Below, one piece after another: positions 1 through 64,000 of a stretch of 64,000 nucleotides of DNA. Origin of the DNA: an uncultured Fodinibius sp. (GTDB lineage: Bacteria > Bacteroidota > Rhodothermia > Balneolales > Balneolaceae). Made by a program: the position numbers and the translations under genes. The notes under the pieces are model-generated. The model saw only the letters and a list, made by a program, of their open reading frames with translations, was not told the origin of the DNA and did not search any database. The DNA lies in contig CAJXMJ010000002.1 in NCBI GenBank assembly GCA_913056455.1, forward strand, positions 496,001 to 560,000. The letters run 5' to 3'. Numbering within the stretch: the first letter of the stretch is position 1; the number at the start of each line of letters is the position of its first letter.

Positions 1-70
1 GAACCGATTTTTTTACTATAAATCTATCCTGATCCCGTATATTACTTAATATTCTCTCAATTGTTGTTCA

Positions 71-1156
71 ATGGACGAATCAGACATCCGTAAAATTATC
101 CATATTGATATGGATGCCTTTTATGCATCTGTTGAGCAGCGTGATTTCCCCGAGTATCGAGGCAAACCCGTAATTGTAGGAGGATCACCCGAGGGACGCG
201 GAGTCGTGGCTGCCGCCAGCTACGAAGTTCGAAAGTACGGCGTTCATTCGGCTATGCCTGCAGCCAAAGCCGTTCGCTTATGTCCGCATGCCATTTTCGT
301 GAAACCCCGTTTTGACGTTTATCGCAAAGTATCAGAACAGATAAGGGAAATATTCTTTGAGTTTACAGATCTTGTTGAACCGCTCTCGCTCGACGAAGCC
401 TATCTTGATGTCACCGAAAACCACATTAACCTGCCCTCTGCCACGCTGATTGCAAAAAAGATTCGCAAACGTATCAAAGAAAAGACCCGGCTTACTGCAT
501 CAGCAGGCGTAGCACATAATAAATTTCTGGCCAAAGTAGCTTCAGACCTGGACAAGCCCGACGGACTTGCAGTGATTCTCCCCGAGGATGCTCAGGATTT
601 TTTAGAGAAGCTCGAGATAGGCGAATTCTATGGGATAGGAGAGGCCACCGAATCTAAAATGAAATCCCTGGGCATTTATACGGGGAAAGATTTAAAGGAA
701 TGGTCGGAAATTGATCTAGTTAATGAGTTTGGCAAAACAGGCCGGTATTACTATCGTATTGTCCGAGGTGTCGATAATAGGCAGGTAAAACCCCACCGCA
801 CACGCAAATCGATAGGAAAAGAACGCACCTTTTCAGAAGATGTCGATGACCTTGGGTGGGTTAATAACTTTTTGCGGGAACTATCCGAGAAAATTGCCCA
901 GAGCATGAAGGACAAAAATGCTGCCGGAAAAACCGTGACGCTTAAAGTGCGATACGACGATTTTGAAACCATCACCCGCAGCACCTCTTTCAGTCATTAT
1001 ATTAACGATGCTGAAGACATTGCCCATACTGCTATTACACTGCTTGAAGAAACACAGGTAGGGGAACGTAAAGTACGTCTGCTTGGCATAACCCTTTCGA
1101 ACTTAAACCTGAACGAAAAAGGACATTTCAAGCAGTTGGAAATTCCCTTTGAATAA
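71..1156 (+). CDS. dinB: DNA polymerase IV (Y-family translesion polymerase)
   Basis: Translesion DNA polymerase that extends past lesions at the replication fork in the cytoplasm. The N-terminus carries the Y-family catalytic motif HIDMDAFYASVE with D13 as a metal ligand and Y18 at the steric-gate position. The second catalytic pair lies in SLDEAYLDVT (D108, E109). A helix-hairpin-helix thumb follows near residues 185-215 and the little-finger domain runs from about 245. The protein ends in QLEIPFE, which resembles a beta-clamp-binding peptide. At 361 residues it is full length. No clear Shine-Dalgarno precedes the ATG. I see no SOS box, but the upstream sequence is only 70 bases. Confidence 0.96.
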   Translation: MDESDIRKIIHIDMDAFYASVEQRDFPEYRGKPVIVGGSPEGRGVVAAASYEVRKYGVHSAMPAAKAVRLCPHAIFVKPRFDVYRKVSEQIREIFFEFTDLVEPLSLDEAYLDVTENHINLPSATLIAKKIRKRIKEKTRLTASAGVAHNKFLAKVASDLDKPDGLAVILPEDAQDFLEKLEIGEFYGIGEATESKMKSLGIYTGKDLKEWSEIDLVNEFGKTGRYYYRIVRGVDNRQVKPHRTRKSIGKERTFSEDVDDLGWVNNFLRELSEKIAQSMKDKNAAGKTVTLKVRYDDFETITRSTSFSHYINDAEDIAHTAITLLEETQVGERKVRLLGITLSNLNLNEKGHFKQLEIPFE

Positions 1157-1208
1157 ATCGTCTGTAGGTTACCACCTATCCACCCTGATATTCAACCCCA
1201 CACAACTC

Positions 1209-1237
1209 TTGATACCAACTTTTTTTCCTTATCTTTA
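1209..1237 (+). promoter_or_regulatory. Candidate Bacteroidota-type promoter of queA
   Basis: A TTG at 1209-1211 and TATCTTTA at 1230-1237 are separated by 18 bases. This fits the TTG/TAnnTTTG promoter known from Bacteroidota except for the last base. Transcription would begin around 1243-1245. That leaves almost no leader for the ATG at 1247 and about 50 bases for the ATG at 1295. Confidence 0.45.
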
Positions 1238-1294
1238 GCAGCAATAATGACTCATACGAATCCGCGCATATCAACGGCAAACGCCACTTTTAAA

Positions 1295-2296
1295 ATGAAC
1301 TACACTCTTTCCGATTTTGACTACGAACTGCCCGATGAATTTATCGCCCAAAAGCCGGCTGATCCGCGCGATCATTCTCGCTTGCTTGTCTACAATCGTG
1401 AAACAGGCACCATCACCGATGATCGGTTTTATAATATTTTAGATTATCTACCTCGTGAAACCACACTTGTGGTCAACAACAGTAAAGTGGAAAAATGCCG
1501 ACTCCTTTTTGACGACGGAAAGAAAGAGATCTTTATTCTCGACACCGCCAATAATACAACGGTCCAGGCGATGGTACGTCCCGGCAAAAAGTTTAAAAAA
1601 GGGAGAACGGTAGATTTGACCGATACTATTTCTGCTGAAGTATTGGATATTGATAATGAAGGATTGCGGACACTAAAAATGACCCCTTCACTCGATAGCC
1701 CAATCTATAACCAGTATAAGCACACCCCTTTTCCACCTTATATCGAGCAAAACGAGTCGTTGTCAGAAAAGTACCAAACTGTTTATGCCGATGACTTAGG
1801 AAGTAAGGCCGCACCAACTGCGGGACTTCATTTTACCGATGAGCTTCTTGCCGAAATCCAGGAAGAAGGCATTGAACAGGCCGGAGTAACCCTGCACGTA
1901 GGACTCGGAACCTTTGCGCCGGTCAAAGCCGACAGTATTGAGGAGCATACCATGCATTCAGAGTGGTTTAAAATCACAGAAGAAACAGCTGAACAACTAA
2001 ATAGCGCCGAACATATTACCGCAGTGGGGACTACCAGTGTTCGCGTTTTAGAATCAGCACTCAGAGAGCATAAGCAATTTACATCCACCAAAATGAATAC
2101 GGATATCTTCATCCGACCCGGCTTTGAATTCAAAGGAACTGATGCACTAATTACGAATTTTCACCTACCTAAAAGCACCCTTTTGATGCTGGTGGCAGCC
2201 TTTACCGGTTATGATGAGATGAAAAAAATATATCAGCACGCCATCGATGAGGAGTATCGTTTCTACTCCTTTGGCGACGCCATGCTGATACTTTAA
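1295..2296 (+). CDS. queA: S-adenosylmethionine:tRNA ribosyltransferase-isomerase
   Basis: Transfers and isomerises the ribosyl moiety of SAM onto 7-aminomethyl-7-deazaguanine in tRNA, making epoxyqueuosine in queuosine biosynthesis. Family landmarks are the opening LSDFDYELPDEFIAQ, the PTAGLHFT block in the middle, and the C-terminal TNFHLPKSTLLMLV. I place the start at the ATG that gives MNYTLSDFDYELP, because family members begin directly at this motif. An in-frame ATG at 1247 would add 16 residues of low-complexity sequence and is the alternative. No other queuosine genes lie nearby, and queA and dinB share only a 90-base gap. Confidence 0.93.
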   Translation: MNYTLSDFDYELPDEFIAQKPADPRDHSRLLVYNRETGTITDDRFYNILDYLPRETTLVVNNSKVEKCRLLFDDGKKEIFILDTANNTTVQAMVRPGKKFKKGRTVDLTDTISAEVLDIDNEGLRTLKMTPSLDSPIYNQYKHTPFPPYIEQNESLSEKYQTVYADDLGSKAAPTAGLHFTDELLAEIQEEGIEQAGVTLHVGLGTFAPVKADSIEEHTMHSEWFKITEETAEQLNSAEHITAVGTTSVRVLESALREHKQFTSTKMNTDIFIRPGFEFKGTDALITNFHLPKSTLLMLVAAFTGYDEMKKIYQHAIDEEYRFYSFGDAMLIL

Positions 2297-2348
2297 AACA
2301 ATAGCAATTAACTATTAAAGGTACTAATTCTTCAATAGCACAAAACTA

Positions 2349-2747
2349 TTATGCTTCAGGATTATCCTGCTGTTGTTGCATCTCCTTCATTTTCTGCTTC
2401 ATCTGTTGCTGAGCATTTTGTGCTTCGTCGCCGTCAACCATTTTAACTTGGTTTTTGAGCGAAGTAGAAAGTTCTTCTACATCATCTTCGGAGAGTACGT
2501 CGTCCAGATCTTCTACTCCAACCTTTTGTAGCAGGTTATAGATCATGCGATTGTGCAACATCTGCTGGGCAGCAGAGCTCAACTGCATCAATTGTTCCTG
2601 TGGAACCTGCGCGCCGGAAAGTTTAATCTTGTTCATAACCGGCTCAAGCAGGGTCTCAATCTTCTTGGACATCTGCTTCTCCAGCTCCTTAGCGTCAACA
2701 TTTTCCTTACTTGTTATTTCATTCCCGTCAGCATCGACTAACTTCAT
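2349..2747 (-). CDS. Small acidic protein of unknown function
   Basis: I do not recognise a family. The 132-residue product is soluble and strongly charged. The middle (residues 20-95) reads as amphipathic helices, including a SEDDVEEL acidic patch. The last 25 residues are very rich in Gln, Met and Lys and look like a coiled coil or disordered tail. There is no signal peptide or cysteine. It converges on queA, with stops about 50 bases apart. Codon use resembles its neighbours and the reading frame is clean, so I treat it as a real gene of unknown role. Confidence 0.7.
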   Translation of the reverse strand: MKLVDADGNEITSKENVDAKELEKQMSKKIETLLEPVMNKIKLSGAQVPQEQLMQLSSAAQQMLHNRMIYNLLQKVGVEDLDDVLSEDDVEELSTSLKNQVKMVDGDEAQNAQQQMKQKMKEMQQQQDNPEA

Positions 2748-3040
2748 AATTTACAAATACTTTGATTTAGAATTACTTCATGTTTTAAACACAGTCTTAC
2801 AGGATATCGTTTATTTTCGGAAACGGCAAACATGAGACAGTGAAAAGAAATAGTCGTTTCCCGGGAATACCCAACTGATCAAATAGCCACAACCTCAAAC
2901 TAACAGGGTACATCTACATCCTTCCACTACTTTTTCAGACTATTTAGCAATTAGTTGACCCTTCTCTCATACTGGCAACGTATTACTATTATACGGCAAA
3001 GTGTTACATCTACTAACAAATTGAAAATAACTCACCCATT

Positions 3041-5002
3041 TTGAACAAATCATTATTTATCATTACGCTATTAAGTGGACTACTACTATCCAGTTGCAAA
3101 TCCACCTCTACGGATAGTGGCAATACTACCACGCTCTATCAGGTAACACTTAGTTCATCCCCGGCTGAAGGAGGTAGCGTAAACCCGATAAGCGAAGAAT
3201 ATGAAGAAGGCAGCATCCAAGAAATTACTGCCACTCCTAATGAAGGTTGGCTCTTTGTAGAGTGGAATGGAGACTTCACCGGTACTAGTAGCACGGCTGA
3301 AATTACCGTTGATGCAGATAAAAACATTGAGGCAACCTTTAAAAAGAAAGAATACCCACTTACCATAATCACTGAGGGAGAGGGAACCGTTGATGAACAG
3401 GTCATAGCAAATAAGAGCACAAATTACGAGCATGGTACGGTAGTAGAGCTTTCAGCCCATCCTGCCAATGGATGGAAGTTTGTAGAATGGCAAGGGGCCG
3501 TAACCGGTAACCAAAATCCGCAACAACTTACCGTGGACGATCCCAAAGACGTAACTGCTATCTTTGAAAAGAAAAATTATACGCTCACAGTCACTACTGA
3601 TGGACAAGGGACGGTGAGCGAACAGCTCATTCAACAAAAAACAACCGATTATGAATATGGAAGCTTAATAGAAATAACGGCCAACCCGGTTAGTGGTTGG
3701 CAATTTGTGGAATGGCAGGGAGATGTGACGGGCACGGGGAATCCCACTCAAATTACAGTGGATAATCCGAAACAGGTAACAGCAGTATTTCAAAAGAAGA
3801 CCTATACACTTACAGTAAACATTACGGGACAAGGTTCAGTATTAAAAGATCCCGACCAACAGGAGTACGAACATGGAACAGCAGTTGACCTCACTGCTTC
3901 TCCATCTTTGGGCTGGACTTTTGACAAATGGCAGGGTGATATTACCGGTACCGATAATCCTACTGCCCTGACTATTGATAATCATACAAACGTAACGGCT
4001 GTCTTTGTTGAACAAAGTCAACCACTGTTTTATTTGGCTACTAACGGAGTCACTATTAAATGCGAAAATGCCCAAATAGATGATAGCGGTACGGTAAATG
4101 GCATTACTTATACTAAGCGAAGTAAAACACAGGTTACTCCATCCAATGCAGAAACAACCTGCACCAGTGGGTTAACCAGTACGCGTTTCCTATTTAATGG
4201 AGCCTCTTCTTTCAATGGCGACATCAGCAGCTGGGACGTAAGCAACGTGACAGATATGAGGGGGATGTTCTTTGATGCCACTTCATTTGCAGGCAACCTC
4301 GAGTATTGGGATGTAAGCAACGTTACAGATATGAGTTTTATGTTCTCTAAAGCTACATCCTTTAACGGCAACCTCAACAGTTGGGAGGTAGGCAGTGTAA
4401 CAACAATGGAAGGCATGTTTGATGGGGCTAGTGCCTTCAACCAAGACCTAAACAGTTGGAATGTAAACCATGTTACCAATATGGTTCATATGTTTCGTCA
4501 AGCGACCTCTTTTAACGGAGATATCAGCAATTGGAATGTTAGCAACGTAACAAATATGCGTGGTATATTTGCACAGGCCTCATTATTCAACGGAGATATA
4601 AGTGCATGGAATGTAAGCAGTGTTATTTATATGGATTATATGTTTACCTCCGCCGAATCATTCAATCAAAACCTTAACAGCTGGAACGTGAGTGGTGTTA
4701 CAGCTATGGATGGTATGTTTAGCAAGGCTACATCCTTTAATGGCGACATTCGTGACTGGGACGTAGGTAACGTGGGTCCCATGGATTATATGTTTCAAGA
4801 AGCGGAATCTTTTAACAGGAATATTAGCAACTGGGATGTAAGCAGCGCAACCAGTATGCGCTATATGTTTTCCGATGCATCCTCTTTTGATCAAGATCTA
4901 AGCGGTTGGTGTGTGGCCAATATCAGCTCTTATCCTGATGGATTTTCCTCAGGAAGCCCGTTAAGTAACAACCACAGGCCAATATGGGGAACATGTCCAT
5001 AA
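3041..5002 (+). CDS. Surface lipoprotein with four InlB-B repeats and BspA-type repeats
   Basis: Probable outer-surface lipoprotein. The start must be TTG: a lipoprotein signal follows at once (LLLSSC, Cys19), an in-frame stop lies 27 bases upstream, and no ATG is available. Residues about 33-325 hold four divergent InlB B-repeats, each with a GW.F.EW core and a final VTA.F strand. Then come nine 25-residue BspA (DUF285) units of the form FNGDISSWDVSNVTDM plus a MF motif. A tenth degenerate unit and the typical terminus IWGTCP complete the protein. Such proteins are generally linked to adhesion or extracellular binding, but the ligand is unknown. A smaller protein with one InlB-type repeat is encoded at 23438-24184. 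Confidence 0.88.
   Translation: MNKSLFIITLLSGLLLSSCKSTSTDSGNTTTLYQVTLSSSPAEGGSVNPISEEYEEGSIQEITATPNEGWLFVEWNGDFTGTSSTAEITVDADKNIEATFKKKEYPLTIITEGEGTVDEQVIANKSTNYEHGTVVELSAHPANGWKFVEWQGAVTGNQNPQQLTVDDPKDVTAIFEKKNYTLTVTTDGQGTVSEQLIQQKTTDYEYGSLIEITANPVSGWQFVEWQGDVTGTGNPTQITVDNPKQVTAVFQKKTYTLTVNITGQGSVLKDPDQQEYEHGTAVDLTASPSLGWTFDKWQGDITGTDNPTALTIDNHTNVTAVFVEQSQPLFYLATNGVTIKCENAQIDDSGTVNGITYTKRSKTQVTPSNAETTCTSGLTSTRFLFNGASSFNGDISSWDVSNVTDMRGMFFDATSFAGNLEYWDVSNVTDMSFMFSKATSFNGNLNSWEVGSVTTMEGMFDGASAFNQDLNSWNVNHVTNMVHMFRQATSFNGDISNWNVSNVTNMRGIFAQASLFNGDISAWNVSSVIYMDYMFTSAESFNQNLNSWNVSGVTAMDGMFSKATSFNGDIRDWDVGNVGPMDYMFQEAESFNRNISNWDVSSATSMRYMFSDASSFDQDLSGWCVANISSYPDGFSSGSPLSNNHRPIWGTCP
4211..4960 (+). 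repeat. Ten tandem 75-bp BspA coding repeats
   Basis: Ten in-frame 75-bp units encode 25 residues each; the last is degenerate (WCVANISSYPDGF). Conserved positions are Phe1, Asn2, Trp8, Val10, Val13, Met16 and the MF pair at 19-20. The DNA has diverged between units, so this is an old protein repeat rather than a recent slippage array. Confidence 0.9.
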
Positions 5003-5079
5003 AAACATCTGCTTACTTTTTTAAACAATCGTTCTCAACCTTAAAGAAAGTTATCACTAAACCATGATGCTGGCAGGTG

Positions 5080-5751
5080 TTATTCCTCAAAGACCAAGGC
5101 ATCGGGATTAGCACCAAGCTCTTTCAAATATTTAATCATCGCATCATTAAATGACGGAGGTCCGCATACATAAAAAGGCTGATCAAAATCATCAATCTGA
5201 TCGGCTAAAAAAGCTTTATCAATAAATCCATCCAAATCAATATGCTCGTCGGTGGACTCATCAGTAATCACATTGATAAACTGATCTCCCAGCATCTCTT
5301 CAAACTCATCTTTTAATATGATATCCTTTTCCGTTTTATTCGAAAAGATTAACCTGTTTGAACCAATTTGATCCTTCGCATGCAAATCACGTATAATTGC
5401 AATAAACGGTGTTACACCGGCACCGCCTGCCAGAAACACGCCTTCTTCCGTATATTCAATCGTTCCCCAAGCATCGTTAATGATTAATTGATCGCCCTCT
5501 TCAAGCTGACCAATTTGTTCGGTCACCCCATTGTGATCGGGATAGCTCTTAATAACAAACTCCAGGTAATCATCATCCTGCAGATTGGTAAATGTAAAAG
5601 GACGTTTTTCATCACGCCAACCGTCTTTGTCGATAGCTACCTCCGTAGCCTGACCCGGAGTGAAGGAATAACCATTGGGCTTTTCAAGTGTATATGACCT
5701 TACATCATGCGTAATATCTTCAATATTTAAAATCTCGACCTTGTGACTCAT
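5080..5751 (-). CDS. FNR-family flavoprotein reductase
   Basis: Ferredoxin-NADP+ reductase-type oxidoreductase, cytosolic, that would pass electrons between NAD(P)H and an unknown partner through FAD. The FAD-binding motif RPFTFT is at residues 50-55, the nucleotide-binding GGAGVTPF at 109-116 and the CGPPSF motif near Cys196. The 223-residue length is a bare FAD plus NAD(P) module without a fused ferredoxin or globin. It is transcribed away from a nitroreductase, which is also a flavoenzyme. A shared redox role is possible but unproven. Confidence 0.85.
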   Translation of the reverse strand: MSHKVEILNIEDITHDVRSYTLEKPNGYSFTPGQATEVAIDKDGWRDEKRPFTFTNLQDDDYLEFVIKSYPDHNGVTEQIGQLEEGDQLIINDAWGTIEYTEEGVFLAGGAGVTPFIAIIRDLHAKDQIGSNRLIFSNKTEKDIILKDEFEEMLGDQFINVITDESTDEHIDLDGFIDKAFLADQIDDFDQPFYVCGPPSFNDAMIKYLKELGANPDALVFEE

Positions 5752-5893
5752 AGCTCATGCTTTCTTCTAATTACCATTCACTAAGGAAATGCTTTTGGAC
5801 ATTTAATCATTCAAAAAAGTTTTGGAATTATTAAGAGAACGAACTTGTTATTTAGTTCAACATTAAACTAATTGCAAGGAATAAATCGACTAT

Positions 5894-6499
5894 ATGCAAT
5901 ATACAGACGAACAACCCGCAAAATTAGCGGATACAGAATACCCCATTCACAAACTGCTTAAAAAAAGATGGAGCCCACGAGCCTTTTCTGAGAAATCAAT
6001 TGACACTGAACTGTTGAATCAACTTTTTGAAGCTGCGCGGTGGGCACCCTCATCCTATAACGAACAACCCTGGCGTTTTATCGTAGCTCGCAAAAATGAT
6101 ACCGAGGCCTATGAGAAACTCGCTTCCGTAATGAATGAATTCAACCAAAGTTGGGCCATGGATGCACCGGTGCTGGTATTAGCCCTTACCAAAACAACCT
6201 TTGGTTTAGATGGCAGGGACAATCCTCATGCAGGACACGATTTAGGACAAGCTATTGCTCATCTTACTTTCGAAGCCACCAAAAACGATTTATATGTCCA
6301 TCAGATGGCCGGCATATCCCCTGAAAAAGCACGTGAACTGTATGATATATCCAACGACTACAACCCAATGACCATGTTTGCAATCGGTTACAAAGGGCAA
6401 CCCGAATCACTTGATGAGAAAATGCAGAAGCAAGAAACCTCGCCACGCATTCGAAAAGATCTGGATGAGATTCTTTTTGAAGGCGAATGGGAAGAATAA
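5894..6499 (+). CDS. Nitroreductase-family FMN oxidoreductase
   Basis: Nitroreductase-fold enzyme expected to reduce nitroaromatics, quinones or similar acceptors with FMN and NAD(P)H. Near residue 27 it has the FMN-phosphate motif KKRWSPRAFS, followed by AARWAPSSYNEQPWRF. The GYKGQPESL block sits near the C-terminus. The 201-residue length is normal for the single-domain family. It is divergent from the FNR-type reductase and ends at a strong hairpin terminator. The physiological substrate cannot be read from sequence. Confidence 0.9.
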   Translation: MQYTDEQPAKLADTEYPIHKLLKKRWSPRAFSEKSIDTELLNQLFEAARWAPSSYNEQPWRFIVARKNDTEAYEKLASVMNEFNQSWAMDAPVLVLALTKTTFGLDGRDNPHAGHDLGQAIAHLTFEATKNDLYVHQMAGISPEKARELYDISNDYNPMTMFAIGYKGQPESLDEKMQKQETSPRIRKDLDEILFEGEWEE

Positions 6500-6523
6500 A
6501 TAATTAACAATACCGAAGTTTAG

Positions 6524-6556
6524 AAGCTGCTGATCATCACCGATCAGCAGCTTTTG
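6524..6556 (+). terminator. Rho-independent terminator of the nitroreductase gene
   Basis: A perfect 12-bp stem (AAGCTGCTGATC with its complement) and a 6-base loop run into TTTTGTT. It lies between convergent genes. The other strand has no T tract, so it acts mainly on the plus strand. Confidence 0.85.
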
Positions 6557-6560
6557 TTAT

Positions 6561-7409
6561 CTACTCTCCTTTTAAGTTTTGCTCTAAAAAACGAACCGTT
6601 TTCTGCCAGGCATCCTCAGCGGCCTTTTCAACATATCGCATTCCGGATGGATTTGCGAACGCATGGCCTGCTCCTTCATAAATATGAATAGTATTCTCGA
6701 CGCCGACTTCATTGAGGGCTGCCTCAAATTCCTTAACCTTCTGGGGTGGAATTCCACCATCCTCTTCACCAAATATTCCCAGTACAGGCATCTCTAACGT
6801 TTTAAGTTTCTCCGTATCGGTTACGAGTCGTCCATAATATATTACTGTAGCATCAATCTTTTTGGGATGGGCCAATGCGGTATTCAGTGACCATGCCCCA
6901 CCAAAACACCACCCGATAACTCCGACGTTATTCGCCCCTTGTTTTTCGGTGAGATAACCGTACGCCTGAGTCAGGTTATCCAAGGCTTCTTCCTTATCAA
7001 CAGAACGGGCATAAGTCCCCGCACTATCAGGCGATTCCGCCACCTTACCATTATATAAATCTACCGCCAGCGCCGTATAGCCTTCACCCGCCAGCTTGTT
7101 CGTCATCATTTGAATATTATCATTCAATCCCCACCATTCGTGAATTACAATAATCCCGGGAGCATCCATAGCCCCTTCTGGCCTGGCCAAATATCCCGAA
7201 ATTTCTTGTCCTCCTACGGTAGCATATTGTACTTCTTCTCCGGTCACATCTGCTGATTTTTTTAGATTCTGTGACGCATTTTCAACCGGGGCGTCCCCTT
7301 CGTGCTCTCGATCCATCCGATCAACGAAATCTTCTTCCGGACTATCACTGCATGAAACTAACAGCAGCGCCAGTCCCACTACCAAAAATACACGTCTAAG
7401 TTGATGCAT
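6561..7409 (-). CDS. Dienelactone-hydrolase-family lipoprotein
   Basis: Alpha/beta hydrolase of the dienelactone hydrolase family, anchored as a lipoprotein (LLLVSC, Cys20). The nucleophile is Cys168 in GWCFGG, with Asp217 and His249 (GAGHAF) completing the triad. Glu91 in IHEWWG is the family's triad-modulating acid. Typical cytosolic enzymes start near residue 55 of this protein, so the first 50 residues are a signal plus an acidic linker. It probably acts in the periplasm or at a membrane on a lactone or ester, but classical dienelactone is unlikely without chlorocatechol genes. Confidence 0.88.
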   Translation of the reverse strand: MHQLRRVFLVVGLALLLVSCSDSPEEDFVDRMDREHEGDAPVENASQNLKKSADVTGEEVQYATVGGQEISGYLARPEGAMDAPGIIVIHEWWGLNDNIQMMTNKLAGEGYTALAVDLYNGKVAESPDSAGTYARSVDKEEALDNLTQAYGYLTEKQGANNVGVIGWCFGGAWSLNTALAHPKKIDATVIYYGRLVTDTEKLKTLEMPVLGIFGEEDGGIPPQKVKEFEAALNEVGVENTIHIYEGAGHAFANPSGMRYVEKAAEDAWQKTVRFLEQNLKGE

Positions 7410-7582
7410 AATCTGCTCATTTTTTATTGCGGTTATACTCTATTAATCAAAATATGAGCCGAAAAGTTGCATGATTTCGTATTTACTGTCTATTAATTGC
7501 AAAAGATTCTCCGGATAAACCTCTTAAAAAGAGCTGAATTTGAGGATTCGCCTCATGATCTGTACAATGAGCTAAATTTGAT

Positions 7583-7608
7583 GGGAATAAATTATACCAT
7601 TTATTCCC
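7583..7608. repeat. 9-bp inverted repeat in a divergent intergenic region
   Basis: GGGAATAAA and TTTATTCCC flank an 8-base AT-rich loop, about 50 bases before the next start codon. It is perfect and not followed by a T tract, so an operator or 5' leader hairpin is more likely than a terminator. Confidence 0.4.
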
Positions 7609-7657
7609 CTCGGTTTATCAAGAGATATAAACATAATAATTAAATATCGGGGTATAT

Positions 7658-8656
7658 ATGAGTTTTGATTTTAGCAAAGCAAGCCAATCGTTTGATTCGC
7701 TTCCCTACAAAGAGCGTATTAAATCGGTATTGCACTTGGTTAAAAGCACATTCACAATCATTGGCAAAGACAAAGACATCATCAAGCCATGGATACGGAT
7801 GGCCATTTACCATTCCATAATGGTTACCTTAGGCTTTGGCGTATTCTTTTTATTTCAATTTGATCAGGGAGGATACGGGTTACTATCTCTTTTCCTTGCC
7901 TTTCTGCTATTTTTGTACAAGCATTTTTATGATAACAAACAGGAAATACGCATGAGCTGGACCGTCTACGAGACGATCATTGGCAATGATCCCTCATATG
8001 TTGGCGCTACAAATGCCAGCAAAAAGTTAAGCTCACAAATCCGAAAAATAGCCTGGCTCGACATCTTGATGAGCTTTGTAAACAAGAGTAAGTTTTTTGG
8101 GGGTGGAATTGTAAAGATGATCATCAGGCTTTTTATCACAGGATTAGAAGAAGTCTGGGACCTGGCCAACCACTACCTGCTACCATCGGTAGCCGTGGAT
8201 GATATGGATATTACCCCGGCCGTTAAAGAGATGAAGAAACTTAAAGACCGTGTCCCCGAATCCCTGGTTGGTATCTTTGGGATAGACTTTCTGGGCCGTG
8301 TTGTGAGACATGTTACGATCCCGGCTTATATCTTATTATTTATCATTTCGGCAGCAATCGGATACTTCGGCAGCAACATTTTTCCCACATCTACAATCGA
8401 AGTTGGAGGAGATCCGGTGGTCTTTAGCTGGTTACCCGTTATCACAGCACTCTGGATCGGCAAACTATTCAGCAGCCTGTTTGAACGTACGATAACCTCT
8501 GTCAAAGTAGTTTACTTTACTGTTTTTTATACCAAGATCACACATCCGGATCGCATTCGTGAAGATATGCAGGATGAACTGGTTGACTACCTCAAGCTAA
8601 AACAAGTAGATGAGGTAGATAACCTTGACGAACAGGATGTAGAAGAATCCAATTAG
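7658..8656 (+). CDS. Integral membrane protein of unknown family
   Basis: I do not recognise a family. The 332-residue product has four likely membrane segments in two pairs: about 51-68 and 72-89, then about 215-240 and 255-275. A charged region of about 120 residues lies between them, and the tail is acidic and cytosolic (VDEVDNLDEQDVEES). There is no signal peptide, metal motif or nucleotide-binding motif. A weak GGGG-containing Shine-Dalgarno sits before the ATG. It is a single gene between two lipoprotein genes and ends at a hairpin. Confidence 0.8.
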   Translation: MSFDFSKASQSFDSLPYKERIKSVLHLVKSTFTIIGKDKDIIKPWIRMAIYHSIMVTLGFGVFFLFQFDQGGYGLLSLFLAFLLFLYKHFYDNKQEIRMSWTVYETIIGNDPSYVGATNASKKLSSQIRKIAWLDILMSFVNKSKFFGGGIVKMIIRLFITGLEEVWDLANHYLLPSVAVDDMDITPAVKEMKKLKDRVPESLVGIFGIDFLGRVVRHVTIPAYILLFIISAAIGYFGSNIFPTSTIEVGGDPVVFSWLPVITALWIGKLFSSLFERTITSVKVVYFTVFYTKITHPDRIREDMQDELVDYLKLKQVDEVDNLDEQDVEESN

Positions 8657-8674
8657 AAAAGTATTAACATAAAT

Positions 8675-8702
8675 CTGGCGCAAGCTTTTACACTTGCGCC
8701 AG
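8675..8702 (+). terminator. Hairpin after the membrane-protein gene
   Basis: CTGGCGCAAG and CTTGCGCCAG form a 10-bp stem with an 8-base loop between convergent genes. No T run follows on either strand, so termination is less certain. The right-arm decamer recurs in the terminator at 56518. Confidence 0.5.
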
Positions 8703-8732
8703 CAATTACATCAATAAATACTTACCAATATT

Positions 8733-9893
8733 CTACTCCGTTGCAGGAGAAACACGAATAATGCCGTTTTCAGTCTCTGTAGCAATATAGATATTACCAT
8801 CAGGACCCTGACGGACATCACGTACGCGTCCGGCGTCTTCGAAGACCTTTTCTTCACCGACAACCTTGCCGTCTTCTAAATCAACATGCATCACATAACC
8901 AAACTTGAGAGACCCTACGAGTAGATCTCCTTTCCATTCTGGAAATTTATCGCTGGTTACAAACGTCATACCTGAGGGAGCGATAGACGGATCCCAATAC
9001 CACTCAGGCTGTTCCATACCGGCCTTGGCCGTATCATCAGTAAAAGAGGTTCCATCGTAATTGATGCCAAAACTAATTTCAGGCCACCCGTAATTATTAC
9101 CTGCTTTAATAATATTGATCTCATCGCCACCGCGCGGACCATGTTCATGCTCCCAGAGCTCTCCCGTTTCAGGATGCAGATCCATGCCTTGTGGGTTGCG
9201 AATACCATAAGCAAAAATGGCGTCTAATCCCTCTTGGCCTACAAAAGGATTATCCTCAGGAATGGATCCGTCCTCATTCAAACGATAAATTTTTCCGGCA
9301 TCACGGGTGATATCCTGGGGATTTACATCACGAGCCCCGCGATCTCCAACCCCAAAAAATACGTGCCCCTTGTTATCAAAGACAATGCGGCTGCCAAAGT
9401 GAACGCCACGCTCAGTATTGGGTTCAGCCTTATAGAGTACTTCTTTATTTACGAGCTCCGTGCGGTCATCATTAAGTTTCGCTCGCATCAATGCGGTATT
9501 CGCACCTTCACCGCCTTCAGGACTGGAGTAGGTTAGATAGATCCAGCCATTTTCTTCATAATTGGGGTGTGCTTGTACGTCAAGCAATCCGCCCTGACTG
9601 CGCGCCCAAACTTCCGGGACTCCGGCAATTGGTTCATCAGCCAGGCTTCCATTACTGAAGAGCCACAAGTTACCGCTCCGAGCGGTGATTAACATATCGC
9701 CGTCAGGCAGCCAGTCCATACCCCATGGCACATCTACCTCATTGGTAATGGTCTCCATGGTGTATTCCGGATTCTCCATGTTCTGATCCTGCTCGGCATC
9801 AGCCTCTGGTTCATTTTCGGAGGTCGCATTGCAGGCAGTTAAAAATACTACAGCTACAAATATTGTAAGATACTTATGCATTTTGTTGCTCAT
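8733..9893 (-). CDS. PQQ-dependent aldose sugar dehydrogenase-like lipoprotein
   Basis: Soluble glucose/sorbosone dehydrogenase family six-bladed beta-propeller, expected to oxidise aldoses with PQQ outside the cytoplasm. Family markers are WGMDWLPDGDMLI near the start, HFGSRIVFD, YGIRNPQG, the EHGPRGGDEINI block and NYGWPE. It begins with a lipoprotein signal (FLTAC, Cys21) and an acidic linker. An internal ATG four codons in is an alternative start. No PQQ-synthesis genes are in the window, so cofactor supply is unknown. Confidence 0.9.
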   Translation of the reverse strand: MSNKMHKYLTIFVAVVFLTACNATSENEPEADAEQDQNMENPEYTMETITNEVDVPWGMDWLPDGDMLITARSGNLWLFSNGSLADEPIAGVPEVWARSQGGLLDVQAHPNYEENGWIYLTYSSPEGGEGANTALMRAKLNDDRTELVNKEVLYKAEPNTERGVHFGSRIVFDNKGHVFFGVGDRGARDVNPQDITRDAGKIYRLNEDGSIPEDNPFVGQEGLDAIFAYGIRNPQGMDLHPETGELWEHEHGPRGGDEINIIKAGNNYGWPEISFGINYDGTSFTDDTAKAGMEQPEWYWDPSIAPSGMTFVTSDKFPEWKGDLLVGSLKFGYVMHVDLEDGKVVGEEKVFEDAGRVRDVRQGPDGNIYIATETENGIIRVSPATE

Positions 9894-10067
9894 AATAATT
9901 TCTGTCTATTCCCTTTATGGTGATATAATAATGAATAAATAATTAACACCATTCGTTCGATAATTGCCAATGATGCACGTAAAAAGTTATGAATATTATG
10001 CTTAGGTAGTAGTCATAAAGTATTTTTATAACAAGTAGCCAATCAAATGCTGATGTAAAGCTCACCG

Positions 10068-10087
10068 GCAGTGGTTACAACCACTGC
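10068..10087. repeat. 9-bp inverted repeat upstream of tRNA-Arg
   Basis: GCAGTGGTT and AACCACTGC are separated by only two bases. They lie between the divergent starts of the sugar dehydrogenase gene and the tRNA. The spacing suits a DNA-binding site better than a terminator; no T tract is present. Confidence 0.35.
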
Positions 10088-10158
10088 TGAAAGGACATGA
10101 TTTTCGGTTGTAATTTGTATAGCAAAGCGGGATATTTAGAATCCTTTTAAAACGACCT

Positions 10159-10232
10159 GCGCCCGTAGCTCAACTGGATAGAGCGTCTGACTTCGGATCA
10201 GAAGGTTAGGGGTTCGAATCCTCTCGGGCGTA
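10159..10232 (+). tRNA. tRNA-Arg (anticodon TCG)
   Basis: A full cloverleaf can be drawn. The acceptor stem is GCGCCCG against CGGGCGT with one G-U pair, the D-stem is GCTC/GAGC, and the anticodon stem is TCTGA/TCAGA with loop CTTCGGA. A 5-base variable loop is followed by the T-arm with TTCGAAT. The anticodon is TCG, reading CGA. The discriminator base is A and no CCA is encoded. It is followed at once by a terminator. No integrase or target-site repeat is nearby. Confidence 0.96.
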
Positions 10233-10241
10233 CTTATTTAT

Positions 10242-10278
10242 AAGCCCATGACTCACAATGAGTTATGGGCTTTTTATT
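10242..10278 (+). terminator. Terminator after tRNA-Arg
   Basis: AAGCCCATGACTCA pairs with TGAGTTATGGGCTT (one G-U) around a 3-base loop and runs into TTTTTATTT. It starts 10 bases after the tRNA. Confidence 0.88.
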
Positions 10279-10461
10279 TGAAATAGTTCATCAATAGAAA
10301 CAGATCACCCAAATTTGGGTATCAGAGGATGCATGGTGCAAGGCACTCTACCTCCGTTAACACTTTGTAAAGCGAGTGGGATGTATCTGAGGCATCTCCC
10401 ATTGCATATTGTTTAGGCCAAAGATTCAATTACGATTTCTCAATATACGAAAGAATATATA

Positions 10462-11685
10462 CTACACCCATGGGGATTGATTGGAGGCCTGTGCAATTTT
10501 TGCCGTGTCTATGGCAATCACCAGCTCTTCATTGGTAGGAATTACCCAGACTTCTGTTTGGGATGAATCACTGCTTATTTTCTGCATCTTGCCCGATTCC
10601 GTTGATTCATTTTTTTCAGGATCAATTTCAATACCCAGTGATTCCATATCTTCAAGAGACTGCTGACGAACCATTGCCGAATTTTCTCCGATTCCGGCGG
10701 TAAAAATAATGGCATCACAACCATTTAAAGTTGCAATATAGGAGCCTATATATTTCTTCAAGTCATGGCAGAATACATCAATCGCCTGCTGACAGCGACG
10801 ATCCCCTCGCTTTGCTTCTTCAGTAAGTTCTCTCATGTCTGCCGCATAACCGCTCAGTCCCAATAAACCACTATGCTTGTTCAACAGTGCGTGCAGGTTA
10901 TTGAGAGACAGCTCTTCTTTTTCAACAAGGTAAAAGAGGATAGACGGATCAATGTCACCTGAACGGGTGCCCATTATCATTCCTGATAGCGGAGTGAAGC
11001 CCATAGAAGTATCAATCGACTTGCCGCCTTTTACAGCTGCAACGGAAGCACCGTTTCCAAGGTGACATGTAATCACCCGGGTATCCTCCACAGGTTTGTC
11101 GGTCATGTTATAATATTGTCGGCTCACATAATAGTGTGATGTCCCGTGAAATCCATATTTCCGAATTTTATAACGGCGATATAGCCTGTTCGGAATGCCG
11201 TAAAGATAAGATTTAGCAGGGAGTGAGTGATGAAATGCCGTATCAAATACTGCAACATGTGGTATTTCAGGCAGATACTTCATTGCGGCTTCTATTCCTT
11301 TTAAATTCGGGGGATTATGAAGCGGAGCCAGGTCGAATGCCTGCCTGATGGCATCCTTGACATCTTCATCAATGAGAACCGAGTCTTTGAACATTTCACC
11401 GCCGTGAACAACCCGGTGACCGACAGCTTTAATATCATCCGTCGATGAGATTGCTGTATTATCTGAATCCATCAGAAAATTCATAATTTCCTCCAAAGCC
11501 TTAACGTGATTCTCGATCTCACGCGTATCTTTTATCGATTTGAATCCTGCAGGCTCATGTTTAACAATGGACGTGACCGCCCCGATACGTTCCACGACAC
11601 CGGAGCAGACCTCTTTTTGTTCAGAGGTTTCAATGAGATTGTATTTTACGGATGAACTGCCGCAATTGATCACAAGTACGATCAT
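10462..11685 (-). CDS. ackA: Acetate kinase
   Basis: Interconverts acetyl phosphate plus ADP and acetate plus ATP in the cytoplasm. The N-terminus VINCGSSSVKY contains the family Asn7. Further markers are GHRVVHGGE, DTAFHHSLP (catalytic Asp), CHLGNGAS, GTRSGDIDPS (catalytic Arg) and GIGENS, with a Glu in PTNEELVIA close to the end. At 407 residues it is standard length. Phosphotransacetylase is not adjacent, so it is not in the usual ackA-pta pair here. The upstream 600 bases hold no gene. Confidence 0.97.
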   Translation of the reverse strand: MIVLVINCGSSSVKYNLIETSEQKEVCSGVVERIGAVTSIVKHEPAGFKSIKDTREIENHVKALEEIMNFLMDSDNTAISSTDDIKAVGHRVVHGGEMFKDSVLIDEDVKDAIRQAFDLAPLHNPPNLKGIEAAMKYLPEIPHVAVFDTAFHHSLPAKSYLYGIPNRLYRRYKIRKYGFHGTSHYYVSRQYYNMTDKPVEDTRVITCHLGNGASVAAVKGGKSIDTSMGFTPLSGMIMGTRSGDIDPSILFYLVEKEELSLNNLHALLNKHSGLLGLSGYAADMRELTEEAKRGDRRCQQAIDVFCHDLKKYIGSYIATLNGCDAIIFTAGIGENSAMVRQQSLEDMESLGIEIDPEKNESTESGKMQKISSDSSQTEVWVIPTNEELVIAIDTAKIAQASNQSPWV

Positions 11686-12283
11686 TATATTCTTTATCCA
11701 GAGGTTGAGCGATTAATATGAAATGAGCTTAATATAATGAAGGGGAATGAATTTTTGATAAAGGTTGGAGAATTCGAGTTGCAATGTGGTGATTTTCGCA
11801 GGATTTTAGAAGTTTGAGAAGGGTATAGAAGCAGACAGACAGTAAAGAGATTTTAGTTAGAAAAGTTGGAGAGAATGCCATATCAGAGTGGGTGCAAGAG
11901 GGTGCTTCAATTAAATAGACAAACGCCTATTTAACATTCGGTAAGCATGCAAAAAATAACGTTACAACCATGTTTCAGCACTCTTTTATTGTTTTACAGG
12001 GATTTTTATTTAAAGTCTCTGGTTTTCATATTTATCTCCCTATCAACTGTTAAGTTTAAAAGAGCTTTTATTTATAAAAGTATTTAAGACTGCAACTAAA
12101 AAAGGAGGGTTGGAAAGTTGGTTTCCTCCTAATCCTACAATACTTTAAACAGAATTAGGGCTACAACTACAGACCGTTGCCGCAACTTTTAATCGTATCT
12201 CTTTTAAGTTATACATTTTGTGATATCTCTTTGCATCCCTTCTAAAAATCGAATATAAAGTTCCATCAAAGAACTTAGTCCGC
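11686..12283. other. Gene-free stretch between ackA and the desaturase gene
   Basis: About 600 bases between divergent genes with no convincing ORF. The first 250 bases are purine-rich on the plus strand. A 7-bp inverted repeat (CTTTTAT / ATAAAAG) is at 12065-12080. Further on, a loose AGGAGG...CCTCCT hairpin spans 12103-12130. Regulatory content for the two flanking genes is likely, but I cannot assign a known element. Confidence 0.4.
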
Positions 12284-13393
12284 ATGTCCAACACTCAAAA
12301 AGTAACGTTCAATAACAGCACCAGCCGAGAATTCAGTAAAACCGTAAAAAAAAGGGTGGACCAATATTTTGAGGAGAATGACATCTCCAAGCATGCCAAC
12401 CTGCAGATGGTTATAAAAACCATCATTTTATTATCAGTGTATTTGGGATCTTATGCCCTGATTATCTCAGGCCAATTTTCGCTGGGAACCATGTGGGCCC
12501 TATGTGTTCTGATGGGTATTGGAATGGCCGGTGTGGGCTTTTCCGTATCCCACGATGCCCTGCACGGAGCCTATTCTTCCAATAAATATATTAATCGTGC
12601 CTTGGGTTATACTTTTGATATGCTGGGGGCCAACGGCTATATCTGGAAGATAACACATAACATCATCCACCACACCTATACGAATATTCACGGGCACGAC
12701 GAAGATCTTGAAGTATCGGAATTTATACGCCTCTCCCCACATTCTGAACATAAGCCTATCCATCGCGTGCAACATATTCTGGCATTTTTCGCCTATAGCC
12801 TGGCTATGCTTTTCTGGGTTTTTGTTAAGGATTACAAGAACTTCCTCAAAACAAATATCGGTCCATACAATGATAAGACGCACCCAACAAGCGAATGGAT
12901 TAGCTTGTTTGTAACCAAGGCTCTCTTTTATACCTATATGCTGGTTCTGCCCATGCTCCTGCTCGATATCACCTGGGTCCATCTTCTGATTGGGTTTACA
13001 ACCGTGCAACTAACGGCAGGACTTATCATTGGTATTATCTTTCAGCTTGCCCACGTTGTAGAGGGCACCGACCATCCGGTACCCGATGAAGATAATATGA
13101 TTGACGAGCACTGGATGATTCACGAGATGGTAACCACCAATAATTTTGCGCGTGACAACAAAGCCTTATGCTGGTTTGTCGGCGGATTGAACTTTCAAAT
13201 AGAGCATCACCTGTTCCCAAAAATATGCAGCGTACACTATCCTGATATAAGTCCTATTGTTGAGAAAACAGCCAAGGAATTTGATATCCCCTACAACCAC
13301 CACGAAACCTTCTTTGGAGCCGTGGCTTCGCATTACCGTACGCTTAAGAAATTTGGGGATCCTGAATTCACCTATTCAGAAGCGCAGGCGTGA
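12284..13393 (+). CDS. Membrane fatty-acid desaturase (acyl-lipid/acyl-CoA type)
   Basis: Di-iron integral membrane desaturase that would introduce a double bond into membrane acyl chains. The three histidine boxes are complete: H90DALH94, HNIIHH (H125, H129, H130) and QIEHH (Q305, H308, H309). The QxxHH third box is typical of front-end and linoleoyl-CoA-type desaturases. There is no fused cytochrome b5, so electrons must come from a separate ferredoxin or b5. Four to six membrane segments lie around residues 43-85 and 190-265. The window offers no lipid-synthesis partner, and regiospecificity cannot be told from sequence. Confidence 0.92.
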   Translation: MSNTQKVTFNNSTSREFSKTVKKRVDQYFEENDISKHANLQMVIKTIILLSVYLGSYALIISGQFSLGTMWALCVLMGIGMAGVGFSVSHDALHGAYSSNKYINRALGYTFDMLGANGYIWKITHNIIHHTYTNIHGHDEDLEVSEFIRLSPHSEHKPIHRVQHILAFFAYSLAMLFWVFVKDYKNFLKTNIGPYNDKTHPTSEWISLFVTKALFYTYMLVLPMLLLDITWVHLLIGFTTVQLTAGLIIGIIFQLAHVVEGTDHPVPDEDNMIDEHWMIHEMVTTNNFARDNKALCWFVGGLNFQIEHHLFPKICSVHYPDISPIVEKTAKEFDIPYNHHETFFGAVASHYRTLKKFGDPEFTYSEAQA

Positions 13394-13634
13394 GGCTGAC
13401 AACACCATTCCGACTGGGTCATCCCCAGCAGACCAGCAGAGACTATTCCTACTTTAACAACTGCTTAGAACTCAACCTGAATTCTGAGTTGATATAGGTA
13501 ACATCTTTGCCAAGTTTGGTGAATGTATTACATAGACCTGACTTGTTATAAGCTCGATGTTACATATATTGTTTTATCGACATTTTTAAAATTTTTTTTG
13601 CGAGATGATTTCCAAATAACCAGAACATAATTCC

Positions 13635-14087
13635 ATGGCTGACCTAACAAAGCAACTAAGCACCGAGAGGGGAAATGTTGCCATCATATCGGTCTTTGTG
13701 GTTCTGGCCCTGTTCATTATTGTCACAACGCATTATGGAATAAAAACACTCGCTTCGGTCCGGGCCTATGTAGGAGCCGAAGGCCAATGGACCAAAGCCC
13801 AAAAAGAAGCTACAAACCTGCTTATTCAATACAGCGTTAAAGAACAGCTGGAGTTATACAACCAGTTTCAGAAAGAGCTGGAACTGCACAAGGCCTTTAA
13901 AGATGCCCGGCAAACACTGAGCTCTGCGAATCCTGATCACGAGATGGCATTCAGGAAATTTCAAACGGCTGATCTAGATCCCAACGATATTAATCTGATC
14001 ATATGGATTTCTCAATTCCACGATGAAATTTCCTGCCTACGGCAGCTACTTTCCAGACAAAACGTAATTACAACTAAAGCATTCTAA
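13635..14087 (+). CDS. Orphan membrane-anchored sensor domain, possibly truncated
   Basis: The 150-residue product has one membrane helix (about 17-37) and then an extracytoplasmic helical region with SVRAYVGAEGQWTKAQKEA and LDPNDINLIIW. I recognise this pattern as the N-terminal sensor of many membrane GGDEF and histidine-kinase proteins. Here it stops after the motif, with no second helix and no output domain, and the last 20 residues diverge. It is therefore a stand-alone sensor subunit or the remnant of a broken sensor gene. It ends about 40 bases before the RsbQ-like gene on the same strand, so co-transcription is likely. Confidence 0.65.
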   Translation: MADLTKQLSTERGNVAIISVFVVLALFIIVTTHYGIKTLASVRAYVGAEGQWTKAQKEATNLLIQYSVKEQLELYNQFQKELELHKAFKDARQTLSSANPDHEMAFRKFQTADLDPNDINLIIWISQFHDEISCLRQLLSRQNVITTKAF

Positions 14088-14128
14088 ATAGACATCACAG
14101 ACCAATAATTTTCACATAGGTATCAATT

Positions 14129-14947
14129 ATGTCCCAAAAAATTTTCGAAAGAAATAATGTTACTATTACAGGGGAGGGAGAAATACCGATCCTGTTTGCC
14201 CATGGCTTTGGTTGTGACCAACATATGTGGCGATTTATAACCCCGGCATTCAAAGAGAAGTTCAAAGTTATTCTTTTTGATTATGTGGGGTTCGGCAACT
14301 CTGATACCAGCTCTTATAAAACTGAGCGATATAACACCCTCCATGGTTATGTACAGGATGTTTTAGAGGTTATTGATGCTTTAGAACATAATGATGTAAT
14401 ATTCGCAGGACATTCGGTAAGTTCAATTATCGGTGCCCTGGCATCTATTAAGGAACCTCAAAAGTTTAAGCACCTGATTATGATTGGTCCCTCTCCCTGC
14501 TATCTCAATGATCCTCCTGAATATTATGGAGGATATGACCGTAGCACTATCGAGGAACTACTGCAACTAATGCAAAAAAATTATATCGGCTGGGCGGAAT
14601 TTTTCGCCCCTGAAGTCATGAAAAATGAGGATAAACCTCAATTGACAGAGGAACTCGAGGAAAGTTTTTGCTCTACCGATCCCGTTATAGCTCATGAATT
14701 TGCTAAAGCCACTTTCCTTTCTGATAATCGGGAAGATCTCCCTAAAATAGACGTACCTGTACTTATCATTCAGTGCGAAAATGATTCTATAGCACCACTG
14801 CGAGTTGGTAAATATGTGCATTCTCAAATCAAAGATAGCACGCTGGAAGTACTTCCGGCGAATGGCCACTGTCCGCATATGTCTGATCCGGAATTGACAA
14901 TTGAAGCGATCGATAATTACCTGAACCAAGACTTAACAAGATCATGA
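14129..14947 (+). CDS. rsbQ: RsbQ-like alpha/beta hydrolase
   Basis: Close in sequence to Bacillus RsbQ, the hydrolase needed for energy-stress activation of the PAS phosphatase RsbP; plant KAI2/D14 receptors share this fold. Recognisable blocks are GFGCDQHMW, FDYVGFGNSD, GPSPCYLNDPPEYYGG and the C-terminal NGHCPHMS. The triad is Ser96 (GHSVS), Asp219 and His247, the numbering I recall for the Bacillus protein. The gene overlaps the next one by four bases (ATGA). That gene encodes a PAS histidine kinase, so this probably acts as a small-molecule sensor or hydrolase feeding the kinase. Confidence 0.9.
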   Translation: MSQKIFERNNVTITGEGEIPILFAHGFGCDQHMWRFITPAFKEKFKVILFDYVGFGNSDTSSYKTERYNTLHGYVQDVLEVIDALEHNDVIFAGHSVSSIIGALASIKEPQKFKHLIMIGPSPCYLNDPPEYYGGYDRSTIEELLQLMQKNYIGWAEFFAPEVMKNEDKPQLTEELEESFCSTDPVIAHEFAKATFLSDNREDLPKIDVPVLIIQCENDSIAPLRVGKYVHSQIKDSTLEVLPANGHCPHMSDPELTIEAIDNYLNQDLTRS

Positions 14948-16023
14948 ACTCTGTTTTAAATAAAATACCCTGCGGTTACCTAGAATTTAATGATGAAGGA
15001 ATACTGACACAGGTAAACAACCGCACTTGTAATATATTCAACTATACAGAGAAGCAATTAATTAATAATCATATTGAAACAATTCTGACACCGGGTGCCA
15101 AAATTTTTTATCAGACCCACCTGTTTCCTATGTTAAAAATGAAAAAACAGGTGAATGAAATTTATTTGACCTTTCAATCTAAAGAGGGAGAAAATATCCC
15201 TGTATTGATTAATGCCGAGCGGATTGTAGATAACGAAGAGCCAATAAATCGCTGTATTGTTCTTCAAATGGAGCGTCGCTCCGAATACGAAGACCGAATT
15301 CTTTATGACAAAAAGAAAGCAGAAAAAAAGAGCGACAAAAAGGAAAAGCTTCTTTCTATGATGTCACATGAACTGCGTAGTCCATTAAATGTAATTCTCG
15401 GGATGGTCGATTTATTATCTAATGAGATTAATGGTAACGCCGGGAGTGAAGAGCGTAAATATCTGGGTCTTATAAAAAATGCCGGTAAAGATCTGGCTAG
15501 ATTGGCTGATGACATTCTGAACTTTGCCAAACTTGAATCTGGTTATTTTGAAGTCAACAACGAAGTAGTTCTACTTGAGGAGGTTCTCATGAATTCCTTT
15601 ATGATGGCTATGCACGAAGCTGAAGACAAAGGAATCGAACTAACCAGAAGTGAAAAAACCGAGATTAAAGTGTTTGCCGACAAAGACCGACTTAAACAAG
15701 TCATCATGAACTTATTAACAAATGCCGTCAAATACACTGAGCCAGGGGGCGAAGTGATCCTAACTACGGAAAAAGAGGGCCAATATGCTAAAATACATGT
15801 AAAAGATACTGGCATTGGAATCCCCGCCGAAAAAATTGATCAAATCTTCCAGCCTTTTAACCAAATGGATAATGATGGCTCAGGCTCAAGTAAAAGTGGA
15901 TTTGGGCTGGGACTCCCAATCAGTAAAAAACTTGTAGCCCTAATGGAAGGTAACTTAACAGTGAACAGTGAAGAAGGTGAAGGATCTATTTTTTCCGTCA
16001 AGATTCCACTGGCAAAGAACTAA
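14944..16023 (+). CDS. Cytosolic PAS-domain histidine kinase, RsbQ partner
   Basis: Soluble sensor kinase with no membrane segment. A PAS domain covers residues 5-110 and contains the segment IFYQTHLFPMLKM seen in PAS domains of sigma-B-type regulators. A short charged coil (115-135) leads to a HisKA domain with His142 in SHELRSPLN. The HATPase_c domain has NLLTNAVKYT, DTGIGIP and GFGLGLPISK. No receiver domain or adjacent response regulator is present, so the output partner is elsewhere. The overlap with the RsbQ-like gene implies translational coupling. In Bacillus the same hydrolase pairs with a PAS-PP2C phosphatase, so the output module has been swapped here. Confidence 0.92.
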   Translation: MNSVLNKIPCGYLEFNDEGILTQVNNRTCNIFNYTEKQLINNHIETILTPGAKIFYQTHLFPMLKMKKQVNEIYLTFQSKEGENIPVLINAERIVDNEEPINRCIVLQMERRSEYEDRILYDKKKAEKKSDKKEKLLSMMSHELRSPLNVILGMVDLLSNEINGNAGSEERKYLGLIKNAGKDLARLADDILNFAKLESGYFEVNNEVVLLEEVLMNSFMMAMHEAEDKGIELTRSEKTEIKVFADKDRLKQVIMNLLTNAVKYTEPGGEVILTTEKEGQYAKIHVKDTGIGIPAEKIDQIFQPFNQMDNDGSGSSKSGFGLGLPISKKLVALMEGNLTVNSEEGEGSIFSVKIPLAKN

Positions 16024-16169
16024 CTAAAAGTCATCCGCTCACTATTAGCTTCTAGTGCTTTTTTAAACTGCCTGATAAACAACGGTATAGTCTGACAAGA
16101 ATAAAAATGGAAGAATTCGATTTCTGAGAAAGTAAATCTCCTTCACTTTAGGTACTTCTGCAAATATTT

Positions 16170-18179
16170 TTAACCCTTTAAGGGCGTCCGGAACAATTCA
16201 GCGCACTCCGAAAAACGTTCTGCCAACCCTACCATCACCAACCGATCTCCGGGATGCAATTTAAAATCACCGGCGGGATTGCCAATGGTTTTATCATCCC
16301 TTTTAACAGCTAATACGGTTAAATTATATTTATTACGGAGCTTTAATTCCTGGAGTGTTTTCTCAGCTACCGACGCTCCCTCACGGACAACCACAGCACG
16401 CGTATGTAACCCCTCCTCATCAAGCCCTTGTAGCACCATCAGATGAGCCTCCTGCACACTACCTCTCATAATTTTGTAATCGTGCGCCCGCAGGGTTTGT
16501 ATATGATCTTCAATTTCATCCTGCGGTATCATATAAGCGCCAAGTACTTGGGAGAAGATCCGTACCGTAGTCTCCATCTCCTCGGGAATTACATTGTCAG
16601 CTCCTAATTTTTCAAGTTGGTCGACCTCTGACAGATAGCGGGTACGCACAACAATTTGGAGTGTCGGATTGTGATGCCGTGCTATTCGAATAATTCGGGG
16701 ACTTGTGGAAGGATCATTTGTAGCAATAACCAGCATTTTGGCCTTTTCGATGCCCGCCTTTTCAAGTATATGAAAACGTCCCGCATCCCCGTAGATAGCA
16801 GGTATATCATTTTCTCTCATCTCTTCCACTGAATCGGGATTCATTTCAATAATCACGTAGGGAATTCCGGTTTCATGCAGCACCTGTTCTAAATGACGGC
16901 CGGCAGGTCCGTACCCGACAATGATCACATGATCTTCTAAGTTGTGCTTATAATCGTTGCGTTTTCCCTTTGAGTCTTCTCCCAATTTGCTAAGTGGCGT
17001 GCGGCTAAGCAGTTCTCCTAATCGTGGACCTGTATTTAACATAAAGGGCGTTCCAATCATCAGTAACACTGAAACAGCAATAAATATTTGTGACCCAAGT
17101 TCTCCCATTCCGGCAGGACTCATACCTGCAGCACGTCCGGCACGCTCCAACACAAATGAAAATTCACCAATTTGTGCAAGGGCCAATCCCGACGCAGCAG
17201 CAATGCGAACAGGATATCCCAGCGTAAGCAACCCAGCCGAAGTAATAATCAGTTTTAGCAAGATGACAAAAACTGCAATACCCAATAGTAAAAGAGGATA
17301 TTCTATTACGTAGCTAAGGTCCAAAAGCATTCCTACTGAGACAAAAAAGACAGCATTAAAAATTGTCCGTAACGGAAGAATTTCACTTAATGCCTGCTCA
17401 CTGAATTCGCTTTCACTCACCACTAATCCCGCCAGGAATGCCCCAAGTGCCAAACTCACATTGGCCATACTGCTAAGCGCAACCGTCCCAAAACAGACCG
17501 CCACTACCGTCAGTAAGAATAGCTCCCGATTCCTGGTTTTAGCTACTTTTTCCAATATCCAAGGCACAACTCGTCGGGCCAAAACAATAACAGCTAAAAT
17601 GAGGAGCACAGCCTTTCCCAGTATCCATAATATGTCAAAGCCCGACTCGGATTGTCCCGCCAGAATTGGAACCAACAATACCATAACAACGATGGCTAAA
17701 TCCTGGAAAATAAGTACTGCCAATGAAAGCTGACCGGTAGGAGTATCCGTTTCTTTACGTTGGCCAAACAATCCAAGTACAATAGCTGTACTGCTGAGTG
17801 CAACCAGGAATCCAGTATAAATTGATGTGTTTAATGAGACATCAAAGAGTGATAATAACCCGACCACTACAAGCGTAGTGACAGTCACCTGTAAGCCACC
17901 GCCTATAACAATAGCCTTTCGTATTCGATTTAACTTTTCGAGGCTGAACTCTATACCAATGGTAAAAAGCAGCAAAATAACTCCTATTTCTGCAAGTATA
18001 TCTACCAGCTCCTGATCCGGCACTAATGCCAAGGCATTAGGACCAATAATCACCCCGGCAATTAGGAACCCTACAATAGGTACCAAGTTAAGCCGATAAC
18101 ATATATAGGCAATCCCCACACTAACCATGAAGAGTGCCACAAGCTCATTTAAAAACGGAAGTCCTACAGCTAAAACCAT
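16170..18179 (-). CDS. CPA2-family cation:proton antiporter with TrkA domains
   Basis: KefB/KefC-type monovalent cation:proton antiporter in the inner membrane. Twelve or so hydrophobic segments occupy residues 1-385. A regulatory TrkA-N (RCK) domain starts near residue 415 with the nucleotide-binding motif VIIVGYGPAG. A TrkA-C domain lies at about 585-665. The 669-residue length fits. It is expected to move K+ or Na+ against H+, gated by NAD(H) or a thiol adduct. No kefF/kefG ancillary gene is next to it. It converges on the PAS kinase gene. Confidence 0.92.
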   Translation of the reverse strand: MVLAVGLPFLNELVALFMVSVGIAYICYRLNLVPIVGFLIAGVIIGPNALALVPDQELVDILAEIGVILLLFTIGIEFSLEKLNRIRKAIVIGGGLQVTVTTLVVVGLLSLFDVSLNTSIYTGFLVALSSTAIVLGLFGQRKETDTPTGQLSLAVLIFQDLAIVVMVLLVPILAGQSESGFDILWILGKAVLLILAVIVLARRVVPWILEKVAKTRNRELFLLTVVAVCFGTVALSSMANVSLALGAFLAGLVVSESEFSEQALSEILPLRTIFNAVFFVSVGMLLDLSYVIEYPLLLLGIAVFVILLKLIITSAGLLTLGYPVRIAAASGLALAQIGEFSFVLERAGRAAGMSPAGMGELGSQIFIAVSVLLMIGTPFMLNTGPRLGELLSRTPLSKLGEDSKGKRNDYKHNLEDHVIIVGYGPAGRHLEQVLHETGIPYVIIEMNPDSVEEMRENDIPAIYGDAGRFHILEKAGIEKAKMLVIATNDPSTSPRIIRIARHHNPTLQIVVRTRYLSEVDQLEKLGADNVIPEEMETTVRIFSQVLGAYMIPQDEIEDHIQTLRAHDYKIMRGSVQEAHLMVLQGLDEEGLHTRAVVVREGASVAEKTLQELKLRNKYNLTVLAVKRDDKTIGNPAGDFKLHPGDRLVMVGLAERFSECAELFRTPLKG

Positions 18180-18570
18180 AAAGAGAAATTATGACAATAT
18201 ATTTTTATAGGGCAAGTAACTGATGCCAGAATTAAATTTCAGATAAAGTAATTATTTTTTCTTAGCAACCTCTTATTGAAAGGGGATTTAATATAATATA
18301 ACAGCATCCCTTAAAAAATGTCCTTTTCCTATCTTGACTCCTAAAATGGGTAGAGCCTTTATTAGTTCTTACTGTTTTATCACAGAGTGAGAGTCTCAAG
18401 AACATTTCAAACCTTTTTATTTTGCTTGCACATACAAATATAATTGCGCGTTACTTAAAGTCAACCCAAAGGGGCATCCTAATACTAAAACCGCATTTTG
18501 AATTGACTTAATGCTCCGCAAAAACAACTTTTACGCCTATTGAGGAAGCTAAAGAGCTTTCGCAAATTTC
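18180..18570. other. Gene-free stretch between two minus-strand genes
   Basis: About 390 AT-rich bases between the antiporter start and the end of the next hydrolase gene. GGGAT and ATCCC flank an AT-rich 20-base spacer near 18283-18310, which is only weak evidence of a hairpin. No ORF, tRNA or obvious promoter motif stands out. Confidence 0.3.
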
Positions 18571-19329
18571 TTACAAATACCGATCGCCCCAGGCCGAAGC
18601 TACCGAGCCCACATATTTTGCATCTTCTTCATTAGTTAACAGATGGTCGGCATCATCCAATGAAATAAAGCTTTTGGGATGCTTTGCCAACTTGTAGATA
18701 TGAGCTGCATTATCTATTCCCACAGTATTATCTACCGGTGAATGAAAAATAAGCAACGGCTTTTCCAAATTTTTGATCACTTTATTCATAGCCTGCTCCT
18801 TAAGATCATCCAGAAATTGCTTTTTTATCGTAAAGACACGGCCGGCCAATTTAACCCTGGCTTTTCCTTTTTTTTCTATCTCATCCTTTTTGTCCATAAG
18901 AAGGTGAGCAACATGTTCGGGATTACTGGGTGCGGCAATCGTTGCTACCGCTTCGGCCGAGGAAATATGGTGAGCTGCCTGAAGCACTGCAGCACCTCCC
19001 AGTGAATGACCAATCAACATGCGTGGAGCAGTCCACTCCTGTTCCATATATTTAGCTGCCGCTTGCAGGTCATCGATATTGGAGGAAAAGTTAGTATCGG
19101 CAAAGTCGCCCTCGCTTTCCCCCAGCCCTGTAAAATCAAAGCGAAATACGCCCATACCGTGTTCGGTCAATGTACGACTAATGCGCCCTACCGCCCGCAG
19201 GTTTTTACTGCAGGTAAAGCAGTGAGCAAATAATACTGACCCTTTCGTAACACCCTGGTCCGGTTCATCAATTCGCGCCGCAAGGTTTACTTTCTGACTC
19301 CCCTCAAACTCCACCTTTCTGCTATTCAT
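18571..19329 (-). CDS. Alpha/beta hydrolase (hydrolase half of an OsmC-type fusion family)
   Basis: Serine hydrolase with the triad Ser109 (GHSLGG), Asp200 and His229. The block HCFTCSKNLRAVGRIS and FRFDFTGLGESEGDF matches the N-terminal half of proteins usually annotated as bifunctional alpha/beta hydrolase/OsmC. Here the protein ends at 252 residues and no OsmC reading frame follows in the next 390 bases. It is a stand-alone version, probably cytosolic with an unknown ester substrate. It is divergent from the sigma-factor gene with a gap of about 90 bases, so the two may share regulation. Confidence 0.85.
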   Translation of the reverse strand: MNSRKVEFEGSQKVNLAARIDEPDQGVTKGSVLFAHCFTCSKNLRAVGRISRTLTEHGMGVFRFDFTGLGESEGDFADTNFSSNIDDLQAAAKYMEQEWTAPRMLIGHSLGGAAVLQAAHHISSAEAVATIAAPSNPEHVAHLLMDKKDEIEKKGKARVKLAGRVFTIKKQFLDDLKEQAMNKVIKNLEKPLLIFHSPVDNTVGIDNAAHIYKLAKHPKSFISLDDADHLLTNEEDAKYVGSVASAWGDRYL

Positions 19330-19420
19330 AGCTTATCTCCTTAGTAATAATTTTTTCGTGTTGAATACAATCACAACTATCTTTATCTATATGCGCTTAA
19401 AGGCAACTAATATATGCAAC

Positions 19421-20074
19421 ATGCTCAAATGGTTTAAGAGACATCGTAAGAGTAACAAATCTTACGAGACAAATGAAGAGTGGGTTCAAGCCCTTAGCTC
19501 TCCTGTGGATGAGCAAGCTGTGAAATTGCTGCGTGAAAAGCTAATCAACGGACTTAAACCAGCCTTGCATAAATATGTTGATCGTGAACTGGACCAGTTT
19601 GTTGAGGATGTAGCCCAGGACGCCCTTCTTAAAGTGATAGATAACATTGATTCTTTTCGCGGAGAGAGCAAGCTCATTACCTGGGCCATGAAAATTGCAG
19701 TGAGAGAAGGTCTTACCGAACTTCGGCTTAAGCGTTATGATGATATCTCAATTGAAGATCTAAAACCTAATGATAATAGTCGTGAAGTGTTTTCACTGTC
19801 CGTTGCCAGTGAAGAAACAAGTCCCGACCGCTCACTGCACGAATCACAGCTGGTAGATAAGGTAATGCAGATTATTAATGAAGAACTTACCGACAAGCAG
19901 AAGAAGGCCATAAATGCGCTTATGATTCAAGGATTGCCTATGCCCGCAGTTGTTAAACTAATGGATACCAACCGTAATGCACTATATAAGCTGGTTCACG
20001 ATGCGCGACTCAAAATTAAAAATAAACTGGAAATTGAGGGAATTGATCCCGATAAAATGCTTGATAAACTGTAA
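19421..20074 (+). CDS. Sigma-70 family (ECF-like) RNA polymerase sigma factor
   Basis: Region 2 lies at about residues 35-100 (FVEDVAQDALLKVID and FRGESKLITWAMKIAVREGL). Region 4 is at about 160-205 (LTDKQKKAINALM and MDTNRNALYKLVHDARLKI). The linker is short and there is no region 3, as in ECF sigmas. I start at the ATG giving MLKWFKRHRK. An in-frame GTG at 19358 and ATG at 19391 would add a hydrophobic leader that looks non-coding. Sixty bases downstream is a small zinc-finger protein that is probably its anti-sigma factor. Confidence 0.88.
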   Translation: MLKWFKRHRKSNKSYETNEEWVQALSSPVDEQAVKLLREKLINGLKPALHKYVDRELDQFVEDVAQDALLKVIDNIDSFRGESKLITWAMKIAVREGLTELRLKRYDDISIEDLKPNDNSREVFSLSVASEETSPDRSLHESQLVDKVMQIINEELTDKQKKAINALMIQGLPMPAVVKLMDTNRNALYKLVHDARLKIKNKLEIEGIDPDKMLDKL

Positions 20075-20134
20075 GACTTGTTTACCTAATAACATCAGTG
20101 ATGACAAGTAATAATAGATATCACCAATTTTAAC

Positions 20135-20380
20135 ATGGAATTGACGCCCGACATATTAAAAAACTTGATTAAATCAGCCCAGATGGCTGACGAGGATGAA
20201 ATCGGCTGTAATGATTGCTTTGAAGAGCTCCATGAGTTTGCCGAAATGGAGCTGGCCGGAAAATCACCCGAAGAAGCCAAACCCTTGGTAAAAGATCATC
20301 TTGATAAATGCGGCAGCTGCCGTGAAGAATACCAGGCTTTACTTGAAGCCTTGAGAAATATTGAGAATGGTCAAAAATAG
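20135..20380 (+). CDS. Soluble zinc-finger anti-sigma-like protein
   Basis: 81-residue protein with C25xxC28 and the ZAS-type motif H55xxxCxxC (Cys59, Cys62), so it can bind zinc. There is no membrane segment, unlike most ECF anti-sigma factors. It follows the sigma gene on the same strand with a 60-base gap, which suggests it binds and controls that sigma factor in the cytoplasm. The CxxC/HxxxCxxC arrangement also suggests thiol or redox sensing. Beyond the zinc motif I cannot match it to a named family. Confidence 0.8.
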   Translation: MELTPDILKNLIKSAQMADEDEIGCNDCFEELHEFAEMELAGKSPEEAKPLVKDHLDKCGSCREEYQALLEALRNIENGQK

Positions 20381-20391
20381 CCTCCCAATAA

Positions 20392-20787
20392 ATATTACCG
20401 GTCAGGTTCCTTCATTATACCTTTTGCCAAATCATCGGCTATAATAATAACATTGAATATACTCAGAATTTTGTCATAGATAACTTTGGTACTGGTATCA
20501 GCATAAAACAAACCAGTGTCGTAGATACTGACTATATTGTTGTGGGAAGTGCTTCATTAAACTTTGCTGTAGCATTTGAAAGTGAGCCCTCCGATGGAAC
20601 TGATTTAAACTTTCAGCCTGTCCAAGAAGAACTTCCTGTTATTCTTACAGACAATGAAGGTAATCGATGGGATGTAATTGGGTATGCTGTAGACGGTCCT
20701 CGACAAGGAGATTTATTGACTCCTGCTAAAGCATACACAAGCTACTGGTTTGCTTGGGGAGAATTTTTCCTTTGGGGCCATTTCTAA
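20392..20787 (+). pseudogene. Remnant of a DUF3179 gene
   Basis: One open frame runs from just after a stop at 20389 to a TAA at 20787. Its last 80 codons match the DUF3179 family: VVGS, FAVAF, LPVILTDNEGNRWDV, GPRQGDLL and YWFAWGEFF. The family's N-terminal region and signal peptide are missing, and the first 45 codons (FLHYTFCQIIGYNNN) do not fit. The only starts are weak (GTG at 20542). The end (LWGHF plus double stop) is a few residues short of the usual finish. I read it as a decayed gene. Confidence 0.7.
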
Positions 20788-20790
20788 TAA

Positions 20791-20940
20791 TTTGAAATTG
20801 ACCCTTCTTCATATATAAAAGAAAAGATAGGTTATGGTGTTGATATCATTAAACAGAAAGAGGCTGACGGGAAACTCAAAGACATCTACAAAGAGTTAGA
20901 ACAAGAACGGGGAAAGCTGGGAAAAATTCACAAACTATAA
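20791..20940 (+). pseudogene. N-terminal remnant of a carboxymuconolactone-decarboxylase (AhpD-like) gene
   Basis: The frame encodes YGVDIIKQKEADGKLKDIY, then KELEQERGKLGKIHKL and a stop. This matches the first 35 residues of CMD-family peroxidase-like proteins, which continue with HKIQSLNP and a CxxC active site. The rest of the gene is absent, and there is no start codon before the match. It is a fragment left by deletion, directly after the DUF3179 remnant. Confidence 0.65.
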
Positions 20941-20956
20941 TACCTACACCCCAAAA

Positions 20957-21097
20957 CTATAACTGCACATATTTTGGATCAGGCAGGCAGCATTCCAGGT
21001 CATTAAAATTAACGGTCAGAATGAGAGCCGGGCTGTCGGTTTGACCATCCCAATCCCGACCATCGGTAATATTACATACGGCTCGCTTCTCTTTCAA
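20957..21097 (-). pseudogene. Possible C-terminal coding remnant of unknown family
   Basis: On the minus strand a 46-codon frame (KEKRAVCNITDGRDWDGQ and FNDLECCLPDPKYVQL) has protein-like composition but only a TTG start and an upstream TAA. It sits downstream of the DoxX terminator. I cannot name the family. It may be another fragment in this decayed stretch or a tiny gene. Confidence 0.3.
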
Positions 21098-21110
21098 TCT
21101 TTGGTAACAT

Positions 21111-21146
21111 TAAAAAAGAAAGCGGATAGCATTTCCAGCCATCCGC
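21111..21146 (-). terminator. Terminator of the first DoxX gene
   Basis: On the minus strand GCGGAT and ATCCGC, with an inner GGC/GC extension, form a stem followed by TTTCTTTTTTAA. It lies about 40 bases after the DoxX stop codon. Confidence 0.8.
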
Positions 21147-21183
21147 CTTAGTAGGGATACAATGAGATTGCATATTAACTTGT

Positions 21184-21597
21184 CTATAGGTTTCCAACTT
21201 TCTTATTCAAGGCATTACCCTTTAAGGCATATAACAAGGATACAGCTATAATTAATACTTGAAATTCCATTCCTCGTCCGCCGTTATTACCCATATTGAT
21301 CGAATTCCATCCATATTGAGCATGCACCATTACAATAGCACCAATCATAATAACAGTAAATATTAATCCCGCTATACGGGTTGTCCATTCGGGCCCAAAG
21401 CCACCCCACAGCATTAATAAAGCGCCGCCAATCTCAGCAATTCCAAGCATTAATACCATTGCAAAAGGCATTTCCATCATAGCAGATACATCCCCTGTCA
21501 TAGCTACTTTTGGAAACCCATGATAAATAAATATTGCTGCCAGCGACAATCGTGGTAACCAATGTGCTATTCCCGATAGTTTATTTAGTTGATCCAT
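21184..21597 (-). CDS. DoxX-family membrane protein (first copy)
   Basis: Four-helix inner-membrane protein of the DoxX family, 137 residues. The opening LPRLSLAAIFIYHGFPKV and the second-helix segment MLGIAEIGGALLMLWGGF are typical. Members are linked to thiol or terminal-oxidase-related redox, but the reaction is unknown. Two other DoxX-type proteins are encoded in this window, at 26049 and 62973. This one lies in the decayed stretch and has its own terminator. Confidence 0.85.
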   Translation of the reverse strand: MDQLNKLSGIAHWLPRLSLAAIFIYHGFPKVAMTGDVSAMMEMPFAMVLMLGIAEIGGALLMLWGGFGPEWTTRIAGLIFTVIMIGAIVMVHAQYGWNSINMGNNGGRGMEFQVLIIAVSLLYALKGNALNKKVGNL

Positions 21598-21630
21598 ATC
21601 ATCTTATTTTGTTCATAATTATTTGTTCAA

Positions 21631-21882
21631 CTATTTGATGATGTAATTGCCATTCATCTTACCTTTTTCCACCAATTTTTGATTAACACCAATTGGTAAT
21701 AGACGATATAGATGCCCTTCAAAATCAACAACCAGCCAGTAGCTCATAACATTTGAGGAAGAATTTTTCGCAGGTACTTCATAAATAGATATTTGGCAAA
21801 GGTGGACATCAAAATGGATGAATCCATCACTCTGGCAAAGACTGCTTTTAAAAAGTAAGATTATTCCTCTCATGACCATCAA
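21631..21882 (-). CDS. Small hypothetical ORF, possibly a gene fragment
   Basis: The last 50 residues look like folded protein (IYEVPAKNSSSN, YWLVVDFEGHLYRLLPIGVN and MNGNYII), rich in beta-strand patterns. The first 25 residues do not look like a natural N-terminus. It may be the C-terminal end of a longer decayed gene, consistent with the fragments next to it. I cannot assign a family. Confidence 0.4.
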   Translation of the reverse strand: MMVMRGIILLFKSSLCQSDGFIHFDVHLCQISIYEVPAKNSSSNVMSYWLVVDFEGHLYRLLPIGVNQKLVEKGKMNGNYIIK

Positions 21883-21917
21883 TAGATATTACCAATCCCA
21901 ACAAGAACCTCTGATAT

Positions 21918-22274
21918 ATGAATAAAGTAGCAATCGTTGTGTTAGCTGGAACAGAATCTCATGAGTCACTTGGACGCATTGTCAATGCACTTGAACTGGC
22001 AAAAGAACTTCAAGATCATGACGATGAAGTAAAAATCATCTTCGATGGTGCGGGCACAGAATGGATTCCTGAATTAGAAGATATAGAGCATGACGCCCAC
22101 CCTCTCTATAATGCTGTAAAACAAAATATTTATGGGGCTTGCAGATTTTGTGCAAAAGCATTTGGGGTATTTAAAGAGATCAAAGAATCCGAGATCGATC
22201 TCCTAGATGAATATGATCAACATCCCAGCTTGCGAAATTTTATTACTAAGGGATATCAAATAATAAACTTTTAA
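21918..22274 (+). CDS. DsrE-family protein
   Basis: 118-residue DsrE/DsrF-like fold protein. The opening MNKVAIVVLAGTESHESLGR and LKEL.D.DDEVKIIFDGAG fit the family, and a CxxC pair (Cys75, Cys78 in ACRFCAKAF) may carry sulfane sulfur or a redox function. It is a single gene divergent from the small ORF, and no other sulfur-relay gene lies nearby. The role, perhaps sulfur transfer, is inferred. Confidence 0.85.
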   Translation: MNKVAIVVLAGTESHESLGRIVNALELAKELQDHDDEVKIIFDGAGTEWIPELEDIEHDAHPLYNAVKQNIYGACRFCAKAFGVFKEIKESEIDLLDEYDQHPSLRNFITKGYQIINF

Positions 22275-22388
22275 CAGTCACGCCTTTTATTGAATTTCCC
22301 TGACATTAGGATTATTCCCTTTTACTTTTTTGGGAACATTAATCTTCATTTATTGTGCTCCTAAAATCAACCCATCGGGAAATTAGTC

Positions 22389-23417
22389 ATGATTCTTTCT
22401 TTACTGCTTTGGACGGCGGTAGCCATTATTGCAACCGGCATTCTTTGGAAAGGCAGCGACTGGTTGGAGCACTCCAGCGAAGGACTTTCTATCTACTACG
22501 AACTGCCTGATATTGTACAGGGAGCATTGGTGGTCGCCATCGGTTCCAGCTTCCCCGAACTGGCGACGGTGGTACTTTCTACAATATTACATGGCGAATT
22601 TGATCTGGGGGTAGCAGCCATTGTGGGTTCCGCTATATTTAACATTCTGGTTATTCCTGCTGCTGCCGGTCTGGTTTCTAAAGATCCGCTGGAATCGAAT
22701 CGTGACCTGGTATATAAAGAAGCCCAATTTTATATCATCTCAGTAGCCGTACTGATCATTACCTTCTCCTTTGCCGCTATTTTTAATCCCATTAGCGCTA
22801 AAGAGGGGATCATATTGGGAGAAATGGACAGGTTTCTGGCCTTACTTCCGTTGCTACTCTATGGCTTCTACATTTTTATACAGTATCAGGATACGATGGA
22901 TTACGTCTCTGAACGCGATACAAGTAATATCAATCCACTCAAGGAATGGGGCATGCTCATAGGTAGCCTCGCAGTCATTTTAATCGGAGTTGAACTTTTG
23001 GTACAGTCAGCCATCAAATTTGGTGAAATACTGGGTACCCCTTCATTCCTATGGGGCATTTCGGTCGTAGCAGCCGGGACCAGTATTCCCGATGCTTTTG
23101 TGAGTATAAAGAAAGCTCAAAAGGGAGATCCCATCACCTCAATGGCGAACGTGCTGGGCAGCAACATTTTTGATCTGCTCGTCTGTATTCCCGCAGGTGT
23201 ACTCATAACCGGTGCTACCGTAATTAACTTTTCTGTTGCTGCTCCGCTGATGGGCGCCCTTACGCTGGGCACGCTCCTTTTATTTAGCTTCTTGCGTACC
23301 GATATGATATTAGACCGGTGGGAGTCAATGGCACTTATTTTCTGCTATCTGCTATTCCTGCTGTGGATGGGACTCGAAAATTTCGGAGTTATCGATTCTA
23401 TCCCTTCATTGCCTTAA
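22389..23417 (+). CDS. Sodium/calcium exchanger-family antiporter
   Basis: CaCA-family cation antiporter with ten or eleven hydrophobic segments. The two inverted alpha-repeats are visible as GSSFPELATVVLS (near residue 55) and GTSIPDAFVSIKKA (near residue 235), each with the G(S/T)SxP(E/D) ion-binding motif. The 342-residue length fits bacterial YrbG-like exchangers. It probably exports Ca2+ or K+ in exchange for Na+ or H+. It is a single gene and converges on a lipoprotein gene with a 20-base gap. Confidence 0.9.
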   Translation: MILSLLLWTAVAIIATGILWKGSDWLEHSSEGLSIYYELPDIVQGALVVAIGSSFPELATVVLSTILHGEFDLGVAAIVGSAIFNILVIPAAAGLVSKDPLESNRDLVYKEAQFYIISVAVLIITFSFAAIFNPISAKEGIILGEMDRFLALLPLLLYGFYIFIQYQDTMDYVSERDTSNINPLKEWGMLIGSLAVILIGVELLVQSAIKFGEILGTPSFLWGISVVAAGTSIPDAFVSIKKAQKGDPITSMANVLGSNIFDLLVCIPAGVLITGATVINFSVAAPLMGALTLGTLLLFSFLRTDMILDRWESMALIFCYLLFLLWMGLENFGVIDSIPSLP

Positions 23418-23437
23418 TTATTCCTTAGAAGCTACTA

Positions 23438-24184
23438 TCAGAACGTATATTGAATAAGTAATGTCCCTGTAGTGGTACCACTCTCTGTATGGGTAGTGTT
23501 ATCCTGCATATCAACTTCAAACGTTCCGGACTCATCGGTAAGAACCAAATCACCTTTAATTTGGCTGTCATTTACAATTTCCCATTCCAACTTTAAATCT
23601 TCACCGCTGGCAACCTGGTATTGCAACGTCCACGATACTGTCTGATCGATATTGCTGCGGAAATCTCTGAAAAGTTCCAAGTCATTAATTTCAAAATAAG
23701 CGTGCAGGGCTCCTTCAGGCGGGGATGGAGGGGCATCCTGATCCACTCCCTCATCAAAGCCATCACTGCCCCTGCTCGACTGCCCAAACCTAAGATCTAC
23801 CGAATCTCCGGCACTGATAGCAAACATCTGGACTGTATATACAGACCGCAGGTCATTAAAATTAGCCGTAATGTCGGTGTCATCCGTTATCGTGAAGGTG
23901 ACCGGATTATCATTCGAACTCAGCGCTCCGGTCCATTCTCGAAAAGTAAATCCATTATTCGCCGTAGCCTCAATCGTTATCTCTGTGCCTTCCTCATAGG
24001 TACCGCCAGAAGGATCAACTGATCCCCCGTCCGCCGGATTTTTTAATACTGATAAATCGTATTCTACTGGTTCCGAATCATTATCATCACCATCATTGCC
24101 AGGTCCTGTCCCACCACCGGAACCGCATCCCCAAAGCATAACAGAAAAAAATAACAGGAGGTAGGTCTTCTTGATCAAGTTCAT
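23438..24184 (-). CDS. Lipoprotein with one InlB-B-type repeat
   Basis: Lipoprotein signal with LWGC (Cys20), then a Gly/Asp-rich linker. One divergent InlB B-repeat follows at about residues 42-110 (GGSVDPSGGTYEEGTEITIEA, GFTFREWTG and ITANF). The C-terminal 135 residues are a beta-rich domain with SVDLRFGQ, DLELFRDF and LKLEWEIVNDS that I do not recognise. The larger repeat lipoprotein at 3041 shares the same module. Surface binding is a reasonable guess, with no sequence evidence for the ligand. Confidence 0.82.
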   Translation of the reverse strand: MNLIKKTYLLLFFSVMLWGCGSGGGTGPGNDGDDNDSEPVEYDLSVLKNPADGGSVDPSGGTYEEGTEITIEATANNGFTFREWTGALSSNDNPVTFTITDDTDITANFNDLRSVYTVQMFAISAGDSVDLRFGQSSRGSDGFDEGVDQDAPPSPPEGALHAYFEINDLELFRDFRSNIDQTVSWTLQYQVASGEDLKLEWEIVNDSQIKGDLVLTDESGTFEVDMQDNTTHTESGTTTGTLLIQYTF

Positions 24185-24440
24185 TTCAGGGAGTCAATTT
24201 TTATCTTACACTATTACTTAAATTATACGCTGTATTTACCAGGTATATTTTTCAGCCTTTCAGCTTTTTTAAGAAAACATTTTAATTCTTAAATAAAAAT
24301 TGGTGATAGTAAATAATTCGAAGACATCATTCTGTAACCCTCACAAGACTTATATTTAATGTAGAAATGCTGAATAGTGCATTTGTGTCACAAATTGTTT
24401 TAATTGGTAATACACCTTCATAAAAAAGCAGGGGGCTAAC

Positions 24441-25235
24441 ATGAAGAAACTACTTTTATCTTTTGTACTGTACTTAGTCTTTTTTGCATCTGTATTTGGA
24501 CAGCAACAAGATGACCTCTACAAGAAAATTGACTATCTGCAAGTTAACCAAACACAACTCGATCGGTTCTTAAAGGTAGCTGACAGAGATCTGAAATCTG
24601 GATTTTCCTCTCTTCTTAAAAATGATGATGTAAAAGGATGGTACTTATACAAGGTGAAGTTTCCGGGGGGAGAGAAAAGCAACTATAACTTTGTGAGTAT
24701 CACCGTTTCTTCTTCGATAAATGATTTAGGTGATTACTTTTCCGACAACAATACACCCGGTTTTGTGCCTTCTCCTACAACCAAGGGAGGAACGGAACAA
24801 CTTTCCAAACTTGCTACCCTTATTAAGTCTGAAATATGGCGGGTTGAGAATAGCGCTTATGCTGATACGGGATCTACCCCAAGTCGATATATGTCTATGG
24901 ACTACATGAAGGTAGCACCGGGCAAAAGTCCAGATTATTTAATGCTGGAAGATGAGATCGCCAAACCCATTCACTTGGAACGAATTGAACAGAATCAAAT
25001 GGCCGGCTGGGAAGTATATTCACTTATTTTGCCATCTGGAATGAATTATAGCTATAATTTTGCTACCGGAAACCATTTTAAAGAGTTGGAACACTTCGAG
25101 TTCGGCTTGAACGAAGAAATAATCCAACAAACCATGGGCGAAAACAGCAATGTGCCCGAGCTTTTTGAAACGATCTACAACACAAGGGATCTTATCAAAG
25201 TTGAACTCTGGGAACTTATCGATCATCTACAATAA
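24441..25235 (+). CDS. Secreted protein with a duplicated unknown domain
   Basis: A 20-residue signal peptide ends at VFG/QQ and contains no lipobox. The mature protein is an internal duplication of about 110 residues. Three motif pairs recur in the same order: KGWYLYKVKFPGG and AGWEVYSLILPSG; YNFVSIT and YNFATGN; LIKSEIWRVE and LIKVELWELI. The pattern resembles a ferredoxin-like (EthD/NIPSNAP-type) sandwich, but I cannot name a family. A good Shine-Dalgarno (GCAGGGGG) precedes the ATG. It sits alone between two lipoprotein genes and is likely periplasmic. Confidence 0.82.
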   Translation: MKKLLLSFVLYLVFFASVFGQQQDDLYKKIDYLQVNQTQLDRFLKVADRDLKSGFSSLLKNDDVKGWYLYKVKFPGGEKSNYNFVSITVSSSINDLGDYFSDNNTPGFVPSPTTKGGTEQLSKLATLIKSEIWRVENSAYADTGSTPSRYMSMDYMKVAPGKSPDYLMLEDEIAKPIHLERIEQNQMAGWEVYSLILPSGMNYSYNFATGNHFKELEHFEFGLNEEIIQQTMGENSNVPELFETIYNTRDLIKVELWELIDHLQ

Positions 25236-25252
25236 TCCTTGTGTATAACAAC

Positions 25253-25972
25253 CTATTGCAGGTAACGGCCACAGCCTCTGTAGGTTTCACCACCTACCGT
25301 TAGCGTTACTGTTTGCGGAAAATCGAAGCCGCTCATGCTGTCGGTGCAGGGAGTATCTGCAATTACCAATTCAAGGGATTGCTGCGCGCTTTTTGTACGA
25401 TAGACGGTTCGCTCTCCTTGAGGATCCATCTCGGGGGAAGGTACATCAACAATTAGGGTATCCCTGCCATAGTTTCCCACATATTTTAGCTGGCTTTCTT
25501 TTTGAATCTCTACAAACCACCCCGGTTCCTGCCCCAAAGCCCTAAAGTCAACACCCCTGAGTTTTGCTGCTGCCCATGAACGCTCCCGGGGCACAGACTG
25601 ACAGGTCATAAATGAGCCTTGTGGCTTTTGAAGGATGGCTTCGCTACCCTTGCTCCAGTACAAAAATGAATCGCCCTCATACCTAGCACCGGACCCAGCT
25701 TTTACCGGCAATACCTTCAGCGTAGTATCGGGCAAGAAAAGCCAAGTACTGTCTTTGGTAACATGAGCAGTAAAATGAAGAGTATCACCACAGTTGTATG
25801 TAAAAACCTGTTCTGTTTCAATGGATTCAAAACCGGGTAATCCAGCAAACTCCTTGGTGCTACTTTTTTCCTGCGTTTTTTGCTGTGTTCGCTGCTCACA
25901 ACCAACTACTGCGATACTTAAGCTTATAAGAACTACTAAATAGATATAGTTGCTTTTATAAAACGTCTTCAT
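25253..25972 (-). CDS. MliC plus COG3650-like two-domain lipoprotein
   Basis: I take the ATG giving MKTFYKSN as start: it opens a clean lipoprotein signal (IAVVGC). The longer ATG at 26008 lies inside the terminator of the upstream DoxX gene. Residues about 55-125 match the MliC lysozyme-inhibitor domain (FTYNCGDTLHFTA, GARYEGDSFLYWSKG.EAIL and a closing Cys). From about 130 a COG3650-type domain follows (GQEPGWFVEI, CTDSMSGFDFP and GCGRYLQ). The combination suggests protection of the cell wall against host or competitor lysozyme, which is inferred from the family. Confidence 0.8.
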   Translation of the reverse strand: MKTFYKSNYIYLVVLISLSIAVVGCEQRTQQKTQEKSSTKEFAGLPGFESIETEQVFTYNCGDTLHFTAHVTKDSTWLFLPDTTLKVLPVKAGSGARYEGDSFLYWSKGSEAILQKPQGSFMTCQSVPRERSWAAAKLRGVDFRALGQEPGWFVEIQKESQLKYVGNYGRDTLIVDVPSPEMDPQGERTVYRTKSAQQSLELVIADTPCTDSMSGFDFPQTVTLTVGGETYRGCGRYLQ

Positions 25973-25988
25973 CCTACAACAATTTATA

Positions 25989-26022
25989 ATAAAAAAGGAG
26001 GGCACCATACAATACCCTCCCT
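25989..26022 (-). terminator. Terminator of the second DoxX gene
   Basis: On the minus strand GGAGGG and CCCTCC form a stem around a 12-base loop and run into TTTTTT. It lies between the DoxX stop and the next lipoprotein start and overlaps that ORF's longest possible 5' end. Confidence 0.85.
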
Positions 26023-26048
26023 ATACAATGATATCGCTGATTTGATCC

Positions 26049-26462
26049 CTAACTCTTATCTACAGAGTATTTACCGGGACCAAGTAAGAAAATGACTATA
26101 AAAGCCACTAAATATAATACCGGTAGTTCCATATCGCCAAACCAGTCACCACCAGGAAGGTGTACCAAAAACACCGCCACTGCCATATTTATCGTTAATA
26201 TCAGTGAAGCAAGACGGGTCCAAAATCCTGCTATAATCAAGAGCGAGCAAATCCCCTCAGCAAAAGCAGCTAAAATCAATGATGCTGTTGGACCAATCCC
26301 TATAGGGTCCAAAAATTGAAATTCGCCTCCGAAAACGCTCATCAGCTTACCCCAGCCATGACCGTAGAGCATAAAGAAGGCTACAAAAATTCGAAAAATT
26401 GCTGCCGAAGTTCCGGCATCTACAAATTCACCTAACTTGGAAGAACGTAATCGATCTAACAT
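26049..26462 (-). CDS. DoxX-family membrane protein (second copy)
   Basis: 137 residues and four helices. FRIFVAFFMLYGHGWGKLM and LILAAFAEGICSLLIIAGFWTRLAS are the conserved first and second helices of DoxX proteins. It is diverged from the copy at 21184, so it is not a recent duplicate. It has its own terminator and is followed on the same strand by the MliC-type lipoprotein. Function within the family is not established; a redox or detoxification role is usually assumed. Confidence 0.87.
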   Translation of the reverse strand: MLDRLRSSKLGEFVDAGTSAAIFRIFVAFFMLYGHGWGKLMSVFGGEFQFLDPIGIGPTASLILAAFAEGICSLLIIAGFWTRLASLILTINMAVAVFLVHLPGGDWFGDMELPVLYLVAFIVIFLLGPGKYSVDKS

Positions 26463-26705
26463 GTTACCCCTATTTATTATTTAGTGTTTGTTTTCTTATG
26501 AATCAATTTAATGTTGAATTATACTAACAAATTAAATCCCTTTTGCATAATTAATTACTTGACTCTAAATAACATTCCCTCTGATATTCATTATGATGGA
26601 AAGAATATCCTGCGTTTTCTGATCACAGATTATATATCAGATAGCTATAGGAATAAATTCTAAGCATCCCGGCAATTTTAGTCGCTTTCTATTTGTTCAT
26701 ATCTA

Positions 26706-27926
26706 TCATATAGTATCCTCTTTAATGGTAAAACGAAAAGCAGCATAAGCCATTAAAGTAGCAATACCAATAGTAGCAATAGCTATTGACAGTATGGATT
26801 CCATAGCCATACCCATATCAATAGCCCAGCCCATTAGAAATGGGCAAAGCGCCGTACTCAATACCATCAGCGAAGAAAATACCGAACGTACAGTGCCAAT
26901 AATATCAGTGCCATATAGCTCGGCCCATAAAGCCGATTTTATATTGCTTCCCATCCCCATGGTAACACCAATAAACAACATGTAAGCGAAGGCAGACCAG
27001 CTGCCGGGATGATAATAGGCAAACACCAACCCGCCTCCAAAAGGCAGTACATAATAGGGGATAAGCGTTTTCGCACTAAAATAATCTATCAGCGGGCCTA
27101 TTGAAATGGAGCTTACCACTCTGCTGGCGGCAAAGGCTACAAAAGCTGAAGCAATTAATGTCGCCGACCACCCAAGCTGTTCAGCAATCGAGACCTGATA
27201 TAAAAATAACCCCGTTGCCCAAAAAGGTGGTAACAGCACCACGGGCGTTACCAACCATATACGGTAATCTTTTGCCAGCATTCGATATACCTCCCAGCTG
27301 CTGTCGGTCGTTTTGGGATCGTTTTCGGTATGTTCAACCTCTTTGTATTCGCTCTTGCTTAGGATATAACGAACAAGCGGAATAAAAAACAGGGCAATCA
27401 CTAATACGATAACGCCCCATGTTACGCGCCAACTAAAAATACCAAGTAGCCCCGCAATGGCTAATGGCAAAATTCCTTCCCCGATAGGATAACCGAGACT
27501 GGAAATACTGAGTGCCTTGCCCCGCTCATGCACAAAGTAACGTGCCATGGCAGTCTGTGCTGTATGACTGCTCAGTCCTTGTCCCGACAATCTGAGCAGT
27601 ACCAATCCCACAAATAATAGCGCTACATGCCACGACACCGCAACCGTTATACTTGCTACCAGCAATCCCGTAATCACCATCTGGCTATACCTCCGAAGAG
27701 GCAAGTCATCAATCCATTTTCCCAGATAGGGTAATAGTCCGGCACTAATAAGCGTAGCTACTGAATAAAGGCTACCGAAAGTTGCATTGGATAACGAAAA
27801 ATCCTTCAAAAAATAGGGAACAAACAGAGAAATCAGAAAGGTTTGTCCAAAGCTGGACATGAAAGTGAATGACAGGCCAAATGATAGGATTCGTTTTTCT
27901 CGGAGGGCAAAACTCAGATAGTTCAC
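26706..27926 (-). CDS. Major facilitator superfamily transporter
   Basis: 406 residues with twelve hydrophobic segments in two halves. A cytosolic loop with charged residues separates helices 6 and 7 (SKSEYKEVEHTENDPKTTDSS). The segment PYLGKWIDDLPLRRYSQ after helix 2 is a variant of the MFS motif A. The substrate cannot be inferred. It is a single gene with about 240 bases of empty sequence downstream. Confidence 0.88.
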   Translation of the reverse strand: MNYLSFALREKRILSFGLSFTFMSSFGQTFLISLFVPYFLKDFSLSNATFGSLYSVATLISAGLLPYLGKWIDDLPLRRYSQMVITGLLVASITVAVSWHVALLFVGLVLLRLSGQGLSSHTAQTAMARYFVHERGKALSISSLGYPIGEGILPLAIAGLLGIFSWRVTWGVIVLVIALFFIPLVRYILSKSEYKEVEHTENDPKTTDSSWEVYRMLAKDYRIWLVTPVVLLPPFWATGLFLYQVSIAEQLGWSATLIASAFVAFAASRVVSSISIGPLIDYFSAKTLIPYYVLPFGGGLVFAYYHPGSWSAFAYMLFIGVTMGMGSNIKSALWAELYGTDIIGTVRSVFSSLMVLSTALCPFLMGWAIDMGMAMESILSIAIATIGIATLMAYAAFRFTIKEDTI

Positions 27927-28101
27927 TAAGGTGATACCATTTTATTGTTGTGTGAAATGAAGCCCCAAAAATACAGCTATTTATGGGCAACCGAAACCTC
28001 TCACCCTCTCATAATTCCTGTTTCTATAATCATAAATCAGACTGCCACGGATACAATAAATCAGGGCCTGAACACACATTTATCCCGACATTGTACTCTT
28101 A

Positions 28102-29472
28102 TTAATTGCCTTTGCGCGTAAAGGGATAGGATCCTCCGGCTTGATTCAAGGTAAAGTGCTGATACTTTCCGTTTTCCAGCGAATCAAACTCCATAACTAA
28201 ACCGGCCGGATCAAACCGAAACTTGGTTTTACTATTCGCTGTTAATGGAAAAGACTGTTGTCCCGTCGCCTGAGCCTTCAACGTTTTACCATCAATAAAA
28301 ACTTCGATCTCCATCGGTAGCTGATCAGTAGTATAAACCCCGACATATTTTTTCATCTGATCAGCAGTGAGCGAAATAGTCTTTTGATCAAAACTGGGTA
28401 TTTCAAAATCACGGCCATAATAAATGCTCAAGGCTCCAATTAAGATATCGTTCAAGCTATATTGCAAACCATTGGTCGTAAGAGCAATCGCAACATCCTG
28501 CTTTGGGAAATAGGAGAGATGTGATTGAAATCCATCGATACCTCCATTATGACCAAAAGCATACTTGTCGTGAAAAGGCACTTTTATGAGGCCTATCCCA
28601 AATCTTTGTTCAGTTGAGGTCATTTTGTCCAGCGAATGCTGAGAGACAAGCTCTCCTTTAAAAAGCGCCCGGATAAAGGTAATCATTTCTTCGTTGGTTG
28701 AAACAATGGCACCGGCTCCGCCCGGTATGCTGAGATCTGTTTCGGGAGCGGGATTCCATTGTTCACCTGAAAATCGATACGAAAGCGCTTCGTTGCTGGA
28801 CGGATCGATATCGCCCCCATAATAGGTACGCCGTAGATTCAACGGCTCAATAATCCGTTTCTGAAGCTGATCGGAATAGCTTTCACCGGTAATGTCCTCC
28901 AAAACAAATTGCAGCAATACGTAGTTGGTATTACTATAGCTGGTTTGAGCACCCGGCTCAAATTGTGGGTCATCCTCATAAAATATCTGGAGCAGCTCCG
29001 CTTTTGATCGGGACTCGGTCATCCAGTTAGGATAATCAGAAGCATTGGTGAAGTTATACAACCCCGACTGGTGACGAAGCAAATGTTCTATTGTTATACT
29101 CTCTGATTGCGGAACTTGGGGATAAAAATCTGCCAGTGAGGTCGATAGCGAAAGCTTATCTTCTTCTACCAGCTGCATAATCATCGTTGCCGTATAGGTT
29201 TTAGTAATCGATCCAATGCGATATTTGGTATCAGCATTGGCCGGTGTGCTGCTTTCGATATCCCTAAAACCCACCGACTTTTGGTACGCCGCACTCCCGG
29301 CCGAATCAATGGTCAGCGATCCCATCATCTTATTTTCTTCAGCCAGTTTCTCCAGGTAGGTATCCAGCTTTTTCTTATCAAATGTTGCTGACGTTTGACC
29401 CAACGCCAACGATTGCATCAAAGCAATAATCAGCAATAACAAAAACACGGTTTTAAATCGCAGCACTCTCAT
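28102..29472 (-). CDS. Secreted serine hydrolase of the class C beta-lactamase fold
   Basis: Beta-lactamase-related (family S12-like) serine hydrolase, with a signal peptide cut after ALG/Q. Catalytic motifs are S88ITK91, Y179SN181 and HNGG near residue 322, in place of KTG. The N-terminal domain ends around 345. The last 100 residues (MKKYVGVYTTD, FDSLENGKYQHF) form a lipocalin-like C-terminal domain common in these enzymes. It is more likely a peptidase or esterase than an antibiotic-resistance enzyme. Confidence 0.9.
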   Translation of the reverse strand: MRVLRFKTVFLLLLIIALMQSLALGQTSATFDKKKLDTYLEKLAEENKMMGSLTIDSAGSAAYQKSVGFRDIESSTPANADTKYRIGSITKTYTATMIMQLVEEDKLSLSTSLADFYPQVPQSESITIEHLLRHQSGLYNFTNASDYPNWMTESRSKAELLQIFYEDDPQFEPGAQTSYSNTNYVLLQFVLEDITGESYSDQLQKRIIEPLNLRRTYYGGDIDPSSNEALSYRFSGEQWNPAPETDLSIPGGAGAIVSTNEEMITFIRALFKGELVSQHSLDKMTSTEQRFGIGLIKVPFHDKYAFGHNGGIDGFQSHLSYFPKQDVAIALTTNGLQYSLNDILIGALSIYYGRDFEIPSFDQKTISLTADQMKKYVGVYTTDQLPMEIEVFIDGKTLKAQATGQQSFPLTANSKTKFRFDPAGLVMEFDSLENGKYQHFTLNQAGGSYPFTRKGN

Positions 29473-29626
29473 AATAGCCCCTTTTTAAATTTGTATAACC
29501 TCTTAACAATTGATTTAAAGTATAATATTTCGCCCGCAATTATCAATAGCAAATAACTTGAAGTTAATATGAAGTCTGCTAATTTAAGGGGTCATATTCT
29601 TCCCAATAGCTGACTAATGGAATATC

Positions 29627-30397
29627 ATGTTCGAAAATATTGAACCCCACAGTTGCAATCCGCCCGGCACTCATTTGGAAGAGGTTTCACATGCCGGTAA
29701 TACAGTGCGATCCATCGAAAAAGCCATTATCATGGAGCATCGCTTTGCATTCTTTTTTTGGATGAAATGGCGTAACCTCCTTAGCGATGAGGGTACCCTG
29801 CATCAGCCCGCACCCACACTGGTAACTATTGATTGGCACCGCGACCTGGCTCCGGTCCCTGACGAACAGAAATCTGCGTTAGAACAATTAGACCAAAATA
29901 ACTTCTCAGACATAACCAACTTTGTTTGGGCACAGTTCGATCAAACCAATGACAGTCACATCTTATGTGCCACTTGGCTCAATTTGATTGGCGATATTAT
30001 TCTGCTTCAAAATACGACTGACTACCAGCAAAGCACTGTTAAGGATATGAATGGAAATAGTCACGACATTTATGAGTTTCGGGACTTAGACCAATTCCAA
30101 CAATTTATGCTCGACCGAAATGACCAAAATATTTTCTTCGATATTGATCTCGACTACTTTGTGCACGGCAAGGGCAAACAACATTACTCTGAAAATTTCC
30201 ATCGCTATTCCAACGATGAAATCAAGCAAGTTATTGACATTTCTAAGCCGGTATTTCAACATATCATCCCGAATATCGACGGTGTTACAATTGCACTTGA
30301 ACCGGGCTACTGTGGTGGCATTGTAAATTCTTGCCAGATTATGGATCAGTTTCACTCCCAGCTTTTTACCGAGACTAATAAGTGGAGAACTCTTTAA
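29627..30397 (+). CDS. UPF0489-family arginase-like protein
   Basis: The metal-binding signature of the arginase superfamily is visible: D69WHRD73 and D172IDLD176, plus an EPGYCGG loop at 225-231. To my knowledge characterised UPF0489 members are peptide arginases that turn arginine into ornithine in ribosomal peptides. No RiPP precursor, radical-SAM enzyme or peptide exporter is nearby, so I do not extend that role to this protein. It is cytosolic, with no signal peptide. It is on the same strand as the DUF3095 gene but 190 bases apart, so linkage is uncertain. Confidence 0.78.
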   Translation: MFENIEPHSCNPPGTHLEEVSHAGNTVRSIEKAIIMEHRFAFFFWMKWRNLLSDEGTLHQPAPTLVTIDWHRDLAPVPDEQKSALEQLDQNNFSDITNFVWAQFDQTNDSHILCATWLNLIGDIILLQNTTDYQQSTVKDMNGNSHDIYEFRDLDQFQQFMLDRNDQNIFFDIDLDYFVHGKGKQHYSENFHRYSNDEIKQVIDISKPVFQHIIPNIDGVTIALEPGYCGGIVNSCQIMDQFHSQLFTETNKWRTL

Positions 30398-30588
30398 ATG
30401 GCTTGTCTATCGACGCCACTATTTGCAATTCCAGAGACAATGCGGATCCAGCCATAGTTTTTAGTGTATATTATCATGAATCAACGGACCGTCAAATATA
30501 TCAAACAAATTTATCTAAGCACTATCCCTAACCAAACACTTTTGTATGTTTAAGGTGTATACCAAAAAAGGAGACCAATATAATTTCC

Positions 30589-31764
30589 GTGGCTGACAGT
30601 ACTGATTTTTACGCAAATCTTCCTGTTGTAGAGGATTTTTTTGACGCCTCAAATCAAAAAAACTTCCATACCCTTCCCCATGATTGGTATGTAGCCGTTA
30701 CTGACATTGTGAACTCTACCGATGCCATTAGCAATGATCGTTATCGGGCCGTAAACATCCTGGGAGCATCACCTATTGTAGGTATCTTCAATGTAGCCGA
30801 TCGTGATACAATCCCATTTACCTTTGGTGGGGATGGCGCTTCGTTTTGCTTTCCACCCAACCTGCTTGACGATGCCAAGCGAATATTAGGAGGGTGTAAA
30901 ACCATTGGCAAAACGGAATATGATCTTGACCTGCGTGCTGCTGCAATTCCCATTTCGTATATCCATGAACAGGGACACGAGATTCAGGTTGCCAGATACC
31001 GAGCATCAGAGTTCTATATTCAATCCATCTTCTCGGGCGGTGGTTTGAGTTTTGCTGAACAGGTATTAAAGAAGTCAGACGGTAAAAAATACCAAGTCTC
31101 CGCACTAACAAATGCAGAATCAATTGACTTTAGCGGACTTGAATGCCGCTGGCAGAAAGTAGAGCAGCCACAAAATGAAGTCATCACCATGATGATTAAA
31201 AGCAACCCGGCTATCGATCCTTCCCAACAGATCTATGAACAAGTTTTACGAAAAATGCGGGACACCTTTGGCTTTGATGACAAAACTAATCCTATTAATG
31301 TACCAGGACTTTCTATGACATTATCCTTCTCTCAACTAATGGGAGAAGCACGAATACGAACGCACGGAGAAAGCTGGATTAAACGTATCAGCTACATTCT
31401 GAAAGTGCAGCTGCAAACCATCATCGGTAAGATCATGATGGCTATTGATTACGAAACATCGGCGACTCACTGGGGACTCTATAAGTCGGATCTGGCCATG
31501 AACTCTGACCACCGCAAGTTCGATGATATGCTGCGCGTAGTAATCAGTGGTAGCACATCCCAACGCAAAGAGTTTGAAAAATTCTTGAATGAACAGTTTA
31601 AAGAGGGGAGGCTGGCTTACGGTATGCATCTTACGGATGCTGCTGTAATCACCTGCATGGTATTCCAATATCAGCACGACCATATTCACTTTGTTGATGG
31701 CAGTGGCGGAGGATATGTTTCGGCGGCTGAAGCACTAAAAAAACGTCTTCAAAGTCTTAAATGA
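30589..31764 (+). CDS. DUF3095 protein (nucleotidyl-cyclase-like)
   Basis: Starts at GTG behind a strong Shine-Dalgarno (AAAAAAGGAGA). Typical DUF3095 segments are NLPVVEDFFDASN, WYVAVTDIVNSTDAI, FTFGGDGASFCFP and TDAAVITCMVF near the end. The TDIVNSTDAI and FGGDGA motifs resemble the metal-binding Asp pair of class III cyclases, and the family is thought to be related to them, but activity is unproven. At 391 residues it is full length. It lies just upstream of hsp20, separated by 180 bases that contain a possible sigma-54 promoter. Confidence 0.85.
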   Translation: MADSTDFYANLPVVEDFFDASNQKNFHTLPHDWYVAVTDIVNSTDAISNDRYRAVNILGASPIVGIFNVADRDTIPFTFGGDGASFCFPPNLLDDAKRILGGCKTIGKTEYDLDLRAAAIPISYIHEQGHEIQVARYRASEFYIQSIFSGGGLSFAEQVLKKSDGKKYQVSALTNAESIDFSGLECRWQKVEQPQNEVITMMIKSNPAIDPSQQIYEQVLRKMRDTFGFDDKTNPINVPGLSMTLSFSQLMGEARIRTHGESWIKRISYILKVQLQTIIGKIMMAIDYETSATHWGLYKSDLAMNSDHRKFDDMLRVVISGSTSQRKEFEKFLNEQFKEGRLAYGMHLTDAAVITCMVFQYQHDHIHFVDGSGGGYVSAAEALKKRLQSLK

Positions 31765-31840
31765 CGTTTTTGCAGTCTCAGCTTGTCAAAAATTACTTTT
31801 TATAATCTGCTCGTTTGTCAAAATTTCAATCCCCTTTGCA

Positions 31841-31857
31841 TTGGCACAGCATTTGTA
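31841..31857 (+). promoter_or_regulatory. Candidate sigma-54 promoter of hsp20
   Basis: TTGGCAC is followed five bases later by TTGT, close to the TGGCAC-N5-TTGCA pattern read by RpoN. The GG (-24) is intact and the -12 element has T for C. Transcription would begin near 31868, about 75 bases before the ATG. Confidence 0.4.
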
Positions 31858-31873
31858 CCATTAAGAATGCAAA

Positions 31874-31893
31874 TGTGATAGACGTCCATCACA
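31874..31893. repeat. 20-bp near-perfect palindrome in the hsp20 leader
   Basis: TGTGAT and ATCACA flank a GACGTC core; only one base pair (A80/C87) breaks the symmetry. If the sigma-54 site is used, it lies in the 5' leader and could form an RNA hairpin. Otherwise it is a plausible operator. It is not a CIRCE element and not spaced like a CRP site. Confidence 0.4.
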
Positions 31894-31943
31894 CTCATGA
31901 GTAATTAGAACTGCTAAATGAAAAACGTTAGGAGGTATTTGCT

Positions 31944-32393
31944 ATGCTGATGAGAACAAACAAGTTTCCAACATTGTTCAACGATCGAGGACGAAATCGA
32001 AACACGAATACTCTTCGATTCTCTGATATGCTTGACGAAATGATGGAAGATGCATTCTCGCGGAGCAAAGGGACATTCATACCCGAACTCAACGTCTATG
32101 AAACAGATAAAGAGTTCGAAATAACTGTTGCTCTACCGGGAATGAGCAAAGATGATATCAACATCGGATTTGAAAATAACACCATTACAATAAGTGGTGA
32201 GCGTACGCTGGCAGAAGAAGACGGCACCAAATATCATCGCATTGAAAGCCGTTTTGGTAAATTTGAACGCTCACTACCACTGCCTAATATCATTGATGAA
32301 GAAAACATTAGTGCCACATATGACAATGGGGTATTGACAATTACGGTACCCAAATTAAAAGAGAAAGCCGGTAAAAAGATTGAAGTAAATTAA
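31944..32393 (+). CDS. Hsp20/alpha-crystallin small heat-shock protein
   Basis: 149-residue ATP-independent chaperone of the cytoplasm. The alpha-crystallin domain spans about 45-140, opening at PELNVYETDKEFEITVALPG and closing with GVLTITVPK. The N-terminal arm is short and Arg-rich, and a final KIEVN replaces the usual IxI tail. A strong Shine-Dalgarno (TAGGAGGT, 8 bases before the ATG) predicts high expression. It has its own leader with a possible sigma-54 promoter and ends at a strong terminator. Confidence 0.95.
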   Translation: MLMRTNKFPTLFNDRGRNRNTNTLRFSDMLDEMMEDAFSRSKGTFIPELNVYETDKEFEITVALPGMSKDDINIGFENNTITISGERTLAEEDGTKYHRIESRFGKFERSLPLPNIIDEENISATYDNGVLTITVPKLKEKAGKKIEVN

Positions 32394-32420
32394 CAGCAAC
32401 CGGCAGGACCTATTAAATAA

Positions 32421-32450
32421 AAAAGCCGCGGATTCCCGCGGCTTTTTATT
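32421..32450 (+). terminator. Terminator of hsp20
   Basis: AAAAGCCGCGG and CCGCGGCTTTT form a GC-rich stem with a short loop, followed by TTTTTATT. Confidence 0.9.
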
Positions 32451-32466
32451 ATTGATTTTATTTTTG

Positions 32467-32589
32467 TCAGGAGGCTTCCTCTTTGGATTCGCCCTCCCTT
32501 CTCTTCTTCAATTGATCCATAACGATTGGAATTATAAAGAACAGTGATGCTATAGCACTGATAATAACTGTCGTTAAATCTATATTCAT
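32467..32589 (-). CDS. Small single-helix membrane protein (40 residues)
   Basis: A short frame on the minus strand encodes MNIDLTTVIISAIASLF, continuing FIIPIVMDQLKKRRE and ending GESKEEAS. It has one clear membrane helix (about 6-24) with a positive cytosolic flank and a charged tail. Convergence on the hsp20 terminator, the textbook positive-inside layout and the ATG start argue for a real small protein. No RBS is visible. The role is unknown. Confidence 0.6.
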   Translation of the reverse strand: MNIDLTTVIISAIASLFFIIPIVMDQLKKRREGESKEEAS

Positions 32590-32672
32590 TTTTAAAACTG
32601 TTTTAATGCATTTTCAGATATACCGATTCCAAATCTTCAATGAATTTCGGCTATATCAATGTATAATTGGCA

Positions 32673-32698
32673 AAGCTATCAACTCACCTTGATAGCTT
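32673..32698 (-). terminator. Possible terminator hairpin downstream of the 124-residue secreted protein
   Basis: AAGCTATCAA and TTGATAGCTT form a perfect 10-bp stem with a 6-base loop, 18 bases after the stop codon on the minus strand. The T tract is short, so function is uncertain. Confidence 0.45.
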
Positions 32699-32716
32699 AT
32701 AAGACATATAAACAGC

Positions 32717-33091
32717 TTATAGAAATACGTGAAAGGGGAAAATATATTTTAAAGAGATTGGAGCTCTATCTATGGAATCATAAATCTTGAGGCAAACGGC
32801 TGTCCGGTTTTCTGAAGCTGATACAATAAACTTATGTACTGCTGACTGCTCTCGCTCTTCTACCGACAGCCATGGTGCAGGAATATTATTAGTATTAATT
32901 ACACTTTCTGCCTGATGGAATGCATTTAAAAGATTCGGCTGTGCTAAGGGATGTGTAGATTCTGCACTTCTTTCCCCTGCCGGTGAAACCACAGCACTCC
33001 TTTTCTCCACCATAGGGTCCCCTTGAACCAATGAATGTCCAAAGAGCAATACCGAAAACAGGGCTAACAATATGTTATGTATTCTTCGCAT
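32717..33091 (-). CDS. Small secreted protein of unknown function
   Basis: The 124-residue product starts with a signal peptide (HNILLALFSVLLFGHSLVQG). The mature part has HPLAQPNLLNAFHQAE, then PAPWLSVEEREQSAVHKF and one Cys near residue 100. I recognise no family. It follows the kptA-like gene on the same strand, about 70 bases downstream, and may be read through from it. The C-terminal 15 residues (SLKYIFPFHVFL) are unusually hydrophobic. Confidence 0.6.
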   Translation of the reverse strand: MRRIHNILLALFSVLLFGHSLVQGDPMVEKRSAVVSPAGERSAESTHPLAQPNLLNAFHQAESVINTNNIPAPWLSVEEREQSAVHKFIVSASENRTAVCLKIYDSIDRAPISLKYIFPFHVFL

Positions 33092-33162
33092 CAGCAGTAA
33101 TATATAAAAGACAGCATCCGGTTGCAGCCATTATAGATCGTAATAAAGTTAGTACATTGATC

Positions 33163-33711
33163 TCACTTCTTTAGTTGATCGATATATGGATTCGGTACAT
33201 AACTCGTCAGCCAAATACTTTTCTCACTTTCAGATTGGAAAAAGTCATACCCCTCACAGCTCATTCGCCTTGAAAATATTAAAAGAATCACCGGCTCCCC
33301 ATGCCGTCCTCCTACGTTGCGCGCTTCATCCACCGTGGTAGATAAATGCACAAAGTTTCGACTTTGGGCCTGAAGACCATTTTCCAAAATAGAAGCCACA
33401 TTATTCCGGGCCGTCCCGTGATAAAGTTTCTCGGGCGGAGTTTTCGGTTTAAGCTGTAAGTCTACATCAATAGAATGACCATAACCCGCCCGGATATATT
33501 TACCGTCACTGCTCAAAATAAACCGCTGCTTCGAACTGTTTTGCATGATATCTCGAATAGCATTCCGATCTATATATCGCCCATCTTCTTTTGCCTTCTT
33601 AATCAACTCGGATACCTTAGCCCACCCGTTCTCATCCAGCTCAAGGCCGATAGCCTCGGGATGATGACGCAATACGTAACTCAAAAACTTACTGAGTGCA
33701 GTTGAATCCAT
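33163..33711 (-). CDS. kptA: RNA 2'-phosphotransferase (Tpt1/KptA family)
   Basis: Removes an internal RNA 2'-phosphate using NAD+, giving ADP-ribose 1'',2''-cyclic phosphate. The family blocks are all present: LSKFLSYVLRHHPEAIGL at the start, DENGWAKV, the RAGYGHS motif near residue 75, LYHGTARNN near 95 and the RNFVHLSTT/GGRHGEPVIL region. At 182 residues it is normal length. Bacteria lack the tRNA-splicing pathway that supplies this substrate in fungi, so its target is unknown. No RNA ligase or toxin sits beside it. Confidence 0.94.
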   Translation of the reverse strand: MDSTALSKFLSYVLRHHPEAIGLELDENGWAKVSELIKKAKEDGRYIDRNAIRDIMQNSSKQRFILSSDGKYIRAGYGHSIDVDLQLKPKTPPEKLYHGTARNNVASILENGLQAQSRNFVHLSTTVDEARNVGGRHGEPVILLIFSRRMSCEGYDFFQSESEKSIWLTSYVPNPYIDQLKK

Positions 33712-33794
33712 CTGCTAATCTCTAATTATCTTTTCGGCAACCACCATAGCCCTTTCATTTTAAATGATTAATAGATATATAACATTTCCCTTTG

Positions 33795-34286
33795 ATGGCA
33801 CTAACACAAATCAATAGTCAGATTATGGAGCAAGAGGTTAAAGAATTCTCACTTCGAGCAAAATCTAAGTGGGGGATGTTCTTTCTGTTTTCTCTGGTGG
33901 GCGGCCCCATGCTATATGCCGCATACCTGAATTATAATGTTGGGGAAATTCTTTTTTCTGCCCTCATGATCACCCTATTTCTGCTTTGGGCTGTAGTTAT
34001 TGTAATTGCAGTTGGATTTAAAATTAAATTAACAGACAGTTCTCTTCACCGGCAGGGATTGATTTCGCCAAACATAATTGACTTTAAAGATATAAAAGCC
34101 ATTCATTTTGGCTCCACATGGTCCAACTTTTATGTAGAGTCGGATGACAAAAAAATATTTTTCGGGAAAGATTTTGATGATCATGAAGACCTACTGCAAA
34201 GTATTGTTGATGAGGTTCGTGCAGTTAAAAGTCTTGAGGACGTAAAATTACTGGGTGATCCCGAAAATATTGAAGAGTTTGTATAA
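33795..34286 (+). CDS. Membrane protein with a PH-like domain, family unknown
   Basis: I start at ATG; an in-frame TTG one codon earlier is unlikely. Two membrane helices lie at about 27-45 and 53-77 as a hairpin. The rest (85-163) has the strand pattern of a small bacterial PH domain (FKIKLTDSSLHRQGLIS, IDFKDIKAIHFGS and KIFFGKDFDD). The acidic end suggests a cytosolic tail. This layout is common in uncharacterised Bacteroidota proteins. It converges on the S9 peptidase gene and the two share a terminator region. Confidence 0.72.
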   Translation: MALTQINSQIMEQEVKEFSLRAKSKWGMFFLFSLVGGPMLYAAYLNYNVGEILFSALMITLFLLWAVVIVIAVGFKIKLTDSSLHRQGLISPNIIDFKDIKAIHFGSTWSNFYVESDDKKIFFGKDFDDHEDLLQSIVDEVRAVKSLEDVKLLGDPENIEEFV

Positions 34287-34312
34287 AGCAGTTGAGAGAG
34301 GTCATTTACATA

Positions 34313-34342
34313 AGAAAATCCCCTCCTGCAAAGCAGAAGGGG
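34313..34342 (-). terminator. Terminator of the S9 peptidase gene
   Basis: On the minus strand CCCCTTCTGC and GCAGGAGGGG form a 10-bp stem with a 3-base loop followed by ATTTTCTT. It lies 28 bases after the stop codon. Confidence 0.85.
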
Positions 34343-34370
34343 ACATCCAGATTAGCTATCTTCCTTATAC

Positions 34371-36407
34371 TTAGTTTTCAACGGTCTTTTTTTCGACTTC
34401 AATTTCAACGTCAGGGCGCTCTTGCTGCTGTCCTTTCAGATATTGATTAAACCATCGCATCATACGCAGGTTATAATCATAACGTGCGGTTGCGTTTCGG
34501 TTCCCATGTCCTTCTCCCGGATACAGTACCAGGCGAACAGGGGTATTGGTGCGCGTTTTAATATGGCGATAAAGCTCATACGACTGACCCGGATCAACTC
34601 GCGTATCTTCTTTGCCGTGCATAATCAACAAGGGCGTTTCTGCTTGTCCTGCGTAGTAAATAGGACTTCGCTCCAGGTACTTCTGATAGTCTTCCCAAAT
34701 ACGCTGGCGGGTATGTACCAAATAGAGCTCTTCTGGAATATCACTGGTTCCCCATTTTGAAATATTATCACTGATGCCCACAAACATAACGCCTGCGGAA
34801 AAGCGATCGGTGTATTTTGTCGCCATCCATCCGGTAGCATATCCACCATAAGAGCCGCCGGTAACGCCTACTTTCTTATCATCTACCAGCCCTTCTTCTA
34901 TCAATTCATCAACACCCGCAACGATATCGTCAAACTCTGCTCCGGCCAGATCGCCCTGGCTACTCTTGGCAAATGTTTCTCCACGACCGGTACTTCCTCG
35001 ATAGTTGGGATAAAAAACGAAATATCCCTGAGCGGCACCAACCTGACCTGCATCAGAGTAGTTTGTCACCCAGCCATCATTGTAATGGGCTTCGGGCCCA
35101 CCGTGTACGGTTGTAATCAGTGGATATTGTTTCCCTTCCTCATAATCAACAGGATACACCAAAATACCCTGGCTTTCGGTGCCATCATCCGCTTTCCACG
35201 TAACTACTTTTTGTTCACCCAGTTTTTTCTTTTCTAACCAGGAGTTCGTATTCGTCACCCGTTTGACATCATTCCCCGACAGCTGATAGAGCTCTTGGGG
35301 ATGGGAAGCAGAACTTGCAGCAAAAACAGTGGCTCCGTTTGAAGCACGAGCAAAAGAGGAAAGGTTGGCATCGCCTTTTCCTACAATCGTATTCATACTT
35401 GATCCATCAGCATTTATACTGCCATATGTTGACCAGACGCCCTCACTGCTCAGATAGTGCAACTTATCATTTCCCGTCCATTTAAACTCTTCAAACATTC
35501 CCTTGTATTGCGGCTTTAACTGGGTAGGCTCGCCACCATCTGCGGAAACAACAAATAATCGCCCGGCTATTGTGTCATGAATATCGGCTCCTGCAATCAT
35601 TGCCAGTTTGCTTCCGTCCGGGCTCCAGTCAAACTGCCCTAACTTGCCTGCATGATCTACTTCAGCAAGTACCTTTTTGCCTTCGTGATCAACTACTTTT
35701 ACTTGCTGCTTCATGTAATAGTCATCAACCAAAGGGGTAGGGGCAACTGATATAGCTAACTTTTCTCCATTGGGGCTCCACCGCATCTGATAAACGGATC
35801 CTTTTACCTGTACCTGATGTGGCCCGTGGTCTGGCATGTCTACATTTGCAACATAGCCGCGTCGCTGTTTTAGATTTTCTTCATATACCTCCGGATGATA
35901 GGGCAGCGAAGAGCGCTCAAAGGTGATCGTATCTTGCGCCATAAAAGCAATATGACTTCCATCAGAGGCCCATTCGTAATCCCCAATAGCGGTTTCAAAA
36001 GAATAAATCTTCTGGGCTTCTCCGCCATTCATAGAAATTTCGTACAAGCTCGTCGTTTCATCTGATGAACGTTTTCCCAAAAACGTAATAGAATTATGGT
36101 TGGGACGAAAAGCAATATCGCTTACGCTCATCGTCGTCACATAAGGGATCGAATTACCTGTAGCCAGATCCGCAAGATACAAGTGATAGCTTGCCGGTTT
36201 ATTTTCCTTTTCCGGATCCGCTTGCTTCTGCAGGGTATAAATCGCCTTATCTTCAGATGGAGCAATCGCAATCTCATTCACCTGCTGCATTTTAGCAACA
36301 TCTTTTGGGGTTAATCCCTGATCTGACTGTGCCGCCAATGGCTGAACGGCCACAAAACAGATCATTAACATAAATAACGTAAGTTTTTGTAGTGATGATG
36401 GTATCAT
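34371..36407 (-). CDS. S9-family prolyl oligopeptidase-like peptidase
   Basis: Secreted alpha/beta-hydrolase peptidase with a signal peptide cut after PLAAQ. Residues about 30-400 are a WD40-like beta-propeller. The C-terminal catalytic domain has Ser519 (GGSYGG), Asp601 (GKEDTRVD) and His634 (GEGHGN). At 678 residues this is a typical acylaminoacyl-peptidase/dipeptidyl-peptidase architecture, acting on short peptides in the periplasm or outside. It is a single gene with a strong terminator. Confidence 0.94.
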   Translation of the reverse strand: MIPSSLQKLTLFMLMICFVAVQPLAAQSDQGLTPKDVAKMQQVNEIAIAPSEDKAIYTLQKQADPEKENKPASYHLYLADLATGNSIPYVTTMSVSDIAFRPNHNSITFLGKRSSDETTSLYEISMNGGEAQKIYSFETAIGDYEWASDGSHIAFMAQDTITFERSSLPYHPEVYEENLKQRRGYVANVDMPDHGPHQVQVKGSVYQMRWSPNGEKLAISVAPTPLVDDYYMKQQVKVVDHEGKKVLAEVDHAGKLGQFDWSPDGSKLAMIAGADIHDTIAGRLFVVSADGGEPTQLKPQYKGMFEEFKWTGNDKLHYLSSEGVWSTYGSINADGSSMNTIVGKGDANLSSFARASNGATVFAASSASHPQELYQLSGNDVKRVTNTNSWLEKKKLGEQKVVTWKADDGTESQGILVYPVDYEEGKQYPLITTVHGGPEAHYNDGWVTNYSDAGQVGAAQGYFVFYPNYRGSTGRGETFAKSSQGDLAGAEFDDIVAGVDELIEEGLVDDKKVGVTGGSYGGYATGWMATKYTDRFSAGVMFVGISDNISKWGTSDIPEELYLVHTRQRIWEDYQKYLERSPIYYAGQAETPLLIMHGKEDTRVDPGQSYELYRHIKTRTNTPVRLVLYPGEGHGNRNATARYDYNLRMMRWFNQYLKGQQQERPDVEIEVEKKTVEN

Positions 36408-36532
36408 ACTTATTCTCCGACTTTATTGATTATTTTGAGGATATCATATACTCATTAGATCACCCTTCTATAACATAGAAACAGCGATTCATTGTTTCTT
36501 TAGTACTTAATAAACTGTTTTTCGATGCTATT

Positions 36533-38368
36533 TTATTCTTCTACGTCACGCTCGATATCAAAAACTAACGAGAAACGGCTGCCAAAGTCCCCGGAATTCA
36601 CCTCCAGCTGACCATTTAGCTGAGTCGTTAAGGTATTAATAATTGTCATTCCGAGCGAAGATTGTTGATCAATATTAAAATCTTCCGGTAATCCAATACC
36701 GTTATCGGTTACATTCAATTTTATTTGTCCCTCGTTTTCTTCAATTGATATGTTAATCTCGCCTTCCTCTTTATTTTCAAACGCATGCTTGTAGCAGTTT
36801 GTAATCATTTCGTTAAGCAGTAACCCACAGGGAATAGCCTGACCAACCGTTAACCGTATCGGCTCCATGTCCGTATGTACACGAATATCCTTCTCAAAAT
36901 CGGTCATCGAATCTTCAACCATATTCAGTAGATCGTCTATGTATTTATCGATGGCAATTTCCGAAAATGTCTCCGAGCTGTAAAGCTTTTCGTGCACCAT
37001 TGCTATCGACTGAATGCGCGACTGGCTTTCCTTTAATTTTGCCAACAGGCTTTCATCATTGGTGTTAAATACCTGCATCTGTAATAACCCGGAGATAATT
37101 GCTAAATTGTTTTTTACCCGGTGATGAACCTCCGCCAGCAGTGTTTCTTTCTCTTTCAGAGATTTTCGTATCGTCTGCTCATTTCTTTTATGGTCTGTAT
37201 TATCACGCACATAAGCAATAAGACGTTTTTGTCCTCCCATTTCATAAAATGCCGTGTGAATTTCAGTGGGGAACTTGGTACCATCCTTCTTTTTGTAAAT
37301 TCGCTCCCAGGCATCATCACCTGTTGTACTTATATTCCCGAATGTTTTTGGCTGTTTACTATGATATTCCTCAGGGGTCAGGTCCAGCACATGCATTCCA
37401 ATTAGCTCTTCTCGGGAGTATCCAAACAATTCACATGCCCGCTTGTTACATCGCAAAATGGTACCATCAACATGGACTTCGAATATAGCGTCAAAAGACA
37501 GCTCAGTAAAAGTACGGTGTCGCTTCTCGCTTTCTTCGAGTTTCTTCTCAGCTCTTTTTCGCTGCGTAATATCTCGATTAATTCCTACCCAATACTCGTA
37601 CTTCCCGTCATCAGTGGGAAAGGGGGCCATATCCAACTCAACCCAATACGGGCTACCATCCTTCTTGTAGTTTATAAACTCCTCCCGTAGTGATTGGCCC
37701 TTTTTAATCTTTTGATTGATCCGGTCCAATGCCTCTTCTGAGGTTTCGGGTCCGTGCAAGAAAGTAGGCGTTCTATTAATAATTTCTTCTGATTGATAAC
37801 CGGTAAACTGCTCGAATGATTTATTAACAAATACAATTCTTGAGTTCAACGGCTCATCTTGGGGAGCTTTGGTGATTATCACCATGTCATTTAAATTATC
37901 CAGCGCCAACTGCTGTAGCTTTTCCCGCTCTCTCACATTTAGCTGTTGTACCTCTCTGTCTTGATTTACTTTTACAAGCATACCAACGAACTTCTCGCTA
38001 TTCTCATCGGCAACCAGTTCCACCTCGTCGCGTAGCCAAATATAGTACCCGAACTTATGTTTGAACCGGTATTCTATCGTTTGGGGACACCCCATCTCAA
38101 GATTCCCCAAGAATGAGGTTACTGTCTTCCGATCTTCCGGATGTAATCGGCTTAGCCAGCTAAAATCATCGGCTGTTATTTCTGGTTGGGAATACCCCAC
38201 AAGGCGGCTAATATTAGAACTGATATCGACATAGGAAAATCGATCATCTCGCTCTCGATGATAACATGCGATCGAACTTTTTCTGAGCAGTTTACCAAGT
38301 CGAAAATTGACCTCACTGCTGTCATGCTCTCTGTATCCCATTAATCCCAGAGGTCTATTCACATTCAT
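36533..38368 (-). CDS. Multi-PAS histidine kinase of the HisKA_2 type
   Basis: Cytosolic sensor kinase of 611 residues with no membrane segment. Three PAS domains cover roughly 30-140 (with the PAS-associated YRFKHKFGYYIWL), 145-270 and 275-400. The HisKA_2 dimerisation motif EVHHRVKNNLAII places the phosphorylated residue at His415 or His416. The HATPase domain has LNEMITNCYKHAF and DNGIGLP. Kinases of this class often signal to PAS-linked or stand-alone receivers, but no response regulator is adjacent. Confidence 0.92.
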   Translation of the reverse strand: MNVNRPLGLMGYREHDSSEVNFRLGKLLRKSSIACYHRERDDRFSYVDISSNISRLVGYSQPEITADDFSWLSRLHPEDRKTVTSFLGNLEMGCPQTIEYRFKHKFGYYIWLRDEVELVADENSEKFVGMLVKVNQDREVQQLNVREREKLQQLALDNLNDMVIITKAPQDEPLNSRIVFVNKSFEQFTGYQSEEIINRTPTFLHGPETSEEALDRINQKIKKGQSLREEFINYKKDGSPYWVELDMAPFPTDDGKYEYWVGINRDITQRKRAEKKLEESEKRHRTFTELSFDAIFEVHVDGTILRCNKRACELFGYSREELIGMHVLDLTPEEYHSKQPKTFGNISTTGDDAWERIYKKKDGTKFPTEIHTAFYEMGGQKRLIAYVRDNTDHKRNEQTIRKSLKEKETLLAEVHHRVKNNLAIISGLLQMQVFNTNDESLLAKLKESQSRIQSIAMVHEKLYSSETFSEIAIDKYIDDLLNMVEDSMTDFEKDIRVHTDMEPIRLTVGQAIPCGLLLNEMITNCYKHAFENKEEGEINISIEENEGQIKLNVTDNGIGLPEDFNIDQQSSLGMTIINTLTTQLNGQLEVNSGDFGSRFSLVFDIERDVEE

Positions 38369-38513
38369 TAGCCAATATTCTTAAAATAAAAAAACTAATG
38401 CAGAAAAGCGGGGGATGATAATATCACTTAATCAGTTTTGGTATTGCTTTTGATGATCCCCAAAATATCAATACCATATATCTCATAGCTAACACACTAC
38501 GAATTCATTTGAT

Positions 38514-39245
38514 ATGGCAAATATCAAGATAAATATGTGGTCCGGACCTCGTAATATTTCCACGGCCATCATGTACTCTTTTGCTCAACGCAGCGACACC
38601 CAAGTGGTTGATGAGCCCTTTTATGCCCATTACCTGCTACAAAGTGGTGCCGAACATCCCGGACGCCTAAAAGTACTCGAAAGTCAGCCCAAAGACCCTT
38701 CTATAGTGATGAAAATCCTGATGGAAACGGGCACAAATTCTGATGTGCTTTTTATCAAAAATATGGCCCACCACATGATCGAAATGGATGACATCCTGGA
38801 GCAGCTTTTTGAAGAGTTTATCCCTGTATTTTTGATTCGCAACCCAGCAGACATGTTACTTTCGCTTGACAAATCGCTGCCCGACCCAACGCTACGCGAT
38901 ACCGGATACCAGCACCTGCTTGATCTATTTGAAACAGCCGAAAACGGCAGTTTCCCTCTCATTGTTCTCGATTCAAAAGAATTGTTAGAAGATCCGGAAT
39001 TTGTATTGTCAGCACTGTGCGAAAAACTGGGCATCCCGTTTGATGAAGCTATGCTTTCATGGCAGCCGGGTCCTATTCCCGAAGATGGAATATGGGCAGA
39101 ATACTGGTATGACAATGTCCACCAGTCAACAGGATTTAACCCCTATACTCCTAATAACGAGAGTCTTCCTGATCGCCTAGACCCCCTTTACGAACAGTGC
39201 AAGTCGATTTACGACCGATTGTTTGCACATGCAATTAAAAAATAA
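38514..39245 (+). CDS. Sulfotransferase-like P-loop protein
   Basis: The N-terminus MWSGPRNISTAIMYSFAQR is the P-loop-like PAPS-binding segment of a bacterial sulfotransferase subfamily. VFLIRNPADMLLSL is the second, 3'-phosphate-binding region. The 243-residue single domain is soluble and has no signal peptide. The aminotransferase gene starts 30 bases later on the same strand, so they are co-transcribed. Whether it transfers sulfate is unproven, because catalytic residues vary in this subfamily. Confidence 0.85.
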   Translation: MANIKINMWSGPRNISTAIMYSFAQRSDTQVVDEPFYAHYLLQSGAEHPGRLKVLESQPKDPSIVMKILMETGTNSDVLFIKNMAHHMIEMDDILEQLFEEFIPVFLIRNPADMLLSLDKSLPDPTLRDTGYQHLLDLFETAENGSFPLIVLDSKELLEDPEFVLSALCEKLGIPFDEAMLSWQPGPIPEDGIWAEYWYDNVHQSTGFNPYTPNNESLPDRLDPLYEQCKSIYDRLFAHAIKK

Positions 39246-39275
39246 TACTAACTAACAATTATTCAGTATTGAACT

Positions 39276-40190
39276 ATGGATACACATCCCACTATCCCAG
39301 ACCCTCGTAATAAAGATATAAAAGTTTGGATTGACGGTGAGCTATATGATCGTGAAAAAGCCAACATTTCAGTCTTCGACAGCTTAGTGCAAGGCGGTGA
39401 TGGCGTCTGGGAAGGTCTGCGCGTTTACGACGGAAAGATATTTGCGCTCGACGAGCATCTCGAACGGTTACAAAATTCGGCCCACGCCATGGCTTTTGAT
39501 AAAGTTCCGTCGAATAAGAAAATAAAAGAAGCTATTTTTGCTACCCTTAAAGCCAACGGCATGCGCGCCGACACACATATTCGACTGACACTTTCGCGCG
39601 GCAAGAAAGTAACCTCCTACATGGATCCCCAAGTTAATCAATACGGGCCAACGCTTATTGTGTTGGCGGAATGGAAACCTCCTATACACAAAGATAAAGA
39701 AGGGCTTCAATTAGTGACCTCTTCAATACGTCGCAACCCTCCGCAGTGTATTGATTCAAAGATTCATCACAATAACCTTATCAACAATATTCTCGCAAAA
39801 ATTGAAGCCAATGTGGCCGATGCCGATGGTGCTGTCATGATGGATATTGAGGGTTATGTATCTGAAGTAAATGCAACAAATATCTTCTTTGTCAACAACG
39901 GGAAAGTGCTGACGCCTTTTGCGGACAGCTGCCTCCCGGGCATTACACGCAGTATCGTCATTGATCTCTGTAAAGAAAATGACATCCCAGTAGCAGAAAA
40001 ACGAATTAGCATGGCTGAAATGTATTCTGCCGACGAGTGTTTCACAACCGGCACTATGGGTGAACTCGTTCCTGCAATCGAAATAGATCAGCGGAAGATC
40101 GGTGACGGAACTAAAGGACCTGTTACAGATCAGCTGCAAAAGCTACACCGGCAGCGAGCTCAAAAAACCGGCGAACCGCTTCCTTTTTAA
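39276..40190 (+). CDS. Class IV PLP aminotransferase (branched-chain/D-amino-acid type)
   Basis: Fold-type IV aminotransferase. PLP lysine is K162 in CIDSKIHHNNLIN, and E197 in MDIEGYVSEVNATNIF contacts the cofactor. VWIDGELYDREKANISVFDS at the start and TRSIVIDLCKEN later are family blocks. It could act on branched-chain or D-amino acids. The gene is second in a probable four-gene operon after the sulfotransferase, and the next gene starts 20 bases later. Substrate cannot be fixed from sequence. Confidence 0.92.
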   Translation: MDTHPTIPDPRNKDIKVWIDGELYDREKANISVFDSLVQGGDGVWEGLRVYDGKIFALDEHLERLQNSAHAMAFDKVPSNKKIKEAIFATLKANGMRADTHIRLTLSRGKKVTSYMDPQVNQYGPTLIVLAEWKPPIHKDKEGLQLVTSSIRRNPPQCIDSKIHHNNLINNILAKIEANVADADGAVMMDIEGYVSEVNATNIFFVNNGKVLTPFADSCLPGITRSIVIDLCKENDIPVAEKRISMAEMYSADECFTTGTMGELVPAIEIDQRKIGDGTKGPVTDQLQKLHRQRAQKTGEPLPF

Positions 40191-40210
40191 CAGAAAATAT
40201 CGGCAACACA

Positions 40211-40837
40211 TTGGCAGTATCTCCCAACATATCTTTTGATAACGTAACGTTTAACTTCGAAAAGGAACAGATTGTAACGAACTTCTCATTTGAAGCAAAG
40301 CCCGGACAGCATACCCTTTTAAAAGGAGAATCCGGATCAGGTAAGAGCACACTTTTAAAGCTACTTTTGGGATTTCATAACCCCAAGGATGGTTCCATTT
40401 CAATAAATTACAAAAGCTACAATGCTCGAGAAGTCCGAAAACAAACGGCCTGGCTGCCACAAGATTTAAACTTAGGGTCCGGTACAGTTGAAGAGGTTAT
40501 GGTTAAACCATTCGAATTTGCAGCCAACCAACCCTCCCGAAATGAACGCGCTCTGCAAAATCGGAATAAAACCTTAAAAGCATTAGGGCTAGCCCCGGAT
40601 ATCCTTGACAAACAGTTTCGTGACCTTTCCACGGGACAGCGTCAGCGCGTTGGGTTAGCAATTTGCCACCTACTCGACAAGCCGCTCCTCCTGCTGGATG
40701 AGCCGACCTCTGCCCTGGATGAAGCATCAAAACAAAAAGCGGCAGAACTGCTGCTCAACAACAAGCGCACCGTAATTTCGACTTCTCACGATCCGTTCTG
40801 GGTAGCCAAAGCTGATAATATAATAGAACTCTCATAA
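40211..40837 (+). CDS. fetA: ABC transporter ATPase, FetA-like
   Basis: ATP-binding subunit with Walker A GESGSGKST (39-47), signature LSTGQRQRVGLA and Walker B LLLLDEPT. The only usable start is TTG, since no ATG precedes Walker A. It overlaps the following permease gene by one base (TAATG). FetA-FetB pairs are known as putative iron exporters in Escherichia coli. I assign the pair from the neighbour and from length (208 residues) rather than from unique ATPase residues. Confidence 0.88.
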   Translation: MAVSPNISFDNVTFNFEKEQIVTNFSFEAKPGQHTLLKGESGSGKSTLLKLLLGFHNPKDGSISINYKSYNAREVRKQTAWLPQDLNLGSGTVEEVMVKPFEFAANQPSRNERALQNRNKTLKALGLAPDILDKQFRDLSTGQRQRVGLAICHLLDKPLLLLDEPTSALDEASKQKAAELLLNNKRTVISTSHDPFWVAKADNIIELS

Positions 40838-41628
40838 TGGAAATTATTGATATCACCTGGACGCAACTCGGAATTGGCTTCATAATCATGGTGGTGCCGG
40901 CCTATATTTTGTGGAAGTACCGAACCGGACTAAACAGGAAACTATTAACCGCTTCGATTCGGATGGTGCTTCAGTTACTCTTTGTTGGTTACTACCTGCA
41001 GTATCTGTTTGAATATGACAATCCCTGGATTAATGCCGCATGGATTTTTGTAATGGTGGCTGTTGCCGATTTTGCCACTATTGATCGAAGCGACCTAAAA
41101 CGCAAATGGTCAGTAATTTTACCCGTCTTCGGAGCCACCTTTTTTGGAATTATTATTATAGATCTGTTTTTCCTGGAAATTGTAATACAGCTTCCAAAGC
41201 TACTGGCCGCACAATACACCATACCCATAACAGGGATGGTGTTGGGCAACTGCTTGAGGAGCAATGTTATCGGGATCAATGCCTTTTACTACAGCTTAAA
41301 TGAACATCAGGAGCGATACCAGTTTTACCTTGCCTGTGGAGCGACACGATCCGAGGCAGTACATTCATTTTTCAGTAAAGCACTACAAAAATCAGCCAAT
41401 CCCACCCTGGCATCCATGGCTACCATCGGACTCGTTTCTTTGCCCGGGATGATGACGGGTCAAATTTTAAGCGGCAGCTCACCGCTTATTGCCATCAAGT
41501 ATCAAATTATGATTATGGTAGCCATCTTCTCTGGAACCATACTATCGGTGTATTTAGGGATTGTTTTCACCAATAAATTTGTTTTTAACAATACTGATAT
41601 GCTGGATGAGACCATCTTAAAGAATTAA
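40837..41628 (+). CDS. fetB: Putative iron-export ABC permease, FetB-like
   Basis: 263-residue permease with six or seven membrane helices. The cytosolic segment YQFYLACGATRSEAVHSFF and SLPGMMTGQILSGSSPLIAIKYQ are hallmarks of the UPF0014/FetB family, and GMVLGNCLRSN is conserved too. It begins inside the stop of the ATPase gene, so translation is coupled. Efflux of iron is the family's proposed role. It is the last gene of the operon, and the next 100 bases hold only an AT-rich spacer before an unrelated lipoprotein gene. Confidence 0.92.
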   Translation: MEIIDITWTQLGIGFIIMVVPAYILWKYRTGLNRKLLTASIRMVLQLLFVGYYLQYLFEYDNPWINAAWIFVMVAVADFATIDRSDLKRKWSVILPVFGATFFGIIIIDLFFLEIVIQLPKLLAAQYTIPITGMVLGNCLRSNVIGINAFYYSLNEHQERYQFYLACGATRSEAVHSFFSKALQKSANPTLASMATIGLVSLPGMMTGQILSGSSPLIAIKYQIMIMVAIFSGTILSVYLGIVFTNKFVFNNTDMLDETILKN

Positions 41629-41728
41629 TACGTTTTATAACTGCCAACAATCGTTCTGTCACAATTTTTTTAAAACAAGCCCCGAGTTTTATAGGTTGAT
41701 TTACAAAACCTAAAAAGATCCTAAGATC

Positions 41729-42136
41729 ATGAAGTTTTCAAAACCACTTGTCGTACTTCTTGCTGCGGGATTACTTGTTTCGATTCTGGGCTGTTCCACT
41801 TCTGGAACTACAAATAAGGAGACCTCCCAGAAGACTACACCGGAAAGTAACTGGACCCTAAAAGATCATATTCGCAGAACAGCCAAAGCATTCATCACCG
41901 GTAGTCCGGGTAGCGAGCGGGTAATCATCCGCGGGGTAAGTACCACCAACAGTCCCACAAGCCAGCCGTTATTTATCATTGATGGACAAAAAGCTGGTCG
42001 AAACTTTGCCAATGTGAACGAGATGCTATATCCCGGAGAGATAAATTATATTGAAGTTCTCCCTCCCGGCAGAGCAGCACGATATGGTATGGAGGGACAT
42101 TTCGGTGTTATCCGTATCTTTACAAAAAATCAGTAA
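41729..42136 (+). CDS. Lipoprotein with a stand-alone TonB-receptor plug domain (copy A)
   Basis: Lipobox LGC at Cys22. After a 20-residue linker the protein holds only a plug-like fold: VIIRGVSTTNSPTSQPLFII, DGQKAGRNFANVN and IEVLPPGRAARYGMEGHFGV, ending IRIFTKN. This is the segment that normally precedes a 22-strand barrel, but no barrel follows and the protein stops at 135 residues. The next gene is a diverged copy. Such a plug may cap or regulate a separate outer-membrane channel; that is inference. Confidence 0.8.
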   Translation: MKFSKPLVVLLAAGLLVSILGCSTSGTTNKETSQKTTPESNWTLKDHIRRTAKAFITGSPGSERVIIRGVSTTNSPTSQPLFIIDGQKAGRNFANVNEMLYPGEINYIEVLPPGRAARYGMEGHFGVIRIFTKNQ

Positions 42137-42170
42137 GAATAGTGGTAAGTCATTATTTTTTATTTACTTA

Positions 42171-42215
42171 ATTAACAATAAATACCTATACTGCTAAGTA
42201 CCTAATATTGTTAAT
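42171..42215. repeat. 10-bp inverted repeat between the two plug-lipoprotein genes
   Basis: ATTAACAATA and TATTGTTAAT are perfect complements separated by 25 bases, ending about 14 bases before the ATG of copy B. No T tract follows, so an operator or leader structure is likelier than a terminator. Confidence 0.4.
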
Positions 42216-42229
42216 CAAATCCCACCGTT

Positions 42230-42649
42230 ATGAAACGATTAAACTTAGGTATATCGATAGGATTATGTGTGCTACTGCTTGGGTCATTAGGGTGTGCTAC
42301 TACCAGCCAACAATCTAACCAAGCCCAGACTAGCGAATATACCAGCTACTGGACCCTTGAAGACTTTCTTCGCCGCGCCAGCGGAGTACAGCTCAATGGC
42401 AGTGGCAACGACATCCAAGTCATTATACGAGGCCAAAAATCCATTAGTAATCCGTTTGCACAGCCGTTATTTGTAGTGGATGGCCAAAAAGCAGGACGAA
42501 GTTATGCTCGCGTTTCGAGCATGTTCTCCCGAGGAGAAATCAACTCTGTTAAAGTACTTCCCCCTGGTGCGTCTGCTCAATACGGCATGCAAGGACATTA
42601 TGGAGTAATTGAAATAGAGACCGAATTTGCAAGAAATCGGAATTCCTAA
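42230..42649 (+). CDS. Lipoprotein with a stand-alone TonB-receptor plug domain (copy B)
   Basis: Second member of the tandem pair. The lipobox (LGC, Cys22) sits at the same residue as in copy A. Shared blocks are SYWTLEDFLRRASGV, VIIRGQKSI, QPLFVVDGQKAGR, VKVLPPGASAQYGMQGHYGV and IEIETE. The LEDFLRRASGVQL segment resembles the start of SusC-like plug domains. It has no barrel. The 94-base gap contains an inverted repeat, so the two may be expressed separately. Confidence 0.8.
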   Translation: MKRLNLGISIGLCVLLLGSLGCATTSQQSNQAQTSEYTSYWTLEDFLRRASGVQLNGSGNDIQVIIRGQKSISNPFAQPLFVVDGQKAGRSYARVSSMFSRGEINSVKVLPPGASAQYGMQGHYGVIEIETEFARNRNS

Positions 42650-42691
42650 TTCGAGGCCGCTTAGAACTATATAAGGATTAGGTCCACTAAG

Positions 42692-43267
42692 TTAATTGCC
42701 CGTTGGAGCTACAGAACGTTCCTGAAGTGCGCGACCTACGCTCAAAAATGAAATTCCTTGTTGCTGCGAAGTGCTGATATTCACTGCTTCAATAACAGGC
42801 GGATAGATAGGACTTTGCGAATGCCACCGTACAAGAAAGTTAGCTCCGACACCGCCTCGCAAATCGGTTTCTTCGATCACATACGATGTTGATGCCAGTG
42901 GTCGAATTTGCTCCGTTGAATCCACATACTGTTGAACCAAATTTCCTTTTGAATCATAATAGGCAACTTCAGTAATAGTAAAAGGGCGGTAGGGATCTGC
43001 ATTGCGAATACTAAGTGTAGTCGTCAGGTTAAATGTTTTCTGACGATTTTGCTGATAGATGTGTGAGTAAACGGGTACATACACCAGTTGTCCCATACTA
43101 CTTTTCTTTCGATCAAAATCAGCAGGTTCCTGCTGTAATATAGTACCACTTGAGCTTTTCTGCTCTATGACCTTATCTGATTGCTCCCTGTCAGAAGGTG
43201 GCTCCTGTTCCGAAGTACATCCTCCCAACAAAATCCCCAACAAAAGAGTTAGTATAATACGCTGCAT
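42692..43267 (-). CDS. DUF3124-family lipoprotein
   Basis: Lipobox LGGC at Cys16. The mature part has the DUF3124 pattern: LVYVPVYSHIYQ, FNLTTTLSIRNADPYRPFTI, VAYYDSKGNLVQQY, TSYVIEETD and GANFLVRW. The family appears in periplasmic lipoproteins of unknown function in many Bacteroidota. It is transcribed towards the plug-lipoprotein genes and away from the two-component system. No partner can be inferred. Confidence 0.85.
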   Translation of the reverse strand: MQRIILTLLLGILLGGCTSEQEPPSDREQSDKVIEQKSSSGTILQQEPADFDRKKSSMGQLVYVPVYSHIYQQNRQKTFNLTTTLSIRNADPYRPFTITEVAYYDSKGNLVQQYVDSTEQIRPLASTSYVIEETDLRGGVGANFLVRWHSQSPIYPPVIEAVNISTSQQQGISFLSVGRALQERSVAPTGN

Positions 43268-43380
43268 AAATAATTAAGTAAGATAGTTGGTCGGCTTTAT
43301 TTTGTAATCAAAATATAACCATTGCTTTTCAAAGTACTAATCTGAACCATATAAAAGTAATAATATTCCAAGCTTCAGTT

Positions 43381-43407
43381 TTGCTTCAAATTCATTTGTT
43401 ATGTTTG
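43381..43407 (+). promoter_or_regulatory. Candidate promoter of the two-component operon
   Basis: TTG at 43381-43383 is followed after 16 bases by TATGTTTG at 43400-43407, a full match to TAnnTTTG. The start codon is at 43415, so the transcript would be leaderless or nearly so. Confidence 0.5.
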
Positions 43408-43414
43408 GATTGTC

Positions 43415-44092
43415 ATGAAACTATTAATTATTGAAGACAACGAGGATTTACTGCAGAACATCCAGACGTATCTGAAGCGTGAAGGATATATCTGTGAATC
43501 TGCCAAATCATATTCAGCCGCTTTCGACAAGGTGATGTCATATACCTATGATGTGGTACTCATCGATATTATGATTCCCGGCGGTTCAGGCCTCCAGGTT
43601 TTGAGAGAGTTGAAGTCGGTAAATCCCGAAACCGGTACCATTATCATATCAGCTAAAAATGCCCTGGACGACAAAGTAGAAGGGCTGGAATTGGGCGCTG
43701 ATGACTATATCACCAAACCCTTTCAGCTGCCCGAACTACACGCGCGTATTAAAGCTGTAAATCGTCGGCAACAGCGAGATGGCAAGGAAATTATTAATGT
43801 GAACGAAATCTCCATCAATACCAAAACAATGGAGGTTACGGTGGATGGAAATCCCGTAAACCTTACGCCCAAGGAATACGAGCTGTTGCTTTATTTTTCA
43901 TCCAACAAAAACCATGTGCTTTCAAAGCAGACCATTGCTGAACATCTTTGGGGTGACTACGTCGACCATCTTGAAAACCTTGATTTTCTCTATCAACACA
44001 TTAAAAATCTGCGTAAAAAATTAGAGAACGCCGGAGCTGATGATTATATCGAAAGTGTCTACGGCATAGGATACAAATTCAAAGTCCACTAA
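43415..44092 (+). CDS. OmpR-family response regulator
   Basis: Receiver domain (1-120) with acidic residues E7-D8, phosphoacceptor Asp51 (LIDIMIPGG) and Lys101 (TKPF). The C-terminal winged-helix DNA-binding domain spans about 130-224 (LTPKEYELLLYFSSNKN and YGIGYKF). It is a transcription factor that would activate or repress nearby genes. The sensor kinase starts five bases after its stop, so the two form one operon. The TonB-dependent receptor just downstream is the obvious target candidate. Confidence 0.95.
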   Translation: MKLLIIEDNEDLLQNIQTYLKREGYICESAKSYSAAFDKVMSYTYDVVLIDIMIPGGSGLQVLRELKSVNPETGTIIISAKNALDDKVEGLELGADDYITKPFQLPELHARIKAVNRRQQRDGKEIINVNEISINTKTMEVTVDGNPVNLTPKEYELLLYFSSNKNHVLSKQTIAEHLWGDYVDHLENLDFLYQHIKNLRKKLENAGADDYIESVYGIGYKFKVH

Positions 44093-44097
44093 TTAAC

Positions 44098-45363
44098 ATG
44101 AAGCTGATAACAAAATTTGTCCTGATTTACCTTACGGTAACCATTATTGTGCTGGGTATAGCGGGATTTGTGTCTTATCATATTATCAAGGGCGAACTCG
44201 ACAACGAACTTAAGTGGCGCTTTTTGGATCGCATTGAACGCGTAACGTACCTGCTGGAACAAGGAGAAAACCTTGAAAGCACCGTGCAAGATGACGATGA
44301 CACCAATTTAAAAATAGTGGCCCTACCAAATCGTGTAGAACCAGATGTGGAAATTCGCGACACCTTGGTTTGGCATGACCGTCTGCAACAGCGCGAACCC
44401 AATCTGAAAATGGTAGCTTACCGAAATGTTGACGGGTCCGGTTACCGTATTACAACCTATGGAGCTCTTGTTGAATCTGATGACATCACTGAGGCTGTAA
44501 TACAAATTCTTCTCTGGATTTTAGGCCTGCAAGTGATTGGTGCGGTTGGCGTCGGCTTTATCGTCTCAAATCGCCTTTTTAAGCCGTTTCGGAAAACATT
44601 AAAACAAATCAAAAACTTTACGCTGAAGGATAAAAAGCCGATAACCGCTGAAGAAACATCCGTAAGCGAATTTGACGATTTAAATAAGTTTGTCGAAGAA
44701 ATGACCAGTAAGGCAGTATCCGACTACAAGAATCTCAAAGAGTTTGCCGAAAATGCCTCACATGAGCTTCAAACCCCCCTTTCCATCATCAAGGGAAAGC
44801 TGGAACTTCTTACACAAACGGACCTTTCGACTGAGCAGTACAAATTTGTAGAGGATAGTCAACGATCGGTAAAAAAGCTATCAAGGCTTAGCGAATCGCT
44901 GGCGCTGCTTACAAAAATTGAAAATCACGAGTTTACCGAAACAAAAGAAGTCAACCTATCAGAGCTGATTACTGAAAGTATTCAGTCTTTTGATGAGTTT
45001 ATTGCTCTTAACGGCCTAACAGTTGAAGCCGAGGTCGAAGATGATGTTACTGTACAGATGCATCCCGTACTTGCAGATATTTTGTGGACAAATCTTTTCC
45101 AAAATGCCATAAAACATAATGTTAAAGAAGGAAGCATTGATATTTCATTAAACAGCCAACGCCTACGCATATCTAATACCGGGGACCCCCTCTCCTCAAC
45201 ACCCGAAGAACTGTTCCAGCGTTTCAAAAAAGATAGCGTCGATTCCAACTCTATCGGACTCGGCTTAGCGATAATCAAACGAATTGTTGATCAATATCAT
45301 TATACCATTTCATATACCCACAAAGATGGTTGGCATACAATCAACATTGATTTCCAACACTGA
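44098..45363 (+). CDS. Membrane sensor histidine kinase
   Basis: Two membrane helices at about 7-29 and 134-156 enclose a periplasmic domain of roughly 105 residues that I do not recognise. A short HAMP-like linker follows, then a HisKA domain with His222 (SHELQTPLS). The HATPase_c domain keeps LFQNAIKHN and GLGLAIIKRI but the D-box is a divergent ISNTGDP. It is translationally close to the response regulator. The periplasmic domain is the part that would read the signal. Confidence 0.93.
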   Translation: MKLITKFVLIYLTVTIIVLGIAGFVSYHIIKGELDNELKWRFLDRIERVTYLLEQGENLESTVQDDDDTNLKIVALPNRVEPDVEIRDTLVWHDRLQQREPNLKMVAYRNVDGSGYRITTYGALVESDDITEAVIQILLWILGLQVIGAVGVGFIVSNRLFKPFRKTLKQIKNFTLKDKKPITAEETSVSEFDDLNKFVEEMTSKAVSDYKNLKEFAENASHELQTPLSIIKGKLELLTQTDLSTEQYKFVEDSQRSVKKLSRLSESLALLTKIENHEFTETKEVNLSELITESIQSFDEFIALNGLTVEAEVEDDVTVQMHPVLADILWTNLFQNAIKHNVKEGSIDISLNSQRLRISNTGDPLSSTPEELFQRFKKDSVDSNSIGLGLAIIKRIVDQYHYTISYTHKDGWHTINIDFQH

Positions 45364-45471
45364 GAAATCTTCAAATTTTATTCAGTATTCGTTCAGTGTT
45401 TGAACAGTATCACCTGTTATCTTTTTGAACAAGATAAAATTAATCACTGATATCTTTACCAAAACAAAAGC

Positions 45472-47907
45472 ATGAAAAAGTTAACCTTATCACTTTCCCT
45501 GCTATTCCTTTTTGCAAACTCTTCCTTGGCTCAAACTGAGGGCACTGTAACAGGCACCGTTGTAGATCAAGAAGATGAGCCCCTGTCCAGTGCTTCGGTA
45601 GCCATCTACGACTCAACCCAGTCCAATATTATTACCGGTGCCTCTACTGACGGCGGCGGGAACTTTTCTATCGATATTTCGCCCGGCCAATATGTGTTGA
45701 AGATCACCTTTCTTTCATTTCGTCCCTACACCCAGGAGGTCCAGGTAGTAGAAGGCGAAACAAATGAGCTCGGCACCATTGCCATGACACCCACCGCTGA
45801 AGACCTTGGAGAGCTTTTTGTACGCGCCGAGCAATCAGAAATGCAGATGAATTTCGACAAGCGTACCTTTCAAGTAGGGCAGGACATCACCAGCCTTGGC
45901 GGCTCTGCAGTAGATGTACTCAATAATGTGCCTTCCGTTTCTACAGATATTGATGGAAATATTAGCCTTCGTGGTAATGAGTCAGTCCGAGTACTCATCA
46001 ACGGAAAGCCCTCAAGCATGGTCAGTGGCGATGTCGATGCCCTTAACAGCATCCCTGCCACAATGATTAAATCAGTTGAAATTATTACAAATCCCTCATC
46101 CCGATATGCCGCAGAAGGGTCCGGGGGAATTATTAACATCATACTAAAAAAGGATCAGCGTCGGGGATTTAACGGTAACTTTCAGGTTGGAACAGGACTT
46201 CCCGAAGAGTATGAAGGATCAGCTAACCTCAACTACCGTGTTGGAGATGTAAATCTGTTCTTCAACGGGGGACTGGATTACCGGAGTGAACCTGAAGGCG
46301 GGAGCTCTTTCCAGCGTTTTTCTGGTCCCGACACGACTTACATGTATCGAGAACAAACCGATTCGCAAGAGTCAGAACTTGACGGTGACCTACAATTTGG
46401 GGCTGACTTTTATCTCACAGAAACCCAAGTGCTAACTGCGAGCGCCTATGTTAGCGCCGAACAAGAAGAAAATAATGAAGACATTACCTATACTGATCTG
46501 GAGTACAGTCCGGGTGCTTTTACTGGTGATGTATTAGAAGAAACCTATCGCGAAAACAGACAGGACGGCGACGAACAAGACTTTGATGTAAATCTGGATT
46601 ACGAAAACAAAATCGACGGCGACGACCATAAACTGGTGGCCGACGCGAGCTTTGATATCAGCCAGGAAAAATCCACAAATAATATTGAAGAAACAGTTCG
46701 CCAGGGAAATGCCGATCCGCTCATGCAACGTGCCATTGATGAAGAAGAAGAGATGGACTTCCGCTTTAATGCCGAATATGAGCGTCCGATATTGGGAAAT
46801 GGTACGTTTGAAACCGGTATTCGCAGCGATTTTGAGTGGATGGATAATAGCTATCTCGCTGAAACTATGGTTAACGGCAATTGGATAGAAGAACCAAGCT
46901 ATACGGACAACTTTAAATATCGAGAAAATGTGAACGCTGCTTTTGCCATCTTGGGCTATGAATGGAATTCACTGTCCGGACAGGTAGGATTACGACTTGA
47001 AAACACCCGAATTAGTACTGAGGTAAAAAGCACAGGGACCGAAGCCGATCAAAATTACGTGAACTTGTTTCCCAGTGTATTTCTAAGCTACTCCTTTAAC
47101 GAACAGCAATCGGTACAAGCAAGTTACAGCCGGCGCCTAAGTCGCCCTTGGTCGCGCATGCTTATCCCATTTGATGACTTTGATGATCAGCGCAGCCAGT
47201 TTACGGGTAACCCGAACCTAACCCCTGAATTTAGCAACTCCTACGAGCTCGGATACCTGCATTACTGGAAATCCGGATCTCTGCTCACAAGTTTTTATCA
47301 CCGGTATCGCACTGATGTTATTGAGCGAATCACCGAAGCAGAACAGGGCGTTACGCGAATATTCCCCATCAACCTTGCTACTGAGAAGGCCTGGGGGGTT
47401 GAGTTTTCGGCCGACCAGGAAATAGCTGATCGGCTGAATCTTACTGCTAATGCGAACCTGTTTCGATCTAACTCAGAAGGTACCTACCAAGACCAAGTAT
47501 TCAGCAGTGAATCAGAAAATTTCCGGGCACGCATGCGTCTACGGTGGGAAATTGTTGATGGCTTGAACTATCAAGCATCCATGCGCTACCGCGGGCCTAA
47601 TGAAACTACACAGGGTCGTCGCGAAGGGATGACAATGATGGATACCGGGCTTTCCAAAGATCTTATGGATGGCAAAGCTAAAATTACGCTAAACATCAGA
47701 GATCTGCTCGATTCCCAGAACTTTAACTATACCGCTGATACTGACGGGAATCCTGCTACAGACTTCTATACACAGCGAGAATTCAGCTGGTCTTCGCGGT
47801 CCGCTACTATTAGCTTCCAATACTTCTTTGGAGAACGCGACCAGCAACAACGAAGAGATCGAGGACCAGGAGGGAATGGCCCTGAAGAAGGAATGGGAGA
47901 TATGTAA
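45472..47907 (+). CDS. TonB-dependent outer-membrane receptor (CarboxypepD_reg type)
   Basis: Outer-membrane receptor with a signal peptide cut after SLAQ, then a carboxypeptidase-regulatory-like beta-sandwich (25-105: GTVTGTVVDQEDEPL). A plug domain (about 120-225: DVLNNVPSVSTD, ISLRGNESVRVLING and SRYAAEGSGGIINI) precedes a barrel of some 580 residues resembling outer-membrane barrel family 3. No SusD partner follows, so polysaccharide uptake is unlikely; a peptide, siderophore or metal is more plausible. It starts about 110 bases after the kinase gene. Confidence 0.93.
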   Translation: MKKLTLSLSLLFLFANSSLAQTEGTVTGTVVDQEDEPLSSASVAIYDSTQSNIITGASTDGGGNFSIDISPGQYVLKITFLSFRPYTQEVQVVEGETNELGTIAMTPTAEDLGELFVRAEQSEMQMNFDKRTFQVGQDITSLGGSAVDVLNNVPSVSTDIDGNISLRGNESVRVLINGKPSSMVSGDVDALNSIPATMIKSVEIITNPSSRYAAEGSGGIINIILKKDQRRGFNGNFQVGTGLPEEYEGSANLNYRVGDVNLFFNGGLDYRSEPEGGSSFQRFSGPDTTYMYREQTDSQESELDGDLQFGADFYLTETQVLTASAYVSAEQEENNEDITYTDLEYSPGAFTGDVLEETYRENRQDGDEQDFDVNLDYENKIDGDDHKLVADASFDISQEKSTNNIEETVRQGNADPLMQRAIDEEEEMDFRFNAEYERPILGNGTFETGIRSDFEWMDNSYLAETMVNGNWIEEPSYTDNFKYRENVNAAFAILGYEWNSLSGQVGLRLENTRISTEVKSTGTEADQNYVNLFPSVFLSYSFNEQQSVQASYSRRLSRPWSRMLIPFDDFDDQRSQFTGNPNLTPEFSNSYELGYLHYWKSGSLLTSFYHRYRTDVIERITEAEQGVTRIFPINLATEKAWGVEFSADQEIADRLNLTANANLFRSNSEGTYQDQVFSSESENFRARMRLRWEIVDGLNYQASMRYRGPNETTQGRREGMTMMDTGLSKDLMDGKAKITLNIRDLLDSQNFNYTADTDGNPATDFYTQREFSWSSRSATISFQYFFGERDQQQRRDRGPGGNGPEEGMGDM

Positions 47908-47945
47908 TTAAGTTAATTGTGATTCAAATTAAGCTCTGGAGTGGT

Positions 47946-47953
47946 TATCTTTG
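47946..47953 (+). promoter_or_regulatory. -7 box ahead of the 69-residue protein
   Basis: TATCTTTG is a full TAnnTTTG match, 24 bases before the ATG. No TTG sits at the preferred spacing (the nearest is 26 bases upstream), so the call is tentative. Confidence 0.35.
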
Positions 47954-47976
47954 TGTAAACAACATAAATCGAATCT

Positions 47977-48186
47977 ATGAGCTCTGTGATTGAATCGTAT
48001 AAACTTGGCGATATTGCCGTTGAAATAAGTGAAACGGATCATCCCAATAAACTAAAGGTAGATTGTAACGACGGGAACTTTCACTCCGAGTTTACGATCC
48101 GTAAATACGAATACGAAAATTATAAGCGTCACATGAACCAGCGCATCAAAAACGCTTATGACAAGCAGTATAAGGAAGAAGAATAG
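47977..48186 (+). CDS. Small hypothetical protein
   Basis: 69 residues, soluble, with no signal peptide. The first half looks like beta strands (VIESYKLGDIAVEISETD, NFHSEFTIRKYEY), and the end is a charged helix. I recognise no family. It lies just after the TonB-dependent receptor, with its own -7 box and terminator, which supports it as a real single gene. Confidence 0.65.
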   Translation: MSSVIESYKLGDIAVEISETDHPNKLKVDCNDGNFHSEFTIRKYEYENYKRHMNQRIKNAYDKQYKEEE

Positions 48187-48210
48187 AAGTTAACACAAGT
48201 AGATACTTGT

Positions 48211-48249
48211 AAATGTCCGGTACTTTCGTAGTGCCGGACATTTTTTATT
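48211..48249 (+). terminator. Terminator of the 69-residue gene
   Basis: AAATGTCCGGTACT and AGTGCCGGACATTT form a long stem with a TTCGT loop and run into TTTTTTATTT. Confidence 0.9.
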
Positions 48250-48335
48250 TCAAGAGGTTTTTAATTCCCCAGCATCTCCTTTCTCCAAAGGGGGGGGATC
48301 ATATACGTTATTTCTGATACCGTAGATACTTAATC

Positions 48336-49202
48336 TTATTCAAATAGGTATTCCCCGGTGCGCTGCATATGCATTAACCGCTCTATGCGATCTTCGGTTT
48401 CGGGATGCGTAGAAAACAGGCTCATAAAATTTCCTCCACTAAATGGATTCACCGGAAACATATGCGATGTAGATCGCATGGCCGTATCCGACACATTCAT
48501 TGGAATTTGCTCAGCTGCTTTTTCGATACGCTGCAATGCTGATGCAAGCTGCTGTGGCTGACCGCATATTTCTGCCCCTACGCGGTCGGCTTCGTATTCG
48601 CGCGTTCTGCTAATTGCAGCCTGTAACATTGTTGCAGCAATAGGAGCCGTAATCAAGACAATAAGTGCCACAAACGGATTTGATCCCCGATCACTCCCGC
48701 CTATCGGGATGAAATATGCAAACTGCGCCAACATCGTTAGGGCACTAACAACTGTCGTTACAATGGTCTGTGTGAGTATATCACGATTTTGGATATGGGC
48801 TAGTTCATGTGCTATGACCGCCCGGAGTTCATCCTCATTAAGGGCCTGCATAATACCTTCTGTAACGGCTACCGCTGCGTTTTCAGGATTGCGTCCCGTT
48901 GCAAAGGCGTTGGGCTGGTTCTGGGGAATGACGTACACCGCTGGCATTGGCAGGTCTGCCTTGCGCGAAAGTTCTTCGATCATATTATACAATGCAGGGT
49001 GTGAACTTCGATCCACCGGATGCGCATCGTACATCCGAAGCACCATCTTATCCGATTTCCAGTAGCTGAAAAAGTTCATTGCCATCGCAAATACAAAAGC
49101 AATAATTAGACCCGTAGATCCGCCCAAAACCTGTCCTACCAGCATAAAAAGCACGGCAGCGAGAGTCATTAAGAAAACCGTTCGCAAACTATTTCTATTC
49201 AT
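48336..49202 (-). CDS. htpX: Membrane zinc metalloprotease HtpX
   Basis: M48-family inner-membrane protease for quality control of membrane proteins. Two N-terminal helices (about 8-28, 30-47) precede the zinc site HELAH in VIAHELAHIQNRD, with the third ligand Glu in SRTREYEADRVG. Two further hydrophobic segments at about 150-195 fit the family. At 288 residues it is normal length. It has an ordinary promoter region and no visible heat-shock element. Confidence 0.95.
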   Translation of the reverse strand: MNRNSLRTVFLMTLAAVLFMLVGQVLGGSTGLIIAFVFAMAMNFFSYWKSDKMVLRMYDAHPVDRSSHPALYNMIEELSRKADLPMPAVYVIPQNQPNAFATGRNPENAAVAVTEGIMQALNEDELRAVIAHELAHIQNRDILTQTIVTTVVSALTMLAQFAYFIPIGGSDRGSNPFVALIVLITAPIAATMLQAAISRTREYEADRVGAEICGQPQQLASALQRIEKAAEQIPMNVSDTAMRSTSHMFPVNPFSGGNFMSLFSTHPETEDRIERLMHMQRTGEYLFE

Positions 49203-49407
49203 ATCAATTGTTGGAAATTTGCAGTTTATTTTTTCTATCTGTTAAACGTAAAAATTGTTGCTTTGTTTTAGTCTCATAAACAATATTTCTTCAAAAAAAG
49301 TGTCGGGAAAATGTGACATAGGTTATCTATTCAATGGAATGGCAAATGCCTCTCATATTGTTAAATAATTCTGTATTTGTGCGAACAAATATGGAACCAA
49401 ATCTACA

Positions 49408-49416
49408 GAGGTGATC
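49408..49416 (+). promoter_or_regulatory. Extended Shine-Dalgarno that decides the rhodanese start
   Basis: GAGGTGATC is a 9-base match to the anti-Shine-Dalgarno end of 16S rRNA, 3 bases before the ATG at 49420. The GTG at 49411 lies inside it and so is not the start. Confidence 0.7.
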
Positions 49417-49419
49417 ACT

Positions 49420-49764
49420 ATGCCACTTACGATGCAACGTATATCTGCAACAGATCTTCACGATCGCATGACGAGCGAGAATCGTCCTGTTTTGATCAAT
49501 GCGTTGTCGGAGGAAGCCTTTGAGGCGAAGCGCATTCCGGGTTCTATCAACTTTACGGAACATAACCTCGAATGCGCAACAAATGTAATTCCTGATAAGG
49601 ATCAGGATATTGTAGTCTACTGCGCCAATTCGGATTGTGACGCCTCAACCAAACTTACCGAAAAGCTCACAGAGATGGGCTACAATAATGTTTGGAACTT
49701 TGAAGAAGGCTTAGCAGGATGGCGCAGCGAAGGCTATCGCCTCACAGGCACCGATGTAAGCTAA
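49420..49764 (+). CDS. Single-domain rhodanese-like protein
   Basis: One rhodanese domain of 114 residues. The fold markers are LINALSEEAFEAKRIPGSIN and VVYCANSDCDAS, whose first cysteine is at the catalytic position. NVWNFEEGLAGW is the usual closing block. Probable role is sulfur transfer or thiol-linked phosphatase-like function in the cytoplasm. It is a single gene with its own strong terminator. I see no DsrE or persulfide dioxygenase partner beside it; the DsrE gene in the window is 27 kb away. Confidence 0.92.
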   Translation: MPLTMQRISATDLHDRMTSENRPVLINALSEEAFEAKRIPGSINFTEHNLECATNVIPDKDQDIVVYCANSDCDASTKLTEKLTEMGYNNVWNFEEGLAGWRSEGYRLTGTDVS

Positions 49765-49790
49765 CATATATCACTTTTTGATTTTGGTAA

Positions 49791-49828
49791 GTCGCGGTCA
49801 TTCAGTTGGCCGCGGCTTTTATTATTTT
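49791..49828 (+). terminator. Terminator of the rhodanese gene
   Basis: GTCGCGGTC and GGCCGCGGC form a 9-bp stem with two G-U pairs and an 8-base loop, followed by TTTTATTATTTT. Confidence 0.85.
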
Positions 49829-49870
49829 GTGGCTACTCTTAATTAAAACTTTGTACTGCAATCTCTATTC

Positions 49871-51307
49871 ATGGAGCAACATATAAAAAAACTCGAGCAG
49901 CAAGCCCGTAAACTTGAAACTTCGACAAAAGAGAGAAAATCATTATTAAAGCAAGCCACTGATTACGGCGAAGACTTTTTGTCATCCCTTGCCCAAAAAC
50001 CTGCTTATGTGGATTCCGAATCCATGGGTAAAGGCGTATACGAACTCCCCTTTGAGGAGAAACCGAAAGATTTTGATCACCTGTTAGCAGTTTTAAAATC
50101 AGAAGTCGACAAGCCGGGCCTAAACCCCGCCTCGGGAAAACATGCTGGCTATATTCCGGGTGGCGGACTCTACCCCTCAGCCATTGCTGATTACCTGGCG
50201 GCCGTCACTAATCGCTATACCGGCGTTTTCTTTTCATCTCCTGGCGCTGTACGCATTGAGAACATGTGTATCCGCTGGATGAATGATCTCATCGGTTACC
50301 CCAAGGGAGCATCAGGAAACCTAACCTCCGGCGGTTCGATTGCTAATCTTATAGCACTGGTTGCTGCGCGAGATGATTCAGATATTAAAGCCAAAGATTT
50401 TAGCCAATCAGTAATTTATACTACCCAACAAGTTCATCACTGTGTAGTAAAAGCTATCAAGTTCGCCGGCCTGCGGGAAGCCACCCTTCAAACCATCCCT
50501 ATGGATAGCCGTTTTCGAATGAAAACTGATGCACTCGAAGAACAGATTAAGGCCGATCGAAAAGACGGCTTAATTCCGCTGACCATCTTCGCATCTGCCG
50601 GCACCACTGATCTCGGTGCCGTCGATCCTCTCAACAAAATTGGAGACATTGCCAACCGACATAATATCTGGTTCCATGTAGATGCAGCATACGGAGGCTT
50701 TTTCCTGCTCACCGATCACGGCAAAGAGGTAATGAGCGGCATAGAAAAATCAGACTCGGCCACCATCGATCCCCACAAAGGATTATTCCTGCCCTATGGA
50801 TCAGGGGCACTGCTCGTCAAAGACGGTAAGAAACTCTACGATTCGCAGCACATGTCGGCCAACTATTTACAAGACACCTATAAAGCCACCCAAGAAGCAT
50901 CGCCTGCTGATCTATCGCCTGAGCTTTCAAAGCATTTTCGCGGCCTGCGGATGTGGCTGCCGCTCCAGCTTTTTGGCGTTCAGCCATTCCGCGCTGCACT
51001 GGAAGAGAAATTATTACTAACCCGATACTTTTACGATAAGATACAGGATATTGACGGCATCGAAGTCGGTCCGGATCCTGAACTTTCAGTAGCATTTTTT
51101 AGATATGTGCCCGACTCCGGAGATCCTAATACATTCAATAAAAAGCTCGTCAATGAAATTCACCGCGATGGTCGTGTTTTCTTATCCTCCACCCATCTTA
51201 ACGGAACTATATACTTAAGGCTGGCCGTACTCAACTTTCGAACACATTTAGAAGATATTGATCTGATTTTATCGGTACTTCGAGAAAAGATTAATTTGCT
51301 GGAATAA
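49871..51307 (+). CDS. PLP-dependent group II amino-acid decarboxylase
   Basis: Aromatic-L-amino-acid/glutamate-decarboxylase family. The Schiff-base Lys303 is in TIDPHKGLFLPYG, Asp271 in VDAAYGGFF binds the pyridine nitrogen, and His189 or His190 stacks on PLP. LTSGGSIANL and ASAGTTDLGAVDP are conserved. At 478 residues it is full length. Whether it decarboxylates aromatic amino acids, aspartate or glutamate cannot be read from sequence. It is a single cytosolic enzyme and converges on the cyclase gene, with stops only three bases apart. Confidence 0.93.
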   Translation: MEQHIKKLEQQARKLETSTKERKSLLKQATDYGEDFLSSLAQKPAYVDSESMGKGVYELPFEEKPKDFDHLLAVLKSEVDKPGLNPASGKHAGYIPGGGLYPSAIADYLAAVTNRYTGVFFSSPGAVRIENMCIRWMNDLIGYPKGASGNLTSGGSIANLIALVAARDDSDIKAKDFSQSVIYTTQQVHHCVVKAIKFAGLREATLQTIPMDSRFRMKTDALEEQIKADRKDGLIPLTIFASAGTTDLGAVDPLNKIGDIANRHNIWFHVDAAYGGFFLLTDHGKEVMSGIEKSDSATIDPHKGLFLPYGSGALLVKDGKKLYDSQHMSANYLQDTYKATQEASPADLSPELSKHFRGLRMWLPLQLFGVQPFRAALEEKLLLTRYFYDKIQDIDGIEVGPDPELSVAFFRYVPDSGDPNTFNKKLVNEIHRDGRVFLSSTHLNGTIYLRLAVLNFRTHLEDIDLILSVLREKINLLE

Positions 51308-51310
51308 CAG

Positions 51311-53284
51311 CTACTCTACTGTTTCTAAAAAATCTATTTCCCGAGCATCCGGTATCTCTAATTCACGCAATAGCGAATCAAATCGGGAATCATTTCTTAT
51401 GTCACTCCATATAGGATCTGACAATATAAAATAGAGCTTCCCTATTTTGTCATCAGCCGCACGCTGTAAATGGAAAAATACTTCATCATATTTCTCCATT
51501 CCCAAATATACTAAGGCAATATCCACCGGGGTGGGGATATAAGTATCATCAACTTCGCCAAGCTGCAGCATTTCTAAAAAATGGTTGGCCGTATCATCCA
51601 TACCAAGACGAGCAGCAATGTATATTAAATGGGGAATATTTTTTTGCTCCTGGAAAACAAGCTTTTGATACTGCTCAAATTCATAGTGTGCCTTCTTAAG
51701 CTTCTCCATTGCAACATAATTCCATCCCCTTCCCTCTATAGCCGGCAAAAACGTTGCGTCCAGCTCCAAGGTATAATCAAACTGTTCTTGGGCATCAGCA
51801 AAGCGACCCACATTATAGTAAGCTCTGGCAAGTTCAGAGTTAAACAAAATGTTTGCAGGCTCCAAAGCTAATGCTCGCTCAATCCACGATAAGCTCCTTT
51901 CGTTTTGTCCGATCATATTTAAAAGCATAAAGTAACAGTAACAAAGCTCCGAGCTATCGGGATTTATATCAAAAGCCCGATCAAACTGTTCTTGAGCAGC
52001 CTCATAGTTGTGGTTTAACAATACCTCAATAAGGGCTTTTATGCCCAAGGCTAACGGATTATTAGGACTATACTTTAATACCTCATTTATATTTTCTGCA
52101 GCTTTTTTGTAAGCTCGCTGGGGCGCCATTTGTCCCAGGATTCCAAAAAACAAAAAACTCTTGGCCAGCGCCGTTCGAGAATTTTCATTCCTCGCATTTT
52201 TTTCAACAGCCATATTAAAGTTTTTCATGGCCTTGCGCACCGAAGCGATGGAATACTTTTGCAACTCAAAAGTTCCTTCTAAATAACGTTCGTAATCTCC
52301 TTTTCTAATGGGCCTTGTATTTTTCTTTGGCTCCGGTCTTAAATCATCTCCTCCAAAGCCTTTTTGAACTTTATTCAATATCTCTTGAGAAATCCCATCC
52401 TGAATTTCAAATATATCCTTCAAATGATGTTCATAGGTTTCTGACCATAAATGAAATCCCCCTCCCGTTTCAATGAGCTGCGCCGTAACACGAATCTTAT
52501 CCTTGTTTTTTCGTACACTTCCTTCCAAGATATGACTCACCATTAATTCTTCACCAATGGTTCGTATATCTACATTTCGTCCCTTATAAGCAAAGGCCGA
52601 GGTTCGGGAAGTAACATTAAGCCGCTCCATTTTGGTTAGTCCGTTAATCACTTCTTCGGTAAGGCCATCACTAAAATATTCGAAGCCCTTCTCATCACTC
52701 ATATTCACAAAGGGCAATACGGCCAATCGATTTGTAATCCGACCACTTTTGGCTTTAATTTCTCGCGCCGTTGGTACATTAATCCCCTCATTCGTTACGG
52801 CAAAAATTGAAATGGGATACTTTACATTCTTCAGTTCAAATGTTCCCAGCTCCTTGGTCCTTATATCCCGGTGATTTCTAACTTCATTATGTACTTTCTG
52901 TGAAATCAAAATGCCCCCTGAAATAGCCAGTGGTTCCAACCGGGAAGCAATATTTACCGCATCTCCATAAGCATCTTCATCATTGTAAGCGATATCTCCC
53001 ATATGCAGCCCAATGCGGAGTGGTAAATAGGGATCAGCCAAATCATTCTGAATTTTAATGGCACACATAACAGCATTATAAGCACTGTTAAAAATAGTGA
53101 GGGCTCCGTCGCCGTAGTAGTGAAGTACCTGCCCGTCAAATGCTGTAGCTCTCTCGTTCAGCACCTGGCGATGCCGCTCCTTTTTTCTATTCGCTTTATC
53201 TTCGTCTTCCTGCATCATAGCTGTGTAACCGACAATGTCGGTAAACATAACAGCTGCAAGCAAACGGGTTGTTTGGACGCCCAT
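51311..53284 (-). CDS. Class III adenylate/guanylate cyclase with TPR tail
   Basis: The cyclase domain (8-175) keeps both metal-binding Asp residues: D16 in MFTDIVGYT and D59 in HYYGDG. A TolB/FlgO-like region (about 185-315) follows (RLAVLPFVNMSD, YFSDGLTEEVINGL and ILEGSVRKN). The rest (about 335-640) is tetratricopeptide repeats, for example FDRAFDINPDSSELCY and YNVGRFADAQEQFDYTL. There is no membrane segment. It would make a cyclic nucleotide in response to a partner bound to the TPRs. The gene is single. Confidence 0.92.
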   Translation of the reverse strand: MGVQTTRLLAAVMFTDIVGYTAMMQEDEDKANRKKERHRQVLNERATAFDGQVLHYYGDGALTIFNSAYNAVMCAIKIQNDLADPYLPLRIGLHMGDIAYNDEDAYGDAVNIASRLEPLAISGGILISQKVHNEVRNHRDIRTKELGTFELKNVKYPISIFAVTNEGINVPTAREIKAKSGRITNRLAVLPFVNMSDEKGFEYFSDGLTEEVINGLTKMERLNVTSRTSAFAYKGRNVDIRTIGEELMVSHILEGSVRKNKDKIRVTAQLIETGGGFHLWSETYEHHLKDIFEIQDGISQEILNKVQKGFGGDDLRPEPKKNTRPIRKGDYERYLEGTFELQKYSIASVRKAMKNFNMAVEKNARNENSRTALAKSFLFFGILGQMAPQRAYKKAAENINEVLKYSPNNPLALGIKALIEVLLNHNYEAAQEQFDRAFDINPDSSELCYCYFMLLNMIGQNERSLSWIERALALEPANILFNSELARAYYNVGRFADAQEQFDYTLELDATFLPAIEGRGWNYVAMEKLKKAHYEFEQYQKLVFQEQKNIPHLIYIAARLGMDDTANHFLEMLQLGEVDDTYIPTPVDIALVYLGMEKYDEVFFHLQRAADDKIGKLYFILSDPIWSDIRNDSRFDSLLRELEIPDAREIDFLETVE

Positions 53285-53418
53285 TATAGCCGTATTAAAT
53301 TCCGGTCTGAGATATCAGATCCGCGCTTTTCTTTCAAACCCTTTGTAGTTCAAACATACATAAACCTTTGAATAAATATCGGTTAGAGTGTGTTAATTTT
53401 TCGACTAATAAAATGACT

Positions 53419-54030
53419 TTATGCAGTAAGCCAATTTAGGATCGTATCTAAAATTACCCCCTTCCTTTCCTGTGAAAACCCGTTTCCCGATACACTACTA
53501 TCCATCCCAAACAACGACTGGTGTATAGGACCTGCAACAACAGGATAATAGCAAAGTGCAAAAATGTTCATGAGTAAATCCTGGACACTTACGGATGCAA
53601 TTTCATAATTTGCCGCAGCATCCGTTAACTCTTCCTCAAAAGCTTTAACCTGTAGCTCCACCTGTTCCTCAAAGATAGGCTGCAACCAATCTGACTTTCT
53701 ACTTATTTCCGTAATTACAAAAGCCAAAACCCGGGGATTTTGATCTGCTTTTTGCAAACTGTTTTCGATGAGTAACTCTATCTTTTTAAACAGCGAGACA
53801 TCCTTTGATAGAAGATCATTCAGATCTTCAAATATTACCTGCACCGATTGCCTATATACATGCTCAAAAAGTTCTTTTTTCGTATTAAAATAATAATGGA
53901 TCATCGCTTTGGTTACTCCGATCTGATCGGCAATATTATGGAGTCGAGCCCCCTCAAATCCATGCGTCAAAAACTCGTTACGGGCCGCCTCAATAATTTC
54001 CTGCCGGGTATCTTTCGACTGCTTACTCAT
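53419..54030 (-). CDS. TetR/AcrR-family transcriptional regulator
   Basis: The N-terminal TetR helix-turn-helix is clear: IIEAARNEFLTHGFEGARL and VTKAMIHYYFNTKKELFEHV (residues 11-60). The 203-residue protein continues as an all-helical ligand domain. It is divergent from the NfeD-slipin operon across about 240 bases and may regulate that operon. The RND efflux genes 4 kb away are another possible target. No operator could be identified with confidence. Confidence 0.9.
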   Translation of the reverse strand: MSKQSKDTRQEIIEAARNEFLTHGFEGARLHNIADQIGVTKAMIHYYFNTKKELFEHVYRQSVQVIFEDLNDLLSKDVSLFKKIELLIENSLQKADQNPRVLAFVITEISRKSDWLQPIFEEQVELQVKAFEEELTDAAANYEIASVSVQDLLMNIFALCYYPVVAGPIHQSLFGMDSSVSGNGFSQERKGVILDTILNWLTA

Positions 54031-54268
54031 AGAACTAAATAGTTAGTTAGTGTGTTTACTTAAAGCTAACCGTTACTTCGGGAAAGGGCAAGCTATTAAT
54101 TGGATGGTTAGTACCAACTGCTGCTAAAAGAACCACATGCTGACTGATAAACGATAGATGCTTAACTATATGCATCCAAACAACTAAATATTGGCTACTT
54201 ATTTTTCAACATCATTATAAATTATTTACTTGTATTGTTTCCAATATCCTTTTTGATAACTTAACAGC

Positions 54269-55606
54269 ATGAAACAGCTAATTATTATCACATTCTTTGC
54301 TTTTTTCACAACGGGAGTTTCAGCTCAACCTGATACAACTGTCACCGACTCCGTTCAACAGGCAAGCTCCCGACCGATCGTAACCATGATCTCGGTAGAA
54401 GGATCAATTTCTCCTACCACAACCAATTATATCAATCGGGGAATAAAGACGGCGCATGAACAAGGTGCTGAAGCCCTTATTATTAAGCTCGATACCCCCG
54501 GCGGACTGTTAGAATCCACAAAGAATATCGTTCAGTCTTTTCTTGAATCCGACGACCTGCCAATTATTGTATATGTTGCACCCGAGGGTGCGCGTGCTGC
54601 CAGTGCCGGGACATTTATCACCATGGCCGCCCATGTAGCAGCAATGGCTCCTACAACAACCATAGGTGCCGCATCTCCCGTGCAGATGGGGGGAGGACAA
54701 TCTGATACGGTCATGCAGAAAAAGATTTTCAATTACTCCGAAAGCTTTATTGAGAGCATTGCTAATCGGCGTGACCGTAATGCTGAGTGGGCCAGATCTG
54801 CTGTTCGAGACGGAGAGTCAATTACAGCAGAAGAAGCCCTCGAGCTCAACGTAATCGATCTTATTGCCTCTGATACAGACGAACTCCTCCAAAATATAGA
54901 TGGCCGTACTTTCAATGGAGATACGTTGGTAACAAATAATGCAACCATAGAAGAAGTACCAACAAACTTTGCCGAAAAATTCTTTAGCTTTATCATGCGC
55001 CCCGAGGTAATGCTCATTCTCACGATGATTGCCATTTATGGCATTATCGGTGAGGTGACAAATCCGGGTGCCATTGTACCCGGAGTAGCCGGGGTTATCG
55101 CCCTTGTGCTTGTACTATATGCCTCTGCAGCCATGCCTATAAATATTGCCGGATTTGCACTTATAGGGTTAGCCATAATCTTATTTGTTGCCGAAGCTTT
55201 TACCCCTACCTTTGGATTACTCATAGCTGGCGGCTCTGTATCTTTCTTCCTGGGAGCACTTATGCTTTTCCAGGATTTACCCGAATCTATGGAGCTTTCA
55301 TGGGCATGGCTTGTCCCAGCCACCATCTTAACAGCTCTCTTTTTTATCTGGATTGTCACTGAAGGAATTCGAGCACAGTTTACCGATAGCAAAACAGGTA
55401 AAAGTTCAATGATCGGCAAGCAAGCTGAAGTGGTTGACAGGATTGACAATAGCAACGGAAAGGTTTTCGTGAACGGAGAATACTGGGATGCAGTTAGCGA
55501 TGAAAGTACGATCGAAGAAGGAGAACTATGTGAGATTACCGAGATCCAAGGACTTAAAATGAAAGTAAGACCTCTATCAAAGTCACCAAATACTAATAAC
55601 GGATAG
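54269..55606 (+). CDS. NfeD-type membrane-bound serine protease (ClpP class)
   Basis: Signal peptide (cut after VSAQ), then a ClpP-like protease domain: LIIKLDTPGGLLEST and AAS112AGTFITMAAH, with Lys151 or Lys152 as the dyad base. Four or five membrane helices occupy about 240-375, and an OB-fold NfeD domain (about 385-445) closes the protein. Members cleave the C-terminus of stomatin-type partners. The stomatin gene follows 40 bases downstream, a conserved pairing. They work together in membrane quality or fluidity control. Confidence 0.93.
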   Translation: MKQLIIITFFAFFTTGVSAQPDTTVTDSVQQASSRPIVTMISVEGSISPTTTNYINRGIKTAHEQGAEALIIKLDTPGGLLESTKNIVQSFLESDDLPIIVYVAPEGARAASAGTFITMAAHVAAMAPTTTIGAASPVQMGGGQSDTVMQKKIFNYSESFIESIANRRDRNAEWARSAVRDGESITAEEALELNVIDLIASDTDELLQNIDGRTFNGDTLVTNNATIEEVPTNFAEKFFSFIMRPEVMLILTMIAIYGIIGEVTNPGAIVPGVAGVIALVLVLYASAAMPINIAGFALIGLAIILFVAEAFTPTFGLLIAGGSVSFFLGALMLFQDLPESMELSWAWLVPATILTALFFIWIVTEGIRAQFTDSKTGKSSMIGKQAEVVDRIDNSNGKVFVNGEYWDAVSDESTIEEGELCEITEIQGLKMKVRPLSKSPNTNNG

Positions 55607-55648
55607 CAATATTTTAACAGCTATTACTAATCCCTAAACAAGAAGCTT

Positions 55649-56473
55649 ATGGAAAGTTCGACTCAATTTTTTGATATGATAACGTGGATCATCACTATTG
55701 CTGTTTTAGCAGCAATACTGTTGCCGCAGATTTTTAAAATACTTCGAGAGTATGAACGTGCTGTTGTCTTTCGGCTTGGTAAATTTCATAAAACCAAGGG
55801 ACCGGGACTTATCATGTTGATCCCCTTCATCGATAAAATTGAGCGCGTTGACCTTCGGGTGTTAACGATCAACGTAGATCGACAGGAGGTTATCACCAAA
55901 GATAACGTTACGGTACACGTTGATGCTATTACCTTTTTCCGCGTTATCGATGCCGAAGCAGCCACCATACAGGTAGAGAAATATATCCACGCCACTTCGA
56001 TGCTGGCACAAACAACCTTGCGAAGTATTGTGGGACAGGTAGAACTGGACGAATTGCTGGCCGAGCGCGATAAAGTAAATAAGAACATACAGGAAATTAT
56101 TGACCGCCAGACTGATCCATGGGGAATTAAGGTTGTTTCCGTAGAAGTTCGCGATGTAGTACTTCCCGAAAACATGAAGCGTGCTATGGCTCGTCAGGCC
56201 GAAACTGAGCGCGATCGTCGAGCAAAAGTGATTAATGCCGAGGGTGAATTCCAAGCAGCTGAACGACTAGTCGAAGCGGCTACCATGATGAGAGAAGCCC
56301 CAATGGCACTACAACTGCGATTCCTGCAAACCATGAGCGACATCAGCGAAGAGAATGCTACTTTTGCCTTTATGCCGCTACCAATGGAAATGCTCGAAGT
56401 CTTTAAAGATATGTCGGGAGTAGATATACCTCAGATCAATGACGATTCTAACGACTCGGATGAACAATCATAG
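55649..56473 (+). CDS. Slipin (stomatin/prohibitin-family) protein
   Basis: SPFH-domain protein with one N-terminal helix (about 10-30) and the band-7 core beginning YERAVVFRLGKFHKTKGPGL. Further markers are RVDLRVLTINVDRQEV and VEVRDVVLPENMKRAMARQAE. A charged helical stretch (to about 225) and a short acidic tail follow. It is the expected substrate and partner of the upstream NfeD protease. The pair probably forms membrane microdomain scaffolds. A terminator closes the operon. Confidence 0.94.
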   Translation: MESSTQFFDMITWIITIAVLAAILLPQIFKILREYERAVVFRLGKFHKTKGPGLIMLIPFIDKIERVDLRVLTINVDRQEVITKDNVTVHVDAITFFRVIDAEAATIQVEKYIHATSMLAQTTLRSIVGQVELDELLAERDKVNKNIQEIIDRQTDPWGIKVVSVEVRDVVLPENMKRAMARQAETERDRRAKVINAEGEFQAAERLVEAATMMREAPMALQLRFLQTMSDISEENATFAFMPLPMEMLEVFKDMSGVDIPQINDDSNDSDEQS

Positions 56474-56517
56474 TCAATTACCCGAATACTAGTTGCAATT
56501 TTATTTAATGCTATTTT

Positions 56518-56552
56518 ACTGGCGCGGCCTATCAGGCTTGCGCCAGTTTTTA
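56518..56552 (+). terminator. Terminator of the NfeD-slipin operon
   Basis: ACTGGCGC and GCCT pair with AGGC and GCGCCAGT around bulges, then TTTTTATT. The right-arm decamer CTTGCGCCAG also occurs at 8693. Confidence 0.8.
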
Positions 56553-56615
56553 TTACGAATGATCCATTAGCTTCTGATGTTACTGCTGTATAACAAGAAA
56601 TAAGTCCCGCGGCCC

Positions 56616-57176
56616 ATGAGAATTCTATCAGTCCTCATATTTATTGTTCTTTTACCCCTAACAAGCTGCCATGCACAACAAGAAAAAAGTAGTACTACCA
56701 ATCCCGAAGTAGCGAAAAATTCTTCGGAGATCAAGCCCTATAATCCCTATTATTCCCGGACGGACACAACCAAACTAAATCTCCCCGACTCGGTTTGGAA
56801 GAAGATTCTCAAACCCAAAGTCTATCATATTGCTCGTGAAAAGGGCACCGAACGAGAATACTCCGGCAAATACTGGGATTATAAAGGCAAAGGCACATAT
56901 CATTGCGCAGTATGTGGTAACAAGCTCTTTGAATCGGAAGCAAAATACATGAGTCATTGCGGCTGGCCCAGCTTTTTTGAACCGGTGGGATTAAACAGCG
57001 TCAAATTTAAACCCGATAACTCACACGGAATGCAGCGCACGGAGGTACTTTGCGGACGCTGCAACTCACACCTTGGACATATCTTTAATGACGGGCCGCC
57101 GCCAACAGGCAAGCGTTACTGCATGAACTCTCTTGTATTGGACTTTGTACCAAACGACAGTACAGAAAAGAACTGA
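56616..57176 (+). CDS. msrB: Lipidated methionine-R-sulfoxide reductase
   Basis: Repairs oxidised methionine in proteins, here outside the cytoplasm: the lipobox (LTSC, Cys18) leads to a short linker. The MsrB domain (about 55-178) has both zinc CxxC pairs (C97/C100 and C146/C149), CGWPSF, the GMQRTEV strand and the catalytic Cys169 in RYCMNSL. Cytosolic MsrB proteins begin near residue 50 of this one. No MsrA is fused or adjacent. It converges on the next gene with a gap of four bases. Confidence 0.94.
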   Translation: MRILSVLIFIVLLPLTSCHAQQEKSSTTNPEVAKNSSEIKPYNPYYSRTDTTKLNLPDSVWKKILKPKVYHIAREKGTEREYSGKYWDYKGKGTYHCAVCGNKLFESEAKYMSHCGWPSFFEPVGLNSVKFKPDNSHGMQRTEVLCGRCNSHLGHIFNDGPPPTGKRYCMNSLVLDFVPNDSTEKN

Positions 57177-57180
57177 GTGT

Positions 57181-58200
57181 TCAGTTTCCCAAAATACGAT
57201 TGTACAAACGGTCCCACATATCAGCTCGCATATCAAAGCTGGGTTCGAATTGTTTAAAGCCCGTAACCTTGGTTGAATCGCTGTTAAATCTAAGTTTATA
57301 GTTCCAAACAAACGGGGTAGAGTCGTCAGTAAGCCATAAATCTGATCGCCCAAATCGAAGATCGTGAACAATCAGCCCTTCAGGCTTTATCTCAGCCGCA
57401 TAGTATCCGCGTGAAAACCAAATAAGTCGCTCAACCGGAAGCTGATTGCGATACGGCTGCAGCAGCTTCTTATTTTGAGGAACTGCTTGAAAATTGATTT
57501 CATCATCTTCGTCAAAGATTGAATACAGACCGGCATAGAGCGTATCATTGGCTTCGACATAACCTGTCCACAGAAAAATATTTAACGGTGATGGGGTGGT
57601 CATATACTGCTCCGGATTAATCTGTTGCTGTGCAAAGTTTTTCTCAAACACCTCATTTACATGATGTTTAACCCCAAAACCTAAAAACAGATACACCGAA
57701 CTTAGGCCAATACCTAACCAGTTAGACCACCTCCGATTATGAGACTCTCTGTTAAGAATAAGGGCAATTATCAATCCCAGTAACAAGGGAAGCGTATAAA
57801 AAGGATCAATAATAAAAATAGAGTTAAAGCTGAGTGAGTAATTGCTAAATGGCTGAAAAACCTGGGTGCCATAGCTCGTACATACATCTATAAAAATATG
57901 GGTTAGAAAAACCAAGAAAACGAGCACCGACCAGTCTTTCCATGTCGTATCGCTTTTTTGATACCGTTGTAATAACCATCCAAATAAAGGAGCAGCCACT
58001 ACACAGAAAAAAAGTGAATGCGTAATCCCACGATGAATAGCTAATGCCTGTACTTCTGAAACAAAGGGTGAAGCGAGCACATCAAGGTCGGGTAATACGC
58101 CAAATGCCGCGCCAAAGAGCGCCGCCTTATTTCCTACTTTCTTTCCCAACAGGGCTTCTCCTACTGCAGCACCAAGCGTAATTTGTGTAACGGTATCCAT
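57181..58200 (-). CDS. Membrane metal-dependent hydrolase (DUF457/YdjM type)
   Basis: Predicted membrane-bound hydrolase. MDTVTQITLGAAVGEALLG at the start and the segments VLPDLDVLAS and AIHRGITHS carry the His/Asp metal motif of the family. Four or five helices cover residues 60-180. The last 130 residues form a soluble domain with unusual Trp/Phe content (FSRGYYAAEIKPEG). The substrate is unknown; the family is thought to act on membrane phosphates or sterol-like compounds, but this is unproven. Confidence 0.82.
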   Translation of the reverse strand: MDTVTQITLGAAVGEALLGKKVGNKAALFGAAFGVLPDLDVLASPFVSEVQALAIHRGITHSLFFCVVAAPLFGWLLQRYQKSDTTWKDWSVLVFLVFLTHIFIDVCTSYGTQVFQPFSNYSLSFNSIFIIDPFYTLPLLLGLIIALILNRESHNRRWSNWLGIGLSSVYLFLGFGVKHHVNEVFEKNFAQQQINPEQYMTTPSPLNIFLWTGYVEANDTLYAGLYSIFDEDDEINFQAVPQNKKLLQPYRNQLPVERLIWFSRGYYAAEIKPEGLIVHDLRFGRSDLWLTDDSTPFVWNYKLRFNSDSTKVTGFKQFEPSFDMRADMWDRLYNRILGN

Positions 58201-58422
58201 TTAGCTTTTAATAGTTGTTATTATGAAATATTCAGTAAGTCCCTATACCAAATACCTCGAAACGGATAGGGGCACTTAAAAGTTCAACTTTGCTTCAGAA
58301 TCGAGTTGTATGTTAAGACCATTCATAAAGTATAACATCCTATTACATTTTATCATGAACCTTTCGGTTAATTTTTTGATTGTATAGGTACGATTCTTAA
58401 TCCTGAATATTATTTAAAATCC

Positions 58423-59748
58423 ATGAAGCTTTCCTTATTTCAAAAAGTATGCTATTTATCATTGTTAGTGCTTGCCTCAAGCTTGGTCATTTCCTGCTCG
58501 GAAGATAGTAATGAAAATAATCCATCAGTAAATAATTCGTCATCCACAACGCCGTCCGTTGAAGCAGTAAGAGCTCGTTACGGGGCTCTTCCCCTTTCAG
58601 AACGATTGAGCGGAACGGTATATGCTAAAAACCAAGTTTCGCTTTATCCCGAAATTTCCGGGAAAATCGCTGTCGTCCATGTGCAAAATGGCGAATATGT
58701 GGAAAAGGGAGCCCCTATCGTTTCCCTTGAGGATAACCAATACCGGGAACAGGTACAGCAAGCCCGTGCAAATTTGCGGATTAATGAAGCACGTCTCAAA
58801 CAAGCACGTGCTCGATATAACGAACTCGAGGCACAGTACAAGCGAACGAAACAACTTAGTGATCAACAGCTCTCGAGCGAACTTGAAATGGAAACACTGC
58901 AAGCCCAAATGTCGTCTGCCGAAGCCGATGTGGATTTAGCCGAGGCCCAGCTGGAACAGGCGAAATCAAGCCTTCAAGAACAACAGGACTTGCTTTCAAG
59001 GACAGTCATAAAAGCACCCATATCGGGAACTGTAGGTCAACGCAATGCCGAAACCGGCATGCAGGTGAATAGCAGCACACAACTTTTTACTATTGGCGAT
59101 CTAAATAACTTACGTGTGGAAGTGGTCTTGACCGACCAGATGCTCGACGATATTGAGGTTGGACAAACTGCACATATCTATACCGGTTCCAATGCTAATA
59201 ATAGTGACTATCTCGAAGCTAAACTTTCACGTATTTCTCCATTCCTAAATAACGTAACTCGAAGCACCGAAGGAGAAATTGATGTTCAAAATACAGATAA
59301 CAAATTGCGCCCCGGAATGTTTGTGCCCGTTGATATTCTATATGGCCAAAGTGAACGCGCTACCTTAGTACCCACCAGCGCAATTTATACCGATCCCAAT
59401 TCAGGCAAAGAGGGCGTTTTTGTAGCAACTTCTTTAGGATCAGAGGTACAGCCAACCGAACAGGTTGACCCCCAAAATCCTCCACCTCTTACAGAACCCA
59501 CTGAAGTACAGTTCAAACCAATTGATGTAATTGCGACCGGTCGCATGGAAGTGGGAGTTGCAGGAATTGAACCCGGTAACTGGGTTATTACCGTTGGACA
59601 AAATTTGTTATCACCGGGAAGCCAGCAAGCCCGTATTCGCACCAGCTCTTGGGAACGAATTATAGCGCTACAGGGGTTGCAGCGTCAAGATCTATTACAA
59701 CGCGTTCTGGATCGCCAAACCGATGTCAATCCCTCCTCGATTCAATAA
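58423..59748 (+). CDS. RND efflux periplasmic adaptor (membrane-fusion) lipoprotein
   Basis: AcrA/MexA-type adaptor with a lipobox (VISC, Cys25). A biotinyl-lipoyl-like half-motif (about 65-115), a coiled-coil hairpin (115-190), a second lipoyl half (198-220: KAPISGTVGQRNAETGMQV) and a beta-barrel follow. A membrane-proximal domain ends near 400. It links the pump to an outer-membrane channel. The pump gene starts 25 bases later. No TolC-type gene is in the operon, so a channel encoded elsewhere is needed. Confidence 0.93.
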   Translation: MKLSLFQKVCYLSLLVLASSLVISCSEDSNENNPSVNNSSSTTPSVEAVRARYGALPLSERLSGTVYAKNQVSLYPEISGKIAVVHVQNGEYVEKGAPIVSLEDNQYREQVQQARANLRINEARLKQARARYNELEAQYKRTKQLSDQQLSSELEMETLQAQMSSAEADVDLAEAQLEQAKSSLQEQQDLLSRTVIKAPISGTVGQRNAETGMQVNSSTQLFTIGDLNNLRVEVVLTDQMLDDIEVGQTAHIYTGSNANNSDYLEAKLSRISPFLNNVTRSTEGEIDVQNTDNKLRPGMFVPVDILYGQSERATLVPTSAIYTDPNSGKEGVFVATSLGSEVQPTEQVDPQNPPPLTEPTEVQFKPIDVIATGRMEVGVAGIEPGNWVITVGQNLLSPGSQQARIRTSSWERIIALQGLQRQDLLQRVLDRQTDVNPSSIQ

Positions 59749-59772
59749 TTTTATACTTGATTACTTACTGCC

Positions 59773-62700
59773 ATGAAGATTACTAAAACCGCTGTAGAAC
59801 GCCCCATCGCCACCACGATGCTTTTCCTCATCATCATCGTATTGGGAGTTATGTCATTTCGATTTTTACCGGTCGATTTATTGCCACCGGTTGAATATCC
59901 GCAGCTTACCGTAGCCACGGAATATCCTAATGTTGGACCCGAAGAAATTGAAACCATCATCACCCAGCGCATTGAAAATACTATTGCCGGAGTACCGGGT
60001 GTAGAACGGGTCCGTTCGAGTTCATCCGAAGGACGTAGTAGGGTAACGCTGGAGTTTGCTCAAGGTACTGACATTGATGTTGCAGCAAACGATATCCGCG
60101 CCGCATTAGACCGGGTGCGCGATGAGCTTCCTCCCGAAGCCGAGCCGCCCCGAATCTGGAAATTTGATCCCAATAACTTCCCGATTGTTATCGTCGGAGC
60201 AAATTCAGATATGAACCTGCAGGAGCTCACACAAATTCTTGATCGCGAAGTAACCAAGCGCTTTGAGCAGGTACCCGGGGTAGGCTCGATTGACATCTGG
60301 GGCGGAGTATACCGAGAAGTCCATGTGGAAATAAAGCGAGATAGGCTGATTGCAAGTGGTCTCTCATCAGCGGAGGTACAGCAGGCCATTGCCAGTGAGA
60401 ATATTAATCTACCGGGCGGGAATGTGAATTCCGGTGTGCAGCAGCTTTATGTCCGTACCCTCGGCGAATATGAGAATATTGATCAGATTGCCAATACTAT
60501 TATTCGAATGGTGGATGGCAAACCTATTCGTGTTAAGGATGTGGCTGAAGTACGGTGGGGATATGAAGACCTTAACCGGCTTGTGACCATCGACAAAAAA
60601 CCGATGGTACGCTTCGGAATCCGTAAGCAGACAGGGGCCAACACGGTTGCAGTCGCCGAAGATATTCGACAGGAAATTGACAAGGTGAACAACGAACGAC
60701 GAGATATGAACCTGTTCGTTACCACCGATCAAAGTGAGTTTATTCAAAATTCTATTGACAACGTTCAAAGTTCGGCCATTTGGGGGGCGTTACTGGCCAT
60801 TGTGGTACTCTATCTTTTTTTACGAAACGGTTCGTCAACGTTTATCATATCGCTTGCCATCCCCATATCTATTATTGCAACCTTTGGCCTTCTGTATTTT
60901 AACGGCTTAACACTTAACCAAATGAGCTTTGGCGGACTTGCCCTGGGGGTGGGCCTGATTGTTGACAACGCCATTGTGGTACTCGAAAACATCATAAGGC
61001 TCAGGGAGGAACGCGGTAAAGACTTAAAAGCCAGCGCGCTGGTTGGTACCCGCGAGGTTGGCGGGGCCATCGTAGCCTCTACGATAACTACATCGGTTAT
61101 ATTTTTGCCGGTGGTATTTATGCAAACCATATCGGGCAGTATTTTTCAAGAGCTTGCACTGGTCGTTGTTTTTGCGCTGTTCTGCTCCTTGTTTGTGGCT
61201 CTTACCCTGGTACCCATGCTATGTAGTAAGTTTTTGACAGTGCAGCCTGATAACTCAGAGAAAGCCACAAAAAAGAGTTGGTTCCAGCGGACATTCGCCG
61301 CTTTAGAACAACGATATACCAACTTCATCGAATATACCCTTCAACATAAAACAGCTGTTTATACCATTACCGGCGTATTGGTACTTGGATCGGTGTTCCT
61401 TGTACCCCTAATTCCTGTAGAGTTGGCTCCTCAATCAGATGCCGATGAAATTGACGTAGACTTTATGATGGCTGAAGGCACTAACATCGCCGTACAAAAC
61501 GAGTATCTTAAAGAGTTAGAAACGGTGGTACGTGCTCACCTACCTATGGATGATGTGGAACATATTACAACAGATGTTCGTGACGGACGGGCTGAGGTTG
61601 AAATTGCTATGGTTGACGCCTCGGAGCGCTCCATGAGCACATCTAAAATAGCCGATCAAATTCGAGAAAACGTTGCCGGAACGGTACCCGGTGGTGACAT
61701 CCGCGTAAGTGCTCAATCCGGGCTGTGGATTTTACGGCGCATTTTTGGATCGGGCGGCGGAGAAGCAGTTGAGCTCCAGCTCCGCGGATATGATTTAGAA
61801 CAAGCCAAAACGCTTTCAGAAGATATTAAAAGACGAATGGAAGAAATCCCCGAAGTTACGGGAGTTCGTACCGATCGGCGTGAAGGCCGGCCGGAACAGA
61901 ACCTGATCTTTGATCGCGATAAAATTGCCGATTTGGGTCTCACCGTGAGTGGCGTGGCCCGGGTGATCCAAACAAATGTGGGAGGTAGTCGGGCCGGCAC
62001 CTTCAGGGAAGGAGGTGATGAATTTCCTATCCGTGTCCGCCTGCAACCGGAAGATCGCCTTAGTACCAAAGATCTGGAGAATATTTCAATACGTACAGCT
62101 AATGGACAAGTATTGCCCGTAACCGCAGTCGTTTCCCAATCCAAAGGTCGCGGACCTACTGACATCAACCGTGTAAACAGTCAACGGGTGTCATACATAT
62201 CGGCTAATCTTGAAAGCGGCGTGGCCCTTGGCGAAGCCGTCGAAAAAATTCAGGCTAAGCTTTCCGACATGCAACTGCCCGAAGGGTTTTCCATTGTCTA
62301 TGGCGGCGAATATGAAGAACAGCAAAAAGCAGCTGCCGACTTTCAGCTTTCAATTTTTATGGCACTGATACTTATTTATATGGTGATGGCAGCCCAATTT
62401 GAACGATTCTTTGATCCGCTGGTTGTTATGTTTTCAGTTCCCCTTGCTATTATCGGGGTGGTTCCAACACTTATGATCACCGGCACAACTATTAACATGC
62501 AAAGCATGATGGGTGTAGTAATGCTGATAGGAATTGTAGTAAATAATGCCATTGTATTGGTGGACTACATTAATTTAATGCGAAGAGAACACAATATGGG
62601 TGTCCGGGAAGCGGTCATTGAATCCGGCAGATTACGACTGCGCCCCATCCTGATGACTACGCTCACTACTATTTTGGGCCTTTTACCGCTCTCCTTCGGC

Positions 62701-62895
62701 ATAGGCTCCGGGGCAGAAATCCAGGCTTCTTTGGCTCGAGTGGTTATTGGAGGCTTAACGGCTTCAACGCTTATTACCCTGGTATTTATTCCTGTGGTAT
62801 ATGTTTCCGCAGAAAGCTTACTGTTAAACATCAGATCACAAAGTTGGGTACCCTCATGGATGGCCGGTGAAAAAGTTGAGCCGGTAAAAGCATAA
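59773..62895 (+). CDS. RND-family multidrug efflux permease
   Basis: AcrB-type inner-membrane pump of 1040 residues with about twelve helices and two large periplasmic loops. The start [20 protein letters not shown], the porter blocks [12 protein letters not shown] and [11 protein letters not shown], and the proton-relay helix [14 protein letters not shown] (with a second copy [13 protein letters not shown]) are typical. It lacks obvious heavy-metal motifs, so it is the hydrophobe/multidrug or folate-type subgroup. It ends at a strong terminator. Confidence 0.96.
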
Positions 62896-62914
62896 CAATT
62901 CACCTAATTATTAT

Positions 62915-62950
62915 AAAAGCCCGATGGAGAATGCCATCGGGCTTTTATTT
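62915..62950 (+). terminator. Terminator of the RND operon
   Basis: AAAAGCCCGATGG and CCATCGGGCTTTT form a 13-bp stem with a short loop, followed by ATTT. Its flanking A and T runs make it work in both directions, so it may also serve the convergent DoxX gene. Confidence 0.9.
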
Positions 62951-62972
62951 CTTGGATATGTATTTCTCCTTA

Positions 62973-63338
62973 TTAGATCTCGTCCGTTACCTCCTCTTCT
63001 GTTTGGCCGGCAATAAACCATGCTCCCCCTGCCAATGCTAAATCTTTAAGCAAATTGGGCATGCTGGATTGCATCTCACCGCCAATGACAGCCGGCAAAT
63101 GTATACTTAACACAAAAACCAGCAACATAATCCCCAGCAGGATAGTAGCTAACCGAGCCTTCCGTTCAATCACAATACTTATGCAAGCAGCCAGCATCGC
63201 CAATCCCGTTAGGTACACCCAGAATACTCCTCCCGGAATGGGCACCATACCCGCCATTTGACCTGCATTCACAAAATGTAAGATTCCAAATACACCAAAT
63301 GGCAACGCATATAAATAACGACCTATTTTAGAAAACAT
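62973..63338 (-). CDS. DoxX-like membrane protein (third copy)
   Basis: A clear Shine-Dalgarno (AAAAGGAGG at 63346-63354) seven bases before ATG fixes the start; the TTG two codons earlier is not used. The 121-residue product has four helices. IGRYLYALPFGVFGILHFVNA and KARLATILLGIMLLVFVLSIHLP match DoxX-related proteins. The acidic tail (GQTEEEVTDE) is cytosolic. It converges on the RND pump gene with a shared bidirectional terminator. Function is unknown. Confidence 0.82.
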   Translation of the reverse strand: MFSKIGRYLYALPFGVFGILHFVNAGQMAGMVPIPGGVFWVYLTGLAMLAACISIVIERKARLATILLGIMLLVFVLSIHLPAVIGGEMQSSMPNLLKDLALAGGAWFIAGQTEEEVTDEI

Positions 63339-63344
63339 AACCAA

Positions 63345-63714
63345 ACCTCCTTTTAATTAAGGTTGAAGCACACAAACTTATAAAAATATAGTTTAATGTT
63401 AATATTTTTTTGGTTTTGAAGCCCTCAGCAACATTCTAAAACAGAGATTTTTGACCTTATGCACAACTGCAAGCATAGAAGAGGAAAGCTAATGCAGTAA
63501 TGCAATAGATTGAAATCCTATCCTTAATCCTCCTCGTATATCAAAAAAAATCATCCCTTATTTTTGCCCCTTAGGACATCTAAACGCCTATTTTGAAGAT
63601 TAATAGTAATAATGTTAGAAAAAATTCCCTTTTGGAACAGATCTTGTAACTCTATCTAACGAACCACAAAAACAACATAATCTTCTAAACCATAAACTAA
63701 CCAGAGGTTCTATT
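63345..63714. other. Gene-free stretch before the porin-like gene
   Basis: About 370 AT-rich bases between divergent genes. TATTTTTG near 63555 fits the -7 pattern but lacks a spaced TTG, so no promoter is called. An AGAGG-type Shine-Dalgarno lies just before the next ATG. No ORF or hairpin stands out. Confidence 0.35.
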
Positions 63715-64000
63715 ATGAAGACGTTACAACACATAACCAAGTCGATGAGCTTGGTATTACTTTTAATCTTCGGGGTTGTCGGAATGGCTTCTGCTCAATT
63801 CGATCGGGATCTACAATATTATACCAATCCTGATCAAACCGGGCTAAACCAGTTTGAGGCACCCTTTGAAACAGACGTTGAATTTGACGGCGTAAATGTC
63901 CGCATCGGCGGCGCTAATACGCTACAATTCCAAGCACTTTCTCAAGACAACGATTTGGGAACACTTCCAGAATTGGAAAATAACTTTAACCTTGCTACTT
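63715..64000 (+). CDS. Start of a porin-like outer-membrane protein (cut by the window end)
   Basis: Partial gene. A Sec signal peptide (VLLLIFGVVGMASAQ) is followed by DLQYYTNPDQTGLNQFEAP, FDGVNVRIGGANTLQFQAL and ELENNFNLAT. Bacteroidota porins of the phosphate-selective porin type often begin with a segment naming the barrel's first strands like this. Only about 95 codons are visible, so the family call is tentative. The frame is open to the window edge. Confidence 0.6.
   Translation, partial: MKTLQHITKSMSLVLLLIFGVVGMASAQFDRDLQYYTNPDQTGLNQFEAPFETDVEFDGVNVRIGGANTLQFQALSQDNDLGTLPELENNFNLAT

Follow-up and report, generated by a model that had tools for sequence, protein, structure and literature searches.

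The window, that is, the complete stretch of 64,000 nucleotides analysed from an uncultured Fodinibius sp., contains a gene for an RsbQ-type hydrolase and, directly downstream on the same strand, a gene for a PAS-type histidine kinase (Table 1). The first-pass annotation had described an ATGA overlap of the two genes, the RsbQ triad Ser96/Asp219/His247 in the hydrolase, and a cytosolic partner with the domain order PAS-HisKA-HATPase. The overlap is exact according to the ORF coordinates, all three triad residues stand at these positions, and PAS_9, HisKA and HATPase_c were matched in this order in a protein that has no membrane-type hydrophobic stretch and is predicted to be soluble (highest 19-residue Kyte-Doolittle mean, 1.05).

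Table 1. Features of the hydrolase-kinase locus (positions refer to the window)
Feature	Coordinates	Strand	Remarks
150-aa ORF, most likely the remaining N-terminal part of a membrane-sensor PAS-HisKA_2 kinase	13635-14087	+	linked to the module by position only
RsbQ-type alpha/beta hydrolase, 272 aa	14129..14947	+	triad S96, D219, H247; pocket/gate F27, V97, Y136, F196
ATGA overlap, hydrolase stop/kinase start	14944..14947	+	stop TGA 14945-14947, start ATG 14944-14946
PAS-HisKA-HATPase kinase ORF, 359 aa	14944-16023	+	
RsbP-type PAS domain, kinase residues 1-109	14944..15270	+	nine class positions
Charged linker, kinase residues 110-132 (23 residues)	15271..15339	+	stands where the published class has its coiled-coil
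Kinase core, HisKA 133-200 and HATPase_c 246-357	15340..16023	+	

The best relative of the hydrolase among solved structures is RsbQ of B. subtilis (1wom), which matches residues 4-266 (263 residues) with an E value of 5.4e-105, followed by Olei00960 (3qvm), whereas structures of the KAI2/D14 type match less well (E 1.4e-59 and weaker). The kinship with KAI2/D14 plant receptors that had been noted at first pass thus holds at the level of the hydrolase subfamily, but the window protein is clearly nearer to RsbQ and is an RsbQ-class hydrolase with an intact triad. Across 91 loci, the triad and the adjacent V97 are invariant (S96, V97, D219 and H247 in 91/91), and the pocket is nearly so, with F27 present in 87 and F196 in 90; position 136 is F in 88 loci and Y in three. 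These residue counts, like the tree described below, leave out L018, L021, L023, L043, L068 and L096, in which a downstream partner is absent. The exchange of the RsbQ gate residue F136 for Tyr was seen in the window, L120/L024, L121/L008, L132 and L133, and represents a lineage-specific change of the pocket gate.

The text of Nadezhdin, Brody and Price (2011; PMC3183031) describes 45 adjacent pairs of RsbQ and an RsbP-type PAS, with a PPM phosphatase, a histidine kinase (in Gram negatives) or a diguanylate cyclase as the output of the PAS protein, a coiled-coil (21 residues or more) linking PAS to output in 36 of the 45, nine PAS positions diagnostic of the class, and a DIT motif that is absent from its set. 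In the window, the RsbP-type PAS directly adjoins RsbQ and is the most N-terminal domain of its protein, and it carries all nine class residues (C10, L13, L48, K53, F55, Y56, H59, E72 and P86, corresponding to C, L, L, basic 53, aromatic 55/56, H/Y 59, E72 and P86), numbered identically to those of Bacillus mojavensis RsbP, where the matching of letters to positions is our interpretation of the text of PMC3183031 apart from its figure. A DIT motif was sought at the end of the window PAS and was not found. The output is of the histidine kinase type (HisKA plus HATPase_c), with a complete set of H-, N-, G1-, F- and G2-type catalytic motifs, and His142 of the H-box is the presumed phospho-acceptor. 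As a separate observation, 14 of 92 partner proteins, L041, L045 and L054 among them, gave a hit to a loose D[IV]T pattern close to where the PAS domain ends, suggesting that the absence of DIT is not universal in this wider partner set, unlike in the 2011 set.

A search for such pairs across phyla had been proposed. A census was compiled from 80 loci of named genomes and a search of the phylum of the window; it comprises 98 hydrolases, of which 97 are distinct, counting that of the window. L007, a duplicate of L024, was dropped from the 91-row set, in which further duplicates between unnamed and named genomes may be present. PAS neighbours were found by profile, and in GC-rich genomes the longest ORF of some PAS genes begins inside the hydrolase gene. 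An RsbP-type PAS gene is the next gene downstream, on the same strand and within 600 bases, in 91 of the 97 distinct loci; it lies upstream in two, is absent in three and is obscured by a contig end in one (L021), so that a PAS of the same class adjoins the hydrolase in 93/97. The pairing of hydrolase and PAS is thus far above chance. In both upstream cases, which are from Vreelandella, a PAS-GGDEF-EAL gene is situated just ahead of RsbQ in reversed order (L068, 2202-3941; L096, 2186-3943). An adjoining RsbP-type PAS gene was not found in L018, L023 and L043 (about 1.5 kb on each side in L018 and L023), and an RsbQ-class hydrolase can therefore occur alone. The window genome has five further hydrolase loci, all distantly related, and none of them has an ORF that matches the PAS profile. 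No fused RsbQ-PAS ORF was found among the loci examined, so that there is no Rosetta-stone case. A plasmid search yielded 72 records with relatives of the hydrolase; of two surroundings examined, one places it beside an annotated PAS kinase and the other beside a PAS-GGDEF protein.

The outputs of the 91 partners, assigned according to their similarity to four references, two kinases and two phosphatases, comprise 44 kinases, 15 hybrid kinases, 28 PP2C phosphatases and four proteins without an output domain in the same ORF; the loci were chosen by similarity to the window hydrolase, and distant branches and GGDEF outputs are therefore under-sampled. A Pfam search covered 23 partner or near-partner proteins, including those of the window and L104, and L015, labelled a kinase, showed HATPase_c without HisKA. 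The rows are named to eight phyla, the phylum being taken from the row name, which 14 of the 91 rows (the window included) lack. PP2C outputs occur in all 27 Actinomycetota rows and in Bacillus mojavensis, and rows named Actinomycetota or Bacillota contain not one of the 59 kinase outputs (15 of them hybrid); the output class follows lineage. In L069, a partner without an output domain is followed by a separate HisKA-HATPase ORF. In three Paenibacillaceae loci, two from Paenibacillus and one from Cohnella, the gene after RsbQ encodes a PAS protein that stands alone and has no output domain (L029, 4836-5420; L040, 4788-5309; L042, 2618-2971); the next genes differ, and the proteins of L029 and L040 bear a long charged tail.

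The first-pass annotation would have been contradicted by hydrolases that do not co-occur with the PAS kinase, and the opposite was found. With thresholds of E <=1e-30 for the hydrolase and E <=1e-10 for the PAS, 16 of 296 genomes of the phylum of the window contain the hydrolase and 13 the PAS, and all 13 are among the 16 (Fisher p 3e-20, with genomes treated as independent). The three other hydrolase genomes comprise two with a weaker adjoining PAS (L014, L017) and one with a solitary hydrolase (L018). Within the order, the hydrolase is present in 11 of 128 genomes in a total of 13 copies, and a PAS kinase follows in 12/12 copies that are not cut by a contig end, including that of G327, in which the hydrolase gene is interrupted by a stop; for the 13th copy, in G104, the PAS begins another contig, as expected from a contig break. 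The spacing of the two genes, measured in ten relative pairs and the window, with G104 and the interrupted G327 hydrolase set aside, is -4 in 5/11 pairs and between -4 and +9 in all 11.

Pairwise distances of hydrolases and PAS domains are correlated (r 0.766, n=91; maximum of 0.149 in 1000 shuffles), although shared ancestry alone also raises this value. In a hydrolase tree built with a quick method, the window groups with G211 and with Aliifodinibius salipaludis, the closest named relative (93% in the hydrolase), within a group of 20 rows (SH-aLRT 96) that belong to several phyla, and the hydrolase of G274, from the same genus as the window, is placed elsewhere. The gene is missing from 8 of 12 genomes of this genus, and the distribution of the hydrolase is patchy, by loss or transfer.

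Taken together, the class-defining residues, the homology and the coupling of the genes support the reading of the pair as an RsbQ-PAS sensing module that drives a histidine kinase and not a PP2C phosphatase, and because the module has already been defined in PMC3183031, the window pair belongs to a class already known. We consider it highly likely that it is the published module in its histidine-kinase form, in which the ligand-loaded hydrolase would alter the PAS kinase and phosphate would be passed to an unlinked regulator, and the hydrolase is very probably a small-molecule sensor that controls the kinase. The first-pass proposal of a receptor that drives a phosphorelay and not the sigma-B switch is thus supported by homology, coupling and residues, but it is not new, as the text of PMC3183031 had already proposed a ligand-receptor model in 2011, and a 2025 eLife article (PMC12143880) restates in its text the interpretation of a module coupled to kinases and cyclases across phyla and describes an AlphaFold2 model of 2RsbP/2RsbQ. 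For B. subtilis, the text of PMC3183031 reports that RsbQ touches the PAS in two-hybrid and pull-down experiments, that the contact is lost in F55A, that the F-alpha surface is needed for RsbQ binding, and that signalling needs direct contact as well as the catalytic triad (section 11). From this, we infer that the two window proteins are in contact and that the triad is required.

On this basis, the hydrolase would bind, and may slowly turn over, a small molecule in its conserved pocket; it would contact the kinase at its N-terminal PAS dimer, mainly through the F-alpha helix of the PAS (the side of F55 and H59); the resulting change would reach the HisKA-HATPase core by way of the linker helix and alter autokinase activity; and a response regulator whose gene lies elsewhere in the genome would receive the phosphate. 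The window genome has 22 HisKA matches and 43 receiver-domain matches (42 above the cut-off), none of the latter beside the kinase. No receiver gene was found next to the kinase at the window locus with a small profile of low sensitivity built from three hybrid kinases, nor with the same profile at the loci of the order, with the exception of a receiver encoded on the opposite strand in L137. In L032, L033 and L034, the gene immediately after the kinase, on the same strand, encodes a small receiver.

One step of this scheme has a serious competitor. In model 1 of Nadezhdin et al., the PAS is the true sensor and the hydrolase hands its product to the PAS pocket, whereas in model 2 the hydrolase is the receptor; the two differ at this step only, and the module is kept in both. 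The invariance of the catalytic triad, its requirement for signalling in B. subtilis according to section 11 of PMC3183031, and the frequent binding of ligands by PAS domains would suit model 1, and we regard it as a real possibility. Nevertheless, conservation of the triad is compatible with both models, and the F-alpha surface is conserved and, in the text of the same paper, needed for RsbQ binding in B. subtilis.

A more radical alternative would be that the genes merely share an operon, the hydrolase being a metabolic esterase and the PAS kinase sensing something unrelated. ATGA overlaps are frequent in bacterial operons, and the three homologous hydrolases that stand alone would agree with it, but a PAS of the same class at nearly all distinct loci, in rows named to eight phyla, the lack of any PAS (E 1e-10) without a hydrolase in the 296 genomes, and the RsbQ-PAS contact reported for B. 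subtilis in the text of PMC3183031 make it very improbable. Equally hard to uphold is the idea that the pair feeds a SpoIIE/STAS partner switch via one of the six SpoIIE-type (PF07228) phosphatases of the genome, since none of the six genes is inside the window and the kinase carries a complete HisKA/HATPase core.

Upstream of the pair, the 150-aa ORF resembles the N-terminus of an intact sensor-PAS-HisKA_2 kinase of 582 aa that is encoded in G151, the nearest relative (69.6% over 138 aa). Roughly 1.53 kb of the G151 sequence is missing from the window at a point between about 14034 and 14043, and loss by deletion is therefore the most likely origin of the shortened window copy. HisKA_2 kinases upstream of the hydrolase were also found at both copies of G211 and in G297, so that such a kinase, 72-274 bp away and in the same orientation, is present in 4/6 evaluable relatives of the family and in 0/3 in the rest of the order, a count that leaves out G335, G327 and G337, whose contigs end. 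It was not found in G274, G331, the two copies of G377 or within 1.4 kb upstream of G104, and an upstream search of the 98 loci (76 with more than 2.5 kb) gave matches only at G151 (twice) and G211. The upstream kinases occur in two diverged RsbQ lineages. It might be imagined that the Balneolaceae RsbQ receptor serves a two-kinase cassette that splits or cross-checks the signal, and that in the window genome the catalytic half of the second kinase has been lost, but we think this unlikely.

The near-invariant pocket in 91 loci, whose named rows span eight phyla and which have several outputs, would fit one common and widespread metabolite as the ligand, and the kinase-type pairs, with a phosphorelay as readout, could offer a simple reporter for finding the ligand of RsbQ. 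The window pair extends the known module to one more group of salt-loving bacteria and leaves the concept unchanged; a search of the running text of PMC3183031, as distinct from its species-labelled figures, found neither Bacteroidetes nor Salinibacter.

Compared with the 2011 module with histidine-kinase output, the window pair is alike in the order of hydrolase and then PAS, the N-terminal position of the PAS, the nine class residues, the lack of a DIT motif and a kinase output in a Gram-negative lineage, and it differs in that its host is a member of the Balneolaceae. With RsbQ-RsbP of B. subtilis it has in common the hydrolase and the PAS domain, but the output there is a PP2C/PPM phosphatase in the sigma-B switch, whereas it is a HisKA kinase in the window. 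The KAI2/D14 plant receptors, members of the same subfamily although more distant from the window hydrolase than RsbQ, have F-box/SMXL proteins as partners, whereas the partner of the window hydrolase is a PAS kinase.
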